Below, piece by piece: positions 1 to 63,060 of a DNA stretch of 63,060 nucleotides (positions are counted from its first letter, which is position 1; the number at the start of each line of letters is the position of its first letter). Source of the DNA: Paludibacter sp. (GTDB lineage: Bacteria; Bacteroidota; Bacteroidia; Bacteroidales; Paludibacteraceae); the NCBI GenBank assembly GCA_027450045.1, contig DAIDKM010000005.1, forward strand, positions 1 to 63,060, in the 5' to 3' direction. A program made the translations under genes and the position numbers. The notes below the pieces were generated by a model. The model was not told the DNA's origin. It searched no databases and saw only the letters and a list, made by a program, of their open reading frames with translations.

Positions 1-858
1 GAAGTTTTTCGTCGATTACAGATTGCCATTACCATCAAGCTCAACAACCGCAAAATTCTCAGTGGCATCGCACAAATCATTGGAGCTGAAGAAAACATTA
101 CCGACATCACCGTAGCCATTGACAAATTGGACAAAATCGGATTAGCCAATGTCAACGCAGAGTTGGCTACCAAAGGTATTACGCAGACAGCCATTGACCA
201 ACTTCAACCAATACTTTTGCTGCAAGGTAACAATACTGAAAAACTGACACAATTAAAAACAGTCTTAGCTGCGTCTCCAATAGGATTGCAGGGAATAAGC
301 GAGTTGGAAACCATCTTCGAGTGGCTGAAACCGCTTTCGATTCAGAACAATATTGAACTTGATTTAACGCTTGCAAGAGGCTTAAATTATTATACCGGTG
401 CTATCATTGAAGTAAAAGCAAACGATGTTCAGATAGGAAGCATCAGTGGAGGAGGTCGTTATGACAATTTAACCGGCGTTTTTGGTTTAGAAAATATGTC
501 AGGTGTAGGAATCTCTTTCGGCGCCGATCGAATTTATGACGTCTTGCTTCAATTAGATGGGTTTCCCGAAACAATGAACGAAAACACGACTGTTCTTTTC
601 CTTAATTTTGGTTTGCAGGAACAAACGGTGGCACTCACATTATTGAATACAATGCGGCAAGCCGGCATCAATGCGGAAATTTATCCTGAAGCGGCAAAAA
701 TAAAGAAACAGATGAACTACGCAAATCAAAAAAACATCCCTTGGGTAGTTATTCTTGGTGAGAATGAAATCAATCAGGGTGTTGCCACACTAAAAAACAT
801 GCTAAGCGGTGAACAAAGAATAGTTTCTCTGGAACATCTCATCGAACACATTATCTAA
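1..858 (+). CDS. hisS: Histidyl-tRNA synthetase, C-terminal part (5' end outside window)
   Basis: The reading frame is open from base 1, so the gene begins upstream; 285 codons are visible. The class II synthetase histidine motif is seen as ARGLNYYTG, followed by the glycine-rich SGGGRYDNL segment and [10 protein letters not shown] of motif 3. The last ~90 residues (from [10 protein letters not shown]) match the HGTP anticodon-binding domain. The enzyme charges tRNA-His in the cytoplasm. An ATG at 127 lies inside the conserved catalytic domain and is not the true start. The family assignment is firm. Confidence 0.95.
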
Positions 859-881
859 GTACGCATCTCTGGAAATTATCA

Positions 882-889
882 TATCTTTG
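882..889 (+). promoter_or_regulatory. -7 promoter box (TATCTTTG) for the LysM gene
   Basis: Exact match to the Bacteroidetes -7 consensus TAnnTTTG, 38 bases before the ATG at 928 and just after the hisS stop. No clear -33 TTTG partner is visible. Confidence 0.6.
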
Positions 890-927
890 CAAACACCATA
901 TCGAGCTTATTTAAATCAACATGCAAG

Positions 928-2760
928 ATGAAACACTCTATTCGATTTAGCTCAACCCTTTTGTTGGCATTTTTGCTTTTCTTTTCCGCCACCGCACAGC
1001 AAGAAAATTATCCTGTTATTCAAGAGAATGGCCAACGATATTATCTTTACACGGTGAAACCTCAGGAAGGCCTTTTTGGCGTTGCGCGCAAATTTAATGT
1101 TTCTCAAGCCGACATCTTATCATGCAATCCGTCCATTACAGATGCTTTGCAAATTGGGCAACAGATTAAAATTCCGATCAACGAACAATCAACCGAACTC
1201 AGAAAACATGTTGTCACAAAAAAGCAAACCCTCTATTCTATAGCTTACCTTTATGGCACCACAATAGATGCGATTGTAGCGTTAAACCCACAAGCCGAAA
1301 AGGGAATCCGAGATGGAGAAACTTTGCTCATTCCACCTGCAATTCCGAAAGGGATAGAAGTTCATCCCAGCCCACTTATCAAACAACCGCAAGCCGAACC
1401 TATAAAAAAAGATACCGTAAAACCTATCTCCAAGACCGCTACAAAAACAATAACACACCAGGTTGTTGCAGGAGAAACATTGTATAGTTTAAGCAGAAAA
1501 TATAATGTCACGGTAGATGAAATTCAAGCTGCCAACCCATCCATGAATGGACTTAAAACGGGGACGGTGATTTTGATTCCAACCAACGAAACGGCAATTG
1601 CCACCAAACCAGAGGTACCCGTCAAGCAACCGACAAAAGCCATTGAAAGAGTGATCAACGTTCCTACTCGTTCTCTTCCAAACAAAGGGAAAGTGATTAA
1701 AATCGGCATTTTATTACCTTTCTCACTTGACGGCACGAATGAAGATGCAACCATCGACAAATTTGTTGACTTTTACAGAGGCATCCTGATAGCATTGTTG
1801 AAAGCAAAAAAAGAAGGCATCTCAATCGAATTGCATACATACGATGTGGAAAAAACGAGCAATACGTTACTTCCCTTGCTAACGAAAGAAAGTCCGCTTT
1901 GGCATGTCAATTTTATCATCGGGCCGGCTTATGCCGGTCAAGTGCAAACCATCGCATCATTTGCCAAAACACACAAAATTTACACTATCATCCCATTTTC
2001 TTCCCAAGTTCCGGAGATAGCTTCCAATCCCTATTTGATTCAATTCAATCCGTCTTTAAAATGGCAATGTGAAGAATCTGCGTCACTGTTTGCACAACAA
2101 TTCAGAAGCAAAAATATAATCATTGGCAATCTCAGTACCACAACAGATCCCACAAATATTGGTGTCATGTTTGCGTCATGTTTACGCCAAAAGCTTAATC
2201 AACTGCACATCCCCTACCAAAACGCCATCCTCACCGGCGGAAACGTGCAAAAACTGCAAGCCCAGTTTTCTCACACCAAACCAAATCTTATCGTTTTAGG
2301 AGATGACAATGTGGACAATGTGATCCCATATTTGCGTAATTTAGGCGAACTTGCACGTCGTGATAACTCACTGTCAGTTTATGGATTTCCTGACTGGGAA
2401 CCCGAACAAGGTATTTTTCCCCGACTATATTATTCATCACTTTTTTACGTAAGCAACCAAATGCAACTAAACAAATATGATAACGATTACTCCCAGTGGT
2501 TCCGAACCCGAGTTGCTCCAACAAATAGTATGCGTTACGATTTATTAGGCTACGACCTGGCAAATTACTTTATCAGCGAATGGACTCATGCTGGAGCCGA
2601 TGGAATGATCAGAAATCTACCGTTGTCTCCAAGTGATAATATTCAATCTCAATTCCATTTCCACAAAACAGGTGCAAACGGAGGATGGGCTAATGAAGAG
2701 ATGAATTTACTTTATTACACAACAAATCAAGGAATTGTACGCTTATATCAGACAAAATAA
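928..2760 (+). CDS. LysM repeat protein with periplasmic-binding-like domain
   Basis: 610 residues. An N-terminal signal peptide (hydrophobic LLLAFLLFF, cleavage near ATAQQ) exports it. Three LysM domains follow, at about residues 38-83, 94-137 and 176-219, each with the typical pattern such as GETLYSLSRKYNVTVDEI and ending in an IP pair; LysM domains bind peptidoglycan glycans. After a linker, residues ~258-590 look like a type 1 periplasmic-binding fold (IKIGILLPFSLDG start). Bacteroidetes proteins of this design are usually annotated as LysM-containing amino-acid ABC transporter substrate-binding proteins, but no permease is adjacent, so a wall-anchored binding or envelope-organising role is equally possible. 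The ATG follows a TATCTTTG promoter box. Confidence 0.85.
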   Translation: MKHSIRFSSTLLLAFLLFFSATAQQENYPVIQENGQRYYLYTVKPQEGLFGVARKFNVSQADILSCNPSITDALQIGQQIKIPINEQSTELRKHVVTKKQTLYSIAYLYGTTIDAIVALNPQAEKGIRDGETLLIPPAIPKGIEVHPSPLIKQPQAEPIKKDTVKPISKTATKTITHQVVAGETLYSLSRKYNVTVDEIQAANPSMNGLKTGTVILIPTNETAIATKPEVPVKQPTKAIERVINVPTRSLPNKGKVIKIGILLPFSLDGTNEDATIDKFVDFYRGILIALLKAKKEGISIELHTYDVEKTSNTLLPLLTKESPLWHVNFIIGPAYAGQVQTIASFAKTHKIYTIIPFSSQVPEIASNPYLIQFNPSLKWQCEESASLFAQQFRSKNIIIGNLSTTTDPTNIGVMFASCLRQKLNQLHIPYQNAILTGGNVQKLQAQFSHTKPNLIVLGDDNVDNVIPYLRNLGELARRDNSLSVYGFPDWEPEQGIFPRLYYSSLFYVSNQMQLNKYDNDYSQWFRTRVAPTNSMRYDLLGYDLANYFISEWTHAGADGMIRNLPLSPSDNIQSQFHFHKTGANGGWANEEMNLLYYTTNQGIVRLYQTK

Positions 2761-2837
2761 CCTAAACGAATACCAACGTTGATATTCCAAAAAGGATTCA
2801 ATCCATACTCACTTACCAGCAAATATATTATCGCAAC

Positions 2838-3482
2838 GTGAAATTCAAAGCCAACTATTTACTTCCGCTTGTTCTTGTTTGTTACCTTCTGAGCAAAAGC
2901 ACTTTGTCTGCACAAACACCCTTTCGCCCCTATTTTTTGGTAGGTGGCACATACGGGATAACACTTTCGAGCATCAGTTTTTATCCGCAAATAACTCAAT
3001 CCAATTTATTCGGATACACTGGTGGCATCTCCGGTTGTTTTGTTTCAGAACCGCACTTTGGGCTTCAAGTGGAGGTAAACTATTCGCAACGAGGGTGGAA
3101 AGAGCAAACAGGGCAAAATTTTTATCAACGACAATTGAATTATATAGAAATGCCGATTATGACGCATTTTTTTACGAATGGTAAAGTAGGATGGTTTTTG
3201 AATCTTGGCCCAAAAATTGGTTATCTATTATCGGAAAAACCAATCACGAACCTCACTACCCTGACAAATCCCGAATACACTACTGCTATCTCATCACGAT
3301 TCGATTATGGCATTTGTGCAGGATCAGGCTTCGAACTCCACACACGACTTTTAAATTTTATTCTTGAGGGACGATATAGTTATGGATTGAGCGATATATT
3401 TCCCGACCGAACAAAAGATTATTTTGGAAGCTCAAGTAACCAGGTAATTTCAGTTACATTTGGAATCATGTTTCATCTGTAG
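2838..3482 (+). CDS. PorT-like outer membrane beta-barrel protein
   Basis: 214 residues starting at a GTG codon; a signal peptide ends near STLSAQ. The rest alternates aromatic and polar residues in beta-strand fashion (for example FGLQVEVNYSQRGWK and ILEGRYSYGLSDIF) and ends with a strand finishing in F and L, as outer membrane barrels do. This matches the Bacteroidetes porin/PorT family of small 8-stranded barrels. It lies 77 bases after the LysM gene and may be cotranscribed with it. Its 3' end overlaps the convergent AI-2E gene by 17 bases. Substrate or partner unknown. Confidence 0.8.
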   Translation: MKFKANYLLPLVLVCYLLSKSTLSAQTPFRPYFLVGGTYGITLSSISFYPQITQSNLFGYTGGISGCFVSEPHFGLQVEVNYSQRGWKEQTGQNFYQRQLNYIEMPIMTHFFTNGKVGWFLNLGPKIGYLLSEKPITNLTTLTNPEYTTAISSRFDYGICAGSGFELHTRLLNFILEGRYSYGLSDIFPDRTKDYFGSSSNQVISVTFGIMFHL

Positions 3483-4599
3483 CATCCGGGGAATCCGTGG
3501 TACTTTCAGAAGCTAACACATAACGCTTGTAATAGGAAATCATCAATGTAGTAATTGGCAAAGCAATAATCATGCCAATAATCCCCAACAAAGATCCCCA
3601 GATAGATAGAGAAAGCAAAATCAATGCCGGTTTAAGACCAGTGACTTTCCCCATAATTTTAGGAATCAAATAAATGTTTTGAATGCTCTCCTCGATCAGC
3701 ACCACGATCAACAGACCAAGAAGAAGGAGCGAGAAGCTTTGCCCTGTTTCAACAGACTTCAACCCCAGTAATACCACTACCGGAATATATCCAAACCATT
3801 GCATATAAGGTATCATATTGAGAAGGCCGATAAACAAACCCATAATGATTGCTAAAGGTAACCCAAGCACTGAAAACCCGATAGCACATATAACGCCAAC
3901 TGAAGAGGCCACCAACGCTTGCCCACGAAAATAACGATTCATGCCTTGCGTTAAATCGTCAAACAAACCTTCAAAAAAAGGTCGATAATGTTGCGGAATC
4001 ATTTTGCTCCAACCATTTGTAATCCTTTCATAATCAATTAATATAAAGATTACGTACAAGAAAATAACAAATACGACGATCAAGCTCAATAAAAATTGTA
4101 ACGTACCTGATAGGAAATTGATAAAATGCGGTTGCATTTTACTGAAAGTTTCCATAAACGTGTTGCTACTCAACAATTTTTCCAATTCTTGATACGAAAA
4201 ATGCGATTGAAGATAGATTTGCCACGTTTCGGGTAGAAATGTCAAATGCCATTCCTGTGATTGCGGATCGACTAAATAACGTTGTATAAGATCGCCAGCA
4301 TGTTGCACTTCTTGCGATACAGGATTGATGAGTAAAAAGATTATTCCGGCAAAAACGGCAAACAACACGGACAATGTTACAAACACTGACAATGAACGAT
4401 TCCGTAATCGCAAGCGATGCTGAAAAAAATCCACCAATGGATTAATCATGTATGCCAAAAGCCATCCAACAAAGAAAGGCAATAGCACACTACTCAATCT
4501 TTTCAGAAGAAAATATACCACCACCAAAATAGCCAAACCCAATACTAAACGAACTACACGGTCGAAAGTAAATGGTTTACGAATATATCCCGGCATCAT
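3466..4599 (-). CDS. AI-2E family transporter (YdiK/PerM-like membrane protein)
   Basis: 377 residues with about seven to eight hydrophobic segments and a long soluble stretch between TM segments 3 and 4, as in PF01594. The hallmark near the C-terminal half is seen as LLNMIPYMQWFGYIPVVV, equivalent to the family's LLNxIPYxG motif. The family includes the autoinducer-2 exporter TqsA and Na+(Li+)/H+ antiporters, so the substrate cannot be read from sequence. Two ATG codons are adjacent at the start (MMPGY). It has its own promoter box at 4675-4682. Confidence 0.88.
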   Translation of the reverse strand: MMPGYIRKPFTFDRVVRLVLGLAILVVVYFLLKRLSSVLLPFFVGWLLAYMINPLVDFFQHRLRLRNRSLSVFVTLSVLFAVFAGIIFLLINPVSQEVQHAGDLIQRYLVDPQSQEWHLTFLPETWQIYLQSHFSYQELEKLLSSNTFMETFSKMQPHFINFLSGTLQFLLSLIVVFVIFLYVIFILIDYERITNGWSKMIPQHYRPFFEGLFDDLTQGMNRYFRGQALVASSVGVICAIGFSVLGLPLAIIMGLFIGLLNMIPYMQWFGYIPVVVLLGLKSVETGQSFSLLLLGLLIVVLIEESIQNIYLIPKIMGKVTGLKPALILLSLSIWGSLLGIIGMIIALPITTLMISYYKRYVLASESTTDSPDATDET

Positions 4600-4674
4600 A
4601 CGTATTGATATTTAAGAATTAGCTTCATTCGATTATTCTATAAATCTATTTATAAATAGAATAAAACGCACTTG

Positions 4675-4682
4675 CAAAGATA
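4675..4682 (-). promoter_or_regulatory. -7 promoter box (TATCTTTG) for the AI-2E gene
   Basis: Read on the minus strand this is an exact TAnnTTTG match about 76 bases before the start codon, in the gap between this gene and recO. Confidence 0.55.
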
Positions 4683-4688
4683 AGAATA

Positions 4689-5417
4689 TCACGCATCAAA
4701 CAGCTCTGATAAAACAGCTAAAGAGTGAATTGAACCAAATTCAGGTAAGTGAATGCGATAATAATGCAATATTTGTTCCAAAATCAACACACGTTCTTGT
4801 CGTGAAAATTCAAACAAGTGCATGTTAGCGTAATCCATACGCATCAATTTTTGGAACAATTGGCTTTCTGTCGGATTCAGAAATGACGTATGCTGTGGTT
4901 TTGAAGGAGTAAATACGCCATTCACCATATCGAAAAAGGCAATTGAGAAAATAGACTCTAAATTCGGATAAAAGCCTAAGAATCTCGTCATTTGCAGCAA
5001 AAACACCAAATGAAAATTAGCAAATCCTGTTTCTGCATGGCTTAGTGTGGCGATTGAATTCTCCAAAAACGTATATAAAGCTCTGTCAACTTGTGCTTCA
5101 CGAAAAATACGATACAGACACTCTGCGATGAAAAACGCCAACGCACTTTTAACGGGATGGGTTGCCAGAAACGTGATTGTTGGATACGATTTTGCTTCGA
5201 TAACCCTATGGAGTTCTCGACCAGGGAGAATTTCCAATTCCAGCTCCAATAAGCTCAATGGTTCCATCAACGCACGTTTAATGCCTGCTTTAGAACCTTT
5301 TGTGCCATACACCATGCAATCAATCCGTCCCTTTTCAGCAGTGTAGAATGCAATAATCGAGGAGCGATCACCATAAGGAAGCCGATGCAACACAACGGCA
5401 GCTGTTTTTATATACAT
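4689..5417 (-). CDS. recO: DNA repair protein RecO
   Basis: 242 residues, the usual RecO length. The N-terminal ~80 residues form the OB-fold (MYIKTAAVVLHRLPYGDRSS, then a YGTKGSKAG loop), followed by the helical RecO_C part with FFIAECLYRIFREA. RecO anneals ssDNA and loads RecA on SSB-coated DNA with RecR in the RecF pathway. The zinc-binding cysteines of some RecO proteins are not seen, which is normal for Bacteroidetes versions. The start is preceded at 5453-5460 by a promoter box. The window also carries recN and recQ of the same repair pathway, but unlinked. Confidence 0.92.
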   Translation of the reverse strand: MYIKTAAVVLHRLPYGDRSSIIAFYTAEKGRIDCMVYGTKGSKAGIKRALMEPLSLLELELEILPGRELHRVIEAKSYPTITFLATHPVKSALAFFIAECLYRIFREAQVDRALYTFLENSIATLSHAETGFANFHLVFLLQMTRFLGFYPNLESIFSIAFFDMVNGVFTPSKPQHTSFLNPTESQLFQKLMRMDYANMHLFEFSRQERVLILEQILHYYRIHLPEFGSIHSLAVLSELFDA

Positions 5418-5452
5418 GAATTCATTCCCTTTTCAAAAAGAAAAACATGCAC

Positions 5453-5460
5453 CAAAGGTA
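5453..5460 (-). promoter_or_regulatory. -7 promoter box (TACCTTTG) for recO
   Basis: TAnnTTTG match on the minus strand, 35 bases before the recO ATG. The rest of the 5418-5783 gap holds the divergent promoter at 5748 and no convincing gene. Confidence 0.55.
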
Positions 5461-5747
5461 AATAAAAATGCACAAACAACTTCCTTCATGTGAACTTTGG
5501 CATAGATAATCATTGCTTTGATAAATTCCATATCCAAGTTGATATTTGTAACGACAAAACGACTGTTTTCTGCATAAACGAGATAAGAAAAAGAATGACA
5601 ACATTATACATACTATTTGCAAAGCTGGCATTACTTATCATGAGCTGAAACTCATCGCATTTTTTGTGGCTAAAATGAAATTGTCTAAAACGACTTGAAT
5701 ATGTGAAATAAATTCTGCTTATTTTTCTATTATGCCATGATTTTATT

Positions 5748-5755
5748 TATCTTTG
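5748..5755 (+). promoter_or_regulatory. -7 promoter box (TATCTTTG) for the DUF5687/ABC pair
   Basis: Exact TAnnTTTG match 28 bases before the ATG at 5784. Confidence 0.6.
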
Positions 5756-5783
5756 CCTTTCCAAAAGATGTAAAAATACAGTT

Positions 5784-7262
5784 ATGTTGATTCTTGATTT
5801 AATAAAACAGGAGTGGAAGAAAAGCACCCGATCACGCGGGTTCTACAAAAATGTAGTGGCAAACTTGTTTCTGGGCATCTTTGCTTTGTATATCATTATC
5901 GTATTCCTATTTTTGGGATTCTCTTTGAACTCGATGCTCGAGAAAACGCATACTTCGCTCACTCCGATGGAAATGGTTAACGGGGCAATGCTCTACCTGA
6001 TATTGGGTGCACTGACCATTCGTTTCATCATGCAGCAACTCAATACATTTAACCTGCCTCTTTATCAAACACTCCCCATAAAACGTTCCGCCCTGGTTAA
6101 TTTCCTCCTGTTGAAACCAATATTCGCTCCTATCAATTACTTTACATTGTTAGTAGTTCTGCCATTTGCGATAAAGTCAGTAGCCGGATATTACAGCGGA
6201 ATCATTGCTTTACGGTTTGTACTGAGTTTTGTTTTTATCATCTGGTTCGATTCGTTGACAGCATCGTATCTTAAACGTAAATTTGGATCAAGCCTGTTGG
6301 CATTTTTGGCAATACTAATTGTTCTGGCAAGTATCGCAGCATTAGAATACTTCAAGCTATTTTCCCTTTTTGCTGCTTCCAAAGTGGTTTTTGGATTTAT
6401 CATACTAAATCCCTTCGGACTGCTTATCCCGCTGGCTGCTGTACTATTGGCTTTCGGGTTGAACAAAGGCTTTTTTTCTCAAAACTATTACCCTGAGAGA
6501 TTTAATCAAAAATTAAAAGGAGCAAAGGTTTCGACAGCCGACTTCTCCTTTTTAAATCGCTTCGGCATCATCGGCGAACTGATCTCACTTCAAATAAAAC
6601 TCATGTTGAGACATAAACGAACGAGGACAATACTTTTAACATCAGCTGTTTTTCTATTCTACGGGCTACTTTTCTACACTCATCATTACAATGGAGACGG
6701 AATGCTCTTTTTCATCGCTGTGTTTATGACCGGCATCCTGATGTTAATGTACGGACAATGGGCTATAAGCTGGGATAGCAATCATTTCGATAGCTTGATG
6801 ACAAAAAATATTCCTGTCCGTTCTTATGTAACTGCCAATTACTATTTGATGATAGCCTTCAACATACTTTGTTTTGTATTGACAACACCCTATTTTCTTT
6901 TCGGATCGAAGATTATCTACATGCACATAGCCGCTTTCTTTTTCAACTCGGGAGTCAATATTTTTCTGCTGCTGTTTTTCTCAACTTTCAATACAAAACG
7001 AGTGGACTTATCGCGCTCGTCGGCTATGAATTATCAGGGAACTACTTATAAAAGTTTTCTGATTGTGCTTCCCATCATGTTTCTCCCCATGTTGTTAGTC
7101 AGTATCCTGTCATGGGTTGCCTCCTTATCTGTAGCATTATGGACAGTTTCGTTATTGGGGCTGACCGGCATTTTACTACGTAAACCACTGATTAATATTT
7201 GCATAAATCAGTTTAACAGTCGGAAATACAAATTAGCCGAAGGCTTCCGTGAACAAGAATAA
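5784..7262 (+). CDS. DUF5687 family membrane protein (ABC transporter permease-like)
   Basis: 492 residues with roughly ten to twelve hydrophobic helices, for example around residues 25-50, 65-85, 105-135 and 140-190. It opens with ILDLIKQEWKKSTRS, typical of the Bacteroidetes DUF5687 family. It is followed 102 bases later by an ABC ATPase, so the pair most likely forms an ABC-2 type exporter with this as the membrane part. The transported substrate is unknown and nothing nearby suggests one. Confidence 0.8.
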   Translation: MLILDLIKQEWKKSTRSRGFYKNVVANLFLGIFALYIIIVFLFLGFSLNSMLEKTHTSLTPMEMVNGAMLYLILGALTIRFIMQQLNTFNLPLYQTLPIKRSALVNFLLLKPIFAPINYFTLLVVLPFAIKSVAGYYSGIIALRFVLSFVFIIWFDSLTASYLKRKFGSSLLAFLAILIVLASIAALEYFKLFSLFAASKVVFGFIILNPFGLLIPLAAVLLAFGLNKGFFSQNYYPERFNQKLKGAKVSTADFSFLNRFGIIGELISLQIKLMLRHKRTRTILLTSAVFLFYGLLFYTHHYNGDGMLFFIAVFMTGILMLMYGQWAISWDSNHFDSLMTKNIPVRSYVTANYYLMIAFNILCFVLTTPYFLFGSKIIYMHIAAFFFNSGVNIFLLLFFSTFNTKRVDLSRSSAMNYQGTTYKSFLIVLPIMFLPMLLVSILSWVASLSVALWTVSLLGLTGILLRKPLINICINQFNSRKYKLAEGFREQE

Positions 7263-7364
7263 CCAAACCAAACATTTGATAAAATAAGCATTTTCAAAAG
7301 CAGAAGACAAAAAGCGTCACTCACATTTTTTCTTTACATTTTCAACATTACACATCTTACGCTC

Positions 7365-8060
7365 ATGATTGAAGTATCCAACCTCCAAAAAACATACAAC
7401 GGTATCACCGTGTTGAACATTCCGCAACTAACCATTCCTCAAGGCGAAAGTTTTGGTTTAGTAGGCAATAACGGAGCGGGAAAAACAACCTTCTTCCGCT
7501 TGATTCTCGATCTGATTGAAGCAACATCAGGAGAAGTGAAAATAAATGGACAAAAGGTGGCGCGCAATGACGATTGGAAAGCTTTTACAGGCTCGTTTCT
7601 CGATGAAGGATTTCTCATCGATTTTCTTACCACGGGAGAATATTTCAACTTTGTGGGGAAACTATACAATAAATCGGAAGGCGACATAGCACTCTTTATG
7701 GAGTCAATGCAGGATTTTTTCAATGGCGAAATTTTGGGAACCAAAAAGATGATTCGCGACTTCTCAAAAGGGAACCAAAAGAAGATCGGCATTGCTGCGG
7801 CGTTACTTGGAGAACCGAAACTATTAATTCTCGACGAACCTTTCACTGCTCTTGATCCTTCATCGCAAATCCGCCTGAAACGCTTACTCAACGACCTGCA
7901 AGCGGCATCACAAATTACCATGCTCATATCGAGTCACGATTTGAATCACATCACCGAAGTATGTAAACGCATTGTGGTACTCGAAAAAGGAGATATGGTG
8001 AAAGACCTTCAAACCAACACCGACACCCTGAAAGAATTAGAAGCCTACTTTGCCGTTTAA
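7365..8060 (+). CDS. ABC transporter ATP-binding protein
   Basis: 231 residues, a single nucleotide-binding domain. Walker A is GNNGAGKTT (about residues 34-42), the signature is the variant FSKGNQKKIG in place of LSGGQ, Walker B is LLILDEPF, and the switch histidine is in SSHDLNH. The SKG-type signature is common in NatA/CcmA-like exporters. It very likely energises the DUF5687 permease encoded just upstream. Start ATG with the typical opening MIEVSNLQKTY. Confidence 0.9.
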   Translation: MIEVSNLQKTYNGITVLNIPQLTIPQGESFGLVGNNGAGKTTFFRLILDLIEATSGEVKINGQKVARNDDWKAFTGSFLDEGFLIDFLTTGEYFNFVGKLYNKSEGDIALFMESMQDFFNGEILGTKKMIRDFSKGNQKKIGIAAALLGEPKLLILDEPFTALDPSSQIRLKRLLNDLQAASQITMLISSHDLNHITEVCKRIVVLEKGDMVKDLQTNTDTLKELEAYFAV

Positions 8061-8139
8061 TCGTAGCATGTGACAATAAGAAAGGGAAACAATTCAAGGT
8101 TGAAAAAATAATGGCTGCCTCATCGCAGTTTTATACACA

Positions 8140-8715
8140 ATGGAGAAAATAAGATGTCCGTGGGCAAGCAATAATGAGTGGAATAAAATATACCACGATA
8201 CCGAATGGGGAGTGCCTCTTCATGATGATGCAAAACTATTTGAGTTTTTGATTTTAGATGCTTTTCAGGCCGGATTGAGCTGGATAACCATCTTAAAAAA
8301 ACGCGATAATTTCAGAAAAGCCTTTGATAATTTCGATGCCAGCATCATTGCCAATTATTCCGAAGATAAACTTCAAGCATTGATTCAGGATAGTGGAATT
8401 ATCAGAAACCAAATGAAAATAAGAGCTGCGGTTAGCAACGCGCAAGCATTTTTGCGATTGCAAAAAGAGTATGGCAGTTTTGACAAATACATCTGGCAGT
8501 TCACAAACCATCAAACCATTACCAATCATTGGCTCGATCATACTAATGTACCCGCCAGCACAAAAGAATCCGATGCAATGAGCAAATCACTCAAGAAAAA
8601 CGGATTCAAGTTTGTGGGTACTACCATTTGCTATGCTTTTATGCAAGCCGCCGGCATGATTAATGATCACACAATAAGCTGTTTCAGATACCATGAAGTT
8701 CAAGGACACGAATAA
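8140..8715 (+). CDS. tag: DNA-3-methyladenine glycosylase I
   Basis: 191 residues, full length for the family. Conserved features are CPWASNN at the N-terminus (zinc-ligand Cys), YHDTEWGVP, then FQAGLSWITIL with the helix-hairpin-helix core, and C-terminal FVGTTICYAFMQAAGMINDH, which carries the second set of zinc ligands (His and Cys). It removes 3-methyladenine from alkylated DNA as the first step of base excision repair. It stands alone after the ABC pair and is followed by a strong terminator. Confidence 0.95.
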   Translation: MEKIRCPWASNNEWNKIYHDTEWGVPLHDDAKLFEFLILDAFQAGLSWITILKKRDNFRKAFDNFDASIIANYSEDKLQALIQDSGIIRNQMKIRAAVSNAQAFLRLQKEYGSFDKYIWQFTNHQTITNHWLDHTNVPASTKESDAMSKSLKKNGFKFVGTTICYAFMQAAGMINDHTISCFRYHEVQGHE

Positions 8716-8792
8716 TAACGTAATACAGCATCTTACCTCTGATAAGACTTTTCTAACAGATTCAAACTACAAAGAAAAACGCAATGCAAAGC

Positions 8793-8831
8793 AAAAACGC
8801 CATCAACAATCAGTTTGTCGATGGCGTTTTT
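8793..8831. terminator. Bidirectional rho-independent terminator
   Basis: A 12-bp stem (AAAAACGCCATC at 8793-8804 with GATGGCGTTTTT at 8820-8831) plus an inner ACAA/TTGT pair. It has a T run on both strands and sits between the convergent tag and MFS genes. Confidence 0.85.
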
Positions 8832-8876
8832 GGTAGTAGAGTGAAGCATTCACTATCTCCACCTAACACATATTCA

Positions 8877-10250
8877 TTATAGATCTGTAATCAATCGGAA
8901 CTTCGGGACTAACCACTTCATTATAATCCAAGCGATTAAATAAGCTGAAGCACACACAGCAAATAAAATGGTGTAAGCTGTTGCCGGATGAGCAGAATAT
9001 AAATCAGTCATCCAACCTGCCAATTTTTGTAGCAAAACACCCCCGACTCCTCCCGCTGCGGTACCTATACCCGTGATAGCGCCTACAGCCTTTTTAGGAA
9101 ACATATCCGAAACCGTGGTAAACAAATTAGCAGACCATGCTTGATGAGCTGCAGCGCCAATACAAATAACCATGATAGCTAAAATAGAGGCATAATAGCC
9201 AAAATGAGCCACGTTTCCAAAATATTGAGTCGTAATCAATAACAGTGGGAAGAGCGCAATCAAAAACATAGCCGTCATGCGAGCTTTGTAAGTTTGCCAT
9301 CCACGATTCATAAAAAACATAGGAATACCACCACCAAAGACACTTCCTATAATAGCTACCCCAAAGACAATAAATGTAGGCCACATCACTTGCTTAGTTG
9401 TCATTCCAAATTGTTTCGTCAAATAATCCGGTAACCAAAACAATAAAAACCACCACACACCATCGGTCATGAATTTTCCCACAACAAATGACCATGTTTG
9501 CCGATATGTTAGCAGCTTAAACCACGAGACTTTAACAGGATTCCCTGCAGCAAGTGACGCAGCAGCAGCTTCTTTTTCATCAATGTCGCTATGAATATAA
9601 TTGTATTCTGCTTCCGATAAGACACCTTTCTCTCTTGCTTTAGCGGGTGTATTATAAATCCAAAACCAAAAAATCAGCCAAATAAAACCGACCCCACCCG
9701 TCAAAATAAAGGACATTTTCCATCCTAAATCAGCACCAAAAAACAACAAACACCAAGGCACAAACAATGCAGAAATCATGGCTCCAATGTTAGAGCCACT
9801 ATTAAAAATACCAGTAGCCAACGCTCTTTCTTTTTTAGGAAACCATTCAGCCACCGTTTTGATGGATGCTGGAAAATTGCCTGATTCACCCACAGCAAAA
9901 ACGCTACGAATCATCATGTGCATTCCCACCAATTTCCCCACGAAAGCATTTCCAATACCGGCCAATGACCAGATGATAAGCGAAAAGGCTAACCCTAATT
10001 TGGTACCGATCTTATCAATAAAAGCTCCTGAAAACAAAGTGACGCCGGCATAGAAAGCCGTAAAAATAGATGTCAGGTTGGCAAAATCCGTATTTGACCA
10101 TCCAAATCCTTGAGGCGAACAAAAATATTCTTTCAAGAAGCTGATCACATTACGATCCATATAATTGATCGTAGTAGCAAAAAGCAACAGACTAATAATT
10201 AGCCATCGATAATGACCTATTTTCTCAGCGACTTCAGTTTGTTTATTCAT
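8877..10250 (-). CDS. MFS transporter, hexuronate (ExuT-like, ACS family)
   Basis: 457 residues with twelve predicted TM helices. The N-terminal INYMDRNVISFL and the loop FIDKIGTKLGLAFSLIIWSL match the anion:cation symporter family that includes ExuT and GudP. SGNFPASIKTVAEWFPKKER between TM4 and TM5 is a strong family signature. It is last in a minus-strand cluster after uxaC, kdgK and eda, so glucuronate or galacturonate with H+ is the likely substrate. The longer-than-usual loop between TM6 and TM7 and the C-terminal extension are normal for Bacteroidetes members. Confidence 0.88.
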   Translation of the reverse strand: MNKQTEVAEKIGHYRWLIISLLLFATTINYMDRNVISFLKEYFCSPQGFGWSNTDFANLTSIFTAFYAGVTLFSGAFIDKIGTKLGLAFSLIIWSLAGIGNAFVGKLVGMHMMIRSVFAVGESGNFPASIKTVAEWFPKKERALATGIFNSGSNIGAMISALFVPWCLLFFGADLGWKMSFILTGGVGFIWLIFWFWIYNTPAKAREKGVLSEAEYNYIHSDIDEKEAAAASLAAGNPVKVSWFKLLTYRQTWSFVVGKFMTDGVWWFLLFWLPDYLTKQFGMTTKQVMWPTFIVFGVAIIGSVFGGGIPMFFMNRGWQTYKARMTAMFLIALFPLLLITTQYFGNVAHFGYYASILAIMVICIGAAAHQAWSANLFTTVSDMFPKKAVGAITGIGTAAGGVGGVLLQKLAGWMTDLYSAHPATAYTILFAVCASAYLIAWIIMKWLVPKFRLITDL

Positions 10251-10300
10251 GATAATGATATTTATGGTAGATATTTAGCTTATGATTCTCTTGATTTATA

Positions 10301-10969
10301 TCAATTTCTGGCTTTTTCAATGCTTGCAAAAGAAGATCTACACAATTCAGTGATAATGTTCCACTCTTGATTGGCCACAACCTCTTTGGGGAACAAATTG
10401 GAACCCATGCCTACACAAGCAACGCCTGCCTTAAACCATGCCATGAGATTTTCATCTGTAGGCTCAACGCCGCCTGTCACCATGATATTTGTCCAGGGCA
10501 TCGGAGCCTTTACATTCTTAACAAACGAAGGACCTCCCACGCTACTTGCCGGAAACACTTTGACAACGTCGGCTCCCAACTCCTGTGCCATCCCAATCTC
10601 ACTCACGGAACCACAACCGGGTACATAAGGCACGCAACGACGATTGCACACTTTGAAAATATCGGGATTCAATATGGGACTCACCACAAAATTGGCACCC
10701 AATTGCAAATAGAGCGAAGCTGTCCCTGCATCAACCACGGATCCAATGCCCAAAATCATATCGGGACACTGTTTTGCAGACCATTTTACTAACTCGGCAA
10801 ATACCTCAAAAGCAAAATCACCACGATTGGTAAACTCAAAGGCGCGAACACCACCTTCATAACATGCTTTCACGACATTCTTTGCCACTTCAATATCTTT
10901 GTGATAAAACACAGGCACCATGCCGGTTTCCATCATTGACGCGAGTACTTGAATCTTATTAAAACGCAT
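10301..10969 (-). CDS. eda: KDPG aldolase / 4-hydroxy-2-oxoglutarate aldolase
   Basis: 222 residues, class I aldolase. The Schiff-base lysine is in DVVKVFPAS, and the phosphate-binding segment is [20 protein letters not shown] carries the conserved Glu region. It splits 2-keto-3-deoxy-6-phosphogluconate into pyruvate and glyceraldehyde 3-phosphate. It directly follows the kdgK kinase, which makes its substrate, with 137 bases between them. The GIGSV sequence replaces the more common GAGTV of the enterobacterial enzyme, a conservative change. Confidence 0.92.
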
Positions 10970-11106
10970 AAGTATTTACAATTTTAGAATTTACAATTGC
11001 ACTTTGGTAATTATGTTTCTATTTCTGATTAGTGAGATTTCTTCTTTTTGTGACGAACCAATTCCATCAAATCATAAATGTTCAATGAAGATATAGTCAA
11101 TCTCAT

Positions 11107-12153
11107 TTATCGTGAGACTCTGCCGCTTCCGTCACCTTTCATCAAATTTTCTACTTCAGCTACCGTTACCAAATTAAAATCGCCGTATATGGTATGCTTA
11201 AGACACGATGCAGCCACAGCAAAATTCAAAGCCTGCTGATCATCGTTCTTGTAAGTCAGCAATCCGTAAATTAATCCGCCCATAAACGAATCGCCGCCCC
11301 CTACCCGATCGACAATATGCGTAATATCATAACGGGGAGATTGATACAAAAGATTTCCATCATATAAACAACCACCCCACGTGTTGTGATTTGCATTGAT
11401 AGAACCCCGTAAGGTGATAATCACTTTTTTTGCACGCGAAAATTTTGCCATCATTTGTACACAAACCGATTCAAATTCTGCGGCATCAATTTCACCTCCT
11501 GTATTTTCAACATCAAAAGATTCCGGTTTAATACCAAACACTTTTTCGGCATCTTCTTCATTGCCTAAAATGACGTCACAACCTGCGACCAAAGCAGGCA
11601 TCACTTCCGATGCTGTTTTTCCGTATTTCCACAAATTCTTCCGGTAATTTATATCGCATGAAACGGGAACCCCCAATTTGTTAGCCACTTGAATTGCTTC
11701 CAAACAAGCATCAGCAGCGCCTTGCGACAATGCAGGCGTAATTCCTGTCCAATGAAACCAATCTGCTCCTGACAGCACTTCTTCCCAGTTAATCATCCCA
11801 GGCTGAATATCTGCAATAGACGAATGTGCTCTGTCATAAACCACTTTGCTTGGACGAGCCACAGCACCCGTTTCAAGAAAATAAATACCTAACCTTTCTC
11901 CGCCACGAAGAACATGATTTGTCATAACTCCATTTTTATGAAGTTCTTTCAAACACCACTCGCCAATATCGTTTTGTGGCAGACGGGTTACAAAATCAGC
12001 ACTCATGCCATAATTAGCCAATGACACAGCTACATTGGCTTCTCCGCCTCCAAATGAGGCATTCAGTTGAGTTGCTTGACTAAACCGTTCATATCCGGGT
12101 GTTGCCAATCGCAACATAATCTCTCCAAAAGTTACAATTCTCTTACTCATCAC
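11107..12153 (-). CDS. kdgK: PfkB-family 2-dehydro-3-deoxygluconokinase
   Basis: 348 residues, ribokinase fold. The N-terminal FGEIMLRLATPG and the substrate-site FGGGEANVAVSLANYG are typical of KDG kinases. The C-terminal PfkB signature is VDRVGGGDSFMGGLIYGLL, in which GGGDS holds the catalytic Asp of the anion hole. It phosphorylates 2-keto-3-deoxygluconate with ATP, feeding the next gene's aldolase. Its position between uxaC and eda supports this over a generic sugar kinase. A near-consensus promoter box TTTCTTTG lies at 12194-12201, so it may also be transcribed independently. Confidence 0.9.
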   Translation of the reverse strand: MMSKRIVTFGEIMLRLATPGYERFSQATQLNASFGGGEANVAVSLANYGMSADFVTRLPQNDIGEWCLKELHKNGVMTNHVLRGGERLGIYFLETGAVARPSKVVYDRAHSSIADIQPGMINWEEVLSGADWFHWTGITPALSQGAADACLEAIQVANKLGVPVSCDINYRKNLWKYGKTASEVMPALVAGCDVILGNEEDAEKVFGIKPESFDVENTGGEIDAAEFESVCVQMMAKFSRAKKVIITLRGSINANHNTWGGCLYDGNLLYQSPRYDITHIVDRVGGGDSFMGGLIYGLLTYKNDDQQALNFAVAASCLKHTIYGDFNLVTVAEVENLMKGDGSGRVSR

Positions 12154-12304
12154 TTTTCATTCAATAATAAAATTGGTTTTCCAATCAATCTTGCAAAGAA
12201 ACAACTTTTTTCTCTTTCCAGAAAATAATCATGGTCAGTTCGCTGATCTTTTTCTTAAAAAAGAGCAAACGATTGATGGATAAAAATATGAATATCGCAA
12301 TCGG

Positions 12305-13711
12305 TTAAAACTGAAAATAATCAGCTGCATTTTTATAACTGATCGCTTCGGTCATTTTTCCAAGGAATTCCAGCTCGCTTGAAGGGAGTTTCCCTTTTTC
12401 GACATCATTACCAATAAGGTTGCACACTACGCGACGGAAATATTCATGACGCGGATACGAAAGAAAACTGCGCGAATCCGTTAACATACCAACAAAACGG
12501 CTCAATAATCCCATCAAAGATAATGAATTGATTTGAGAAATAATACCGGCTTCCTGATCAAGAAACCACCAACCCGAACCAAATTGCATTTTTCCGGCTA
12601 CACTCCCATCCTGATAATTACCAATCATTGTAGCTACCAAATCGTTATCGCGTGGATTCAAATTATACAAGATAGTCTTAGCCAATTGATTCTTCAAATC
12701 CAATTGATTTAGAAATTTTGACATTGATTTTGCCACTGTAAAATCTCCAATCGAATCGAAGCCGGTATCTGGCCCTAACGATGTGAGTAAGCGGTTGTTG
12801 TTATCACGCAATGCCCCGTAATGAAATTGTTGTGTCCATCCAGCAGCCCAATCCATCAAAGCAAGATCAAACAATACTGCAGACTTGAATTTCAGTACTT
12901 CATCCGAACATAAATTCTTTCCGCCAAGCACCTTCTTGAAAATTGTATCAATCTCAGCCTGAGTATAATCTTCAGCATAAAACTCTTCAATGCCGTGATC
13001 ACTTAATTTGCATCCCATCGATGAAAAGAAATCATGACGTTTTTGCAAAGCCTCAACCAAATTGTCGTAGGTAGAAATGGTGATTCCAGAAACTTCAGAT
13101 AATTTTTCAACATAAGCCCTATATTTTGTAGGATCTTCAACAGCCATCACCTTGTCAGGTCTCCACGCAGGCAACACCTTAATTTCAAAGCCCTCATCGC
13201 GCAACGATTGATGATGTTCCAACGAATCAACAGGATCATCCGTGGTACAAACCACTTCAACGTTAAACTTTTTCATCAATCCACGAGCCGAATATTCCGG
13301 AGTGCGTAATTTAGCGGTGCATTCCTCATAAATATCACGAGCGCTCTCGGGTTTTAATAGTTTATGAACCCCGAAGGCTCGTTGTAGTTCCAAATGAGTC
13401 CAATGGTACAACGGATTACGCATAGTATAAGGAACTGTTTCTGCCCACTTCTCAAATTTTTCCCAATCAGAAGTCTCTTTTCCGGTACAGAAACGTTCGT
13501 CAATGCCATTTGCACGCATTGCTCTCCATTTGTAATGGTCGCCTTCTAACCAAATCTGACCTAAATTGTCAAATTGACGATTGTGAGCAATATACTCGGG
13601 ATTCAAATGACAGTGATAATCGATGATAGGCATCTTTTCGGCATGTTCGTGATATAACCATTGAGCCGTATCAGTTTCGAGCAAAAAATGCTCATCCATG
13701 AACTCTTTCAT
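12305..13711 (-). CDS. uxaC: Glucuronate (uronate) isomerase
   Basis: 468 residues, full length. The amidohydrolase-fold metal-binding motif is IIDYHCHLNPEYIA near residue 30, and the N-terminal FMDEHFLLETDTAQWLYHEH is typical of UxaC. VVCTTDDPVDSLEHH and the C-terminal DSRSFLSYPRHEYFRR are also family marks. It converts D-glucuronate to D-fructuronate and D-galacturonate to D-tagaturonate in the cytoplasm. It is first in the minus-strand cluster. A 12-bp palindrome at 13785-13796 upstream suggests repressor control. The reductase and dehydratase steps to KDG are not encoded in this window. Confidence 0.95.
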   Translation of the reverse strand: MKEFMDEHFLLETDTAQWLYHEHAEKMPIIDYHCHLNPEYIAHNRQFDNLGQIWLEGDHYKWRAMRANGIDERFCTGKETSDWEKFEKWAETVPYTMRNPLYHWTHLELQRAFGVHKLLKPESARDIYEECTAKLRTPEYSARGLMKKFNVEVVCTTDDPVDSLEHHQSLRDEGFEIKVLPAWRPDKVMAVEDPTKYRAYVEKLSEVSGITISTYDNLVEALQKRHDFFSSMGCKLSDHGIEEFYAEDYTQAEIDTIFKKVLGGKNLCSDEVLKFKSAVLFDLALMDWAAGWTQQFHYGALRDNNNRLLTSLGPDTGFDSIGDFTVAKSMSKFLNQLDLKNQLAKTILYNLNPRDNDLVATMIGNYQDGSVAGKMQFGSGWWFLDQEAGIISQINSLSLMGLLSRFVGMLTDSRSFLSYPRHEYFRRVVCNLIGNDVEKGKLPSSELEFLGKMTEAISYKNAADYFQF

Positions 13712-13784
13712 AACTTAATCTCTTTAATGTTTGTAGTATGTGATTTGTTTACAAGCAGCTATATAAACAATATGCGAATTCGTG

Positions 13785-13796
13785 TTCGTGCACGAA
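13785..13796. promoter_or_regulatory. Palindromic candidate operator upstream of uxaC
   Basis: Perfect 12-bp palindrome TTCGTGCACGAA in the 305-bp gap before uxaC. It lies about 35 bases downstream of a near-consensus -7 box (TATCCTTG, minus strand, 13831-13838), so a bound repressor would block transcription. The dyad form suits a LacI- or GntR-type regulator, which is not encoded nearby. Apart from this the 13712-14016 gap shows no gene. Confidence 0.5.
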
Positions 13797-14016
13797 GATA
13801 AGTAGAAATTTTTGATTACAACGAACGTTGCAAGGATAAAATTTTATTTTTAGAATAATTATTGATTATTTAATATAAGGCCTATTCTTGCTATTTTTGT
13901 CAGTTCATTTTTTTACTTCCAACCATTGTGAATATCCATTTGAGTAAATAGGAATATCACAAATTCTTAGCTACGACGATCAAAACGACTGAATCAAAAA
14001 TCTGAAATAAAGCACA

Positions 14017-15003
14017 TTATGCAAAATAATTTTTAGAATTACGGAGTAGCTCATCTCGTTTTTTCCGAAACTCAACTATGGGCAAATCAGCCTGAAACAG
14101 ATTCTCTTTCATCATCAAAGCACTTACCTTGGGTTGTTGTGTCTCCACAACACGACGATCTTCATGTGCTATCTTCAGGTTGTATGGCATAAACAAGGCA
14201 AACAGGAAGGATTCAAGAATTGGAATCATCAAGAAACCCTGATAAAAACGCAAATACATAATCGTTGTTTCGCCGTCAACTGGGACAAAAGCAACTACAA
14301 CCCGCATTTTCGCTTGTATAAAGTTTTGCCACAAATTAGGAAATATGAATTCGATACGCTGCTCATCTTCATCTTTTTCATGCAATTGTTCCGGCTTCAA
14401 TGGAACAGTTCCATCATCCTTTTTATTAAATACATACATCATCATCTGACGATCGCCTTTCCATGTAACCAAAGGGCCGTCAACCAATGTATTTCCTCCA
14501 CGACCAATCGTTTTGCGATGAATAAAAGGAACATGCGCGCAATCCAACTGATTTTCGATAACCCTTGAATAATGTGCTTTCCAAACATCCTGACGCGTTC
14601 TATAAGCGAGAGAGGATAATGATGAAAAGAAAAGTGGCTTTTCAACAGACTTTGCCTCATCACCCCAAAAGATCCAAATAAAACCATCCTGCTCATGAGT
14701 GAGATACCGCTTTATATAAAAGTTCGACGGAACATCAGCGCTAAAGCCATTTGCCGGAATCACCGTGCAACGTCCTTCGTTGTCAAACTCCAATCCATGA
14801 AAAGGACATTGAACATGATGGTTATCCAATACCTTCCCCGCACTTAAAGCCACACCACGATGAGGACAATGATCGACAAAACAGATTACTTTTCCGGTTT
14901 CATCGCGCCAAAACAGCAAGTTTTCGTTCAGCCGTTTCACGCCAACCAATTTTTGGCGGACCTCTTTTGATTCTAAAACAACATACCACTGATTTCGTAT
15001 CAT
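14017..15003 (-). CDS. Rieske [2Fe-2S] aromatic ring-hydroxylating oxygenase, alpha-type subunit
   Basis: 328 residues. The Rieske cluster ligands are visible as CPHRG and, 18 residues on, CPFHGLEFD (C-x-H...C-x-x-H). The mononuclear iron site appears as NQLDCAHVPFIH (D-x2-H-x4-H). This layout matches the VanA / pheophorbide a oxygenase-like branch. Two hydrophobic stretches occur near residues 255-275. No reductase partner is adjacent and the substrate is unknown. An O2-using enzyme is notable if the organism is a fermentative anaerobe. Start ATG (MIRNQWYVVLES) is the family's usual opening. Confidence 0.88.
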   Translation of the reverse strand: MIRNQWYVVLESKEVRQKLVGVKRLNENLLFWRDETGKVICFVDHCPHRGVALSAGKVLDNHHVQCPFHGLEFDNEGRCTVIPANGFSADVPSNFYIKRYLTHEQDGFIWIFWGDEAKSVEKPLFFSSLSSLAYRTRQDVWKAHYSRVIENQLDCAHVPFIHRKTIGRGGNTLVDGPLVTWKGDRQMMMYVFNKKDDGTVPLKPEQLHEKDEDEQRIEFIFPNLWQNFIQAKMRVVVAFVPVDGETTIMYLRFYQGFLMIPILESFLFALFMPYNLKIAHEDRRVVETQQPKVSALMMKENLFQADLPIVEFRKKRDELLRNSKNYFA

Positions 15004-15049
15004 AATTTGATCTTCTAATAGTATCTTTCTTAACTTCAGGGGATCATTT

Positions 15050-15700
15050 TTATTGAATAAGCTTCAGAATCTCATCCGGCGATTGAACAAAGCGAATTGC
15101 GCCCTTAGCCTCCAACTCTTCTTTTGGTCGAAATCCCCACAAAACAGCTACGAATGGCACGTCGGCATTCAACGCAGTCTGTACATCAACACCCGAATCT
15201 CCAACATACAAGACCTTTTCTTTGGGAATAGCTGTTAGTTCCAAAATAGACTGCAAAATAGACGGATCAGGTTTGACAGGAAACCCGTCACGTTGTCCTA
15301 AGATTACGGAAAAGGGAATTTCCGAGAAAAAGTATTTGACCACTCTTTCGGTTGCTACATGCACTTTATTGGAAGCTACCGCAAGTTGAATACCCTGTTG
15401 ATGCAACTGTTTCAGCAATTCGTGAATCCCCTGATAAGGGTGCGTATACTCTTCAGAATGAGGAACATAATGCACAATAAAATCTTTTTTGACACGCTCA
15501 ATTGTCTCTCCGTCCTTTTTATCATCGGGCAAAGCGCGTTCAATCAGTTTTGTCACGCCGTTACCTACAAAACGCCTGTAAGTTTCAACATCATGTTGCG
15601 GAAATCCATGCTTTTTCAAAGCAAAGTTTACACTATTTGCTAAATCCTCAATTGTATCAAGCAATGTTCCATCCAAATCAAAAATCACTAATTGTGTCAT
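15050..15700 (-). CDS. gph: HAD-superfamily phosphatase, phosphoglycolate phosphatase-like
   Basis: About 216 residues from the preferred ATG at 15700 (MTQLVIFDLDGTLLDT); an upstream in-frame start at 15730 would add ten non-conserved residues. HAD motif I is DLDGT, motif II is VASNK, and motif IV is VGDSGVD, with an alpha-helical cap between motifs I and II. The Gph class dephosphorylates 2-phosphoglycolate or other small phosphates, and exact specificity cannot be read. It follows recQ by 60 bases on the same strand and may be cotranscribed with it. Confidence 0.85.
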   Translation of the reverse strand: MTQLVIFDLDGTLLDTIEDLANSVNFALKKHGFPQHDVETYRRFVGNGVTKLIERALPDDKKDGETIERVKKDFIVHYVPHSEEYTHPYQGIHELLKQLHQQGIQLAVASNKVHVATERVVKYFFSEIPFSVILGQRDGFPVKPDPSILQSILELTAIPKEKVLYVGDSGVDVQTALNADVPFVAVLWGFRPKEELEAKGAIRFVQSPDEILKLIQ

Positions 15701-15760
15701 ATATGCAACGTTTATACGCCAGAAATACATTGATAAGTTAACTCTGGCAATTGTTCTTGA

Positions 15761-17665
15761 CTATTTTTTCCAATAAACTTGTAACATCTCATTCACGGCA
15801 ATCGTGCCGTCATCTTGTAAATAACGAACTACACGATGCAGTTTTTCTTCCTGAAAACGACTTTGTGTCATGATTTCCTGAAGTGTTAAAGGAGAGCGGT
15901 TTAACAATCTCTTCAATTCTTGTTTATAGGCTTCAAAATCATCATCTGAAAGCGATGTTGCCTTTTTTCGTAAGCAAACATCGCACTGACCACAAGGTTT
16001 TTCATGTCGTTGATCAAAATAAGCCAACAATTGCTGACTTCGACACACATTGTCTTCCTCAGCGTAAGCAATCATGGCATTGATCCGTCTCTCAAACTGA
16101 GACAGACGTTCCTCATACACCTGCGCCGTAAGATGCACATAGCGTTCATCTTCACGCGATTGTACAAACGCCACAAAAGGAGTTTTACGTGCCGGAATAT
16201 ATTCCACCACCCGCTCTTTGGCCAATTGCGAAAATGCGTTATACACTTCGTCTCGTGTCGTTCCTGCCCGTTGTGCAATCGCCTCTTCGCTGATATGGAC
16301 AAAATCGGAAAACAATCCGGTGTATGAACGTAAAGTGACTTGCAATATGGTATCCCATGTCGGATTGTCGTGTCGCAACAGGTACAAATCCTCTTTCCGC
16401 ACAACAATCATCAACCGCGAAGGATTGTCCAATTCGTCTGTAAGTTCAATGTAATCGGCTTGTTCAAGCAGTTTTAGCGCATGATAGGTGCTGTTCAACG
16501 ACAAATGATATGCCGAACAAAACTTGGTCAAATCAAAAGGATAGACCACTCCAAAGCCTGACCCGACAGCAATTTCATAAAAGTTACCCAAACAGTTATA
16601 GGTATGCACAACACGATCTTTAGGAGGAAAGGCATCAGAAATCCGCCGTTTCAACGTAGCGCGATCATTTTTGCTGTAAATCAACACTGCATAAGCTTTC
16701 TCGCCGTCCCTACCCGCTCGCCCTGCCTCTTGAAAATAAGCCTCAACCGAATCAGGTAATTCAAGATGAATTACCAAACGCACATCCGGTTTGTCAATAC
16801 CCATACCAAAAGCATTGGTCGAAACGATAACGCGCGTTCTATTCTCTTTCCATGCTGTTTGTTTTGCTTCTTTCGTCTCGCGTGACAATCCTGCATGAAA
16901 ATGATCCGCCGAAATAGTATGTTCTTTCAAGTAATCCGCTACTTCTTTCGTCTTCGATCGGGAGCGCACATACACAATGGCACTTCCCGCAACACGTGAC
17001 AGAATATGAACCAAATAAGGCAATTTGTCATCCACATGTCGTACAACATACGCCAAATTTTCCCGTTCAAAGCTCACACTGAAAACATTCGGCTCTTTAA
17101 AATGCAACTGTTTTTGAATATCGACAACAACCGATGCCGTGGCTGTGGCAGTCAACGCTAACAAAGGGACATCAGGCAAAACGGAGCGAACTTCGGCAAT
17201 CTTTAAATACGAAGGACGAAAATCATAGCCCCATTGTGAAATACAATGTGCTTCGTCCACCGTAATCAAAGTAACATTTAAATGCGGCAACCGGCTTAAA
17301 AACAATTCAGTCGATAAGCGTTCAGGGGAAACATAGAGAAACTTATAGTTGCCAAAAGTACAATTATCCAACGTGGTCAAAATCTCCGTCCGGCGCATTC
17401 CCGTGCATATCATCGCTGCTTTGATTCCAAGCGCTTGTAAGTTTTCTACCTGATCGCGCATCAGGGCAATCAAAGGCGTAACCACCAAACATAGTCCATC
17501 CTGAGCCATGGTAGGTACTTGAAACGTCATCGACTTTCCACCGCCGGTCGGCATCAATCCCAGCGTGTCGCGTCCCTCCGTAATGCTCTGAATAATGTCG
17601 CTCTGCAAGGGACGAAAATCATCGTATCCCCAATAGCGTTTTAATATCGCACGGTAGTGCTCCAT
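15761..17665 (-). CDS. recQ: RecQ-family ATP-dependent DNA helicase
   Basis: About 634 residues. Walker A is PTGGGKSMTFQ, the DEAH box is TVDEAHCISQWG, motif III is ALTATAT, and motif VI is QEAGRAGRDG. A RecQ-C zinc site is seen with CRSQQLLAYF and CGQCDVC. The protein ends soon after a short winged-helix part, without a clear HRDC domain, as in many short Bacteroidetes RecQ paralogues. It unwinds DNA 3' to 5' in recombination and repair. The promoter box at 17686-17693 lies so close to the ATG at 17680 that the ATG at 17665 (MEHYRAILKRYWG) is the better start. Confidence 0.92.
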   Translation of the reverse strand: MEHYRAILKRYWGYDDFRPLQSDIIQSITEGRDTLGLMPTGGGKSMTFQVPTMAQDGLCLVVTPLIALMRDQVENLQALGIKAAMICTGMRRTEILTTLDNCTFGNYKFLYVSPERLSTELFLSRLPHLNVTLITVDEAHCISQWGYDFRPSYLKIAEVRSVLPDVPLLALTATATASVVVDIQKQLHFKEPNVFSVSFERENLAYVVRHVDDKLPYLVHILSRVAGSAIVYVRSRSKTKEVADYLKEHTISADHFHAGLSRETKEAKQTAWKENRTRVIVSTNAFGMGIDKPDVRLVIHLELPDSVEAYFQEAGRAGRDGEKAYAVLIYSKNDRATLKRRISDAFPPKDRVVHTYNCLGNFYEIAVGSGFGVVYPFDLTKFCSAYHLSLNSTYHALKLLEQADYIELTDELDNPSRLMIVVRKEDLYLLRHDNPTWDTILQVTLRSYTGLFSDFVHISEEAIAQRAGTTRDEVYNAFSQLAKERVVEYIPARKTPFVAFVQSREDERYVHLTAQVYEERLSQFERRINAMIAYAEEDNVCRSQQLLAYFDQRHEKPCGQCDVCLRKKATSLSDDDFEAYKQELKRLLNRSPLTLQEIMTQSRFQEEKLHRVVRYLQDDGTIAVNEMLQVYWKK

Positions 17666-17685
17666 TGACCTTGATTCCATGCCAA

Positions 17686-17693
17686 CAAAATTA
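17686..17693 (-). promoter_or_regulatory. -7 promoter box (TAATTTTG) for recQ
   Basis: Exact TAnnTTTG on the minus strand. Transcription would begin near 17680, which argues against the upstream ATG of recQ. Confidence 0.55.
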
Positions 17694-17738
17694 CGCTTTT
17701 TCTACCAAGTTTCAAGTTGGCTTAACGTGATAAACCCC

Positions 17739-17746
17739 TATCTTTG
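17739..17746 (+). promoter_or_regulatory. -7 promoter box (TATCTTTG) for the DUF4294 gene, with -33 TTG
   Basis: TTG at 17717-17719 and TATCTTTG at 17739-17746 are 19 bases apart, the Bacteroidetes spacing. The TTG codon at 17744 that opens the reading frame is part of this box and so cannot be a start codon. Confidence 0.65.
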
Positions 17747-17821
17747 TCTTCCAATTTAGTTGCCGTCTGCACAATGAAAAATGTATGTTTTACATACGCA
17801 AAAACCCATGAACATGTGGAC

Positions 17822-18526
17822 ATGCGAACACCATCCATAACTAATAAAACCATTAGTCGGATAAAATTTCAAGGATTATTTTTCTTGTTCACCCTATTCA
17901 TTGCTCCCTCTGTATTCGGGCAACAGGTTAACTATGATCAATGGCTGAACGATTGGCAACGAAAGCAACAAATATATAACAATCTGGCCTACACACTCCA
18001 TTTGCCGGCCCGAAGCAAGGTATGCGCCTATGAAATAGACGGGAAAGACACGTTATATCTTTACACGATGGGCGATATTTACTGCTTTCCGCCCATGAAG
18101 TTTGCCAATAAAAGACAGGAAGCGTTTTATTGGAAAACTGTTCGCGATGTAAAACGGGTTCTACCTTATGCACGCATGGCGTCCCGCATGTTGGCAACCG
18201 TAAATGCACACTTAGCCACATTGTCAACCGAACAAGAGAAAAAAGCATACCTCAAAACGGTTCAGAAAACCATGTTCAAAGACTATGAAAAAGATTTGCG
18301 CTCCATGTCTATTAATCAGGGGAAACTTTTGGTACGTGTCATTGACCGCGAATGCAACCAAACAGCCTATTCCATCATTAAGTTATACAAGGGATCGCTA
18401 ACGGCTTGGTTTTGGCAAGGTGTAGCTCAACTTTTCGGTTCCAACCTGAAAGCGCAATATGATGTTCAGAACAAAGACCGGATCATCGAGCGCGTCATCA
18501 CTCTGGTGGAAGCGGGGCAATTGTAA
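17822..18526 (+). CDS. DUF4294 domain exported protein
   Basis: 234 residues from the ATG at 17822, which gives a good signal peptide (hydrophobic GLFFLFTLFIAP, cleavage near VFGQQ). An ATG at 17774 is also possible but would add a long polar leader before it. The body contains VKRVLPYARMASRML and a conserved KLLVRVIDRECNQTAYSIIK segment, which mark the Bacteroidetes DUF4294 family of unknown function. Likely periplasmic. It has its own promoter and a hairpin terminator at 18579. Confidence 0.78.
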   Translation: MRTPSITNKTISRIKFQGLFFLFTLFIAPSVFGQQVNYDQWLNDWQRKQQIYNNLAYTLHLPARSKVCAYEIDGKDTLYLYTMGDIYCFPPMKFANKRQEAFYWKTVRDVKRVLPYARMASRMLATVNAHLATLSTEQEKKAYLKTVQKTMFKDYEKDLRSMSINQGKLLVRVIDRECNQTAYSIIKLYKGSLTAWFWQGVAQLFGSNLKAQYDVQNKDRIIERVITLVEAGQL

Positions 18527-18578
18527 CCACATTTTGTTCTGCAAAAAATTCATCTTCATATCGTTGTGCATGACAAAA

Positions 18579-18620
18579 AAACATCCCTTTTTTCTAAGGA
18601 AAACACGATGTTTCATTTTT
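18579..18620 (+). terminator. Probable rho-independent terminator after the DUF4294 gene
   Basis: AAACATC (18579-18585) pairs with GATGTTT (18607-18613), with an inner CCTT/AAGG pairing, followed by CATTTTT. Confidence 0.55.
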
Positions 18621-18639
18621 CTACACCGACAAAAACCAG

Positions 18640-18647
18640 TATCTTTG
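18640..18647 (+). promoter_or_regulatory. -7 promoter box (TATCTTTG) for the DUF1015 gene
   Basis: Exact TAnnTTTG, 28 bases before the ATG at 18676. Confidence 0.6.
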
Positions 18648-18675
18648 CCCAATATTTTTAACAATTAATCACTCC

Positions 18676-19920
18676 ATGGCAACCATACGACCTTTCCGCG
18701 GGTTACGCCCTCCCAGACAATGGGTTGAACAAATTGCATCGCGTCCCTACGACGTATTAAACTCCGAAGAAGCCCGCATAGAAGCGGACGGCAACGAAAA
18801 GTCTCTCTATCACATCATTAAACCGGAAATCGACTTTCCCATCGGCACCGACGAACACGATCCCCTCGTTTATGAAAAAGCCGCCGAGAACTTTAGCCGT
18901 TTTCAGAAAAACGGATGGTTGGTGCAAGACGATCATGCAAACTACTACGTTTATGCTCAGGTGATGAATGGTCGAACCCAATATGGCCTTTGTGTGGGAG
19001 CCTCAGTGGACGATTACATGAGTGGCAGAATCAAAAAGCATGAGCTGACACGTCGCGATAAAGAAGAAGATCGCATGAAACATGTCCGCATTACCAATGC
19101 CAACATGGAGCCGGTATTTCTTGCCTATCCGCATCACGACGAAATCGACACTCTTGTCAGCCGAATAACCCTGCAACAACCCGAATATCAATTTACGGCC
19201 ACCGACGGCATTGCTCATTTGTTCTGGATTGTAACCGACCCACAGACGATTCAACGTATTACGGAAATCTTTGCCGGCTTTCCTGCCATGTACATTGCCG
19301 ATGGCCATCATCGCTCAGCGGCGGCAGCATTGGTTGGAAACGAAAAGAAACTGCACAATCCAAATCATCGCGGCGACGAAGAATACAACTTCTTTATGGC
19401 GGTATGTTTTCCTGACAATCAACTCGCCATTATGGACTACAACCGCGTGGTAAAAGACCTCAACGGGCTGAGCGACGAAACTTTTCTGTCGCAATTATCC
19501 GAATTCTTCGATATCACCATAAAAGGGACAACACCAGTCAAACCCAAAGCGCTTCACCATTTTTCGCTCTATCTTTCAGGCAAATGGTACGAATTGAAGG
19601 CAAAGCCCGATACGTACAATGACAACGATCCGATTGACGTGTTGGACGTTACCATTTCGTCGCGTTTCATTTTGGACAAAATTCTGAACATTAAAGATTT
19701 AAGGAGCGATAAACGCATTGATTTCGTAGGAGGTATCCGTGGATTGGAGACCTTACAGCAACGCGTTGACAGTGGCGAAATGCGTATGGCATTAGCACTT
19801 TATCCGGTATCGATGAAACAACTGATCGATATTGCCGACAGCGGCAACATCATGCCACCAAAAACCACGTGGTTTGAACCAAAGCTACGCTCAGGATTAG
19901 TCATTCACTCGTTAGATTAA
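18676..19920 (+). CDS. DUF1015 family protein
   Basis: 414 residues, full length for DUF1015. Family motifs visible are FRGLRPPRQWVEQIASRPYD at the N-terminus, KKHELTRRDKEEDRM near residue 125, and ADGHHRSAAA near residue 210. The family is widespread in bacteria and often sits next to serine biosynthesis genes; here no such neighbour is present. Cytoplasmic, no signal peptide. Biochemical role not established. It has its own promoter and a strong terminator. Confidence 0.9.
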   Translation: MATIRPFRGLRPPRQWVEQIASRPYDVLNSEEARIEADGNEKSLYHIIKPEIDFPIGTDEHDPLVYEKAAENFSRFQKNGWLVQDDHANYYVYAQVMNGRTQYGLCVGASVDDYMSGRIKKHELTRRDKEEDRMKHVRITNANMEPVFLAYPHHDEIDTLVSRITLQQPEYQFTATDGIAHLFWIVTDPQTIQRITEIFAGFPAMYIADGHHRSAAAALVGNEKKLHNPNHRGDEEYNFFMAVCFPDNQLAIMDYNRVVKDLNGLSDETFLSQLSEFFDITIKGTTPVKPKALHHFSLYLSGKWYELKAKPDTYNDNDPIDVLDVTISSRFILDKILNIKDLRSDKRIDFVGGIRGLETLQQRVDSGEMRMALALYPVSMKQLIDIADSGNIMPPKTTWFEPKLRSGLVIHSLD

Positions 19921-19931
19921 AAGAGATAACC

Positions 19932-19972
19932 AAAACAGCCGCTTCCTTTACAAAAAAAGAAGCGGCTGTTTT
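19932..19972. terminator. Strong bidirectional terminator
   Basis: A 14-bp perfect stem, AAAACAGCCGCTTC (19932-19945) with GAAGCGGCTGTTTT (19959-19972), T-rich on both sides, between convergent genes. Confidence 0.88.
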
Positions 19973-19987
19973 ATCGATGACCCTCAT

Positions 19988-20302
19988 CTATCGAATCGTA
20001 ATTTTCTGCGTTTGATCGCCAATGCGAACAATATAGTAGCCCACAGGCAAATCCAGCGCAAACTCTTGTCGATTATAAACCACTCTTTTTTCTGCAACTT
20101 TTGTCCCCACTAAGCTAAAGATCTGCAATACAGAATTGGCAGGAGCATTTGTCACCGTCATCACATGGCTATCATTCACAACAACCGAGATTCGTTGCGA
20201 TGTATTTGGCTGCTCCACATAGGCTCTTTGAATTTGTGCTTGCAAAGGACTTAATATCAGCAGAAAGAAGAATAAAAATAAGAATAGTAAACCATGCTTC
20301 AT
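19988..20302 (-). CDS. Small exported protein consisting of a T9SS type A-like sorting domain
   Basis: 104 residues. The signal peptide is strongly hydrophobic (FLFLFFFLLILSP, cleavage near LQAQ). The remaining ~80 residues look like a type A T9SS C-terminal sorting domain by itself. SVLQIFSLVGTKVAEK corresponds to the 'vyn..G..v' strand pair, LDLPVGYYIVRIG to the 'GiYil.v' strand, and it ends in a basic strand QKITIR. Sorting domains normally sit behind a large cargo domain, which is absent here. It follows recN by 66 bases on the same strand. Function unknown; it could be a decoy, chaperone-like or surface peptide, or a remnant of a longer gene. Confidence 0.75.
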   Translation of the reverse strand: MKHGLLFLFLFFFLLILSPLQAQIQRAYVEQPNTSQRISVVVNDSHVMTVTNAPANSVLQIFSLVGTKVAEKRVVYNRQEFALDLPVGYYIVRIGDQTQKITIR

Positions 20303-20368
20303 ACGCTTCTGTTTTTTTTACAAAAGTAACCTTTCTGTTTGAGAAATGTACCATTTGCAGGAAAATAA

Positions 20369-22027
20369 TTACCCGCCAGCCAGCAATTGTTTGGCATTAT
20401 CGACTGCTGCTTGTGTCACTGATGCCCCGCTCAACATGGCGGCAATCTCCGAAATACGCTCTTCTGCAGAAAGCCGTTGAATGATCGTTTCCGAAACACC
20501 ATGTTGCGTGCTCTTGAACACGCGATAATGGTGTGTGCCTCTTGCTGCGATTTGTGGCAAATGCGTGATGGAAATCACTTGCATCACTTCGCCTAATTGT
20601 TTCATGATGATTGACATGGCATTAGCCACTTCGCCCGAAATGCCCATATCGATTTCATCAAAAATAATGGTCGGAAGCGATTTGGTATGCGCTATCAACG
20701 ATTTTATGCTCAACATGACACGCGAAATTTCACCCCCTGAAGCAATTTGTGCAACCGGTTGCGGCTTCACCTGAGCATTGGATGAAAACAAAAACTGAAT
20801 CTCGTCGCGTCCCATCAACGTCCATTCCGATTGTTGCTGCTGATCGATCTGAAATACAACATGTTTCATCCCCAACTGCCTCAATTGTGTCTCAACATGT
20901 TTCGCAATCAACGGGAATGACTTTTTGCGAGCTATGGTTAAACGCTCGCCAAATGTTTCGACTTCTTTCAAGAACTGCGCTGTCTCTTTTTCAAGCAAAG
21001 CAATGTCATCATCAAAGGCATCGATCCGTTGTAATTGCTCCGCCAACTGATCGCGCAAACCTATCAACGCCGGAAGAGACGAAAGCCGGTGCTTTTGCTC
21101 CAACGTATAAATTTCATCCAAACGATGCTTCACCTGTTCTGTACGTTCAGGTTCTACTTCAACCGACAATTGTTTCTTATTAAGTTCTCCGGCAATATCC
21201 TTCAACTCGATCACCACCGTCTCGATGCGCTGCTGCAAATCGCCGACAACAGGATAAACCTGCGCGGCATGACGCATGGCAACGACCGCTTCCTGCAAAG
21301 GAGGCAATACCGAAGTTTCCTGCCCGTCTATAATATCACACGTTCGATGCAAATATCCTTTGATTTCTTCCGCGTGCTGTAGCATCTCCAATTCTTGCTC
21401 AAGTAATTCCTGTTCATTTTCCTGCAAATTGGCTTCATCCAATTGCTTCCACTGAAAATGCAGGTAATCCCGATCGGCCTGCTTTTGTTGCGCCAAACGA
21501 CGTAAGTCGGCAAGCTGTTTCCGTTTTTCCTGATAGGCGATAAAGGATTGTTGATATTGGCTAAGCAAAGAAGCTGTTTGGGCAACGGTATCCACCACAT
21601 TCAACTGAAAAGCGCTGTGCTGAAGAAGTAAATTTTGATGTTGCGAATGAATGTCAATCAGCTTTTCGCCCAGTTCCTTCAGTTGTTGCAAGCCCACAGG
21701 CGAATCATTGATAAAGGAGCGAGACTTACCCGAGGCATAAATTTCGCGTCGAATAAGCGTCACGTCTTCATACTCCAACTCATTGCTTTCAAAAAACGCA
21801 TGTAAATCGTATGCTGCAATGGAGAAAGAACCTTCCACCACACATTTTGCCGCTCCGTCACGAATCACCTTCGAATCGGCACGTTGTCCGAGAATAAGTC
21901 CCAACGCACCCAGAATGATGGACTTTCCTGCTCCGGTTTCACCGGTAATGACAGAGAACCCTTCGTCAAAATCGATCTTGAGACGCTCAATTAAAATGTA
22001 ATTTTCAATATATAATGAATATAGCAT
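20369..22027 (-). CDS. recN: DNA repair protein RecN
   Basis: 552 residues, SMC-like ATPase. Walker A is GETGAGKSI in the N-terminus (about residues 29-37). Two coiled-coil arms surround the middle (rich in E, Q, L at residues ~160-230 and 290-350). The C-terminal signature is ASGGEISRVML with Walker B TIIFDEIDMGISGEVA. RecN acts on DNA double-strand breaks, bringing ends together for RecA-dependent repair. It is 12 bases downstream of the DUF4835 gene, an arrangement often seen in Bacteroidetes. Confidence 0.95.
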   Translation of the reverse strand: MLYSLYIENYILIERLKIDFDEGFSVITGETGAGKSIILGALGLILGQRADSKVIRDGAAKCVVEGSFSIAAYDLHAFFESNELEYEDVTLIRREIYASGKSRSFINDSPVGLQQLKELGEKLIDIHSQHQNLLLQHSAFQLNVVDTVAQTASLLSQYQQSFIAYQEKRKQLADLRRLAQQKQADRDYLHFQWKQLDEANLQENEQELLEQELEMLQHAEEIKGYLHRTCDIIDGQETSVLPPLQEAVVAMRHAAQVYPVVGDLQQRIETVVIELKDIAGELNKKQLSVEVEPERTEQVKHRLDEIYTLEQKHRLSSLPALIGLRDQLAEQLQRIDAFDDDIALLEKETAQFLKEVETFGERLTIARKKSFPLIAKHVETQLRQLGMKHVVFQIDQQQQSEWTLMGRDEIQFLFSSNAQVKPQPVAQIASGGEISRVMLSIKSLIAHTKSLPTIIFDEIDMGISGEVANAMSIIMKQLGEVMQVISITHLPQIAARGTHHYRVFKSTQHGVSETIIQRLSAEERISEIAAMLSGASVTQAAVDNAKQLLAGG

Positions 22028-22039
22028 ACTCTATTCTTC

Positions 22040-22948
22040 TCATCCGTTTTTTTGTATCTTGGAAAAACGATTCTCCAACGAAGGCGCCACCTGCATCAAC
22101 AGTGAATAGATGCTGCCTCGCTCCGCCGCAGTCCCCTGACTGAAAATGTCGGCAATCTCATCAATCTTGGCATCCAGAAACATCGTAACGACAATATTTC
22201 CGGGCAGATTCGCGTTTGCTTTGGCCAACAATGGTAACGCTTGTGCAATAGTAGCACGTCCGTTATCGGAATTATCAGCCATCATATCCAAACCCAACCG
22301 GTTATAATCGTAACTCAAAGTACGCATACCAGCCATTTTCGGGTCTAAAATTCCATTAATCAACGCATAGCGGTTTTGGTCGCTCTCAAACGCTTTCCAC
22401 CCCGATTCGTTGGACGATTGCATGGCGTTGGCAATAGCTTCCGCCCGTTGGTAAAAAGGAGAGCCACCCATCAATGCAAACGAATCGGCATCCTCGCCCA
22501 AGATCACGTAGCCATAAAACATCATAACCGCCATCAGATTGTTTTCCGTTTGGTTGTCGCTCACTTCAAGCGATTGGTTTTCAATGTAATTGAAGTTCAC
22601 ATTCTTATCGCGAAAGTTGAAAAGAGTAGTGACGTACGATGAATTAAACACCGGACGGCTCGACTGAATCTGCAATTCAGTGGTAAAATAATCGTTGGCG
22701 TATGCTTTTACGGTAAACACGAAGTTGCAGTCAATCCGTTCATTGGGGGCAAACACACGATTGCTCCATTTTCGGGAGTTCATCCAATCGTTGAGCGCCT
22801 TCTGAAGTGTCGTAAAAACCTGCTTATTCGTTCCCTGAATCAAACTCGAGTTCACTTGCACGTGGCAATTAAGCTCTTGCGCCGAAAGAGGAACCAGAAA
22901 GAAAAAACAAAAAAGCCCCACCAAGAAATTTCTCATACTAAGAAGCAA
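22040..22948 (-). CDS. DUF4835 family exported protein (possible T9SS accessory, PorD-like)
   Basis: 302 residues with a signal peptide (LVGLFCFFFLVPLSAQ). The mature part starts with ELNCHVQVNSSLIQGTNK, and contains NRVFAPNERIDCNF and FYGYVILGEDADSFALMGG, typical of DUF4835. From memory, recent annotation schemes name this family PorD and link it to T9SS; I treat that as unconfirmed. Periplasmic or outer membrane-associated. It is first of an operon with recN and has a promoter box at 23018-23025. Confidence 0.82.
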   Translation of the reverse strand: MLLSMRNFLVGLFCFFFLVPLSAQELNCHVQVNSSLIQGTNKQVFTTLQKALNDWMNSRKWSNRVFAPNERIDCNFVFTVKAYANDYFTTELQIQSSRPVFNSSYVTTLFNFRDKNVNFNYIENQSLEVSDNQTENNLMAVMMFYGYVILGEDADSFALMGGSPFYQRAEAIANAMQSSNESGWKAFESDQNRYALINGILDPKMAGMRTLSYDYNRLGLDMMADNSDNGRATIAQALPLLAKANANLPGNIVVTMFLDAKIDEIADIFSQGTAAERGSIYSLLMQVAPSLENRFSKIQKNG

Positions 22949-23017
22949 TGAAGTCTGTTACTCAGAATAACCTGCCTTTTCGCCCACAACGGCTTCAGGA
23001 TGCACTCAACACACAGA

Positions 23018-23025
23018 CAAAATTA
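23018..23025 (-). promoter_or_regulatory. -7 promoter box (TAATTTTG) for DUF4835-recN
   Basis: Exact TAnnTTTG match on the minus strand, 69 bases before the DUF4835 start. Confidence 0.55.
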
Positions 23026-23135
23026 CGACAATAATTTCAATAAATCATGGTACTGGTAGTTGGCTTTCGCTGCAAATGAAAGACTCAGACAAACATAGTT
23101 TCGCCTTTAGATTCTGTTATTCCTGCCTTTTTCGC

Positions 23136-24224
23136 TTAATTGAAATCTATTGTCTCAAAAAATTTGCGACCCAATGAATATGGTATAACTTCGTCGTGTT
23201 GTAAGCGTCCAATTATTATAGCGGGGTGTGTATTGAATTTTTGAGCAAATCTCACAATATCAGCTTCAGAAATCGCCTGTTGGCGCAACACTTCATTTTC
23301 TTCTGCTTTCGAAAAAGTCCATTTAATTGCAAATTCATTTGCTTCCTGTTCTTTATCGGTATCTTTATCAGAATATTCAACATTTTCCAGAAAAATATCT
23401 TTCTTGCCATGTAACAGGATATGCCCTGCTTCGTGAAAGAACGTAAACCAAAATGCATCATTCCTTTTATACCTGCCTGTCAGTTGTATGAATGGTGTGT
23501 CATTCAGCCAGCGTGTTGACCCATGAATAGGTGCTTTGGGCAAACAGGGAGTATGTATCACTTTCACTCCGGCTTTAAGACAAATAGCCTGCAATTGTTG
23601 AAAGAAATCAACAGGATGACTTGCCATCAACGATTTTATTTCAGGCAAAAGTTCTTTAAATCTTTTCTCCGAATATTCAACTGTAGGCAATTCAGTGGCC
23701 TGTATTTCACCTTTGCGCAACCAAGCCGACAACGCGTAAGGCTCGGATGTGTGCGCTAAGGAAATACGAAAAGCTACTTTCAGTTCCTGATTAAAATAGT
23801 AATCGTGCCAGGCATCGGGATTACTTACACCAAAAAAGGACAACAATTCCATCGTTTTCTCTTCCATATTCGACACAGCATGTATCCAACCTTTTTTTAT
23901 CATATCACTTAATGGAAACTGCTTTGCCCATGATACGGCATCTTGTATTACCGCTTTGCGTTTTTCGCGGGCTATGTATTCATCATAGCTACGTTGATTA
24001 TTCATCCAAAAGTGAGCCGGTATTTTAGTTACGCTCTCAAATTGAATTGCCATATCGGGGGTAATGGCGCTTTCACCTTTTAAGACCGCAATAATTGTTT
24101 TCTCGGGCTTGCCTGTACGCACAGCAAACTCTTTCGGTCCCATGCCCATTTCCATCATCTTTTCTTCCAGTGTTTCTCCGGGATGCGATACCGATTGTGG
24201 AAAATATTGATTTTGCTTTGTCAT
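23136..24224 (-). CDS. HigA-type antitoxin fused to an ImmA/IrrE metallopeptidase
   Basis: 362 residues. Residues ~12-75 form an XRE/HigA helix-turn-helix (HPGETLEEKMMEMGM, then GKPEKTIIAVLKGESAI). Residues ~230-300 carry an ImmA/IrrE zinc-protease motif, HEAGHILLHGK (HExxH). It is encoded two bases after the toxin-like gene, so the pair is a toxin-antitoxin operon with toxin first, the higBA order. The peptidase could cleave the regulator or the toxin's partner under stress; that is inference. It probably autoregulates through the inverted repeat at 24592-24608. Confidence 0.87.
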   Translation of the reverse strand: MTKQNQYFPQSVSHPGETLEEKMMEMGMGPKEFAVRTGKPEKTIIAVLKGESAITPDMAIQFESVTKIPAHFWMNNQRSYDEYIAREKRKAVIQDAVSWAKQFPLSDMIKKGWIHAVSNMEEKTMELLSFFGVSNPDAWHDYYFNQELKVAFRISLAHTSEPYALSAWLRKGEIQATELPTVEYSEKRFKELLPEIKSLMASHPVDFFQQLQAICLKAGVKVIHTPCLPKAPIHGSTRWLNDTPFIQLTGRYKRNDAFWFTFFHEAGHILLHGKKDIFLENVEYSDKDTDKEQEANEFAIKWTFSKAEENEVLRQQAISEADIVRFAQKFNTHPAIIIGRLQHDEVIPYSLGRKFFETIDFN

Positions 24225-24226
24225 GG

Positions 24227-24568
24227 CTATTGCTCCTTGTGATAGTTTATTATTTCAATAATCTCAACTCCTGCTATTTCCAGCCAAATATACTGGCCGG
24301 AATTGTTTACCGGAATTGGCCTTTCCATTGGGGTGAAAACTAAACGATAGGGCTGATCCAGGTCGCATCCCCATTGTCCTTTTCTGTTTTGGGATAGTTC
24401 GTGATAATTTCCGGGTAAGTTTCTTACATCTTCCAATGTTTCTGCGTTTGCAAGTTGCGTAAGCCTTCTGCGCAGTAATGTTGCCCTGATCTGACCCATT
24501 ACTCTGACCATCTTTCGGTCATCATTGGCTAATTTTTCAAGTTTCTTATCCGTAAACGTTATTTCCAC
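24227..24568 (-). CDS. RelE/HigB-family toxin-like protein
   Basis: 113 residues starting at GTG. The C-terminal half contains QWGCDLDQPYRLVF, a RelE-fold strand and loop signature of HigB-like mRNA interferases, and ends with IEIINYHKEQ, the usual terminal strand ('I.dYH'). The middle RNLPGNYHELSQNRKGQW matches the 'p..yHeL.gnr.g.w' motif. It would cleave mRNA on ribosomes when not bound by the antitoxin. The GTG lies only two bases after a promoter box, so the mRNA would be almost leaderless. No better upstream start exists before an in-frame stop. Confidence 0.85.
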   Translation of the reverse strand: MEITFTDKKLEKLANDDRKMVRVMGQIRATLLRRRLTQLANAETLEDVRNLPGNYHELSQNRKGQWGCDLDQPYRLVFTPMERPIPVNNSGQYIWLEIAGVEIIEIINYHKEQ

Positions 24569-24570
24569 TA

Positions 24571-24578
24571 CAAAGGTA
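24571..24578 (-). promoter_or_regulatory. -7 promoter box (TACCTTTG) for the higBA-like operon
   Basis: Exact TAnnTTTG on the minus strand, directly before the toxin GTG, leaving almost no 5' untranslated region. Confidence 0.6.
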
Positions 24579-24591
24579 TCGCTTATTTTGA

Positions 24592-24608
24592 CTTACAGTA
24601 TCTGTAAG
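24592..24608. promoter_or_regulatory. Inverted repeat, candidate antitoxin operator
   Basis: Perfect repeat CTTACAG-TAT-CTGTAAG. It begins 13 bases upstream of the -7 box and so covers the -33 region, where a HigA-type HTH protein would be expected to block its own promoter. Confidence 0.6.
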
Positions 24609-24756
24609 CACAATTGTTTATAATACATTAACCATATACTTCTGTACCAATATGTTTTCAAGTCTCAAACCAACACATTGCTATATTTCCCCACGCAACT
24701 TTACTTTTTCTCATAGCACACCTAACTAACATTGACAGGGTTGCCGGAATGATGAG

Positions 24757-27741
24757 TTACACATTCAACTTTCTGTAAATGCTTTTCATCATAATCTCCC
24801 TTACTACATCACCGAATGCTTTGTCATCCAGTATCTTTTCAAAGATATCCTGATTTTGTTCCATGCGTTCGAAGAGTTTGTTGATAAACTGATCTTCAAA
24901 AGCAAATTTGAAAGTATCAATTTTATTGACTTTGGCTTGTGTTTGCAAGGTATCGTCCATCAGTAATTCAGCTTCTATCTGATCAAAGAATAATTTATCG
25001 GCTTCTTCAAATTGCGTATTGAACCGTTCGTTTAATACATCTATAATTTCAGATAATGGAGCCTCATCTTCTTTGGGTCGTGTCAGTCCGGCTTCTGTCA
25101 CTCCACTTAATTCTCCGTTTTCTCCTTTTTGCAATTCGATTGAACCTTCCTTAATCTTCTGTAGTCTGTAATACTCCAATGCTATTTCATCAGCAATTTG
25201 AAGGTTTTCAGTCAGATCACGTTTTGGCAAACGCATTTGCAGCAACTTAGCATAAGCATAAAACTTCTCTAAATCAGAATCGATAAAAGGCATAATTTGC
25301 GATAGGAAAGCATACAGATTTGTCCATGTTCGCAATCCTTTCTTAAACTCATCCCTTTTTTCTTCTTTATCAATGGCTTTAAATCGATCTGTGGCAGGAT
25401 CGGTAAAAGCATACAACATTTTCTGATCTCTCGGGTTATTGAACTTAGTCGATGCATTAAAGTATATACGTGCAAATGCTTCTATTTCACTATCGGTATA
25501 AAGTTGAAATGCATCAAGTCTCACTTTCAAATCATACAAATGATTAATATCTACATCTTCTTTTACGCTTGTAAATTCATAATACGGCTGAAACGATTTC
25601 AGAATAGTCTCACGATCATTAGCAAAATCAAGTACAAACGTATCTTCTTTTCCCGGACAGGTGCGGTTTAATCGCGAGAGTGTCTGTACCGCTTTTACTC
25701 CCGACAGTTTTTTATCCACATACATGGTGTGTAAAAGAGGTTGATCAAATCCGGTTTGGTATTTATCGGCAACAATTAGTATCTTATATTCATCGTGACC
25801 AAATACTTCAGGCAACTCTTTTTCACCGTATCCCGTCAGTTCAGGTTCGGAAACGCCATCAGGGAAATTGTTGTCCAACACTTTCCCTGAAAAAGCCACC
25901 AACACTTTGATTTCATCCTGATACCCCTTTGCATGAATATAGCGCTCGAATTCTTCAAAATATCGTTTAGCATGAAGCCGCGATCCGGTTACCAACATCG
26001 CTTTGGCTTTTCCGCCGATTTTTTTGGCAACTACCTGACGAAAATGCTCAATCATGATCTCCGTTTTTTGTGCCAGATTATGAGGATGCAACGAAACAAA
26101 GCGACCAATGGCGGTAGCAGCTTTCGATTTGTTGAATTTGGGGTCGTCTTCGATGGCTTTCGTTAATTTGAAAAACAATTCATACGTTGTATAATTGTCC
26201 AATACATCGAGTATGAACCTTTCTTCTATCGCCTGACGCATGGAATAGAGATCAAAAGGCTCCGGTTTTCCATCCGCTCCTTTGTTCCCGAAAACTTCCA
26301 GTGTTTTGTATTTAGGTGTAGCCGTGAAACCAAAGAAAGAAATATTATTCTGACGTCCACGAGCAGTTGCCGAGCGTTCAATTTGTTCACGAATATAATC
26401 ATCTCCCGTGTAATCGTCTATATCTGCTTTTTCTGCTTCATCCAAGGACTTTGAGCCCAATACCTCTTTCATCTTTTTGCTGGCTTCTCCACCTTGCGAA
26501 CTATGTGCCTCATCAATGATCACAGCGTACTTGCGTTCGGGTAAACCTTCTACCTTTTCCACAATAAATGGAAATTTTTGCAACGTGGTGATAATGATAT
26601 TTGTACCGTAGCCTATGGCTTGTGCCAGTTGCTCACTGTTTTTATCAATCTTCTGTACAACACCACTCTTATGCTCAAACTGGTAAATAGTATCCTGTAA
26701 TTGCTGATCTAACACTTTACGGTCGGTTACCACAATTACGCTATCGAAGATCCGCTCATCAGTAGCATTATGAAGGCTCGACAAGTGATATGCAAGCCAT
26801 GCAATGGTATTGCTTTTTCCTGAACCTGCCGAATGTTGTATCAGGTAATCGGTCCCGATTCCTACTTGCAATACTTTCTGACTAATCTTACGAACAGCAT
26901 TCAGTTGGTGGAAGCGTGGAAATATCAGTTTCTCTTTTTTGTATTTACGTCCCTCAAACTCAATTTCTTCTATTTGAAGGTGAACAAAACGTTGAATGAT
27001 TTCCATCCAACTGTCTCGCGTCAATATATTTTCCCAAAGATACGAAGTACGGTAACCATCCGGGTTGACAGGGTTACCTTTGCCGTTATTACAACCTTTG
27101 TTGAACGGAAGCCAGTAAGTTTTGGTTCCGTCAAGTTTTGTGGCCATAAATACTTCGTCCTGATCCACGGCGAAATGTACCAATGTCCTTTTCTTAAAGG
27201 TAAACAACAACTCTTTATTATCACGGGTGGCGCCGTATTGAACCTGAGCATTGGTGGCGTTTTGTCCGGTAAACTGATTTTTCAGCTCCAGTGTGGCCAC
27301 CGGAATGCCATTCAACGACAACACCACATCCACTGAGTTCCGGTTGTCCTTGCTATAGAATACTTGACGATAAACTTTCAGGCAATTCTTTTCGTAAAGA
27401 GCCAATGCGTCTGGGTTCAATGTAGAAGCCGGCTGGAAGAATGCCATCTGAAACCGTACCCCGTAATCTACAAAACCATTGCGCAACACATCCAGACTAC
27501 CCCTCAAATCCAACTCTTTGTACAATCGCTGTATAACGCGGTTATCGGCATCTGCTCCATGAATTGCAGTAATTTTTTCCCATTTCTGTGGTTGTGATTC
27601 TTGTAAAAAGTGAATCACTTCATACTTAAACAGCCCCAGTTCGGGGCTATAATCGGCTGCATTGCCTTTGGTGTAACCGCCTTGTTCTACAAGCGATTGA
27701 ACTATGGCTGATTCAAAGGTATGTTCATTACTGATATTCAT
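24757..27741 (-). CDS. hsdR: Type I restriction enzyme, R (motor/nuclease) subunit
   Basis: About 994 residues from the ATG at 27741 (MNISNEHTFESAI). Upstream in-frame starts at 27765 and 27777 overlap rloB. The nuclease domain shows VDVVLSLNGIPVATLELKNQ, a D...ExK PD-(D/E)xK site, near residue 160. Helicase motifs are HSAGSGKSNTIAW (Walker A), VIIDEAHSSQG (DEAH-type), FFGFTATPK, and TLSRLNRTCPGKED (motif VI). It translocates and cuts unmethylated DNA together with HsdM and HsdS. It is last in a six-gene operon, separated from hsdM and hsdS by rloA-rloB. Confidence 0.93.
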   Translation of the reverse strand: MNISNEHTFESAIVQSLVEQGGYTKGNAADYSPELGLFKYEVIHFLQESQPQKWEKITAIHGADADNRVIQRLYKELDLRGSLDVLRNGFVDYGVRFQMAFFQPASTLNPDALALYEKNCLKVYRQVFYSKDNRNSVDVVLSLNGIPVATLELKNQFTGQNATNAQVQYGATRDNKELLFTFKKRTLVHFAVDQDEVFMATKLDGTKTYWLPFNKGCNNGKGNPVNPDGYRTSYLWENILTRDSWMEIIQRFVHLQIEEIEFEGRKYKKEKLIFPRFHQLNAVRKISQKVLQVGIGTDYLIQHSAGSGKSNTIAWLAYHLSSLHNATDERIFDSVIVVTDRKVLDQQLQDTIYQFEHKSGVVQKIDKNSEQLAQAIGYGTNIIITTLQKFPFIVEKVEGLPERKYAVIIDEAHSSQGGEASKKMKEVLGSKSLDEAEKADIDDYTGDDYIREQIERSATARGRQNNISFFGFTATPKYKTLEVFGNKGADGKPEPFDLYSMRQAIEERFILDVLDNYTTYELFFKLTKAIEDDPKFNKSKAATAIGRFVSLHPHNLAQKTEIMIEHFRQVVAKKIGGKAKAMLVTGSRLHAKRYFEEFERYIHAKGYQDEIKVLVAFSGKVLDNNFPDGVSEPELTGYGEKELPEVFGHDEYKILIVADKYQTGFDQPLLHTMYVDKKLSGVKAVQTLSRLNRTCPGKEDTFVLDFANDRETILKSFQPYYEFTSVKEDVDINHLYDLKVRLDAFQLYTDSEIEAFARIYFNASTKFNNPRDQKMLYAFTDPATDRFKAIDKEEKRDEFKKGLRTWTNLYAFLSQIMPFIDSDLEKFYAYAKLLQMRLPKRDLTENLQIADEIALEYYRLQKIKEGSIELQKGENGELSGVTEAGLTRPKEDEAPLSEIIDVLNERFNTQFEEADKLFFDQIEAELLMDDTLQTQAKVNKIDTFKFAFEDQFINKLFERMEQNQDIFEKILDDKAFGDVVREIMMKSIYRKLNV

Positions 27742-27742
27742 T

Positions 27743-28297
27743 CTACTCTGAGTTTTTGACTCCATCAAGATCCTCAATCAATTGATAAACTCTCGTCGAT
27801 GGATTCTTGTATTCAATGATTTTTTTTGCCCTCTCTATCGCCTTCGATTGTCTTTCCCTCAATTTTTCTTTTAGTTTATCGCAAACATGTCCCTTTCTGT
27901 AATTCCTGAAAATACTATTGAGCTTCTGCAAACATTCGGAGCTTGTCAGCGCTGCTTTTTGATCTTGATTATGCAATAAATACCATAATTCAAAACAGGG
28001 ATTTGAACCTATTAAAATGGCATTGTGCAATGATTGCAATCTCTCTTGCATACCTGCAACATCCAAATCATAAACCAGATATGTTTTATCTTTCGGATGT
28101 GTATCCTTTGTCTTTTTGTAATTGGCAATATACATATTAGTTATTCTATTACCGGCAATTTTTGCATCAATAACAATGGGTAAGCGATATGTGGCGCGCA
28201 GAAAACGAATGTAGGCTTCTTCCGTTTCTCCTTCACAAAAGACGAAAAAAGTCGGGTTTATCATTTTCCCTTTGGGTTTTCTACTTTGCCTCCTCAT
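27743..28297 (-). CDS. rloB: RloB-like TOPRIM nuclease-fold protein
   Basis: 184 residues. N-terminal FFVFCEGETEEAYIRFL carries the TOPRIM glutamate, YLVYDLDV carries the acidic DxD pair, and NPCFELWYLLH is a third conserved block, matching the RloB family (also AbiLii). Its start overlaps the stop of the upstream ATPase gene by four bases (ATGA), so translation is coupled. RloA/RloB pairs were first described as R-linked ORFs within hsd loci of Campylobacter, and the homologous AbiL pair blocks phage. The expected role is an ATPase-controlled nuclease. Confidence 0.87.
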   Translation of the reverse strand: MRRQSRKPKGKMINPTFFVFCEGETEEAYIRFLRATYRLPIVIDAKIAGNRITNMYIANYKKTKDTHPKDKTYLVYDLDVAGMQERLQSLHNAILIGSNPCFELWYLLHNQDQKAALTSSECLQKLNSIFRNYRKGHVCDKLKEKLRERQSKAIERAKKIIEYKNPSTRVYQLIEDLDGVKNSE

Positions 28298-29547
28298 TCT
28301 ATGACACGTTTTAGATTATCCAACGAATCATCAATGTAAGGTATGGCATCAAACCTGCCTTGCAGATAGGCTTTCTCCACATCCATCGTATCTCTGAAAT
28401 CCTTGTAATCGAACAACGAATACAAATCGCTCGAGCCATCAACTTTCTTGTTTACAAAACAGATCTGATCCTTTCTGAGTTTGTTCAGATTCAACAGGTT
28501 GGTATTATGTGTCGTGTAAATCAATTGCGCTGATTCGCCCGCATGAAACAAGCTCACTATGTACTCCACAATTTTACTGTGTAAACTAAGTTCAATCTCA
28601 TCTATCAACAGGATTTTATTGTGTTTCACCACATTTAAAATCGTAAGCATAAAGTAGAATAACATCTGCGTTCCTGCCGATTCTTCAGTCATAAGATCAA
28701 AAGCAACAGTTGGATTTGACTTATGAAAGGTGGAAAAGATCAAATGCTGCTGTTGAATATCAACTATAGAAGCTTGATTCGACATAAAATCAGCATTCAC
28801 ATTCTTCCCCGGGCGGATCTCTTTTCGCATTTGCACGTCCACAATATCGCTATCGGCAATTTGTAGAGCTTTGAGCAGCGCAGTCCTGTTTTCGTGATAC
28901 AAAACCTCGATCGACTGTGCATTGTAACCAACGTACCCGAGAATAAATGTTTCGTGGAAGAATTGAAAGATTTCTTTCGGAATTTCCCTGTCCATTTGGC
29001 TGGCACGTGATATATAAAGCGTTTTTCGGGAAGTATTTTCAGTCACATCCATTGGCTTCTTGATGACGGAACTAAAGCTGTAAATTTCACGCTTCTCTTT
29101 CCCTGCCTGTTCATCCCGCGTAAAGATTTTTGCTCGTCTGCCGTTTGGATAATAATACAACGCTTCGGTTACAATTTCTGTCTGTGTCAACGAGAAAGAG
29201 TATTCATATTCAATCTCCTTAATGACAAAACGAATGAAAAAAGTACTCGGTTTTCTATTGTACCCCTCAAATTTGAAAGGCACAAAATTAAACGTAACAT
29301 TTTCATTGTGGGTATGCGACATGAAAACCATCGTGGCACAAAACCGAATAGCTTTTATGATATTGCTTTTCCCCGAAGCATTGGCCCCATAAATGGCTAC
29401 GGTTTTCAAAATTTGCTCATCGCTATAGGCAAAAGTATTCGCTTGCAAAGTTTGTACTTTTTGAGATTTACTATTGCCTGCCCGCAAATCTAATACAACC
29501 TCATCTTTTATCGAATAGAAGTTGCTTAAACGAATCTCAATAATCAT
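28294..29547 (-). CDS. rloA: RloA-like AAA/ABC ATPase
   Basis: 417 residues of the AAA_15/AAA_21 (SMC-like) type. Walker A is YGANASGKSNIIKA near residue 55, Walker B is ILLIDEIELSLHS, and the H-loop is IYTTHNTNLL. It begins with LSNFYSIKDEVVLDL, common to this family. It pairs with the TOPRIM protein encoded next, as in AbiL, PARIS and RloAB systems, where the ATPase senses infection and releases the nuclease effector. A promoter box at 29576-29583 suggests it can be expressed apart from hsdS. Confidence 0.88.
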   Translation of the reverse strand: MIIEIRLSNFYSIKDEVVLDLRAGNSKSQKVQTLQANTFAYSDEQILKTVAIYGANASGKSNIIKAIRFCATMVFMSHTHNENVTFNFVPFKFEGYNRKPSTFFIRFVIKEIEYEYSFSLTQTEIVTEALYYYPNGRRAKIFTRDEQAGKEKREIYSFSSVIKKPMDVTENTSRKTLYISRASQMDREIPKEIFQFFHETFILGYVGYNAQSIEVLYHENRTALLKALQIADSDIVDVQMRKEIRPGKNVNADFMSNQASIVDIQQQHLIFSTFHKSNPTVAFDLMTEESAGTQMLFYFMLTILNVVKHNKILLIDEIELSLHSKIVEYIVSLFHAGESAQLIYTTHNTNLLNLNKLRKDQICFVNKKVDGSSDLYSLFDYKDFRDTMDVEKAYLQGRFDAIPYIDDSLDNLKRVIE

Positions 29548-29575
29548 TTTATTCGTTGTTTTTGAAATTATCTTG

Positions 29576-29583
29576 CAAATATA
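29576..29583 (-). promoter_or_regulatory. -7 promoter box (TATATTTG) for rloA
   Basis: TAnnTTTG on the minus strand within the 73-bp hsdS-rloA gap. A -33 partner is not clear. Confidence 0.4.
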
Positions 29584-29620
29584 GGCAATAAAATTAGTTT
29601 CATACTATTTTTCTATATTT

Positions 29621-30940
29621 TTACACCCTCACCTTCCCCGTCACCACTTCGCTTATCAGCGTTGTGCGGTATTCCTGAAACAATTCGATCTGTTTTTTGA
29701 ATTTCGCTATCAGGGTATCTAAACGGCTGCATTCTTTTTCTATATGTGCAACAATGGCTTGCTGTTCAATAAGAGGTGGCAGTGTTAGAGTTAAGTTTCT
29801 AGTCTTAGTTTGATTTATTATTGGCAATGTGGTATAGTCTGCTTCTAGTGCTATCATTTCTTTATTTCCAACAAAAAAATAATAACCAAAAAGTGGATAA
29901 TAATTTTCATTATTGAAAGATATTATGTTGATTTGTTGATTCGCTGATGCCTTCTCAGAAAAAAAACTTACCTTACCCAATGTTGCACCTATACTAACAA
30001 GATAAATTGAATAATTTGGAAATAATTCCACTTCATTCATATCAATTGCAGCTACATTCAACTTTCTCCTTGATTCAATTAATTCGGAATTACCTTCGAA
30101 ATCTGCGGGTGTAAACCAATTTATATTACCATTTTCAAAGAAATCTATATCTGAAGATTGTATTTTTGGAGTTCTGCCTGTTTGTACATGTGATATATAT
30201 TTCAGTCTTTTCACCTCCCAATGCTCCGGTATATCACCCAACCATTCTACTCCCGACGGTTTTAGTTTTACGTTTTTATCTACCCCACGGGTTACCGCAT
30301 GGTTGATAATGGTTTGTTTCTCTTCTTCGTAAAGAGTTATCAACTTTTGTTTATTGGCTATTATGCTGTCTATCTCGGCTGTTTTACGGTTGAGGTAAGT
30401 GGCAATGGCGGTTTGCTCGCTTTTTTCTGGAATAACAACTAATGCAGAAGTAAATTTTTCAGTTCCCAATCCAAATCTTGTAACTCCATTTGCTGAAACC
30501 TCAAAATATGATTGTTGAAAACGGCATTGAAATTGTCTGAAAAGATACTCTCCCTGAATATCTTTAGGTGTTATATGAGTTAAATGATAACCGCACACAA
30601 CATTATCAAACGACTCAGTAACTAGAGCTGGGATTCCTATATCATTAGCACTCTCAGAGTCTTTGGTAAGTATTACATCACCTTGTTTAAGAATGAATTT
30701 ACTGATTTGATCATTAGATGCAGTCGCTTTCATAAAATCCATATTGCTATGAATAGTTTCATTCTTATAAACGTCAACGTAATTGCAAAGATAGACTTCT
30801 TGCTCTTCTTCTTTACTTTTTTTATCAATGTTACTTGGGTTTGCGTCTGCAAGGTATTTCAGCCGTTTTACTTCCCAATGTTCAGGAATATCTCCGATCC
30901 ATTCGATGCCGGAGGGTTTGTATTTGTCGTATCGTGTCAT
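29621..30940 (-). CDS. hsdS: Type I restriction enzyme, S (specificity) subunit
   Basis: 439 residues with the usual two target-recognition domains and two conserved helical regions. Each half opens with nearly the same sequence: KPSGIEWIGDIPEHWEVKRL at residue 8 and KPSGVEWLGDIPEHWEVKRL at residue 227. The first half ends with EQTAIATYLNRKTAEIDSII, and the second with EQQAIVAHIEKECSRLDTLI, the spacer helices that set the gap between half-sites. It directs both methylation and cleavage. The start codon overlaps the abi stop codon by four bases. Confidence 0.93.
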   Translation of the reverse strand: MTRYDKYKPSGIEWIGDIPEHWEVKRLKYLADANPSNIDKKSKEEEQEVYLCNYVDVYKNETIHSNMDFMKATASNDQISKFILKQGDVILTKDSESANDIGIPALVTESFDNVVCGYHLTHITPKDIQGEYLFRQFQCRFQQSYFEVSANGVTRFGLGTEKFTSALVVIPEKSEQTAIATYLNRKTAEIDSIIANKQKLITLYEEEKQTIINHAVTRGVDKNVKLKPSGVEWLGDIPEHWEVKRLKYISHVQTGRTPKIQSSDIDFFENGNINWFTPADFEGNSELIESRRKLNVAAIDMNEVELFPNYSIYLVSIGATLGKVSFFSEKASANQQINIISFNNENYYPLFGYYFFVGNKEMIALEADYTTLPIINQTKTRNLTLTLPPLIEQQAIVAHIEKECSRLDTLIAKFKKQIELFQEYRTTLISEVVTGKVRV

Positions 30941-31590
30941 TTTAGTTTTTCCTTTACCTCTTCCAGTACTAACTCAAATCTGTCGAATGGTTCAATCCAT
31001 GCAGGCAAATCAGTGTTTATCCAGCTCATTACCTGAATCATTTCGTCGTGTATTTGTTTCAGTTTCGTAAGATTCCAACAGATAGGTTCATTATGAAAAA
31101 CTCGGTTCCTGAAATTTCTAAAAGTATTCAGAGGTGCCGATACGTTTTTTCTTTGCCTCTCTTTTTTAGGCATAAAAGGGAAAGCGCGACGAAGATCTTT
31201 CCATAGATTAAGTTCAAATTCACTATTGAATAAGCGTGTCCAAAATCCAAATGTAAGCTCGGCTACCACCTTCGAAGGGTTAACTAATTCTCTTCTTTTG
31301 GTGATATTAGTCTGAGCAACATTTATGTCTTTAAGAAGGTTAGAAAACCCGGGTGTTGTATGAAACCGGTTATACCAATCATCAACTCCAAATTTAGTTT
31401 TGAATTCTCTATTTATTGCATTCCTTAAAGCAACTTCTAAGACTGACAAGCATGGATAGAAGGCCTCCGATATTTGTATATTACACTGATAGTGCAATAT
31501 ATCTTTACTTTCATCGGATGGATACTTGTCAAAGTATTTATGCATTCGCTCGTCCGAAAAAACTTTCTCGAAATATTGTTTATTCATCAT
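30937..31590 (-). CDS. Abi-like HEPN-domain protein (abortive infection family)
   Basis: 217 residues. The C-terminal FRNFRNRVFHNEP contains R-N-x3-H, the catalytic motif of HEPN ribonucleases. AFYPCLSVLEVALRNAINREF and VVAELTFGFWTRLF are hallmarks of Abi-family (Abi_2-related) proteins. Such proteins act as RNA-cutting toxins in phage defence. The gene sits between hsdM and hsdS and overlaps hsdS by four bases. A minus-strand promoter box TACATTTG ends one base before its ATG, and a candidate small RNA is encoded divergently just upstream. Which Abi subfamily it belongs to is uncertain. Confidence 0.83.
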   Translation of the reverse strand: MMNKQYFEKVFSDERMHKYFDKYPSDESKDILHYQCNIQISEAFYPCLSVLEVALRNAINREFKTKFGVDDWYNRFHTTPGFSNLLKDINVAQTNITKRRELVNPSKVVAELTFGFWTRLFNSEFELNLWKDLRRAFPFMPKKERQRKNVSAPLNTFRNFRNRVFHNEPICWNLTKLKQIHDEMIQVMSWINTDLPAWIEPFDRFELVLEEVKEKLK

Positions 31591-31591
31591 T

Positions 31592-31599
31592 CAAATGTA
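31592..31599 (-). promoter_or_regulatory. -7 promoter box (TACATTTG) directly before abi
   Basis: Exact TAnnTTTG on the minus strand, one base from the abi ATG; no clear -33 TTG is visible. It stands back to back with the plus-strand box at 31601, one base apart. Confidence 0.45.
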
Positions 31600-31600
31600 T

Positions 31601-31608
31601 TATCTTTG
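31601..31608 (+). promoter_or_regulatory. -7 promoter box (TATCTTTG) for a candidate small RNA
   Basis: Exact TAnnTTTG with TTG at 31576-31578, 22 bases upstream. It points away from abi into a hairpin and T run that ends at the hsdM stop. Confidence 0.5.
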
Positions 31609-31611
31609 TAT

Positions 31612-31671
31612 CGCCGTCCCGGTACTTCCTCTCTCGGATATTAGATGCCGATGATGAAGCCGGGTTTTTTT
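31612..31671 (+). ncRNA. Candidate ~60-nt small RNA between hsdM and abi
   Basis: A promoter box at 31601-31608 is followed by a compact structured unit. CCCGG (31618-31622) pairs with CCGGG (31660-31664), CTTC (31625-31628) with GAAG (31656-31659), and TCGG (31634-31637) with CCGA (31648-31651), then a seven-T run at 31665-31671. The T run is only on the plus strand, so this is a terminator for plus-strand transcription, yet no plus-strand gene exists here. Abi/AbiF-type HEPN genes are known to have neighbouring structured RNAs (the abiF RNA motif), so an antitoxin or guide-like RNA is plausible. The alternative is an intercistronic hairpin in the hsd mRNA. Confidence 0.5.
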
Positions 31672-31674
31672 ATT

Positions 31675-33477
31675 TTATTCCAGCACGGTCTTCTCCAACT
31701 CTTCCGTTTCATTCTCCAACGCCAAAATATCCGCTTTTATCTCCTCCAGCGAACGTAGCGGCTTAAACTCGTAGAAATACTTGGTAAAATTCACTTCGTA
31801 TCCTGTTTTGGTCTTTGTTTCATCTATCCACGCATCGGGCACGTGGGGTTTTACTTCACGCATGAAATACTCTTCAATGGTTTGGGGTACTAATCGTCCG
31901 GTTGCATCTTTTTTCAAAAACGGAATATTTTCATAATCGCGTAACGATGTGTCAGGTTTCGGGTTACTACTTTTGTCCTTCACAATTTTCCCTTTGACAT
32001 CGCGCATCGGTTGCTCCACTGTAACCCGCCAATATCCGAAAAAATCGTTGGGTAGTATCTTGCAGAATTCATTCTCTTCAAAATTGCCATAAAGTTGCGT
32101 AATAAAACCGATTCCTTTTGTGTTTCCGTTTTCGGCTATTGCTTTCCGTTTGTTACCCAAACTGCGATCCATCTTTCGCCAAAAGCGATTAAACGCAATC
32201 TTCCCCTCTTTCAGCAGCTCATCATCTTTTACACCCGTGGCGTTTATCAGTTGTATTTTGCCTTTCCGTTCATCACTTTTGTGATTGGTCACTATCCAGA
32301 TGTAAGTAGAAATCCCCGTGTTGTAAAACAGTTGGTCAGGCAATGCCACGATCGCTTCCAACCAGTCGTTTTCAATAATCCACTTACGAATATTGCTTTC
32401 GCCACTCTCGGCAGCTCCTGTAAACAAAGGGGATCCGTTGAATACAATACCAATGCGCGTACTGCCCGGCTTCATCTTCGAAATCATGTGTTGCAGAAAA
32501 AGCAACGATCCATCGTTGATACGGGGCAATCCTGCTCCAAAACGTCCGGCATATCCTTTTTTCTCCGCCTCGGCTTTGATGATATTCTCCGCTTTCTTCC
32601 AATCCACGCCAAAAGGAGGATTGGAAAGCATATAGTCGAATTTTTCCACTTCCAGGCCATCCACCGTAAAAGTATTTCCGAACTTGATATTAGCCGGGTT
32701 CTGTCCCTTTATCAGCATATCCGATTTACATATCGCATACGATTCGGGATTTATCTCCTGCCCGAATACCTTTAGTTCGGCATTAGGGTTCAGTTCCTTC
32801 AGGTAGGTTTCGGCTACCGAAAGCATTCCTCCGGTTCCGCATGCAGGATCATAGAGCGTTTTTATGATTCCTTCCTGAGTCAATATTTCACGATCTTCAT
32901 TAAATAGCAGATTTACCATCAACTTGATCACCTCGCGCGGCGTAAAGTGTTCCCCTGCTGTTTCGTTGGATTGTTCCGAAAACTTCCGTATCAGTTCTTC
33001 AAACACATAACCCATTTCCATTGAATCCATCTCCGACAAATCAATTTCCTGGAAAGCTTTTACCACACGGAAAAGAATATCTGTTTTAGGATCATCCATG
33101 CGGTCAATCTGATCGTCGAAACTGAAATACTCGATAATCTCACGGGCATTTGTCGAAAAGCCGGTAACATAGTTCCTCAGGTTCACGCCGATATGATTTG
33201 GGTCGGCTATCAATTTATCGAAATCGAACTGACTGCGGTTGTGAAAATTGTAACCTGCCACCATATTCAGGGCAGTATCTTTGGCATTTTCCTTAAAACT
33301 TTCTATCTTCGGCAAATAAGCCAAAACGTTTTCTTTGGTAGGTTTCAACACGCAATCTAACCGACGCAAAACTGTCAAAGGCAAAATTACCTTCCCGTAA
33401 TCCGACTGTTTATAATCACCACGCAACAGGTCAGCCACTTTCCAAATCAGATCCGCTTTTTCATTGAAATTATTCAT
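31675..33477 (-). CDS. hsdM: Type I restriction enzyme, M (N6-adenine methylase) subunit
   Basis: 600 residues. The N-terminal HsdM helical bundle (LIWKVADLLRGDYKQSDYGK) is followed by the methyltransferase domain with SAM motif I DPACGTGGML and catalytic motif IV SNPPFGVDW. The C-terminal ~40 residues form a helix rich in E and L (LRSLEEIKADILALENETEE). It methylates adenine at the site chosen by HsdS and is also needed for restriction. It is the first gene of the defence operon. Confidence 0.95.
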   Translation of the reverse strand: MNNFNEKADLIWKVADLLRGDYKQSDYGKVILPLTVLRRLDCVLKPTKENVLAYLPKIESFKENAKDTALNMVAGYNFHNRSQFDFDKLIADPNHIGVNLRNYVTGFSTNAREIIEYFSFDDQIDRMDDPKTDILFRVVKAFQEIDLSEMDSMEMGYVFEELIRKFSEQSNETAGEHFTPREVIKLMVNLLFNEDREILTQEGIIKTLYDPACGTGGMLSVAETYLKELNPNAELKVFGQEINPESYAICKSDMLIKGQNPANIKFGNTFTVDGLEVEKFDYMLSNPPFGVDWKKAENIIKAEAEKKGYAGRFGAGLPRINDGSLLFLQHMISKMKPGSTRIGIVFNGSPLFTGAAESGESNIRKWIIENDWLEAIVALPDQLFYNTGISTYIWIVTNHKSDERKGKIQLINATGVKDDELLKEGKIAFNRFWRKMDRSLGNKRKAIAENGNTKGIGFITQLYGNFEENEFCKILPNDFFGYWRVTVEQPMRDVKGKIVKDKSSNPKPDTSLRDYENIPFLKKDATGRLVPQTIEEYFMREVKPHVPDAWIDETKTKTGYEVNFTKYFYEFKPLRSLEEIKADILALENETEELEKTVLE

Positions 33478-33594
33478 TCGTATTTATATTGCTTTTAAAT
33501 AATGAACACAGGACATTCATGTCTTTACTTATCTTTTTGATGTACATAATTCTCATGCTCGATTCTTGTAATTTTTGCATCTTTTTCAACCCCT

Positions 33595-33602
33595 CAAAAA
33601 TA
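33595..33602 (-). promoter_or_regulatory. -7 promoter box (TATTTTTG), likely for hsdM
   Basis: TAnnTTTG on the minus strand about 118 bases before hsdM; no firm -33 element. From here to ~34300 the sequence is mostly AT-rich with no gene I can support, apart from a more GC-rich patch at about 34190-34320. Confidence 0.35.
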
Positions 33603-34319
33603 CAACTTCTCTTTCACATATCCTATTTTTTTAAACGAACAAATTAACAACCGAAATGATTGATGGCATTCATTACCTGAACTCGGCCAACGCACGTCTC
33701 CTTAACAGCAGCTTTTGCCATCTATTTAACTTGCATCTGTAGACAAAAAAGAGAAGCTCATTATAAAATTTGCCATCTTAAGTTCACTATTTTGTCATTT
33801 CCTGAAATAAAATCACGATAAAAATCTTCCAAAAAAAACTATTCTATGCTGAATTATCAGACACTTTCTTGTCTAAATAGTATAAGAGAAATGCTTATTG
33901 AGTTTTTATTTGCTTCAATTCAGCCATTAACACAAACTCATATAATGTTCATATTTAGTTATTTACATTAATAAACTCAAAATTATGACATTGCTCTGTT
34001 AGATTAATATCGAACTTTATTGGAGTTAACAACTTGTTAATATGTTTTCCAATGAACAAATGAAAAACAGTTGTAAATTTGTGATATGAAATTTGAAGTT
34101 CAACATTTGTGGATGTGTGATATTATATATGAATAAAATGGAATCTGCTATTGATCTTTTTATTGGGGCTGACCAACCTGTGTTTGAAGCATTAGCTCGT
34201 CCGCCTACAGAGTTTCCTCTTCCCCGGGGGCAGCCTGAGGCAAGGAGGTCGTCGCTGACATTTTGCTGCTTTTTTACCGGTAGCGTTTTCAACTGTTCGG
34301 CGCGTGCTCCTCCGCTCTT

Positions 34320-34363
34320 CCTCCTATCTACCTCCTATGCAACTCCTATGTAACTCCTATACA
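34320..34363. repeat. Four tandem copies of an 11-bp unit
   Basis: Units cctcctatcta, cctcctatgca, actcctatgta and actcctataca at 34320, 34331, 34342 and 34353, all sharing CTCCTAT. They lie 77 bases before the DUF6266 gene. Role unknown. Confidence 0.85.
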
Positions 34364-34439
34364 CATGAGGACGGGGTAGAGCGAAATCACAATAGGAAAA
34401 TAATTAAGCGTAATATAAAATTTATAATTGTTTACCAAT

Positions 34440-35063
34440 ATGAGTAAATATATTTCGACGACTTTCGGATCTATTTCCGGTCGTCACGGAACGGCGGTAG
34501 CCGCTGTTCAAAAAGACGGGACAACCGTCCTGAGAGTTTTCAATCCACCTTCCAATCCCAGAACGGAAGCGCAGACAGTGCAACGCGCTAAGTTTGCAAT
34601 GGTTAATCAAGAGTTGAGTGTCATGAGCAAGTTGTTTCAAAGCACTTTCAGAAACAACCGTGGCATTAATAAGGCCGTTTCACTGGCATTTCGCGAAGCT
34701 GTGACAGGCGATTATCCCAACTTTAGGATTGATTACAGCAAGCTTACCCTTGCATCTGGAAACGTGCAATCTGCTGATTTAATCAACATGATTGTCGCCA
34801 CCGGAACTACGATTAACGTAACCTGGGATACCACCGAAGGTATTCAGGGTAATATCGCTGACGGAGTAAACCTTGTGTTTATGAATACGACGTCAAAAAT
34901 AACGTTGTTGAAAGAAGTCGTTGCGATGCGTAGTGAAGGAAGGGTTGATGTTGAATTGCCCTCTGCCTGGGCGGGTGCCGCAGTCCATTGCTGGATCTAC
35001 TTCACCGCGCCCGACATGAGTGCAACCTCTAAAAGTCAGTACGTTAGTTTGCTGCAACTTTAG
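34440..35063 (+). CDS. DUF6266 family protein
   Basis: 207 residues from the ATG at 34440 (MSKYISTTFGSISGRHGTAV); an in-frame TTG at 34428 is unlikely to be used. The pattern FNPPSNPRTEAQTVQRAKF, then a beta-rich half ending in a WIYF...SKSQYVSLLQL-type tail, matches the Bacteroidetes DUF6266 family. No signal peptide. The family often occurs as variable paralogues outside core operons, and its function is unknown. Flanked by the 11-bp repeats upstream and a hairpin terminator downstream, it looks like a self-contained unit. Confidence 0.75.
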   Translation: MSKYISTTFGSISGRHGTAVAAVQKDGTTVLRVFNPPSNPRTEAQTVQRAKFAMVNQELSVMSKLFQSTFRNNRGINKAVSLAFREAVTGDYPNFRIDYSKLTLASGNVQSADLINMIVATGTTINVTWDTTEGIQGNIADGVNLVFMNTTSKITLLKEVVAMRSEGRVDVELPSAWAGAAVHCWIYFTAPDMSATSKSQYVSLLQL

Positions 35064-35100
35064 TGCGCTGACCACGGGCTTAAATGCCCTCTGAAGAAGA

Positions 35101-35143
35101 CCCTGCCTCCTGGTATTGCGAGTACCTCGGGCGGGGCTTTTTT
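35101..35143 (+). terminator. Rho-independent terminator after the DUF6266 gene
   Basis: CCCTGCC (35101-35107) pairs with GGCGGGG (35130-35136) with one G-T pair, plus inner GGTA/TACC, then C and six or seven T. The remaining gap to 35573 holds only the promoter at 35548. Confidence 0.75.
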
Positions 35144-35547
35144 GTGTATGTGAAACACAATTTGATGCACAAATGTAATGTGTTTTTTATGACGTTGTAA
35201 CGTTTACCTCAAATTTGCAGTAAAAAAATTTATATCGAGACAACTTGCCAATTTCAATCATTGTATATCAGACATATAATCACACGGCATCGACAAGAAA
35301 CCCGAAAAAGGAACTAATAATACAACAACATCACTAACTTCTTTCCTGATTTTTCATGTCGTTAATCACATTTAATTGTCATTCAAAAACATATAGCTCC
35401 TCAGAATACCCTGATTATACCGCAAGCCACGATAGCAAACTTCTCGTTTGTAGCCTTTCAATAAAATGACTTTCAATTTGTTATGAGCATTTTCCATATA
35501 ATCAGGAGATAAAACCATTAGCCCGCAATAAGTACGATATTTTTTTG

Positions 35548-35555
35548 TACTTTTG
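35548..35555 (+). promoter_or_regulatory. -7 promoter box (TACTTTTG) for the O-methyltransferase gene
   Basis: TAnnTTTG match 18 bases before the ATG at 35574. Confidence 0.5.
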
Positions 35556-35573
35556 TAGCACCTATTCATTTTT

Positions 35574-36353
35574 ATGGATCGACTATTCACAATCAAAGCA
35601 TATATTCGCTACCGCTTAAAGGCCCGCCATCGGGAGGGGTTTGGAATCCATTCTCCTTTTGTATTCAGCCTTTTGAACGAGGTGATCTATGAAAAATCAA
35701 ATTACTATTGCTATACACCCATCGAAAAGTTGCGACAAACATTGCTGAATAATAAAGAGCAAATTAAAGTGGAAGATTTTGGAGAAGGGCATTACACGCT
35801 ACGATCCATTGCTTCCATAACGAAAAAATCGGTCAAGCCGGCCAAATATGCACAATTACTCTTTCGATTGGCCAACAGGAATTCGTCACGCACAATTTTT
35901 GAATTAGGTACCGCGTTAGGGGTCACTACCTCATACTTAGCATCAGCAAACACACATGCTCAGGTTATTACGATTGAAGGCGACGCTCAGTTATGCAGTT
36001 ATGCACAAACTCACTTCAAACAATTAAAGCGAACGAATATCTCCCTTCACTGTGGCAAACTTGACGATCTTTTGCCCGATTTGCTCGCTCCGATAGATCA
36101 ACTCGATTTTGTTTTTTTTGATGCAAATCATACCAAAGAAGCAACGCTGCGTTATGCGGAATGGTGCTTTCCCAAAACACATTCGGGAACCATTTTTGTA
36201 ATAGATGACATTCATTGGTCAGCCTCGATGGAAGAGGCATGGCAAATGATCAAACAAGATAAGCGCGTACGGTTGGCCATTGATATTTTCGAGATGGGCA
36301 TCCTGTTTTTCAATACTGAATTAACCAAACAAGAATATATCGTCGCATTTTGA
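35574..36353 (+). CDS. Class I SAM-dependent methyltransferase (O-methyltransferase-like)
   Basis: 259 residues. SAM-binding motif I is IFELGTALGVTTSYLA near residue 105, followed by VITIEGDA (acidic residue binding the SAM ribose) and LDFVFFDANHTKEATL, where the DANH region is the metal-site motif of catechol-O-methyltransferase-like enzymes. The N-terminal ~60 residues (KARHREGFGIHSPFVFSLL) are a conserved extension in Bacteroidetes members. Substrate unknown; no biosynthetic partner is adjacent. Confidence 0.85.
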   Translation: MDRLFTIKAYIRYRLKARHREGFGIHSPFVFSLLNEVIYEKSNYYCYTPIEKLRQTLLNNKEQIKVEDFGEGHYTLRSIASITKKSVKPAKYAQLLFRLANRNSSRTIFELGTALGVTTSYLASANTHAQVITIEGDAQLCSYAQTHFKQLKRTNISLHCGKLDDLLPDLLAPIDQLDFVFFDANHTKEATLRYAEWCFPKTHSGTIFVIDDIHWSASMEEAWQMIKQDKRVRLAIDIFEMGILFFNTELTKQEYIVAF

Positions 36354-36431
36354 CAAGCGTCTAATTTTAATATAAATACAATAACAAACAACTCTCAGAT
36401 TCTATTTCACTTAAACACAACACATATTCGT

Positions 36432-36539
36432 ATGAAACGAGTCCCGTTTTGCGGGACGAATTCCATACAACCTTTAAAAATAAATTATTTACGTATGAAA
36501 TCCCCATGGTTTACTAAACGCCAATGGACACGAAAATAA
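36432..36539 (+). other. Possible 35-residue leader ORF in a duplicated leader
   Basis: An ATG at 36432 opens a 35-codon frame that passes a second ATG at 36495 and stops at 36539. The second half, MKSPWFTKRQWTRK, could also be made alone from 36495. Both ATGs sit in copies of the context seen at the real adenosyltransferase start. It is too short to judge as coding; a leader peptide or a duplicated start region are both possible. Confidence 0.25.
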
Positions 36540-36591
36540 AGAACAGGGGATTCCATTTGTCCTTTAAAATCAAAATTATTTACAAATGAAA
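36461..36591. repeat. Imperfect ~40-bp direct repeat before the cobalamin adenosyltransferase
   Basis: Copies at 36461-36500 and 36551-36591 share TTCCAT, CCTTTAAAA, ATTATTTA and ATGAAA in the same order. The ATG of the second copy is the start codon of the adenosyltransferase. Each copy is preceded by complementary C and G tracts (GTCCCG/CGGGAC at 36441-36457; ATCCCC/GGGGAT at 36500-36551). Confidence 0.8.
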
Positions 36592-37143
36592 CTCTATACA
36601 AAAACAGGCGATGACGGTTCCACAGGACTCATAGGCGGCACCCGTGTCTCCAAAACCGACATGAGATTAGAAGCCTATGGCACCATTGATGAGCTGAACA
36701 GCGCCATTGGATTATTAAACGCCAAGATACAAAACAAAGAACACGCTCAGATTTTGACAAAAATTCAAAATCTATTGTTTGACTTAGGCGTAGAATTAGC
36801 CACCGATAAAAGTTTACCCGCTTTGAAACAAAAAAATGACGGTTTTATTCGTGGAATAAATGAATTGGAATCGATTATTGATGTTTTTACTCAAGAATTA
36901 CCTCCTTTGACAGGCTTTATCCTACCCGGAGGCAGCGAGTCGGTTGCCCAAAGTCATGTTTGCCGCACGATAGCCAGAAGAGCTGAAAGGCGTCTATGGG
37001 AGGCTCATGCTCACTATCCCATCGATCACGATTGCATGGTTTTTGTCAATCGATTATCCGATTTTTTCTTCATCTTTGCAAGGAAATTAGCCTTGGACGA
37101 AAAAGTCGATGAAATTTTATGGAAATCTCTTTGTTGGTATTAG
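36586..37143 (+). CDS. Cob(I)alamin (corrinoid) adenosyltransferase, PduO type
   Basis: 185 residues. The N-terminal ATP-binding signature is YTKTGDDGSTGLIGGTRVSK and the C-terminal helix carries CRTIARRAERRLW, both defining the PduO/MMAB family. It adenosylates reduced cobalamin to make coenzyme B12, needed for example by methylmalonyl-CoA mutase in propionate production. I saw no cobalamin riboswitch upstream; instead the leader contains the direct repeat described at 36461. Full length for the family. Confidence 0.93.
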   Translation: MKLYTKTGDDGSTGLIGGTRVSKTDMRLEAYGTIDELNSAIGLLNAKIQNKEHAQILTKIQNLLFDLGVELATDKSLPALKQKNDGFIRGINELESIIDVFTQELPPLTGFILPGGSESVAQSHVCRTIARRAERRLWEAHAHYPIDHDCMVFVNRLSDFFFIFARKLALDEKVDEILWKSLCWY

Positions 37144-37151
37144 ATTTTTTG

Positions 37152-37159
37152 TAATTTTG
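37152..37159 (+). promoter_or_regulatory. -7 promoter box (TAATTTTG) upstream of the DUF2795 gene
   Basis: TAnnTTTG just after the adenosyltransferase stop, 121 bases before the next ATG. Confidence 0.4.
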
Positions 37160-37279
37160 CGGACTCATGAATATTTTTTTGCACGCAGGAAAATAAACGC
37201 TGATATCCTGTTTGAGCTTTGAAAACAAGAGAATTATAATTAGCGACACAGTAACAACATCTTTATAAAAAAAGCCAGT

Positions 37280-37501
37280 ATGTATTGGACATTAGAACTA
37301 GCCTCAAAATTAGAAGATGCACCATGGCCTGCAACAAAAGACGAATTGATCGACTATGCCATGCGATCGGGCGCTCCATTGGAAGTCATTGAAAACTTGC
37401 AAGAAATGGAGGATGAAGGAGAAATATACGAAAGTATTGAAGATATTTGGCCGGATTATCCAAGTAAAGAAGATTTCTTTTTTAACGAGGAAGAATATTA
37501 A
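37280..37501 (+). CDS. DUF2795 family small acidic protein
   Basis: 73 residues, acidic C-terminus. WTLELASKLEDAPWPATKDE and LIDYAMRSGAPLEVIENL match DUF2795, a small helical family. The tail (EDIWPDYPSKEDFFFNEEEY) is the usual Bacteroidetes ending. Cytoplasmic; function unknown. It lies 214 bases before the T9SS operon, a gap in which I see no gene. Confidence 0.85.
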   Translation: MYWTLELASKLEDAPWPATKDELIDYAMRSGAPLEVIENLQEMEDEGEIYESIEDIWPDYPSKEDFFFNEEEY

Positions 37502-37715
37502 TCGGAGAGTTGCCGAAAGAAATAAAAATAATTCTCGAGACACAATAAAGCACATTCAAATAACTTGAACACGAATATACTAAATACAAATAAACAAACG
37601 TTGTAAGAAGTGGCATTCATTCTTTTATCGGTCGATTGCTCTTGGTACATGAATGCAACGACTGATTAGCTATAGAAGCAAACATCCCTGAAAAGATATA
37701 CGTTGCAATTAACCA

Positions 37716-38678
37716 ATGAAAAAATGCACTCTTCTCGTTTTAGTTTGTTTTTTGTTGATACACAAGGTAAATGCACAGTTTGTGTCTCAATTTTCGCAAT
37801 ACATGTTTGCGAAAGAATCATTTAATCCGGCGGCAATAGCAGAGTACAACATGATAACACTAAACGGAATATACAAACTACAATGGGTCGGCATACCTGG
37901 CGCACCGGTGGATGCAACCTTTCATGCGAGTATGCCCGTTTCAGTAGGGAACCAAAACGGAAGCGTCGGCATTTCGCTCGACAACGAAACAATGGGGCTT
38001 TTCAGCAAACAAGTGGTAGAAATACAAGGTGCCTATAAAATGAATGTAGCAGGTGGCACATTGAGCTTAGGACTAAATCTGGGAGCAATCAACATTGGTT
38101 TTGCCGGCGATAGCGTACACATCCCCACCGGCTCACAAGGCAACGATTATCACGTTGCTGCGGGTTCCGATCCCATGATTCCCACCAGCCAAGTCAACGG
38201 AATGGCATTTGATTTAGGACTTGGAGCCTATTTTTACACGCCGCGCATGTATGTTGGACTTTCGGCATTAAACGTTACCGAACCCACCATACGCTGGACA
38301 TCGACCCAAACAACGTATGTGGGTAGTATGTATTATTTAACCGGAGGGTACAATATTTCGCTCCCAAATCCGTATTTTACACTAAAGCCTGCAGTGCTTA
38401 TCAAAACTAATTTCGTCAATGCGCAGGCAGACATTGATTTATTAATGGATTATAAGAACAAATATTGGGGAGGATTGGGATATCGGCTTAATGACTCGTT
38501 CATTTTCACAGGCGGTGTCAATTTAAACAATGGCTTGTCGATTGGTTACGCATTCGACTTACCCGTCACTTCCATCGTGAGTTCCTCGTTCGGATCGCAC
38601 GAATTAATGGTATCGTATCATTTTGATTTTTCCTTTGTCAAACGACATAGCAAATATAAAAGCGTTAGAATATTGTAA
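37716..38678 (+). CDS. porP: PorP/SprF-family T9SS outer membrane protein
   Basis: 320 residues. The signal peptide ends near HKVNAQ and is followed by FVSQFSQYMFAKESFNPAAI, the PorP/SprF opening ('q.sqy..n....NPA.aG'). Many beta strands lead to a C-terminal strand pair (ELMVSYHFDF). PorP is an outer membrane barrel in the T9SS core complex or a partner for surface-bound cargo. It is first in the order porP-gldK-gldL-gldM-gldN, the same as porPKLMN of Porphyromonas gingivalis. Confidence 0.92.
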   Translation: MKKCTLLVLVCFLLIHKVNAQFVSQFSQYMFAKESFNPAAIAEYNMITLNGIYKLQWVGIPGAPVDATFHASMPVSVGNQNGSVGISLDNETMGLFSKQVVEIQGAYKMNVAGGTLSLGLNLGAINIGFAGDSVHIPTGSQGNDYHVAAGSDPMIPTSQVNGMAFDLGLGAYFYTPRMYVGLSALNVTEPTIRWTSTQTTYVGSMYYLTGGYNISLPNPYFTLKPAVLIKTNFVNAQADIDLLMDYKNKYWGGLGYRLNDSFIFTGGVNLNNGLSIGYAFDLPVTSIVSSSFGSHELMVSYHFDFSFVKRHSKYKSVRIL

Positions 38679-38695
38679 AAGATAAATAACTCACT

Positions 38696-40054
38696 ATGAG
38701 AAAATTGTTATTATTGCTTCCCCTGATTGGGATGTTGGCGAGTTGTAATTCAAAACCTGCCGGAGAATTAGTCGGAGTCTCCAATTCCAAAATAGGAGAA
38801 ACTACTCCCTATGGGATGGTATGGATTAGACCTGGCGCTTTTATGATGGGGCCTAACGATCAAGATGCGTTTTGGTCGTTCAAAGGGCAATCAAAAATGG
38901 TGTCGGTCGATGCCTTTTGGATGGATCAAACAGAAATAACCAATGCTCAATATCGACAATTTGTTGTATGGGTACGCGACTCATTAGCTCGTAAGTTATT
39001 AGCAAGCGTAAATCCTGAGAAATGGACACTCCGTAAAGACACATCTCGACTAAACTGGAATAGACCTATTCCATGGAAACTCTCCTGGACAAAAGCATCG
39101 GGAGAAGAAGACCAAACGAAAGATTCTCTATGGAGCTGTTTGAAAGATTATAACAATCATTTTGAACCTCTTGACTATCAATATCGTTGGCTTGATATAG
39201 AACAAGCTTCTAAAGAATACAACAAATTCGATCGTTCATTAGGGCAATATCCAAAGAATTCGTATGCATTAGTAGATGAATATTACATGGACAATGGAAC
39301 AATTAAGATCCGCACAAAGAAGATATCGCCAATACACAGCATGAATGATTTTTACATGACCAAAATCATCAACGCTTATCCTGATCGTTTGGCTTTCGTC
39401 TCCGATTTTACCTATTCGTACAATGACCCAACGACTAAATACTTTATCCTCAACGCATACGATCGATATCCGGTAGTAGGTGTCACATGGGAACAAGCTA
39501 AAGCTTTTTGCGCATGGCGGACAAATTTCTACAATAGCAAACACGCTTATGTTGGGCAGGATTATCGGTTGCCAACGGAAGCTGAGTTTGAATGGGCATC
39601 TCGCGGAGATAAGCAACAAGCCATGTATCCATGGGGAGGCCCCTATATCAGGGATGCAAAAGGTTGTTTCTTAGCCAACTTTAAGCCGATGCGAGGTAAT
39701 TATCGTGCAGATGGTGCTGTACGTACTGCCAAAGTAGCATCATATCCTCCAAATGGCTATGGACTTTATGATATGGCCGGTAATGTGTCAGAATGGACAG
39801 AATCAGCCTATTTGCAAGTGAGTGCAGATGCAATGTCCGATTTGAATCCAAGTTTTACCTACAATGCAAAAGCAAGCGATCCGGATATTCTGAAACGTAA
39901 AATAATCAAAGGAGGTTCATGGAAAGATGTCGCTGCCTATTTACAGTGTGGAGCACGTTCGTATGAATATCAAAATGTTTCACGCTCATACATCGGATTT
40001 CGTTGCGTAAAATCAACAAATCTGAGTCGAAAAGTGAAGAATAGCAATAACTAA
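38696..40054 (+). CDS. gldK: T9SS ring lipoprotein GldK/PorK
   Basis: 452 residues with a lipoprotein signal (LIGMLASC, Cys lipidated). The body is an FGE/SUMF1-like fold with GMVWIRPGAFMMGPNDQDAF, YRLPTEAEFEWASRG, YDMAGNVSEWTESAY and GFRCVK. The sulfatase-activating cysteine pair of true FGE enzymes is not expected in GldK, which is structural. It forms a ring with GldN under the outer membrane. It lies 17 bases after porP and 21 before gldL, in one operon. Confidence 0.94.
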   Translation: MRKLLLLLPLIGMLASCNSKPAGELVGVSNSKIGETTPYGMVWIRPGAFMMGPNDQDAFWSFKGQSKMVSVDAFWMDQTEITNAQYRQFVVWVRDSLARKLLASVNPEKWTLRKDTSRLNWNRPIPWKLSWTKASGEEDQTKDSLWSCLKDYNNHFEPLDYQYRWLDIEQASKEYNKFDRSLGQYPKNSYALVDEYYMDNGTIKIRTKKISPIHSMNDFYMTKIINAYPDRLAFVSDFTYSYNDPTTKYFILNAYDRYPVVGVTWEQAKAFCAWRTNFYNSKHAYVGQDYRLPTEAEFEWASRGDKQQAMYPWGGPYIRDAKGCFLANFKPMRGNYRADGAVRTAKVASYPPNGYGLYDMAGNVSEWTESAYLQVSADAMSDLNPSFTYNAKASDPDILKRKIIKGGSWKDVAAYLQCGARSYEYQNVSRSYIGFRCVKSTNLSRKVKNSNN

Positions 40055-40075
40055 CGTAGTTAATATACAACGATT

Positions 40076-40924
40076 ATGGGTTTACTCCATTACATACAAA
40101 CAGATGAAGGGAAGCGACTAACCAATAGAATATATGGTTTTGGAGCTTCGGTGGTGCTCATCGGAGCATTATTTAAAATTCAACACTTGCCGGCAGCAGG
40201 CTGGCTGTTAGGCATTGGCATGGGAACAGAAGCTTTCTTATTTGCTCTCAGTGGCTTAGAGCACCCACCACGCGAGTTTGACTGGAGCAAAGTCTTTCCT
40301 CATTTTACGGAAGCGGGACATGAACGCATTGCAAGCGGTGGCGGCGGTGGAACTCCACGTACCACCACAACAACAGTAAGCGGAAATTTGTTAGACGAAG
40401 AAGCCGTAAGACGCTTACAAACAAGCATTAAAAACCTGAGCGATACTGCCAATCAACTCACGACTATTTCGGCAGCTGGTGAAATTACAGGAACCTACGT
40501 GCAATCCATTCAGGCGGCAGCAACAGCTACGAAAGAATATACTCATTCACAGCAAGTACTCACAGAAGTAGCCCAAAATATCTTGCAATCGTACAAAACA
40601 ACCGAAGAGCAAATGGGAACCACGGCTGATCAGACAAAGCGGTTTGCCACAAATATCAGCACGATCAACAACCACTTGTCGTCTATCAACACGCAGTATG
40701 AATTACATTTACAAGCAGCACAAGAATCAAATTCAGCGCTGACTCAACATGTAGATCATTACAAAACGATCAACTCAAACATGGAAAAGATGCAACAGAA
40801 TGCTGATATTGCATTGCAAGCAACTGAAGAATACATGAATCAAACCACAAAATTATCGCACAGAGTTACAGAACTTAATGATGTGTATGGGAATATGCTT
40901 AGTGCACTGTCAATTAAATCATAA
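40076..40924 (+). CDS. gldL: T9SS motor protein GldL/PorL
   Basis: 282 residues. Two N-terminal TM helices are seen (about residues 20-37, IYGFGASVVLIGALFKI, and 44-62, GWLLGIGMGTEAFLFALSG); a Glu in the second helix is the proton-path residue in the family. The remainder is a cytoplasmic coiled-coil rich in Q, T and A. With GldM it makes the inner membrane motor that uses proton motive force to drive T9SS. Confidence 0.94.
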   Translation: MGLLHYIQTDEGKRLTNRIYGFGASVVLIGALFKIQHLPAAGWLLGIGMGTEAFLFALSGLEHPPREFDWSKVFPHFTEAGHERIASGGGGGTPRTTTTTVSGNLLDEEAVRRLQTSIKNLSDTANQLTTISAAGEITGTYVQSIQAAATATKEYTHSQQVLTEVAQNILQSYKTTEEQMGTTADQTKRFATNISTINNHLSSINTQYELHLQAAQESNSALTQHVDHYKTINSNMEKMQQNADIALQATEEYMNQTTKLSHRVTELNDVYGNMLSALSIKS

Positions 40925-40948
40925 CAACGAAGGAGATATACAAACACT

Positions 40949-42487
40949 ATGAGTGGAGCTAAGAATTGTCCCGAAACGCCACGGCAGAGAATGATAGCAA
41001 TGATGTATCTTTTTCTGACGGCTATGTTGGCTCTCAACGTTTCAGCAGATATTTTAAATGGATTTGTTTTAGTCAACAATAGTCTGCTTCAGACCATTGA
41101 AAGCGCTAATAATCGAAACATAAACACCATTAAACAATTTAAGAATTTAGAAGCTGATAATCCTAAAAAAATAAAGGAATGGCTTGACAAAGCCTTAATG
41201 GTGAAACAAAAATCGGACAGTATATACCAATACCTTGAAAATTTCAAATATTCTATTGTCCGACTTGCAGATGGAAAAGATGCAACGTTGAAGGACATTA
41301 AAAATAAAGACAATTTGGATGTTACCGGTCAGTATGGATTGGTGGAAGGTAATGGTAAAATTTTAAGGAATAAACTGATTGCGTATCGGAATTTTTTAGG
41401 CACCATGGTAAATGGAGATACCAGTCAAATAGCTGCCTTTAATCGTAATTTTTCCACCAACAGAGGGAAAGATGGAAAAAATTGGGAAGAAACCATCTTT
41501 GAAATGATGCCGGTGGTGGCATCAGTCACTGTTTTATCAAAATACCAAGCGGATGTAAAAGCAGCAGAAGGGGAAGTAATTCGATATTTAATGGCACAAA
41601 CAGACGTGAGCGATTTTAGAGTCAATAAATTACAAGCTTACGTGATTCCAACTTCAACCTATGTGATGGTCGGTGATCAATATAATGCACAAATCATTCT
41701 ATCTGCTGTGGATTCGACGAAAGTTCCAAATTATTTTGTAAATGGACATCCGTTACCAAACAATATGTTAAAGTTTGTATGCAATCAACCCGGCGAATTC
41801 AACTACAAAGGGTATATTAGTCTCAATACTGGTGGCGTCATTCGTGAGTGGCCATTTGAAAGCAATTATATTGTTGGAGCCAAAAGCGCCACTATATCAA
41901 ATACAGCGCTTAATGTTGTGTATGCCGGAATTGACAATGAATTATCAGCTTCTGTGCCAGGCGTAGCAGCTGCGAATGTGCAAGTGAGTTGTAGTAACGC
42001 TGTACTAACCCGTAAAGCCAATGGAATGTGGAACTGTCGTCCCACTATCACTTTCGGAAAAATAGTATTTTCATTAGCTGCTAAAATGGAAGGGAACAAG
42101 AATTTCGTTCCAATGGGTAACGTGGCTTATACCGTAAGACAACTACCAGATCCACGTCCATTCTTCCAATATAAAGATGCAGGTGGGGTGGAACGAAAAA
42201 TTGTGGAAGGAAATGTCACTCTTAGCATGTTAAACAATGGAACAGTCGTGGCTGACTACGTTAATGAACTCATTTCGGCCAACTTTACTGTTATCGGTTT
42301 TACCATAGAATATCCTAATGGAGAAGAATTTAACTCAGACTCAAATAGATTAACTACTGAACAGAAAAATCGATTAGCCGAAGAACGTGTTGGATCGCGT
42401 ATAATCATCAAAAAGATCAGAGCAGTTGGCCCCGATAAATTAGTGCGGCAACTACCTATTCTAGCTGTGAAAATCATCGGAAGATAA
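40949..42487 (+). CDS. gldM: T9SS motor/periplasmic shaft protein GldM/PorM
   Basis: 512 residues. It opens with NCPETPRQRMIAMMYLFLTA, a very conserved GldM start, with one TM helix at about residues 14-36 and a large periplasmic region of several beta-rich domains. GldM spans the periplasm and couples the GldL motor to the GldK/GldN ring. Its stop overlaps the first possible gldN start by one base. Confidence 0.94.
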   Translation: MSGAKNCPETPRQRMIAMMYLFLTAMLALNVSADILNGFVLVNNSLLQTIESANNRNINTIKQFKNLEADNPKKIKEWLDKALMVKQKSDSIYQYLENFKYSIVRLADGKDATLKDIKNKDNLDVTGQYGLVEGNGKILRNKLIAYRNFLGTMVNGDTSQIAAFNRNFSTNRGKDGKNWEETIFEMMPVVASVTVLSKYQADVKAAEGEVIRYLMAQTDVSDFRVNKLQAYVIPTSTYVMVGDQYNAQIILSAVDSTKVPNYFVNGHPLPNNMLKFVCNQPGEFNYKGYISLNTGGVIREWPFESNYIVGAKSATISNTALNVVYAGIDNELSASVPGVAAANVQVSCSNAVLTRKANGMWNCRPTITFGKIVFSLAAKMEGNKNFVPMGNVAYTVRQLPDPRPFFQYKDAGGVERKIVEGNVTLSMLNNGTVVADYVNELISANFTVIGFTIEYPNGEEFNSDSNRLTTEQKNRLAEERVGSRIIIKKIRAVGPDKLVRQLPILAVKIIGR

Positions 42488-43458
42488 TGTCAAATATTCA
42501 AAAATCAGATAATATGCAACGAATTAAATTCATGTTTGTGATTTGTTTTTCCTCTTTGCTGTTGACCTTACATGCTCAAGGAAAAGAAACACTCTTTTTT
42601 CAGCCGGTTCAATCTCTGTCTGATACGGTTTCAACACCCGGAACAGAAACGGTATTAACCGATTCGGTAAAGAAAGTAATCCATAAGTTGCAGGATGCTG
42701 TTCAAGCAAACATTCGCACCGATGACGTCGTGTGGTCAAAAACTATTTATCGTATCATCGATATGCGCGAAAAACAAAACTTCTCGCTTTTCTTTCCATT
42801 AGAGCCACAAGATGGAATGAAAAACCTTATGACGATTTTGCTCGACGGCGTTATTAATAAAACATTGACAGTTTACAGAAAAGGATTGCGTGACGATCAG
42901 TTTCGTCCTGACTTTTCACCCAGCATGATTGTTCCGTACGATAGTACCGATTACATGATTCATAGCGTCTTTTCATACAAAGAAGGCAATGATATTTTTT
43001 ATCCGGCATTGCGAGTTGAAGGCGGAAAGTTAGCCATTGACAACATGTCCATTGATGAATTTTTGAAACATCAACAACGTTTCCTGATCAAAGAGGTTTG
43101 GTTCTTTGACAAACATCGATCTGTACAAGAATCAAGAATTGTTGCAATCGCTCCTCTGTTATCCTATACAGGCGATAACGCATCACTGATCAAATCACTC
43201 GTTTGCTGGTTTAATTTTGATCAAGTGCGGCAAGCTATTTCAGAAGCCAAAATCTATTGGGGAGATAATCAATCATCTGACATGACCATGGGTCTTTTCT
43301 TTGATCAACGTCTTTTTTCAGGATATATCTTAGGAGTAGATGATATATACCATCGCACCCTACTGGATTACTTAACCAACGAAAACGACATCAGAAAAGA
43401 GCAAAACAAGATTCAGGAATCGCTCATCGACTTTGAAAATGATTTATGGGAATACTAA
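42487..43458 (+). CDS. gldN: T9SS ring protein GldN/PorN
   Basis: 323 residues from the overlapping ATG at 42487. The ATG at 42514 (MQRIKFMFVICFSS) gives the cleaner signal peptide and may be the real start. Typical GldN segments are VVWSKTIYRIIDMREKQN, WFFDKHRSVQESRIVAIAP and WFNFDQVR. It binds GldK on the periplasmic side of the outer membrane. Last gene of the operon, followed by a 12-bp-stem hairpin. Confidence 0.93.
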   Translation: MSNIQKSDNMQRIKFMFVICFSSLLLTLHAQGKETLFFQPVQSLSDTVSTPGTETVLTDSVKKVIHKLQDAVQANIRTDDVVWSKTIYRIIDMREKQNFSLFFPLEPQDGMKNLMTILLDGVINKTLTVYRKGLRDDQFRPDFSPSMIVPYDSTDYMIHSVFSYKEGNDIFYPALRVEGGKLAIDNMSIDEFLKHQQRFLIKEVWFFDKHRSVQESRIVAIAPLLSYTGDNASLIKSLVCWFNFDQVRQAISEAKIYWGDNQSSDMTMGLFFDQRLFSGYILGVDDIYHRTLLDYLTNENDIRKEQNKIQESLIDFENDLWEY

Positions 43459-43480
43459 CCCATTCTTTTTGACATAACTT

Positions 43481-43527
43481 GAATAGTTCGCCCAATTTTT
43501 CACAAAACGGCGAACTATTCTCATTTT
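43481..43527 (+). terminator. Terminator of the T9SS operon
   Basis: Perfect 12-bp stem GAATAGTTCGCC (43481-43492) with GGCGAACTATTC (43509-43520), followed by TCATTTT. Confidence 0.75.
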
Positions 43528-43547
43528 AAAAAGTCATTGTAAACAGC

Positions 43548-43555
43548 TATCTTTG
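43548..43555 (+). promoter_or_regulatory. -7 promoter box (TATCTTTG) for the large porin gene
   Basis: Exact TAnnTTTG. The TTG codon at 43553 lies inside it and is therefore not the start of the downstream gene. Confidence 0.6.
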
Positions 43556-43570
43556 TGCATATTTTTACTC

Positions 43571-45532
43571 ATGAAGAAACTTCTTTTTTTGTCACTAATA
43601 TTGTGGGCGGTTTTCTCCATCGCAAATGGACAAAATCCTAATATACCTCAGAATAGAAGATCAATATCTTCGAATAGCAAACAACCATCTGAACAAACCC
43701 CGACAGGTGTTGAACCAGATGTAAAAGCATGGAAAATTGATCCTCGCTTGGGGGTTGCCGACACGGTAACGGTAGATACCATTCCACGTGACTTTGAAGA
43801 TGATAATCCGGTAGATCGTTACAGTATAGCTAATTCATACAATGGGAATTTGGCTTCTCCCCTGCAATCTAAAATATTCTTTGATCGTACTAAAAAAACC
43901 GACTTTCTTTTCGGAATTCCGTATGATGCCTACTTTTATGCACCGAATGATTTTTATTTTCTCAACACCAAAACACCATACAGCAATCTCGGATACCAAA
44001 CCGGATCCTCTGCACAACAAGCTGAAGATCATGTAAAACTCCTTTTTTCACTGAATGCCAACAAGCGACTTAACTTTACGGGACTTTTTGATTACATTTA
44101 TGCACGCGGGCAATATATGAATCAGTCGGCGAAGGCATTGATAGCTGCATTGTATGGAAGTTACTCAAGCGACCACTACAATGCATCCGGCATTTTTGCT
44201 TATCAAAAATTCGATAACATGGAAAATGGAGGGTTGACTGATGATCGCTTTGTGACAGACCCAACCGTGACCGGACAATATGCAACCATTAATATGCCTG
44301 TGATGTTAACCGGAGCTCAATCAGGCTATCAAAACGTTTATTTCTACTATAACCAACGTTATTCGATTGGCTTTACAAAAACTATTCAAGTTAAAAAGGA
44401 TTCTGTCCGTCAAGAATTTATACCGGTTACTTCGTTCATTCACACCCTTGAATACTCCAGTGGTAGCAAACGGTTTCGAGAAGTCGGCGTGGATACCACT
44501 TTCTTTGCTCACACCTACATCAGCAATAAAAATCACACTGACACCGCTGCTGAAATGTCTATAAAAAACACATTCGCAGTACGGATGGATGAGAAGTTCA
44601 ATCAATTACTTCATTTCGGATTGACAGCATTTATCGAGAGTAATTATCAGCGTTACATGCATTTGAACACTTCATATCTTCTCACATATAGTTCAGAACA
44701 AAATGCTACGATAGGGGGAATACTTTCCAAATACGAAGGGCGAATTTATAAATATGATTTTCAGGGAGATATTGTTATTGAAGGACCGCGTATGGGCGAT
44801 TTTCACCTTAAAGGAAACGTAGGTGGATTCTTCCCGTTAGGGAAAGATTCAGTGGTGCTTCGTGCGCGAGGCAGGATTGAATCTGTGTCGCCTTCCTATT
44901 TCTGGGATCATTACGTATCGAATCATTTTATTTGGGATAATCATTTCGCAAATACATTTCAAAGCTATGTCGGCGGTGATTTATCACTTCCAAAGCGGCA
45001 TGTATCGTTAGGGTTGCAAGTAGCAAACACCAAAAATATGCTTTATTTCAATTCAGACGCCATACCGGCTCAATTTGCACAAAACATACAAGTTATCGCA
45101 GCCAATGCCGAAATAGACTTGCATGCAGGCCCGTTCGTTTTAGAAAACAAAGGCGTTTACCAAATCAGTAGCAATCAAGCTGTCTTGCCATTGCCTACGT
45201 GGTCTATGTTTCATAATCTCTACTTTAAATCAACTTTCTTCAAGGTACTGGAGTCACAAATAGGCGCTTCAGTTCGTTATAATTCAGCTTATTACGCGCC
45301 AAACTATATGCCGGCCACTGAACAATTTTATGTCCAACAGAAAATCAAAGTAGGTCCCTATCCGTTGCTAAACCTCTATGCCAATTTTCATTTGAAACAA
45401 ATCCGGATATTTGTGGAATATTATAATCTCAATGCCTCTTTTATGAGCAATAAATCCTATTTCTCCATTCCTCATTATCCTCTCAATCCAATGACCTTTA
45501 AGTTTGGATTTTCGTGGAATTTCTATAGTTAG
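43571..45532 (+). CDS. Large putative porin (Porin_10-like outer membrane protein)
   Basis: 653 residues from the ATG at 43571, which gives the signal peptide KKLLFLSLILWAVFSIANG. After a low-complexity linker rich in S, P and Q, the protein shows long runs of alternating beta strands with many Tyr and Phe (for example YLLTYSSEQNATIGGILSKY) and ends with FKFGFSWNFYS, a barrel-terminal strand. It matches the Bacteroidetes 'putative porin' family. It has its own promoter after the gld operon terminator. Substrate unknown. It ends two bases before the convergent priA stop. Confidence 0.83.
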   Translation: MKKLLFLSLILWAVFSIANGQNPNIPQNRRSISSNSKQPSEQTPTGVEPDVKAWKIDPRLGVADTVTVDTIPRDFEDDNPVDRYSIANSYNGNLASPLQSKIFFDRTKKTDFLFGIPYDAYFYAPNDFYFLNTKTPYSNLGYQTGSSAQQAEDHVKLLFSLNANKRLNFTGLFDYIYARGQYMNQSAKALIAALYGSYSSDHYNASGIFAYQKFDNMENGGLTDDRFVTDPTVTGQYATINMPVMLTGAQSGYQNVYFYYNQRYSIGFTKTIQVKKDSVRQEFIPVTSFIHTLEYSSGSKRFREVGVDTTFFAHTYISNKNHTDTAAEMSIKNTFAVRMDEKFNQLLHFGLTAFIESNYQRYMHLNTSYLLTYSSEQNATIGGILSKYEGRIYKYDFQGDIVIEGPRMGDFHLKGNVGGFFPLGKDSVVLRARGRIESVSPSYFWDHYVSNHFIWDNHFANTFQSYVGGDLSLPKRHVSLGLQVANTKNMLYFNSDAIPAQFAQNIQVIAANAEIDLHAGPFVLENKGVYQISSNQAVLPLPTWSMFHNLYFKSTFFKVLESQIGASVRYNSAYYAPNYMPATEQFYVQQKIKVGPYPLLNLYANFHLKQIRIFVEYYNLNASFMSNKSYFSIPHYPLNPMTFKFGFSWNFYS

Positions 45533-45534
45533 AA

Positions 45535-47997
45535 TCACATCGGATCGACATCAAAACTCACCTGAACCGCCTGAAATGGTTTATCGGAATGAAGCATAGC
45601 AACGGCCTCTTTCAACATTTTTTTAGCAGCGCTACCTGAGCCATTGGTTTCTATTTTCAACAACATGGTTCGAAGATACCACATATATAAGCGGCCAATA
45701 GGAGGAATCTCAGGACCTAACACCCGATCGCCAAATAATCCGCGCAATTGCTCTGCTAACCGAAGCGCGGCACGTTGTACCAAGTTCTCATCCCTATGTT
45801 TCAGCGTAATAACGATCAATCGATAATAAGGCGGATAATGAAAATCATATCGTTCCTTCATTTGTGATCGAAACATGCCTATGTAGTCATAAGCAATTAC
45901 TTGTTGAACAATAGAATGAGTAGGATCCATCGTCTGCATCAGCACGTTACCTTGCTTCCCTTTTCTTCCTGAACGCCCGCTTACTTGTGCCATCATTTGA
46001 AAAGCACGTTCATGCGCTCTGAAATCGGGGAAATGCAATAAGGTATCTGCATTCAGCAATCCAACCAATGTGACATTTGGGAAATCAAGTCCTTTGGCTA
46101 CCATTTGCGTACCAATTAGAATATCGATTTCATGTTGCTCAAAAGCAGCAATAATGCGTTCAAATCCCGTGCGTGAGGTAACCGAATCGAGATCCAATCT
46201 TCCTGTTTTTGCCTTTGGAAAAAGCATACCCACTTCGTCTTCAATTTTTTCGGTGCCCAACCCTTTAATTTTCAATGTAGGAGTTCCGCATGAAGGACAT
46301 CGATCGGGCAACGATTGCGAAAAACCGCAATAATGGCACATCAATTTGTTTTGCTGTTTATGATAGGTCAAACTTACATCGCAATGCTTGCATTTCGGGA
46401 CGTAACCACATTGACTACATTCCACATACGGAGCATACCCACGACGATTATGAAACAAAATAACTTGTTCGTTGCGTGACAAAGCTGCAGCAATAGCTTC
46501 AACCAAGACATCGGAAAAATGACCAACTATAGTTTTTTTATGATAAGCCTCTTTTAAATCAACCGTTTCAATGCGTGGCATTTCAATTTCTTCGTAACGT
46601 TGCTTCAGTTCGACAAATCCATATTTGCCGGATAAAGCGTGTTGATATGTTTCCACTGCCGGTGTGGCAGAACCAAGAACCACCTTGGCGCCATGCAAAT
46701 GAGCCAACATAATAACGGCATCGCGGGCATGATAGCGAGGCGCCACATCTTGCTGCTTGTAACTTGTTTCATGTTCCTCATCTACAATAACCAATCCCAA
46801 ATCGTGAAACGGCAAAAAAATGGAAGAACGTACCCCCAGAATGATTTGAAAGCCATCTTTGCCAAGCAGATTTTTCCAAACTTCGACACGCTCATTATCG
46901 CTGTATTTGGAATGATAGATTCCTAATTTATCGCCAAAAACACGCTCCAACCGCTGCATCAATTGGGTGGTCAATGCAATTTCAGGCACTAAGTAAAGCA
47001 CCTGCCTTCCCAAACGCAACGCTTCTTTAATGGCATGAATGTAAATTTCAGTTTTTCCACTCGAAGTCACGCCATGCAACAATACCACCTGTTTTGTCTT
47101 CCATTGTTCCAACATAGAACGATAAGCTGTTTCTTGAAATTCATTCAAGATTGCCGGCTCTTTTTGTTGTACAAAGTCCCGAGTCAAACGACTGACTGTT
47201 TGGTTATAAAGCTGAAAAATCTTTTTCTCAATTAACGCATTCAAAATTGCTGCAGAAACTCGGCTTTTTTCGAGCAATGCTTTTTTTGAAACTGCACGTG
47301 TCTCATTCCGTGATAACAATTGAGACATTTCGAGATAGGTCATAAACAATGACAATTGCTTTTCTGAACGTTTCAATCGATCAAAAATGGATTGCATCTG
47401 TTCTTCATTATGTGCATCAAAAGCAGGTTGCACCATACTGACAGTTCGGGGCCGATACGCATCAGTCATGGATTGCGACAGAGTGATTGCATGTTTTTCT
47501 AATAAACTTTTCACCCACATCACAGCACGCTTCGACTCCAATCGTTTAACGATCTCTTCTATGGAAAAGGATTTACCTTCGGAGAGCAGATTAAAAACGC
47601 GTAATTCGCGTGGAGAAAACGAAGCATCCGATTCAAAATCAGGATTTCTCATCACCGAAGTTTCATTTTCCAAACGTAACCCAGAAGGCACAGCAGCCAC
47701 ATACACTTCACCCACATTTGCAAGGTAATAAGAAGATATCCATTCCCAAAAAGCAAGTTGAGGACGCACTACAATAGGAGCATCGTCCAAAACCGAGAAA
47801 ATGGGTTTTACTTCCTTGATTTCAGGTGGAATAAGATGTAAATAATGCACGATACCTGTGTACATGCGGTTTTTCCCAAAAACCACCACCACTCTCATGC
47901 CCACAGTTACTATCGGTACCAATTCTTCTGGGATGCTATAAGTAAACGTGCCATCTATCGGGAGCGGTAAAATAATTTCAGCAAAACGAGGTGTCAT
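45535..47997 (-). CDS. priA: Primosomal replication restart helicase PriA
   Basis: 820 residues. The N-terminal DNA 3'-end binding domain begins ILPLPIDGTFTYSIPEEL. Walker A is GVTSSGKTEIYIH, the DEAH-type box is VIVDEEHETSYKQQD, and the zinc region has CSQCGYVPKCKHCD and CHYCGFSQSLPDRCPSCG (eight Cys). Motif VI is in QMMAQVSGRSGRKGKQG. It reloads the replisome at stalled forks. It follows murB by three bases, probably cotranscribed. Confidence 0.95.
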   Translation of the reverse strand: MTPRFAEIILPLPIDGTFTYSIPEELVPIVTVGMRVVVVFGKNRMYTGIVHYLHLIPPEIKEVKPIFSVLDDAPIVVRPQLAFWEWISSYYLANVGEVYVAAVPSGLRLENETSVMRNPDFESDASFSPRELRVFNLLSEGKSFSIEEIVKRLESKRAVMWVKSLLEKHAITLSQSMTDAYRPRTVSMVQPAFDAHNEEQMQSIFDRLKRSEKQLSLFMTYLEMSQLLSRNETRAVSKKALLEKSRVSAAILNALIEKKIFQLYNQTVSRLTRDFVQQKEPAILNEFQETAYRSMLEQWKTKQVVLLHGVTSSGKTEIYIHAIKEALRLGRQVLYLVPEIALTTQLMQRLERVFGDKLGIYHSKYSDNERVEVWKNLLGKDGFQIILGVRSSIFLPFHDLGLVIVDEEHETSYKQQDVAPRYHARDAVIMLAHLHGAKVVLGSATPAVETYQHALSGKYGFVELKQRYEEIEMPRIETVDLKEAYHKKTIVGHFSDVLVEAIAAALSRNEQVILFHNRRGYAPYVECSQCGYVPKCKHCDVSLTYHKQQNKLMCHYCGFSQSLPDRCPSCGTPTLKIKGLGTEKIEDEVGMLFPKAKTGRLDLDSVTSRTGFERIIAAFEQHEIDILIGTQMVAKGLDFPNVTLVGLLNADTLLHFPDFRAHERAFQMMAQVSGRSGRKGKQGNVLMQTMDPTHSIVQQVIAYDYIGMFRSQMKERYDFHYPPYYRLIVITLKHRDENLVQRAALRLAEQLRGLFGDRVLGPEIPPIGRLYMWYLRTMLLKIETNGSGSAAKKMLKEAVAMLHSDKPFQAVQVSFDVDPM

Positions 47998-48000
47998 AGA

Positions 48001-49017
48001 TCATTCAATAAAAATAGCTTCCGGTTCCAGATCAATATCAAATTTTGCTTTCACCGATTGCTGAATGGCATTCGCTAACTGCCTCACCTCTTCACCGGTA
48101 CAACCACCTAAATTATACAAAACTAAAGCTTGTTGCGGATAGACACCTACCCTTCCAAATTGTTTCCCTTTCCATCCACACTGCTCAATAAGCCAACCGG
48201 CTGCAATTTTGAAAGATTTCGCAAGAGGAAATGCTACTAAATCAGGATAATGCTGAAGTAAAACAGCATGTTTATCATGCGTGACAATGGGATTTTTAAA
48301 AAAGCTACCAGCGCTACCAATTAAAGCAGGATCAGGTAACTTGTTGATGCGCAAACTATGCACAACACGGCTCACATCGGCAATGGTAGGTTGTTCAATT
48401 CCTTCCCTTTCAAGTCGGGAACTGATCCCTCCATAACTCAGTTGTAAGTTTGGCTTCTTAGTCAACCGAAAGGTAACAGCAGTGATGATATACTGATTTT
48501 TGAAAGCTTGCTTGAAAATTGAATCTCGGTAGCCAAACTGACACTTCGCATTGGTCAATTTTTTCCATTGACCGGTTGCAATTTCAATACATTCAACGGT
48601 TTCAATCACATCTTTTGCTTCAACGCCATACGCACCCACGTTCTGAACAGGCGCAGCACCCACTGTCCCGGGAATATCGGTCAGATTTTCGACACCACCC
48701 CATCCGATCTCAATGCAAAAGGTTACAAAATTGCTCCAAATTTCGCCGGCAGCAGCTTTAATCCAGACATGCACGGCATCTTCCTTCACTGTTTCAATAC
48801 CTCGCAAAGATACCTTCACCACCGATTTTTCAATCCATTGATGAAAAACAACATTACTACCGCCACCCAAAATAAAAAACGAATTATGGGATTGTTGTTG
48901 CATTGCCACCCATTTTTCAACATCGTCACGTTGCTGCAATTGGACAAAATAGTGGCATTTAGCATCAATGCCAAAAGTGTTATAAGGTTTCAGCGAAACC
49001 GATTGTTGGAGAATCAT
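48001..49017 (-). CDS. murB: UDP-N-acetylmuramate dehydrogenase MurB
   Basis: About 338 residues from the ATG at 49017 (MILQQSVSLKPYNTFGI). The longer frame to 49062 would start upstream of the promoter box at 49038-49045. FAD-binding motifs are LGGGSNVVF and GAAPVQNVGAYGVEAKDVIE; the catalytic loop includes FGYRDSIFK and GSAGSFFKNP, where the Ser protonates the enol. The YRDS form is typical of type I MurB. It reduces UDP-GlcNAc-enolpyruvate made by MurA, whose gene is divergent next to it. Confidence 0.94.
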   Translation of the reverse strand: MILQQSVSLKPYNTFGIDAKCHYFVQLQQRDDVEKWVAMQQQSHNSFFILGGGSNVVFHQWIEKSVVKVSLRGIETVKEDAVHVWIKAAAGEIWSNFVTFCIEIGWGGVENLTDIPGTVGAAPVQNVGAYGVEAKDVIETVECIEIATGQWKKLTNAKCQFGYRDSIFKQAFKNQYIITAVTFRLTKKPNLQLSYGGISSRLEREGIEQPTIADVSRVVHSLRINKLPDPALIGSAGSFFKNPIVTHDKHAVLLQHYPDLVAFPLAKSFKIAAGWLIEQCGWKGKQFGRVGVYPQQALVLYNLGGCTGEEVRQLANAIQQSVKAKFDIDLEPEAIFIE

Positions 49018-49037
49018 AAAGTCATCATTTGGAAAGT

Positions 49038-49045
49038 CAAAATTA
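49038..49045 (-). promoter_or_regulatory. -7 promoter box (TAATTTTG) for murB-priA
   Basis: TAnnTTTG on the minus strand, 20 bases before the murB ATG at 49017. Confidence 0.6.
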
Positions 49046-49098
49046 CGACAAAAGATGAACATTTTAGGCGATTGAATGTTGTATCGCCAAAAATAGCG

Positions 49099-49106
49099 TA
49101 ATTTTG
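49099..49106 (+). promoter_or_regulatory. -7 promoter box (TAATTTTG) for murA, with -33 TTG
   Basis: TTG at 49079-49081 and TAATTTTG at 49099-49106. The in-frame TTG at 49104 is part of the box, so the start must be further down. murA and murB promoters are divergent and only ~55 bases apart. Confidence 0.6.
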
Positions 49107-49166
49107 CACGAAAGGAGCAAGATTGATCATTTCATCTTCTTACAAGAAGTAAGCAACCTAATTATC

Positions 49167-50477
49167 ATGGCTATTTTTGAAATAAATGGAGGGAAACGCC
49201 TTTCCGGCGAAATTATTCCTCAAGGAGCAAAAAATGAAGCGTTGCAAGTTATTTGCGCCACCTTGTTAACCTCCGAAAAAGTGACCATCAGCAATATTCC
49301 TGATATTCGCGATGTTAACAAACTCATTGAACTGTTGCAATTGCTCGGAGTTGTCGTTACCCACGATGATGCTGAAGGAATTTATACCTTTCAGGCTAAC
49401 AACATAAACGTCGAAGCGCTGTCAACCTCTGCATTTGCACAACAAGCTGCCGCTTTACGAGGTTCAATTATGCTTGTCGGGCCTTTATTGACACGCTTTG
49501 GCATTGCAGCAGTTCCTCAACCCGGTGGCGATAAAATTGGACGTCGTAGAACAGACACACACTTCATCGGATTTCAAAAATTAGGGGCCACGGTGCATTA
49601 CGACGCGGAAGGATCACGCGTCACAGCGCCAACAAATGGATTGCAAGGCACCTATCTATTACTCGACGAAGCCTCTGTGACAGGAACTGCCAATTTAGTA
49701 ATGGCAGCCGTGCTTGCAAAAGGGAAAACCACATTATTTAACGCGGCATGCGAACCATACCTGTTTCAACTTTGCACTATGCTCAATAAAATGGGCGCAA
49801 ACATTTCAGGCGTCGGTTCCAACTTGTTGATTATCGAAGGTGTGGAAACATTATCAGGATGCGATCATCGCATTTTGCCCGACATTATCGAAATAGGCAG
49901 TTTCATTGGCTTAGCAGCAATGACACAGTCGGAAATAACCATTAAAAACGTTGGGAAAGAACATTTGGGTATTACCCCTGACATTTTTCAACGTCTTGGA
50001 ATCTCGCTTTCTTTTCAAGGCGACGACATACACATTCCGGCACAAGAACATTATCATATTCAACGATTCTTCGACGGATCGATCATGACCATTGCCGATG
50101 CTCCCTGGCCGGGTTTCACTCCCGACTTGATAAGTGTCGTGTTAGTCGTGGCCACACAGGCAAAAGGAAGTGTGTTGATTCATCAAAAGATGTTTGAAAG
50201 CCGGCTTTTCTTTGTCGATAAACTCATTGATATGGGAGCTCAAATCATTCTTTGCGACCCTCACCGTGCCGTGGTTATCGGTCTTAATAACGAACAACCG
50301 CTTCGTGCTACACGCATGACTTCACCTGACATACGCGCCGGAGTCGCTCTTTTGATTGCCGCTCTTTCGGCTGAAGGGAAAAGCGTCATCGATAATATTG
50401 AACAAATTGATCGCGGCTATCAACGCATTGATGAACGATTACGACAACTTGGCGCTGACATTCGGCGCATTGACTAA
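49167..50477 (+). CDS. murA: UDP-N-acetylglucosamine 1-carboxyvinyltransferase MurA (Cys-to-Asp active site)
   Basis: 436 residues from the ATG at 49167 (MAIFEINGGKRLSGEIIPQG). Family motifs include GAKNEALQVICATLLT and the active-site loop QPGGDKIGRR. In E. coli this loop is GGCTIGAR with Cys115, the residue alkylated by fosfomycin; here residue 122 is Asp (codon at 49530). Asp variants are active and fosfomycin-insensitive in other bacteria. The C-terminal SPDIRAGVALLIAAL is also conserved. It makes the first committed peptidoglycan precursor. Confidence 0.95.
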   Translation: MAIFEINGGKRLSGEIIPQGAKNEALQVICATLLTSEKVTISNIPDIRDVNKLIELLQLLGVVVTHDDAEGIYTFQANNINVEALSTSAFAQQAAALRGSIMLVGPLLTRFGIAAVPQPGGDKIGRRRTDTHFIGFQKLGATVHYDAEGSRVTAPTNGLQGTYLLLDEASVTGTANLVMAAVLAKGKTTLFNAACEPYLFQLCTMLNKMGANISGVGSNLLIIEGVETLSGCDHRILPDIIEIGSFIGLAAMTQSEITIKNVGKEHLGITPDIFQRLGISLSFQGDDIHIPAQEHYHIQRFFDGSIMTIADAPWPGFTPDLISVVLVVATQAKGSVLIHQKMFESRLFFVDKLIDMGAQIILCDPHRAVVIGLNNEQPLRATRMTSPDIRAGVALLIAALSAEGKSVIDNIEQIDRGYQRIDERLRQLGADIRRID

Positions 50478-50531
50478 ACAGCAGAATCTTTCGCGTTTTC
50501 AACAAATTCTATTTATCACAACAACTTGCTT

Positions 50532-53195
50532 ATGAAAACAACATCTTTTGTACGTTTTTTTTTCTTGCTGGCCATCTTTGGCTGCTCTTTGGTTGGGCTG
50601 AAAAGCACATTGCAAGCACAACCTCAAACGAAACATTCCCGACTTCAGCCCTTGTTGCTTACGAACGATCGAGCGCTTGCTTCAGCCGGCAAACAAGTTT
50701 TCTTCGGGGATACACTGTTGGAAAATCATGCCATGGATGCAGTGCTTTCTCCTGATGGGAAATGGCTTGCCATCGAAGAACGATACAGTCTTGTCTTGAT
50801 GAATACAGCCAAAAAGCGGGTTGTTTATACGCTGCCTTTGAAAGACATTGCCCAGCTTCCAAAAAGTAGTAGCAGAGCGATGAACACTTACTCCGGTATT
50901 CGTTGGGACATCGTTGACGGCGAAAATCGCATCACATGGAGCGCTGCAAATGGCCCTCATGCTATGTCGTATGTCATACAGGTACTATGGAACGGACACA
51001 AAGCCAACGTAGTGAAACTTTTTACTTATAAACCGGTAGCGCCTGCAGAAACAGCCTTGCCTAATGAAGTGTTGATCCGTAAAGAAAATGGGCACGACAT
51101 GCTATATGTCGTTCTGAATGGCAACAATCAGCTCATTAAACAAGATATGCAAACAGGCGACACCGTTTGGATTGCTCCTACAGGTGTTGCTCCCTATGGT
51201 ATTGCTTTGGCAAAAAACAAATTGTATGTCACCAATTGGGCAGGCAGAGTTCCTGATAAGAACGATAAAAACGTTGCCGGCGTACCGTGGGGAAAAGCAC
51301 GCATCGACACCACCAATGCTGCTACCCGCGAAGGCAGCGTCAGTGTAATTGATCCTGAATCAGGTAAAGTGCTAAAAGAGATTGTGGTCGGACTTCATCC
51401 CAACAAGATCATCGCTTCGCCTAACGGACACTATGTTTACCTAACCAATTCGAACAGCGATGCGGTAAGTGTAATTAATACCGACAAAGATGCAATTGCT
51501 GAAACCATTCCGGTACGTTTGCAACCGGATATCAACGACTATTTCGGCGATTCCCCCAATGGATTAACTCTTTCGGCTGATGGGAAACAACTCTATGTGG
51601 CAGTTGGGATGGACAATGCCATTGCTGTGATAACCTTAGGCGAAAAAAGTTGTTCGAATGGGACAAGCGACCATAGCACCGTTGATGGATTCATTCCCAC
51701 GGGATATTATCCTTCCTCAATTTGCATTAAAGCCAACAAACAACTTTTTGTCACCAACCTTGAAGCTACAGGCCCTGACCTGCCGTTTCACATGCTGGCA
51801 GGAAAACCGGCAGTTTACAATACCCATCACATGCTGGCCTCCGTTTCCATTATTAACATGCCAACTCAAAATCAACTAAAGCTTTATACAAAACGAGTGA
51901 TTGCACTCAATCAACTCCAGCGGCTAAAAAATGCACAACTTAAACCTCGTGAAGGCATTGCTGCAAAACCGCTTCCCGACCGTATCGGCGAGCCTTCCGT
52001 TTTCAAGCATGTGCTTTACATTATCCGCGAAAACAGAACGTATGATCAGGTACTTGGCGATGTGAAGGAAGGTAACGGAGATCCTCAGTTATGTACTTTT
52101 GGAAAAGAAGTAACACCTAACGCCCATAAATTAGTGCAAGATTATGAGTTGATGGACAATTACATGACTTCGGGGAAATGCTCGGCTGAAGGTCATCAAT
52201 GGACGGATGCTTCGATTGTCACCGATTATATTGAAAAAAACGTTCGTGCCTGGTTCCGCAGTTATCCTCATGTGCAAACCGATGCGTTGGTTTATGCGCC
52301 CAGCGGATTTTTATGGGACAATGCACGTAAGCATGGCAAATCTGTAGAAATCTTTGGTGAAGCTTGCATCCCAAAATTCAATCCTTCATTTACATGGAGT
52401 TCAATTTATGCTGACTATCTCAATGGCAATCCTTTCCAATTTACCAACGTAACGACGCTCAACACCGTGAAACCATTGCTTAGCCCGACATACCCGGGTT
52501 ATGATAGTCATAAGATTCCCGATCAAATACGTGCTGATGCTTTTGTTGAAGAACTTAAACATTATGAAGCCATGCAAGGCGATTCGTTGCCTCAACTGAT
52601 GATTATGGCATTACCGGCAGATCACACAGCCGGCATGGCTCCCGGATTTCCCACACCGAGAGCAATGGTTGCCGACAACGATTATGCGTTAGGAAAAATC
52701 ATTGATGCGTTTACCCATAGCAAGTTTTACAAAAACAGCGTCATATTCATTACGGAAGATGATTCACAAGACGGATGGGATCATGTTTCAGCATTTCGGA
52801 CAGTCGGTATGGTAATCAGTCCTTATTCTCGCCTGCATAAGGTTGTTTCAGCGCCTTACAATCAACCTTCGGTTGTCAGAACCATTGAACAAATCTTAGG
52901 TCTGCCTCCAATGAACATTCAGGATGCAATCGCTACCCCGATGTGGAATTGTTTTACCAACAAACCCGATTACACACCCTATTTTGCCCTGCCCAATCGC
53001 ATTCCGCTCAACGAGATGAATAAACCGTTGACGGCTCTGAAAGGCAATGCCTTTCATTTTGCTAAGTTAAGTCTTGAACCACAATTTGCCGGAATTGATA
53101 CCGGAAACGACGATTTGATGAATCGCATTATTTGGTATGCAACCAAAGGCAATTCACCTTACCCTTCTAAGTTTGCAGGGAAAGATTCGGATTGA
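50532..53195 (+). CDS. YncE-like beta-propeller fused to an alkaline phosphatase-superfamily phosphoesterase
   Basis: 887 residues from the ATG at 50532, with a signal peptide (FFFLLAIFGCSLVGL, then AQPQ). Residues ~50-460 hold YncE-type propeller repeats, for example GSVSVIDPESGKVLKEIVVG and SVINTDKDAIAETIPVRL. Residues ~490-830 belong to the phosphoesterase/phospholipase C-type family: VLYIIRENRTYDQVLGDV, the ECSAEGHQWTDAS-like segment SAEGHQWTDAS, and FITEDDSQDGWDHV with metal-binding acidic residues and His. This two-domain design is known in Bacteroidetes; its substrate is not known. Periplasmic or surface. Confidence 0.86.
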   Translation: MKTTSFVRFFFLLAIFGCSLVGLKSTLQAQPQTKHSRLQPLLLTNDRALASAGKQVFFGDTLLENHAMDAVLSPDGKWLAIEERYSLVLMNTAKKRVVYTLPLKDIAQLPKSSSRAMNTYSGIRWDIVDGENRITWSAANGPHAMSYVIQVLWNGHKANVVKLFTYKPVAPAETALPNEVLIRKENGHDMLYVVLNGNNQLIKQDMQTGDTVWIAPTGVAPYGIALAKNKLYVTNWAGRVPDKNDKNVAGVPWGKARIDTTNAATREGSVSVIDPESGKVLKEIVVGLHPNKIIASPNGHYVYLTNSNSDAVSVINTDKDAIAETIPVRLQPDINDYFGDSPNGLTLSADGKQLYVAVGMDNAIAVITLGEKSCSNGTSDHSTVDGFIPTGYYPSSICIKANKQLFVTNLEATGPDLPFHMLAGKPAVYNTHHMLASVSIINMPTQNQLKLYTKRVIALNQLQRLKNAQLKPREGIAAKPLPDRIGEPSVFKHVLYIIRENRTYDQVLGDVKEGNGDPQLCTFGKEVTPNAHKLVQDYELMDNYMTSGKCSAEGHQWTDASIVTDYIEKNVRAWFRSYPHVQTDALVYAPSGFLWDNARKHGKSVEIFGEACIPKFNPSFTWSSIYADYLNGNPFQFTNVTTLNTVKPLLSPTYPGYDSHKIPDQIRADAFVEELKHYEAMQGDSLPQLMIMALPADHTAGMAPGFPTPRAMVADNDYALGKIIDAFTHSKFYKNSVIFITEDDSQDGWDHVSAFRTVGMVISPYSRLHKVVSAPYNQPSVVRTIEQILGLPPMNIQDAIATPMWNCFTNKPDYTPYFALPNRIPLNEMNKPLTALKGNAFHFAKLSLEPQFAGIDTGNDDLMNRIIWYATKGNSPYPSKFAGKDSD

Positions 53196-53239
53196 AATTA
53201 TGTAGGCACAGAATGAGGGCCTGACAAAAACTTATCGTA

Positions 53240-53281
53240 GAGATAGCCTCCTTTGATTTGAGAAGAGGCTATCTCTTTTTT
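53240..53281 (+). terminator. Strong terminator after the YncE/phosphoesterase gene
   Basis: Perfect 11-bp stem GAGATAGCCTC (53240-53250) with GAGGCTATCTC (53265-53275), followed by a T run. Confidence 0.88.
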
Positions 53282-53304
53282 ATTACTCTTTGCCAAATGG
53301 AAGT

Positions 53305-53511
53305 CTACTTATTTTCCATTTTCAATTTCTTCACCCACAAATGAATTGTCCAAAAGGCAGTAATAAGAAATAAGATAAGAACCGGAATCCAATAGTGATG
53401 AAAAAACCGGTGAAAATAACCTCCAATGAAAATAAATGCAGTGGCAATGGAGATTTTTAATACAATAAATTCTGCATTCGACCAGCTTGTTTTGATTTTG
53501 AAGAAGTTCAT
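53305..53511 (-). CDS. Small two-helix membrane protein
   Basis: 68 residues: a short basic N-terminus with WSNAEFIVLK, two hydrophobic helices (about residues 17-33 and 42-60), and a lysine-rich tail. I do not recognise a named family. The clean positive-inside pattern, conserved-looking start and isolated position between terminator and gap favour a real gene. The gap 53512-53749 upstream shows no other gene. Confidence 0.5.
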   Translation of the reverse strand: MNFFKIKTSWSNAEFIVLKISIATAFIFIGGYFHRFFHHYWIPVLILFLITAFWTIHLWVKKLKMENK

Positions 53512-53749
53512 GGTGATGGTTTTTTGTGATTTTGTTTACTCAATGACAAACGCCTAACAATTCGATCACTAAATACAAGTCTTTACTATCATATTCTCTT
53601 TTTCGGCTACAAACATACGCTTAATTTTTAGCAATATACATGTTTCGTGGAAATATTTTCAGGCTATCGAAAACAAAGCATCAAAATGAAAAAAGTTGAC
53701 AATCTGCGAAAACAGATGTCCAACATTCAAAAAAAAGACACGTTGTTTT

Positions 53750-53941
53750 TTATAACAATAAAGATTTTAATTTTGGAGGGGGTACTTCGGAAGTACCTCC
53801 ACTCTCTTCCAACATAAACAGGTTCATGTTTGAAATAAACAAATTCATCTTTAAGGTAAGTTGATTTATCACTGAGGTAAACTCATTTATGGTTGAAGCA
53901 GGCAAGTTCACTTTCTGAGTAAGCTGATTTATAGTTGGCAT
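53750..53941 (-). CDS. Possible short heptad-repeat protein
   Basis: 63 residues, built from six heptads of the form I/V/M-N-x-L/F-x-x-x (TINQLTQ, KVNLPAS, TINEFTS, VINQLTL and so on), followed by a GGTSEVPPP segment and a short basic tail. Hydrophobic residues at heptad positions a and d would suit a coiled coil. The frame is only the right-hand part of a longer 21-bp repeat array that is interrupted upstream by an in-frame TGA, so this may be a remnant or not coding at all. Confidence 0.25.
   Translation of the reverse strand: MPTINQLTQKVNLPASTINEFTSVINQLTLKMNLFISNMNLFMLEESGGTSEVPPPKLKSLLL
53776..53801. repeat. Hairpin (GGTACTTC-G-GAAGTACC) beside the heptad repeat
   Basis: Perfect 8-bp inverted repeat with a one-base centre, extended by GGAGG and CCTCC with two extra G. 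It encodes GGTSEVPPP in the minus frame. No T run follows, so it is not an obvious terminator. Confidence 0.7.
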
Positions 53942-54016
53942 GAACTTGCTTATGTTGAATATACTTCAGTTCACCACTGTGGTTATCTCGCTTAACTTCG
54001 AGGTGAGCCAACTTCT
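53807..54016. repeat. Ten tandem 21-bp degenerate repeats
   Basis: Units start at 53807, 53828, 53849, 53870, 53891, 53912, 53933, 53954, 53975 and 53996, with no indels. On the minus strand each unit reads as seven codons with a hydrophobic codon first (ATA, GTG, ATG, TTA), Asn or Ser second, and usually Leu, Phe or Ile fourth. The AA- and TT-rich spacing is conserved by codon position, which suggests a coiled-coil coding origin. Confidence 0.85.
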
Positions 54017-54105
54017 GTTTTGACATAACGATTGACTACTCATTCACTCTTAGCTTGTACGATAATATACGATAGGTTTGCTTGTGAGCGAGAAAAAGAA
54101 AAACG

Positions 54106-54113
54106 TATCTTTG
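54106..54113 (+). promoter_or_regulatory. -7 promoter box (TATCTTTG) for the SDR gene
   Basis: TAnnTTTG with TTG at 54082-54084, 21 bases upstream; 93 bases before the ATG. Confidence 0.55.
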
Positions 54114-54206
54114 CAAAACAAATAAGAGCAATTTGGCTAATACAAAACATTTCCAGTGACTCCAAGTCATTGATGAGTAAGAATCACTTTAAAACCTACT
54201 GTTATT

Positions 54207-55013
54207 ATGGGAAAAGTTGTTTTTATCACCGGTGCTACATCCGGTTTAGGCAAAGCGTGCGCTGAATATATGGCGGCACAGGGACACATCGTTTATGGCA
54301 CAGGCCGTCGTCAGATGGAAAATAGCGGGAACGTGAAATTCATTCAGATGGATGTCACAAAACCTGAATCTGTCAATCAAGCCATTGAGCAAGTCATAAA
54401 AGAACAAGGTCGTATCGATGCCGTGCTGAACAACGCAGGTATGGGCATTGGAGGAGCCGCTGAATTAGCAACGCCTGAAGAAATTACCTTGCAGATGAAC
54501 ACCAATTTTATGGGGACGGTACATGTTTGTTCTGCAGTGTTACCGCACATGCGCAAAGAAAAACAAGGCACCATCATTAATTTCAGCTCATTAGGTGGCG
54601 TTATGGGATTGCCTTTTCAAGCTTTTTATTCGGCTTCCAAATTTGCTATCGAAGGTTATAGTGAAGCGCTCAGTCTCGAAGTAAAACCCTATAAAATCAA
54701 TGTATGCCTTATCGAACCGGGTGATTTTGCCACAGGATTTACGGCAAGCCGCGTGCTCTCCGAAGCTACGAAAAAGAGTGATGTTTACGGCGCCCAATTT
54801 GTCAAAACGCTGAAAAACATTGAAAAAGAAGAACAAAACGGATTCAAACCGATACAATTGGCTAAGGTAGCAGCTCGCATCGTAAACTGCAAACATCCTA
54901 AATTTCGCTATAAAGTAGGCAACATGGTACAGGTCGGTTTTGCCAAGTCGAAAGCATGGGTTCCCGATCGCACGTACCAATTCTTACTGCGTTTCTTTTA
55001 CAACATGGTGTAA
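54207..55013 (+). CDS. Short-chain dehydrogenase/reductase (SDR)
   Basis: 268 residues, classical SDR. The cofactor motif is TGATSGLGKAC (TGxxxGxG), then NNAGMGIGG, the catalytic serine in INFSSLGGV, and YSASKFA with catalytic Tyr and Lys. The basic residues after beta-2 (GTGRRQ) suggest NADP preference. A C-terminal extension follows the core domain. Substrate unknown. It stands alone between its own promoter and the rplU promoter. Confidence 0.92.
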   Translation: MGKVVFITGATSGLGKACAEYMAAQGHIVYGTGRRQMENSGNVKFIQMDVTKPESVNQAIEQVIKEQGRIDAVLNNAGMGIGGAAELATPEEITLQMNTNFMGTVHVCSAVLPHMRKEKQGTIINFSSLGGVMGLPFQAFYSASKFAIEGYSEALSLEVKPYKINVCLIEPGDFATGFTASRVLSEATKKSDVYGAQFVKTLKNIEKEEQNGFKPIQLAKVAARIVNCKHPKFRYKVGNMVQVGFAKSKAWVPDRTYQFLLRFFYNMV

Positions 55014-55070
55014 AGCATTGCATCACACAAATAAATTACGCCGACTCTTGGTAACTTGAGAACAAATATA

Positions 55071-55078
55071 TACCTTTG
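55071..55078 (+). promoter_or_regulatory. -7 promoter box (TACCTTTG) for rplU-rpmA, with -33 TTG
   Basis: TTG at 55048-55050 and TACCTTTG at 55071-55078, 20 bases apart. The ~80-base leader before rplU could hold autoregulatory structure, but I cannot fold it here. Confidence 0.6.
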
Positions 55079-55167
55079 CATCTCAATTTTCGACGGGGTT
55101 TCTAAGCAGCGCTGGGGCAACGAAGCAACATCTCACCTCACGGATAAAATAAAAAACAATGTATGTT

Positions 55168-55482
55168 ATGTACGCAATTGTAGAAATTTTAGGGCAACAA
55201 TTTAAGGTGACAGCAGGTCAAAAATTGTATGTCCATCGCATGGAAGAAGCACAAATTGGAGCAGAACTCGAATTTGACAAAGTATTATTAATTGAAAACG
55301 AAGGTAACATTTCAGTGGGAGTTCCTGTTGTTGCAGGAGCAAAAGTAGTTGCCGAAGTAAAAGCTCATGTAAAAGGAGATAAAGTACTTGTTTTCAAAAA
55401 AATACGGAAAGATGACTATCAAAAAATGAATGGTCACCGTCAATATTTCACCGAGTTGTTCATCAAAGAAATCGTTGCATAA
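55168..55482 (+). CDS. rplU: 50S ribosomal protein L21
   Basis: About 104 residues from the ATG at 55168 ([14 protein letters not shown]), the usual L21 opening. An ATG nine bases earlier (55159) would add MYV and is also possible. [15 protein letters not shown] and the C-terminal [20 protein letters not shown] are strongly conserved. It binds 23S rRNA near L20. Followed 20 bases later by rpmA, the standard pair. Confidence 0.95.
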
Positions 55483-55502
55483 ACATTAAAACGTAAACAA
55501 TC

Positions 55503-55766
55503 ATGGCACATAAAAAAGGGGTCGGTAGTTCAAAAAACGGCCGTGAATCAGAAAGCAAACGACTGGGCATCAAAATTTTTGGTGGTCAATATGCCAAAGC
55601 TGGCAACATTCTTGTTCGTCAACGTGGCACCGTGCACAACCCGGGCGAAAACGTAGGTATCGGAAAAGATCACACTCTCTTTGCATTAGTGAATGGCAAA
55701 GTAGTTTTCCGTAAGAGAAGAGACGACAAATCATTTGTTTCCATCGAACAAGTGGTTGCAGAATAA
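55503..55766 (+). CDS. rpmA: 50S ribosomal protein L27
   Basis: 87 residues. [21 protein letters not shown] is the conserved start after Met, without the cleaved N-terminal extension seen in Firmicutes. [18 protein letters not shown] and [16 protein letters not shown] follow. It reaches the peptidyl transferase centre. Cotranscribed with rplU and followed by a clear terminator. Confidence 0.96.
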
Positions 55767-55791
55767 ATCTCTCCCTTCAAACATAATAAGG

Positions 55792-55836
55792 TCTCAATGT
55801 TTCTCTTGACAAAAAAGAGCAACGTTGAGATTTTTT
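55792..55836 (+). terminator. Terminator after rpmA
   Basis: TCTCAATGTT (55792-55801) pairs with AACGTTGAGA (55821-55830) with one G-T pair, an inner CTCTT/AAGAG stem, and six T at 55831-55836. Confidence 0.85.
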
Positions 55837-55915
55837 ATTTACGTATCCTTCCTACCCTGTCAATTTCAAAAACAACAAAGAAGCGACCGAAATACCCACG
55901 ACAACGAAATAGTTG

Positions 55916-55923
55916 TAACTTTG
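55916..55923 (+). promoter_or_regulatory. -7 promoter box (TAACTTTG) for serS
   Basis: TAnnTTTG 19 bases before the serS ATG at 55943. Confidence 0.6.
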
Positions 55924-55942
55924 CAAAAAATACTCTCACATC

Positions 55943-57211
55943 ATGCTGACGCTAAAAGTTATCACCGAAAATAAAGAAGAAGTCATTCGCCGTTTGGCAA
56001 AAAAACGTTTCAACGGCGCTGAAATCATTGAACAAGTAGTTGAGTTAGATTCAAAACGCCGCGCTCTGCAAACCACGCTTGATGCCAATTCGGCTGAAAT
56101 GAACAATTTGTCGAAAGTTATCGGCGATCTGTTCAAACAAGGCAAACAAGCAGAAGCTGCAGATGCCAAAACAAAAACTGCAGAGCTGAAAGAGGCCATT
56201 AAAACACTCGGTGCTGACCTTGATGCAACTGAGAAAAAACTAAACGAACTATTAGTTACCATCCCCAACCTACCCCACGAATCAGTGCCCGAAGGGAAAG
56301 GGGCTGAAGACAACTTAGTGGAACGCACCGGCGGCCAGATGCCCAACTTACCGGAAGATGCTATGCCACATTGGGATTTGGCAAAGAAATATGACCTCAT
56401 CGACTTTGAAATGGGCGTAAAGATTACCGGAGCCGGATTTCCCGTTTACAAAGGAAAAGGGGCCCGCTTGCAACGCGCTTTGATTAATTTCTTTTTGGAT
56501 AATGCCCGCGAAGCCGGTTATTTGGAAGTGCAACCACCTTATGTGGTCAACGCAGCTTCCGGTTATGGTACAGGCCAATTACCTGACAAAGAAGGACAAA
56601 TGTATCATTGCCAGGTAGATGATTTTTACCTTATTCCAACTGCCGAAGTGCCGGTGACCAACATGTACCGCGATGTCATTTTACAAGAAAGTGAACTGCC
56701 TATTAAGAATACGGCTTACTCCGCATGTTTCCGTCGCGAAGCCGGCTCTTACGGCAAAGATGTACGTGGATTGAATCGGCTGCATCAATTCGACAAAGTG
56801 GAAATTGTTCGTATCGACACTCCCGAACACTCATACGAATCGTTAACTGAAATGGTCAATTACGTTCAAACGTTAGTGGACAAATTGGAGCTTCCGTGGC
56901 GCATTCTTCGTTTGTGTGGCGGCGATATGAGCTTCACCTCAGCGATTACCTTTGACTTCGAAGTATTTGCTGCAGCACAAAAACGTTGGTTAGAAGTCAG
57001 CTCGGTTTCAAACTTTGAAAGCTACCAAGCTAATCGTCTGAAATGCCGTTTCAAAAGTGAAGATAAAAAGACACAACTATGTCACACACTCAACGGAAGC
57101 GCATTGGCTTTGCCCCGCATAGTAGCCGCTTTGCTCGAAAACAACCAAACTCCCGACGGTATTCTCATTCCAAAAGCCTTGGTACCTTACACCGGTTTTG
57201 AGAATATTTGA
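55943..57211 (+). CDS. serS: Seryl-tRNA synthetase
   Basis: 422 residues, full length. The N-terminal ~100 residues form the antiparallel coiled-coil tRNA arm. Class II motif 2 is CFRREAGSYGKDVRGLNRLH and motif 3 is LNGSALALPRIVAALLEN. PTAEVPVTNMYRD binds the Ser-AMP region. It charges tRNA-Ser and tRNA-Sec where present. Own promoter and a strong hairpin downstream. Confidence 0.96.
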   Translation: MLTLKVITENKEEVIRRLAKKRFNGAEIIEQVVELDSKRRALQTTLDANSAEMNNLSKVIGDLFKQGKQAEAADAKTKTAELKEAIKTLGADLDATEKKLNELLVTIPNLPHESVPEGKGAEDNLVERTGGQMPNLPEDAMPHWDLAKKYDLIDFEMGVKITGAGFPVYKGKGARLQRALINFFLDNAREAGYLEVQPPYVVNAASGYGTGQLPDKEGQMYHCQVDDFYLIPTAEVPVTNMYRDVILQESELPIKNTAYSACFRREAGSYGKDVRGLNRLHQFDKVEIVRIDTPEHSYESLTEMVNYVQTLVDKLELPWRILRLCGGDMSFTSAITFDFEVFAAAQKRWLEVSSVSNFESYQANRLKCRFKSEDKKTQLCHTLNGSALALPRIVAALLENNQTPDGILIPKALVPYTGFENI

Positions 57212-57245
57212 ACGTCGTCAATTGTAAATAACCTGATTTTTTATA

Positions 57246-57276
57246 GCAAGGCCTTCGCAACAAACGAAGGCCTTGC
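57246..57276. terminator. Strong hairpin after serS
   Basis: Perfect 12-bp stem GCAAGGCCTTCG (57246-57257) with CGAAGGCCTTGC (57265-57276). The following TGCATTTTA is only partly T-rich; a better T tract lies on the opposite strand side. Confidence 0.75.
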
Positions 57277-57333
57277 TGCATTTTAACGCGCAAAAGAATC
57301 CTCGCATTGCATCGTTTTAGCAAAAATAGTTGT

Positions 57334-57341
57334 TACATTTG
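57334..57341 (+). promoter_or_regulatory. -7 promoter box (TACATTTG) for the AraC gene
   Basis: TAnnTTTG ending five bases before the ATG at 57346. The mRNA would be leaderless or nearly so, or translation starts at the ATG at 57352. Confidence 0.5.
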
Positions 57342-57345
57342 TTCC

Positions 57346-58236
57346 ATGAATATGCAACATCAGGACATAAAGACGCAACCCTTTTCGGAAACCTCATTCC
57401 ACACTTGGGGGTTTTCACTTCAGAGCATGGAGGATCACTACCGAAGTACGGATGGAAGACCCGACAGTCCGCATCGGCATGACTATTATACCATACTATT
57501 TATCGAACAAGGAGAAGGAAAGCATATTGTCGATTTTATGGAATATAAGGTAGAAAACAGCACCATCTATTTCATTCAACCCGGACAAATGCATCAGGTA
57601 ATCCTGACAAGCGAACCCAAAGGGTGGATCATCACCTTTACCGAAGAGTTTCTTATCACCAACTCCATTCCCGAAAAGCTGATAAACGACATTTACCTCT
57701 TTAATGATTATGGCCAATCACCTCCATTGCCCATCAACGAAAAAAATATTCCGGTTTATCTTAATTTGATTGCTCAAATGGAACATTTTACTGCATCACT
57801 CGAAAGTTACTCCATGGAAGCAGCCGGTTCGTTGGTGAAATTATTCCTGATTCAGAGCAACAATCATTGTTCCCTTCACAAAAGCAATAACCCGCAATTG
57901 GTAGAAACAAGCAACCACATTTTGCGTAATTTCAAGCAATTATTGAGCAAACAATATGCCGATGCTCATAAAGTGTCCGATTATGCCGACGAATTGGCAG
58001 TGACAGGCGACTACCTGAATAAAACCGTGAAAAGCATCACCGGAAAATCGGCCAAAGATCATATTCAAAGCAAATTGATCATCGAGGCCAAGCGTGCACT
58101 TCTATTCAGTGAACTTAGCAACAAAGAATTGGCCTATAACCTTGGGTTTGAAGAATCCGCCCATTTCAACAACTTTTTCAAGAAAAGTACCGGCCTCACA
58201 CCCACCGAATTTCGTGTTTTAGCACGGCAGTCCTGA
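57346..58236 (+). CDS. AraC-family transcriptional regulator
   Basis: 296 residues from the ATG at 57346; a longer frame to 57307 would start upstream of the promoter box. The N-terminal cupin (RPDSPHRHDYYTILFIEQGEG, then YFIQPGQMHQV) is a ligand sensor domain. The C-terminal ~100 residues carry two HTHs ending in LAYNLGFEESAHFNNFFKK followed by TGLTPTEFR, the AraC signature. The next genes (pirin, DoxX) are possible targets, both often linked to oxidative or electrophile stress; that is inference. Confidence 0.9.
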   Translation: MNMQHQDIKTQPFSETSFHTWGFSLQSMEDHYRSTDGRPDSPHRHDYYTILFIEQGEGKHIVDFMEYKVENSTIYFIQPGQMHQVILTSEPKGWIITFTEEFLITNSIPEKLINDIYLFNDYGQSPPLPINEKNIPVYLNLIAQMEHFTASLESYSMEAAGSLVKLFLIQSNNHCSLHKSNNPQLVETSNHILRNFKQLLSKQYADAHKVSDYADELAVTGDYLNKTVKSITGKSAKDHIQSKLIIEAKRALLFSELSNKELAYNLGFEESAHFNNFFKKSTGLTPTEFRVLARQS

Positions 58237-58288
58237 TTTTTGCAATAATCCGCCTGATTTCATTACCTGACAACGCATTTTGCCACCG

Positions 58289-58296
58289 TATCTTTG
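58289..58296 (+). promoter_or_regulatory. -7 promoter box (TATCTTTG) for pirin-doxX
   Basis: Exact TAnnTTTG 44 bases before the pirin ATG. Confidence 0.6.
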
Positions 58297-58340
58297 TCGC
58301 AGAGAATTGGAAGAGTTTTTCAATCTAAAACGACAAATCA

Positions 58341-59048
58341 ATGAAAACAATCATTCATAAAGCAGAAAGCAGGGGTCACATCAACCACGGATGGTTAGAT
58401 ACATACCACACATTCAGTTTTGCCAATTATTACGACCCAGAACGAGTGCATTTTGGCACACTTAGGGTGCTAAACGACGACCGAATAGCTGCGGGCGAAG
58501 GTTTCGGACAGCATCCGCATGACAACATGGAAATTATTACCATTCCGCTTTACGGCGACCTTGAACACAAGGACAGCATGGGCAATCACGGGGTTATCCA
58601 TCATGGAGACATTCAGGTAATGAGTGCTGGAACAGGCATTTTCCATAGCGAATACAACGCAAGCAAGGATATTGAAACACAACTACTTCAAATTTGGGTA
58701 TTTCCAGATAAAAAGAATGTTACGCCACGTTATGATCAGATTTCACTTGCCGACATTGCCAGGCCCGATGAGTTGTATCAAGTTCTTTCGCCAAACGCTG
58801 ACGAAACAGGAGTTTGGATTCACCAACAAGCCTGGTTTCATTTGGGTGATCTTGCAAAAGGATGGACTGGAACCTATTCCCTCAAAGGACATAAAACAGG
58901 AGTTTATCTCTTTGTTATAGAAGGAGAAATAACGGTAGCCGGACAAACGCTTAACAGAAGAGATGGTATTGGCATCAGCGAAACAAATACCATAGACATC
59001 GTGACTACAAGCCAAACACAATTGCTGATCATGGAAGTACCAATGTAA
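58341..59048 (+). CDS. Pirin family protein (YhhW-like bicupin)
   Basis: 235 residues. The N-terminal cupin shows GWLDTYHTFSFANYYDP, FGTLRVLNDDRI, and the metal ligands in HPHDNMEIITI and DSMGNHGVIHHGD, which match pirin/YhhW quercetinase-like proteins. A second, less conserved cupin follows. E. coli YhhW has quercetin 2,3-dioxygenase activity, but the natural substrate is uncertain. It is followed by doxX 68 bases later. Confidence 0.92.
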   Translation: MKTIIHKAESRGHINHGWLDTYHTFSFANYYDPERVHFGTLRVLNDDRIAAGEGFGQHPHDNMEIITIPLYGDLEHKDSMGNHGVIHHGDIQVMSAGTGIFHSEYNASKDIETQLLQIWVFPDKKNVTPRYDQISLADIARPDELYQVLSPNADETGVWIHQQAWFHLGDLAKGWTGTYSLKGHKTGVYLFVIEGEITVAGQTLNRRDGIGISETNTIDIVTTSQTQLLIMEVPM

Positions 59049-59116
59049 AATATGATCAGTAGAAAGAATCAATATAACGGATATTTTATACAGATAAACA
59101 ATTAAACAACAAAGAA

Positions 59117-59575
59117 ATGAATGCAATTAAACGTTTTTTTTCGACCGACCAACAATCATGGTCATTGCTGATAGCTCGTATCGCTTTAGGCGTAGTAATT
59201 TTACCTCATGGCATGCAAAAAGTCTTCGGCCTTTTTGGAGGGTATGGATTTAGTGGAACAATAGGATTCTTTGCTTCGATTGGGGTGCCATTTATCCTTG
59301 CCACGTTAGTGATTCTCGCAGAGTTTGTAGGCAGTCTCGGAGTTTTATTCGGTGCAGGAACCCGTTTTATGGCCTTTTCAATTTTCACCTCGATGACAGG
59401 CGCAGTAATCTTGGGAGGACATATTCACAACGGTTTCTTTATGAACTGGTACGGCACGCAACATGGCGAAGGAGTAGAATATTTTATTCTGGTTCTTGGA
59501 TTAGCATTGGCGCTGATCATAGGTGGAAGCGGAAAATTTTCCATCGACAATTGTATCTCCAAGAAGCTGAAATAA
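59117..59575 (+). CDS. DoxX family membrane protein
   Basis: 152 residues with four TM helices. LLIARIALGVVILPHGMQKV and the FGLFGGYGFSGTIGFF loop, then LVILAEFVGSLGVLFGAGTR, match DoxX. The family covers subunits of thiosulfate:quinone oxidoreductase and redox stress proteins; this small stand-alone form has no fixed substrate. Probably cotranscribed with the pirin gene. Confidence 0.9.
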   Translation: MNAIKRFFSTDQQSWSLLIARIALGVVILPHGMQKVFGLFGGYGFSGTIGFFASIGVPFILATLVILAEFVGSLGVLFGAGTRFMAFSIFTSMTGAVILGGHIHNGFFMNWYGTQHGEGVEYFILVLGLALALIIGGSGKFSIDNCISKKLK

Positions 59576-59603
59576 TTTCGGGGATGCAGGTATAACAGAA
59601 ATG

Positions 59604-59638
59604 AAAAGGGGATTACTCAATTAAGTGATCCCCTTTTT
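59604..59638. terminator. Terminator between doxX and the rubrerythrin gene
   Basis: AAAAGGGGAT (59604-59613) pairs with ATCCCCTTTT (59628-59637), with an inner ACT/AGT pairing and a T run on the plus side; T-rich on the minus side too, so it may serve both convergent units. Confidence 0.82.
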
Positions 59639-59698
59639 CGTATCAATTACCACTAACTTTTACTTTTTCTATGCGATAGATCAAGAACTTTTTTACGA

Positions 59699-60310
59699 TC
59701 AAAAGAGAATAAATTTTTCTTGACTTGTTTGACAAAAGGCACAATTTTTATCCATCTTGGCTTTGTCATACGTGTTACCACATACCGGACAAACAGCATA
59801 TCCTAAAGGTAATGTGTTCTGTGTATTCGTTTTTAAAGCTTGTAAGGCATTGGTATAAAATTGTTCATGTTTCTTTTCCGTTTCCCATGCCCATGTAAAT
59901 GATTTCACGGCATTCGCTACTTTTTCAGCTTTTGCATCGGCGAGAAATTGAGGATACATCGTGTTTACTTCGTAAGTTTCTCCGTCAATAGCATTTTGAA
60001 GATTTTCAGCAGTTGATTTTACTTCAAACACAGGGGTAAAAGGATCCATTTTTTCACCCAGTCCGGCTAACGCTTTGGAATGATTTGCTGCATGAACTGA
60101 CTCTGCTTTCGAAGCTGCTTCAAACAGTTTAGCGATAGCATCGTTCCCTTCAGATTTCGCTTTTTGAGCAAAAGCAGCATACTTTGCACTTGCGGTAGTT
60201 TCTCCTTTTATTCCCGCTTTTAAATCCGCGATTGTTTTAACCGGCTTAGGTCCGGTACAACTTGCAAGAGCCATTAGACCCATTGCTGCAAATAATAATA
60301 AACTTTTCAT
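59699..60310 (-). CDS. Exported lipoprotein of the rubrerythrin family
   Basis: 203 residues. The N-terminus is a lipoprotein signal: MKSLLLFAAMGLMALASC, Cys lipidated. The rest is a four-helix diiron domain with GETTASAKYAAFAQKA, AAKAE-type SKAESVHAANH, NAIDGETYEV and WAWETEKKHEQFY (E...ExxH ligands), then a rubredoxin-like tail with CPVCGN and CAFC. Rubrerythrins reduce H2O2 and are normally cytoplasmic, so an envelope-anchored version is unusual. It is 23 bases downstream of a DUF2231 membrane protein gene and probably cotranscribed. Confidence 0.88.
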   Translation of the reverse strand: MKSLLLFAAMGLMALASCTGPKPVKTIADLKAGIKGETTASAKYAAFAQKAKSEGNDAIAKLFEAASKAESVHAANHSKALAGLGEKMDPFTPVFEVKSTAENLQNAIDGETYEVNTMYPQFLADAKAEKVANAVKSFTWAWETEKKHEQFYTNALQALKTNTQNTLPLGYAVCPVCGNTYDKAKMDKNCAFCQTSQEKFILF

Positions 60311-60333
60311 TTTCTGTTGTTTAATGATTAATA

Positions 60334-60762
60334 CTAGAGAGGCATCATATAGTTATAAACTAGCGTTCCACCAAGAAATCCCGTTATACTGACCGAAATT
60401 GCGGCCAAAGTATAAAAAGCGAACGAAATCCATTTAATCTTCCTGTTTCCTGATTTGTTTAAAAACATAATAGTACGCAACACAGAAGCGATGATCAATA
60501 ACCCCAAGGTAATCGTCGCAAACAACGCGTGTGTATCTTTTACAGTTCCAGCAGTACCTGACATATCAGCGGTAAACAAAGTGCCTGTTGACCATGCAAG
60601 TATGGCACCTAAAGTTCCAAAAATCAATAAATAGAAGCTGACCTTTGGCAAACACACTTCTTTCTTAATGATCAAAGAAGCTAATTCAGCAAGAAATCCA
60701 AAAGCAATTAATGCAATAGGAAAATGTACCAACATGGGATGGAGATGGCTTGTGTCAAACAT
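60334..60762 (-). CDS. DUF2231 family membrane protein
   Basis: 142 residues with four TM helices. HPMLVHFPIALIAFGF at the N-terminus and TGTLFTADM with nearby His (DTHALFA) match DUF2231, whose conserved His residues suggest haem or metal binding. It may pass electrons to the exported rubrerythrin encoded next; this is inference from context. First gene of the pair, with a promoter box at 60855-60862. Confidence 0.85.
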   Translation of the reverse strand: MFDTSHLHPMLVHFPIALIAFGFLAELASLIIKKEVCLPKVSFYLLIFGTLGAILAWSTGTLFTADMSGTAGTVKDTHALFATITLGLLIIASVLRTIMFLNKSGNRKIKWISFAFYTLAAISVSITGFLGGTLVYNYMMPL

Positions 60763-60854
60763 AATTTTACGTTTTTGAAGGGTTTAGTGCGACTAATTAG
60801 TTCGAAAAACAGCAACAAACATGCCAGTTTGTCGGTTGAAGACTTTTGAATGCA

Positions 60855-60862
60855 CAAATATA
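60855..60862 (-). promoter_or_regulatory. -7 promoter box (TATATTTG) for DUF2231-rubrerythrin
   Basis: TAnnTTTG on the minus strand with a -33 TTG complement at 60885-60887. The stretch from here to about 61300 is AT-rich and shows no gene. Confidence 0.5.
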
Positions 60863-61317
60863 AGTATAGAAATGGATTTTTATTCAACTAATACTACTTT
60901 TTTTCTTTATTCAGTTTGAAATAAGATTCATCGACTCTCGGACTAAAACTTGCTTTTAAAATACAATCATCTGATTTCAAGCCATTGTAAGATCCTTTGA
61001 CACGTTGCAAAAGCAAATCGTTTCACGAATTATTTTCATAAATCGATTTTATTCAAAAATAATTTTGTGATATTTCCTGAAACGAAATTTTCATGGAGTT
61101 GGCATTCCCATTTTAAAGGGGATGCACAGCTAACATTTGAAATAAAACTTCGATCTAAGAAATAAACATACATCTGCCAATCAAAACAAGTTTATTGGAC
61201 AATCAAACAAATCATTGTTTATCTTATATTTAACACATAATAGTTCTTTGTTTTATACCCGGATACCATCTATCATAGGTTAAATAAACATAATCACGAC
61301 CAAAACACTTGATTTCT

Positions 61318-61332
61318 TACGAATAGTTCGTA
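61318..61332. promoter_or_regulatory. Inverted repeat, candidate BlaI operator
   Basis: Perfect repeat TACGAA-TAG-TTCGTA. It overlaps the -7 box at 61331 by two bases, which suits repression by the BlaI-family protein encoded downstream. Confidence 0.6.
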
Positions 61333-61338
61333 GATTTG
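61331..61338 (+). promoter_or_regulatory. -7 promoter box (TAGATTTG) for blaI-blaR1
   Basis: TAnnTTTG about 97 bases before the blaI ATG, overlapping the inverted repeat. Confidence 0.55.
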
Positions 61339-61434
61339 CGACGTGATAATAATGGCCGTTATATTACAAGGAAAGATTACCATTGACCAACGATGTTCTT
61401 TAAGGTCGTTTAATCGTCAATTAAACAAAACGTT

Positions 61435-61794
61435 ATGGAAAAATTAAGTCCGCAAGAAGAACAAGCGATGCAAGTGCTTTGGAAGCTGAAAGGTGGTGTT
61501 GTGAAGGATGTATTGGAAGCATATCCCGAACCACAGCCTCCTTATACCACCTTAGCTTCGACGTTGAAAAACCTTGAAAAGAAAGGATTTGTGTCTAGTC
61601 GACGTTACGGAAACGTCTATTGGTTTGAACCAGCGTTGAGCTCAGAGAGTTATACAGAGAATATGCTTTCGGGCATTATCGACAACTATTTTCACAGTTC
61701 GTACAGCTCATTGGTGACTTTCTTTGCTCAAAAAGAAAAGATTTCGAGTGATGATTTGCAGGCAATTGTGCGATTAATTGAAAAACAAAAGTGA
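61435..61794 (+). CDS. blaI: BlaI/MecI/CopY-family repressor
   Basis: 119 residues. The N-terminal winged helix (LSPQEEQAMQVLWKLKGGVV, YTTLASTLKNLEKKGFV) is the PF03965 domain, and the C-terminal helices dimerise. In the Bla/Mec systems such repressors are cleaved when the M56 membrane sensor is activated. The next gene is that M56 protein, one base after the stop, so the two form a sensor-repressor pair. In Bacteroidetes these pairs are common and rarely sit beside a beta-lactamase, and none is seen here. Confidence 0.92.
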   Translation: MEKLSPQEEQAMQVLWKLKGGVVKDVLEAYPEPQPPYTTLASTLKNLEKKGFVSSRRYGNVYWFEPALSSESYTENMLSGIIDNYFHSSYSSLVTFFAQKEKISSDDLQAIVRLIEKQK

Positions 61795-61795
61795 T

Positions 61796-63060
61796 ATGGA
61801 TCCATTGATGTTGTTTTTGTTGAAGGTGAATGGTGCATTTACGCTTTTGTTCGCTTTTTACCTGCTTTTGTTGCGTCGCGACACGTTTTATGCCTCCAAA
61901 CGGATCTATTTGCAAGGCATCCTGTTTTGTTCCGTGCTTTTGCCACTGTTACACATAGCTGCATTGATTCCGCAAAAAGAAGCGATTCAGTATGTCATTA
62001 TCTTAATTAATGGATCATTACCTGCAAGTAAGCCTGTTGTACAATCGCATCTCGGAGTGACAATGATGGTCGATTATCTGCTTATGGCCGGTATTGCAGC
62101 TTCGCTGCTTTGGGTGGGAATGAGGCATATCCAACTGTTTCGCGTCATTCACCGATGTGCAGAAGAGACGGTCAATGGAGTGAAGGTGTATGTTCCAGGC
62201 AAAGAGACCAATCCATTTTCATTTCGGGGAAAGATTTATTTGAATCCGGCGTTGTACAGCTTCGACGAATTGACAAAAATCATTGAACATGAACGAGCTC
62301 ACATCGAACAGAAGCATGAATGGGACTTATTGTTGGTATCTCTATTCCAATCGTTTGTTTGGATGAATCCCCTCTATTATTTGTTTGCAGCCTCAGTGCG
62401 GGAGAATGTGGAATTTTTAGCCGATCAAAAGGTATTGAAAACAGGTAGCGACCCGAAAGCTTATCAATATGCCTTGCTAAAAGTGGCACAAACCGCATCG
62501 ATGCCTTTGACACAACATTTTAGTATCTCACACTTAAAAAAACGCATTATTATGATGAACAAAAAGAAAACCCACGCTATGTGGACAAGCAAATACCTGT
62601 TAGTTGCCCCGTTGTTATTGGCAACTGTTTTACTAGTCAATGCCGGCGAATTGAAAGAAGCCTGGGCAAATGCTGATTTGTCAGGCGCAAGCGCTTCGAC
62701 AACCATGAGTACGGCAACTTCTGCGTCGGCAAAACCAGAGAAGAAAAAGGTGGTTGTCGTGCAAATCAATAATGATTCGACGAAAGCACATCCATTGTAT
62801 CTGATTGATGGCAAAAAAGTTTCCGCAGAAGCCGTAAAAGCATTGGATCCAAAAATGATCACATCAGTCAATGTATGGAAAGATTCGGCAGCAATACATA
62901 AATACGGTGAGGAAGGCAAAAATGGCGTAGTGGTCATCACTATAAAAGGAAAAGAAGGAACCTATGTGGTGGTGTCACAGCATGGAGATAAAGGTAAAAC
63001 AAGCTACTTGACTGTTACAGAAAACAAGCCATCACAGCAAGATTCATTGTCAGTTGACAA
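61796..63060 (+). CDS. M56-family metallopeptidase sensor (BlaR1-like), 3' end outside window
   Basis: 421 codons are visible, open to the window end. N-terminal TM helices (LLFLLKVNGAFTLLFAFYLLLL-type) flank the zinc protease motif HERAH at residues 165-169, with a TM helix near residues 270-290. The visible C-terminal part contains PLYLIDGKKVSAEAVKALD and a GKNGVVVITIKGKE segment, which resemble a TonB-plug-like domain common in Bacteroidetes M56 proteins and absent from staphylococcal BlaR1. It presumably senses an envelope signal and inactivates the BlaI-like repressor. Confidence 0.88.
   Translation, partial: MDPLMLFLLKVNGAFTLLFAFYLLLLRRDTFYASKRIYLQGILFCSVLLPLLHIAALIPQKEAIQYVIILINGSLPASKPVVQSHLGVTMMVDYLLMAGIAASLLWVGMRHIQLFRVIHRCAEETVNGVKVYVPGKETNPFSFRGKIYLNPALYSFDELTKIIEHERAHIEQKHEWDLLLVSLFQSFVWMNPLYYLFAASVRENVEFLADQKVLKTGSDPKAYQYALLKVAQTASMPLTQHFSISHLKKRIIMMNKKKTHAMWTSKYLLVAPLLLATVLLVNAGELKEAWANADLSGASASTTMSTATSASAKPEKKKVVVVQINNDSTKAHPLYLIDGKKVSAEAVKALDPKMITSVNVWKDSAAIHKYGEEGKNGVVVITIKGKEGTYVVVSQHGDKGKTSYLTVTENKPSQQDSLSVD

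Follow-up and report, generated by a model that had tools for sequence, protein, structure and literature searches.

Tandem arrays of palindromic units, in most cases with a period of 21 bp, have their home on the 3′ side of one gene, and a strongly diverged array of this class is present in the stretch of Paludibacter sp. DNA analysed here (63,060 nucleotides in all, hereafter the window). The class combines linkage to the gene, a mostly fixed two-turn period, palindromic units, a unit sequence that is specific to the lineage and orphan copies away from the gene. With moderate confidence, the window array is taken to be such a stray copy, and the palindromic units of the class to be sites that the cognate protein, or a partner of it, would bind.

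Extent and register of the window array

Ten units of exactly 21 bp had been described in the earlier note between positions 53807 and 54016, and these are real and free of indels. Over this stretch, the strongest of the window at lag 21, the self-match is 0.476 at lag 21 and 0.544 at lag 63, compared with 0.407 for the 99.9th percentile of 1000 block-of-two shuffles (maximum over lags 6–69). Only one of the 70 window tiles of 900 bp, that of the array, scores 0.55 or more with 21, 42 or 63 as best lag; tile 22501–23400, with a best lag of 42 and a score of 0.52, stays under this cut. The array went undetected by Tandem Repeats Finder; its units are approximately half identical to each other. 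Elsewhere in the window, an 11-bp tandem repeat (CTCCTATCTAA, 3.6 copies) is found at 34321–34360.

The hairpin that the note had placed beside the array is indeed present, but not as a separate element: its dyad (53789) and the dyads obtained from the ten units alone coincide modulo 21, which has a chance of 1 in 21. As the two sets of dyads share one register, the array is considered to comprise 12 units, from 53779 to 54030, with the hairpin as the first of them. Three of the 12 (those at 53800, 53884 and 54010) pair poorly, at 1–2 of 10 dyad positions. The features of the region are:

53709–53771, plus strand: similarity to the 3′-terminal part of an rsmI-like gene, by local score against the G004 gene and that of the own genome
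53750–53941, minus strand: spurious 63-codon open frame (MPTINQ...GGTSEVPPP...) over the hairpin and approximately seven units
53779–54030, no strand: orphan array of twelve 21-bp units with a common dyad register (ten units, hairpin unit and one end unit)
53781–53797, no strand: hairpin GGTACTTCGGAAGTACC with perfectly palindromic arms, first unit of the array; single occurrence in the own genome
53807–54016, no strand: the ten diverged units of the earlier note, palindromic at p = 0.008

Arrays on the 3′ side of one gene

In another family (f3), two genomes (G277 and G357) carry the hairpin and the array directly behind a gene for a protein of approximately 160 residues. Neither Pfam nor NCBIfam gives a match to the G357 protein at E ≤ 1, and homologues of this protein were found in 11 of the 61 genomes searched (own genome and relatives). 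The homologue of the own genome (G000:C53) is intact, with 58% identity (E 2e-55), and has no array behind it, only a one-unit remnant; the DNA downstream of this remnant hairpin and that downstream of its counterpart in G002 match at 68/82 bases. A gene fragment seen by eye in G002:C272 is not claimed, tblastn with the own protein giving no match there at E ≤ 10. Named genome contigs yielded 185 relatives, the best 80 of which were kept as loci. These best 80 come from Bacteroidales, Pedobacter, Solitalea, Taibaiella and Flavobacteriaceae and, by record title, also from Spirochaetia, Treponema, Verrucomicrobiaceae, Ignavibacteriales and others, where titles of metagenome-assembled genomes are possibly mis-binned.

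The 3′ flanks of 13 homologues, when read by eye, showed most of these genes to be followed by a different tandem array. The lag counts on the 80 loci take in those with enough flank. Within 600 bp behind the stop, the best lag is 21 or 42 with a score above 0.45 at 68/78 loci, and in front of the gene at 1/76. With flanks of 900 bp and a best lag of 21, 42 or 63 at a score of at least 0.55, the figures are 55/72 behind and 1/69 in front, and the same criterion applied to control flanks gives 1/64 further behind and 0/65 further in front. When any score is accepted, they become 65/72 behind, 9/69 in front, 11/64 far behind and 4/65 far in front. A separate sample of the phylum, in which the gene is present in 15/158 genomes and multicopy in some, gave a best lag of 21, 42 or 63 in 13/19 flanks behind the gene (scores 0.45–0.93) and in 1/19 in front, after removal of three of 22 rows (those of the own gene, of a fragment and of the second piece of one gene) and with three lag-43 flanks counted as misses. 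An array could be delimited at 62/80 loci, starting at a median of 98 nt behind the stop (range 5–541) and with a median length of 211 nt; two of the 18/80 loci for which none was delimited are short of 3′ flank.

The period varies at a few loci. Lag-43 arrays are found in the 3′ flanks of L163 (G579:C118; 0.93), L162 (0.49) and L164 (0.58), and are a variant with a longer doublet unit. The flank behind L087 has a period of 20 bp (60-bp) rather than 21, and at L174 (G532:C2:303890) it is the 5′ side of the gene that shows an array-like period (0.67 at lag 43, 0.64 at lag 21).

The protein, approximately 155–160 residues long and encoded by a solitary gene, is modelled with a pLDDT of 91 as all-helical, with one helix of 55 residues. 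Foldseek returned no solved structure at E ≤ 0.001. In a second look, the best fold match was a type III secretion inner-rod/needle chain (Z 6.3, rmsd 3.9 over 62 residues), which is within the range to be expected of helical models, the second look as a whole producing low-scoring helical arrangements. The proteins are mostly acidic, with a median pI of 5.6 (4.6–9.2) and a median net charge of −2. Seventy alignment members gave only scattered weak matches to Pfam, NCBIfam, PHROGs and PADLOC, in one to three members each. Among them, no ParB-type or other known centromere-binding domain was found in Pfam or NCBIfam at E ≤ 0.01, and no tyrosine (HUH) transposase family in Pfam; the scans against Pfam, NCBIfam and PHROGs contained no family of transposases or integrases, and no Rep family is among the Pfam and NCBIfam matches of the gene family. 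An all-against-all comparison of the frames within 3 kb on each side at the 80 loci gave no partner gene that is conserved: among the neighbour groups not overlapping the gene, the widest is present at 9/80 loci, in scattered positions, and the one member scanned showed a histidine kinase.

The units are contiguous, without spacers, and in 44/62 arrays their palindromy is significant (p < 0.05) when tested by column permutation. When 55 non-redundant arrays (the 62 minus seven near-duplicates) are aligned on the dyad, they have in common a loose palindromic core, TnGnnnCTCnGAGnnnCnA, with T at −2 and A at +2 in 37/55 consensus units (null mean 7.8, maximum 15, in 300 permutations). A test on 18 independent arrays of more distant members did not firmly reproduce this core, with 6/18 against a null of 3.0 (p = 0.065), the initial count of 8/20 having been lowered by removal of two loci that duplicated the training set. 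The dyad consensus is strand-symmetric, and GT and AC mismatches across the dyad are nearly equal (174 and 192, in the 23/55 arrays that pair at more than 50%), so that neither strand appears favoured as RNA. A terminator-like hairpin is present between stop and array in 30/61 cases, as opposed to 4 in shuffled sequences and 5 in a gene-end control. The terminal unit GTGGGAGGGGGTACTTC is present in the relatives of the window array and, in much the same form, at L155 and L156; as a universal terminal cap it was rejected, being found with up to 4 mismatches in 2/78 3′ flanks, 2/78 shuffled flanks and 0/75 5′ flanks.

Unit sequence follows protein identity weakly (Mantel r 0.22, p 0.001, 57 arrays). 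Three pairs above 85% protein identity have near-identical units, and for 45 pairs at 70–85% the mean unit similarity is 0.668, with a few values up to 0.95, against a background of approximately 0.62. Six pairs of paralogues from the same genome were also compared: four are near background (0.56–0.65), including L060 and L080, the proteins of which are 80% identical and the units of which have a similarity of 0.56, and two are alike (0.79 and 0.80). Residues 147, 39 and 98 of L057 exceeded the global 95% threshold in an exploratory column scan of 36 arrays for residues that may read the arms of the unit; nothing is drawn from this, because relatedness was not fully removed.

Orphan arrays and the origin of the window copy

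Whole-array BLAST searches gave some match at E ≤ 1 in 89 of 101 genomes, most of them near E 0.01–1 and taken as chance; follow-up was confined to G004 (two places), G002 and G062. In G004, of the same genus, a copy of hairpin and array with 83% identity is found at another locus, behind a gene of the tetrapyrrole-methylase family, presumably rsmI and here called rsmI-like; at the G004 site that matches the window, the last units alone remain. The own genome also holds an rsmI-like gene (90% identity to that of G004), with a worn array copy behind it by eye. The stretch 53709–53771, just before the window array, reaches a local score of 58 against the G004 gene (0/2000 shuffles as high, maximum 43) and of 45 against the gene of the own genome (1/2000 shuffles as high). 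From this resemblance to the 3′ end of the rsmI-like gene, the window array looks as if it had been copied from that site, and 53709–53771 is probably a piece of flank that travelled with it.

Two further orphans come from outside the genus. The array of G062, within f3, is one of them, in a genome in which no homologue of the gene was found at E ≤ 1e-4. The other, in Tannerella forsythia (the L096 genome, G448:C125:15074–15319), has the same unit as the gene-linked array of that genome and a unit different from that of the window. Beside this orphan, by eye, is an apparent copy of part of the DNA downstream of the gene-linked array, and an 84-codon frame follows. In G585, a pattern specific to the unit matches the gene-linked array and one single site elsewhere, which argues against orphan arrays being the rule in that genome. 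The orphans of the window, the rsmI-like locus, G062 and Tannerella are secondary copies, some of them with copied flank. The intergenic repeat family that the earlier note had offered as one of two possibilities is thus borne out by related arrays at other sites of the genus, in another family and, with a different unit, in Tannerella. In the search of relatives for unit and hairpin that it had proposed, copies of the array were recovered in G004 and in f3 genomes, and the hairpin 17-mer was found in 4 of 393 genomes of the order, the own genome (G000) and three of one genus.

Interpretation and relation to known systems

Twenty-one base pairs correspond to two turns of B-DNA, so that successive units face the same side of the double helix. 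With units that are palindromic, strand-symmetric and often placed behind a terminator, the simplest reading is that they are double-stranded DNA sites for a dimer, and the array is likely to work as double-stranded DNA. The constancy of the gene–array pairing, in turn, points to the protein of the neighbouring gene as the binder. A dimer of the protein, or else a partner, would bind each palindromic unit of its own array, and the bound units, lined up on one DNA face, may form a nucleoprotein complex comparable to that of F-plasmid ParB on the tandem sopC/parS repeats or of replication initiators on iterons. The genome of the window would then be one that has kept the gene (G000:C53), followed by a single remnant unit, with an ageing array of 12 units persisting in the window. 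Taken together, gene and array suggest an undescribed system of a protein and its landing strip.

Several observations fit less well with this proposal. The mostly acidic proteins have no recognised DNA-binding domain or fold; the fast turnover of units, the mean similarity of which is barely above background between proteins that are 70–85% identical, is hard to reconcile with a protein that reads the arms; and the core did not hold firmly in the 18 independent arrays. There are, in addition, the orphan array of G062 without a homologue found, the 18/80 loci without a delimited array, a plasmid homologue without array (see below), the periods of 20 and 43 bp and the array-like stretch in front of L174.

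A bolder version of the proposal, which we hold only tentatively, sees in the pairing a new chromosomal module, made of a solitary protein family and a private, rapidly replaced satellite array in which period and palindromy are conserved and sequence is not, with many paralogues each having its own address. If true, bacteria would have their own equivalent of the fast-evolving satellite arrays that are paired with a dedicated protein, and the orphans would be secondary assembly sites.

That gene and array form a selfish element, the gene being mobile, the arrays its recombination or transposition sites and the orphans its scars, is judged unlikely. It would account for the neighbouring DNA that orphans bring along (the rsmI-like remnant and, by eye, the downstream flank in Tannerella) and for the patchy, in places multicopy, distribution of the gene. 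Against it stands the lack of any transposase or integrase family among the 70 members. Moreover, searches with one query found no match in 50,697 phage records and a match in 1 of 72,556 plasmid records, and none of 61 pattern stretches in viral contigs was a relative. The plasmid match (L154; Candidatus Thiodictyon syntrophicum pTs417, 375894–376361) is a distant relative on a gammaproteobacterial megaplasmid, annotated as hypothetical and without a 21-bp array behind it.

An array that works as RNA, transcribed and with units folding into hairpins to be read by a protein or nuclease, appears less probable again. Palindromic units, their position 3′ of the gene and the 31/61 arrays with no preceding terminator-like hairpin would agree with it, but the 30/61 arrays that do have one, and the strand-symmetric consensus, would not. 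G-U pairs should be better tolerated in a functional RNA strand, which the similar numbers of GT and AC mismatches do not reflect, and a search of the window with Rfam gave no family at gathering score, all three listed matches being below it. Of slightly lower probability still is a functionless satellite, grown by slippage and favoured by the intergenic slot, as the fast turnover of units and the strong divergence of the window array might indicate: chance growth would not give one period at 55/72 loci, nor does it fit with palindromes in 44/62 arrays and a shared core.

That the array is a decayed gene for a coiled-coil protein, the other possibility of the earlier note, we regard as highly improbable: it would draw on the equivalence of 21 bp and seven codons and on the one 63-codon frame that spans the hairpin and part of the array, but there is neither a codon-position bias nor a surplus of open frames, and the gene-linked relatives behave alike. 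The earlier note is right on the in-frame TGA and on the 63-codon frame; its codon-phase pattern does not hold, variability between the units of the window array having no codon phase (p = 0.31). Among the 62 related arrays, codon-position bias at p < 0.05 is found in 5, and the mean best open-frame fraction is 0.90 versus 0.91 in column-permuted arrays. The heptad-coding reading was therefore dropped, heptads having been seen because any 21-bp repeat amounts to seven codons. The arrays in the 3′ flanks of L065 and L068 give long open frames, for example with NENFL or LPES heptads repeated, which gene callers may annotate as heptad-repeat proteins. Annotators should be aware that 21-bp arrays can pass as such proteins.

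With regard to known systems, sopC of the F plasmid lies behind sopB. As far as the part of the source consulted describes it, sopC/parS consists of twelve 43-bp repeats holding ten 16-bp inverted repeats bound by the partner protein (PMC6238139). The arrays studied here are similar in being tandem palindromic sites of several turns beside a gene, but the gene family has no ParB-type domain and no conserved partner gene, the units are lineage-specific, and the period is 21/42 bp in most rather than 43. Iteron control arrays, such as P1 incA and F incC, are direct repeats of approximately 19–22 bp, two turns apart, behind the gene of their binder; to our knowledge, iterons are not palindromic as a rule. 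Direct repeats at approximately two turns behind a gene are found here as well; unlike in iteron replicons, there is no Rep domain, and the only match among the 72,556 plasmid records has no array. The part of PMC6090056 at hand treats other iterons. The arrays may thus work most like plasmid centromeres or iteron control arrays, and yet appear to be members of neither, because ParB and Rep domains and a conserved partner gene were not found.

Other comparisons are more distant. The parS of pSM19035 has, in the portion consulted, 7–10 contiguous short repeats bound by dimers of the Omega protein (PMC9499535); contiguous short repeats are a common trait, but those of pSM19035 are 7-bp non-palindromic units over promoters, read by a ribbon-helix-helix protein. 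The BrickBuilt MITE of Porphyromonas gingivalis is, like the arrays here, an intergenic tandem repeat at several genome loci, a minisatellite with 19 elements in one genome, a 23-bp unit, and a leader and tail with terminal inverted repeats, a companion gene not being mentioned in the part seen (PMC4596501). The 21-bp register of the window sets it apart from the 23-bp unit, to the extent of that part of the published description. REP palindromes with RAYT transposases are, according to the section consulted, short palindromes mostly downstream of genes (PMC3733652); here, by contrast, the tandem register is strict and the companion has no tyrosine-transposase domain. CRISPR-type arrays differ by their unique spacers, the present units being contiguous. 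Among the titles and abstract openings returned by searches of open-access papers, none describes this array.

A widespread family for which Pfam and NCBIfam hold no model is thus tied to palindromes spaced at 21 bp, and for most homologues the array provides a candidate cognate DNA. The pairs may constitute a natural set of orthogonal protein–array combinations. If the protein does organise DNA on its arrays, it would represent a new class beside the few bacterial protein-on-repeat assemblies that are known, and one that is found mostly off plasmids.
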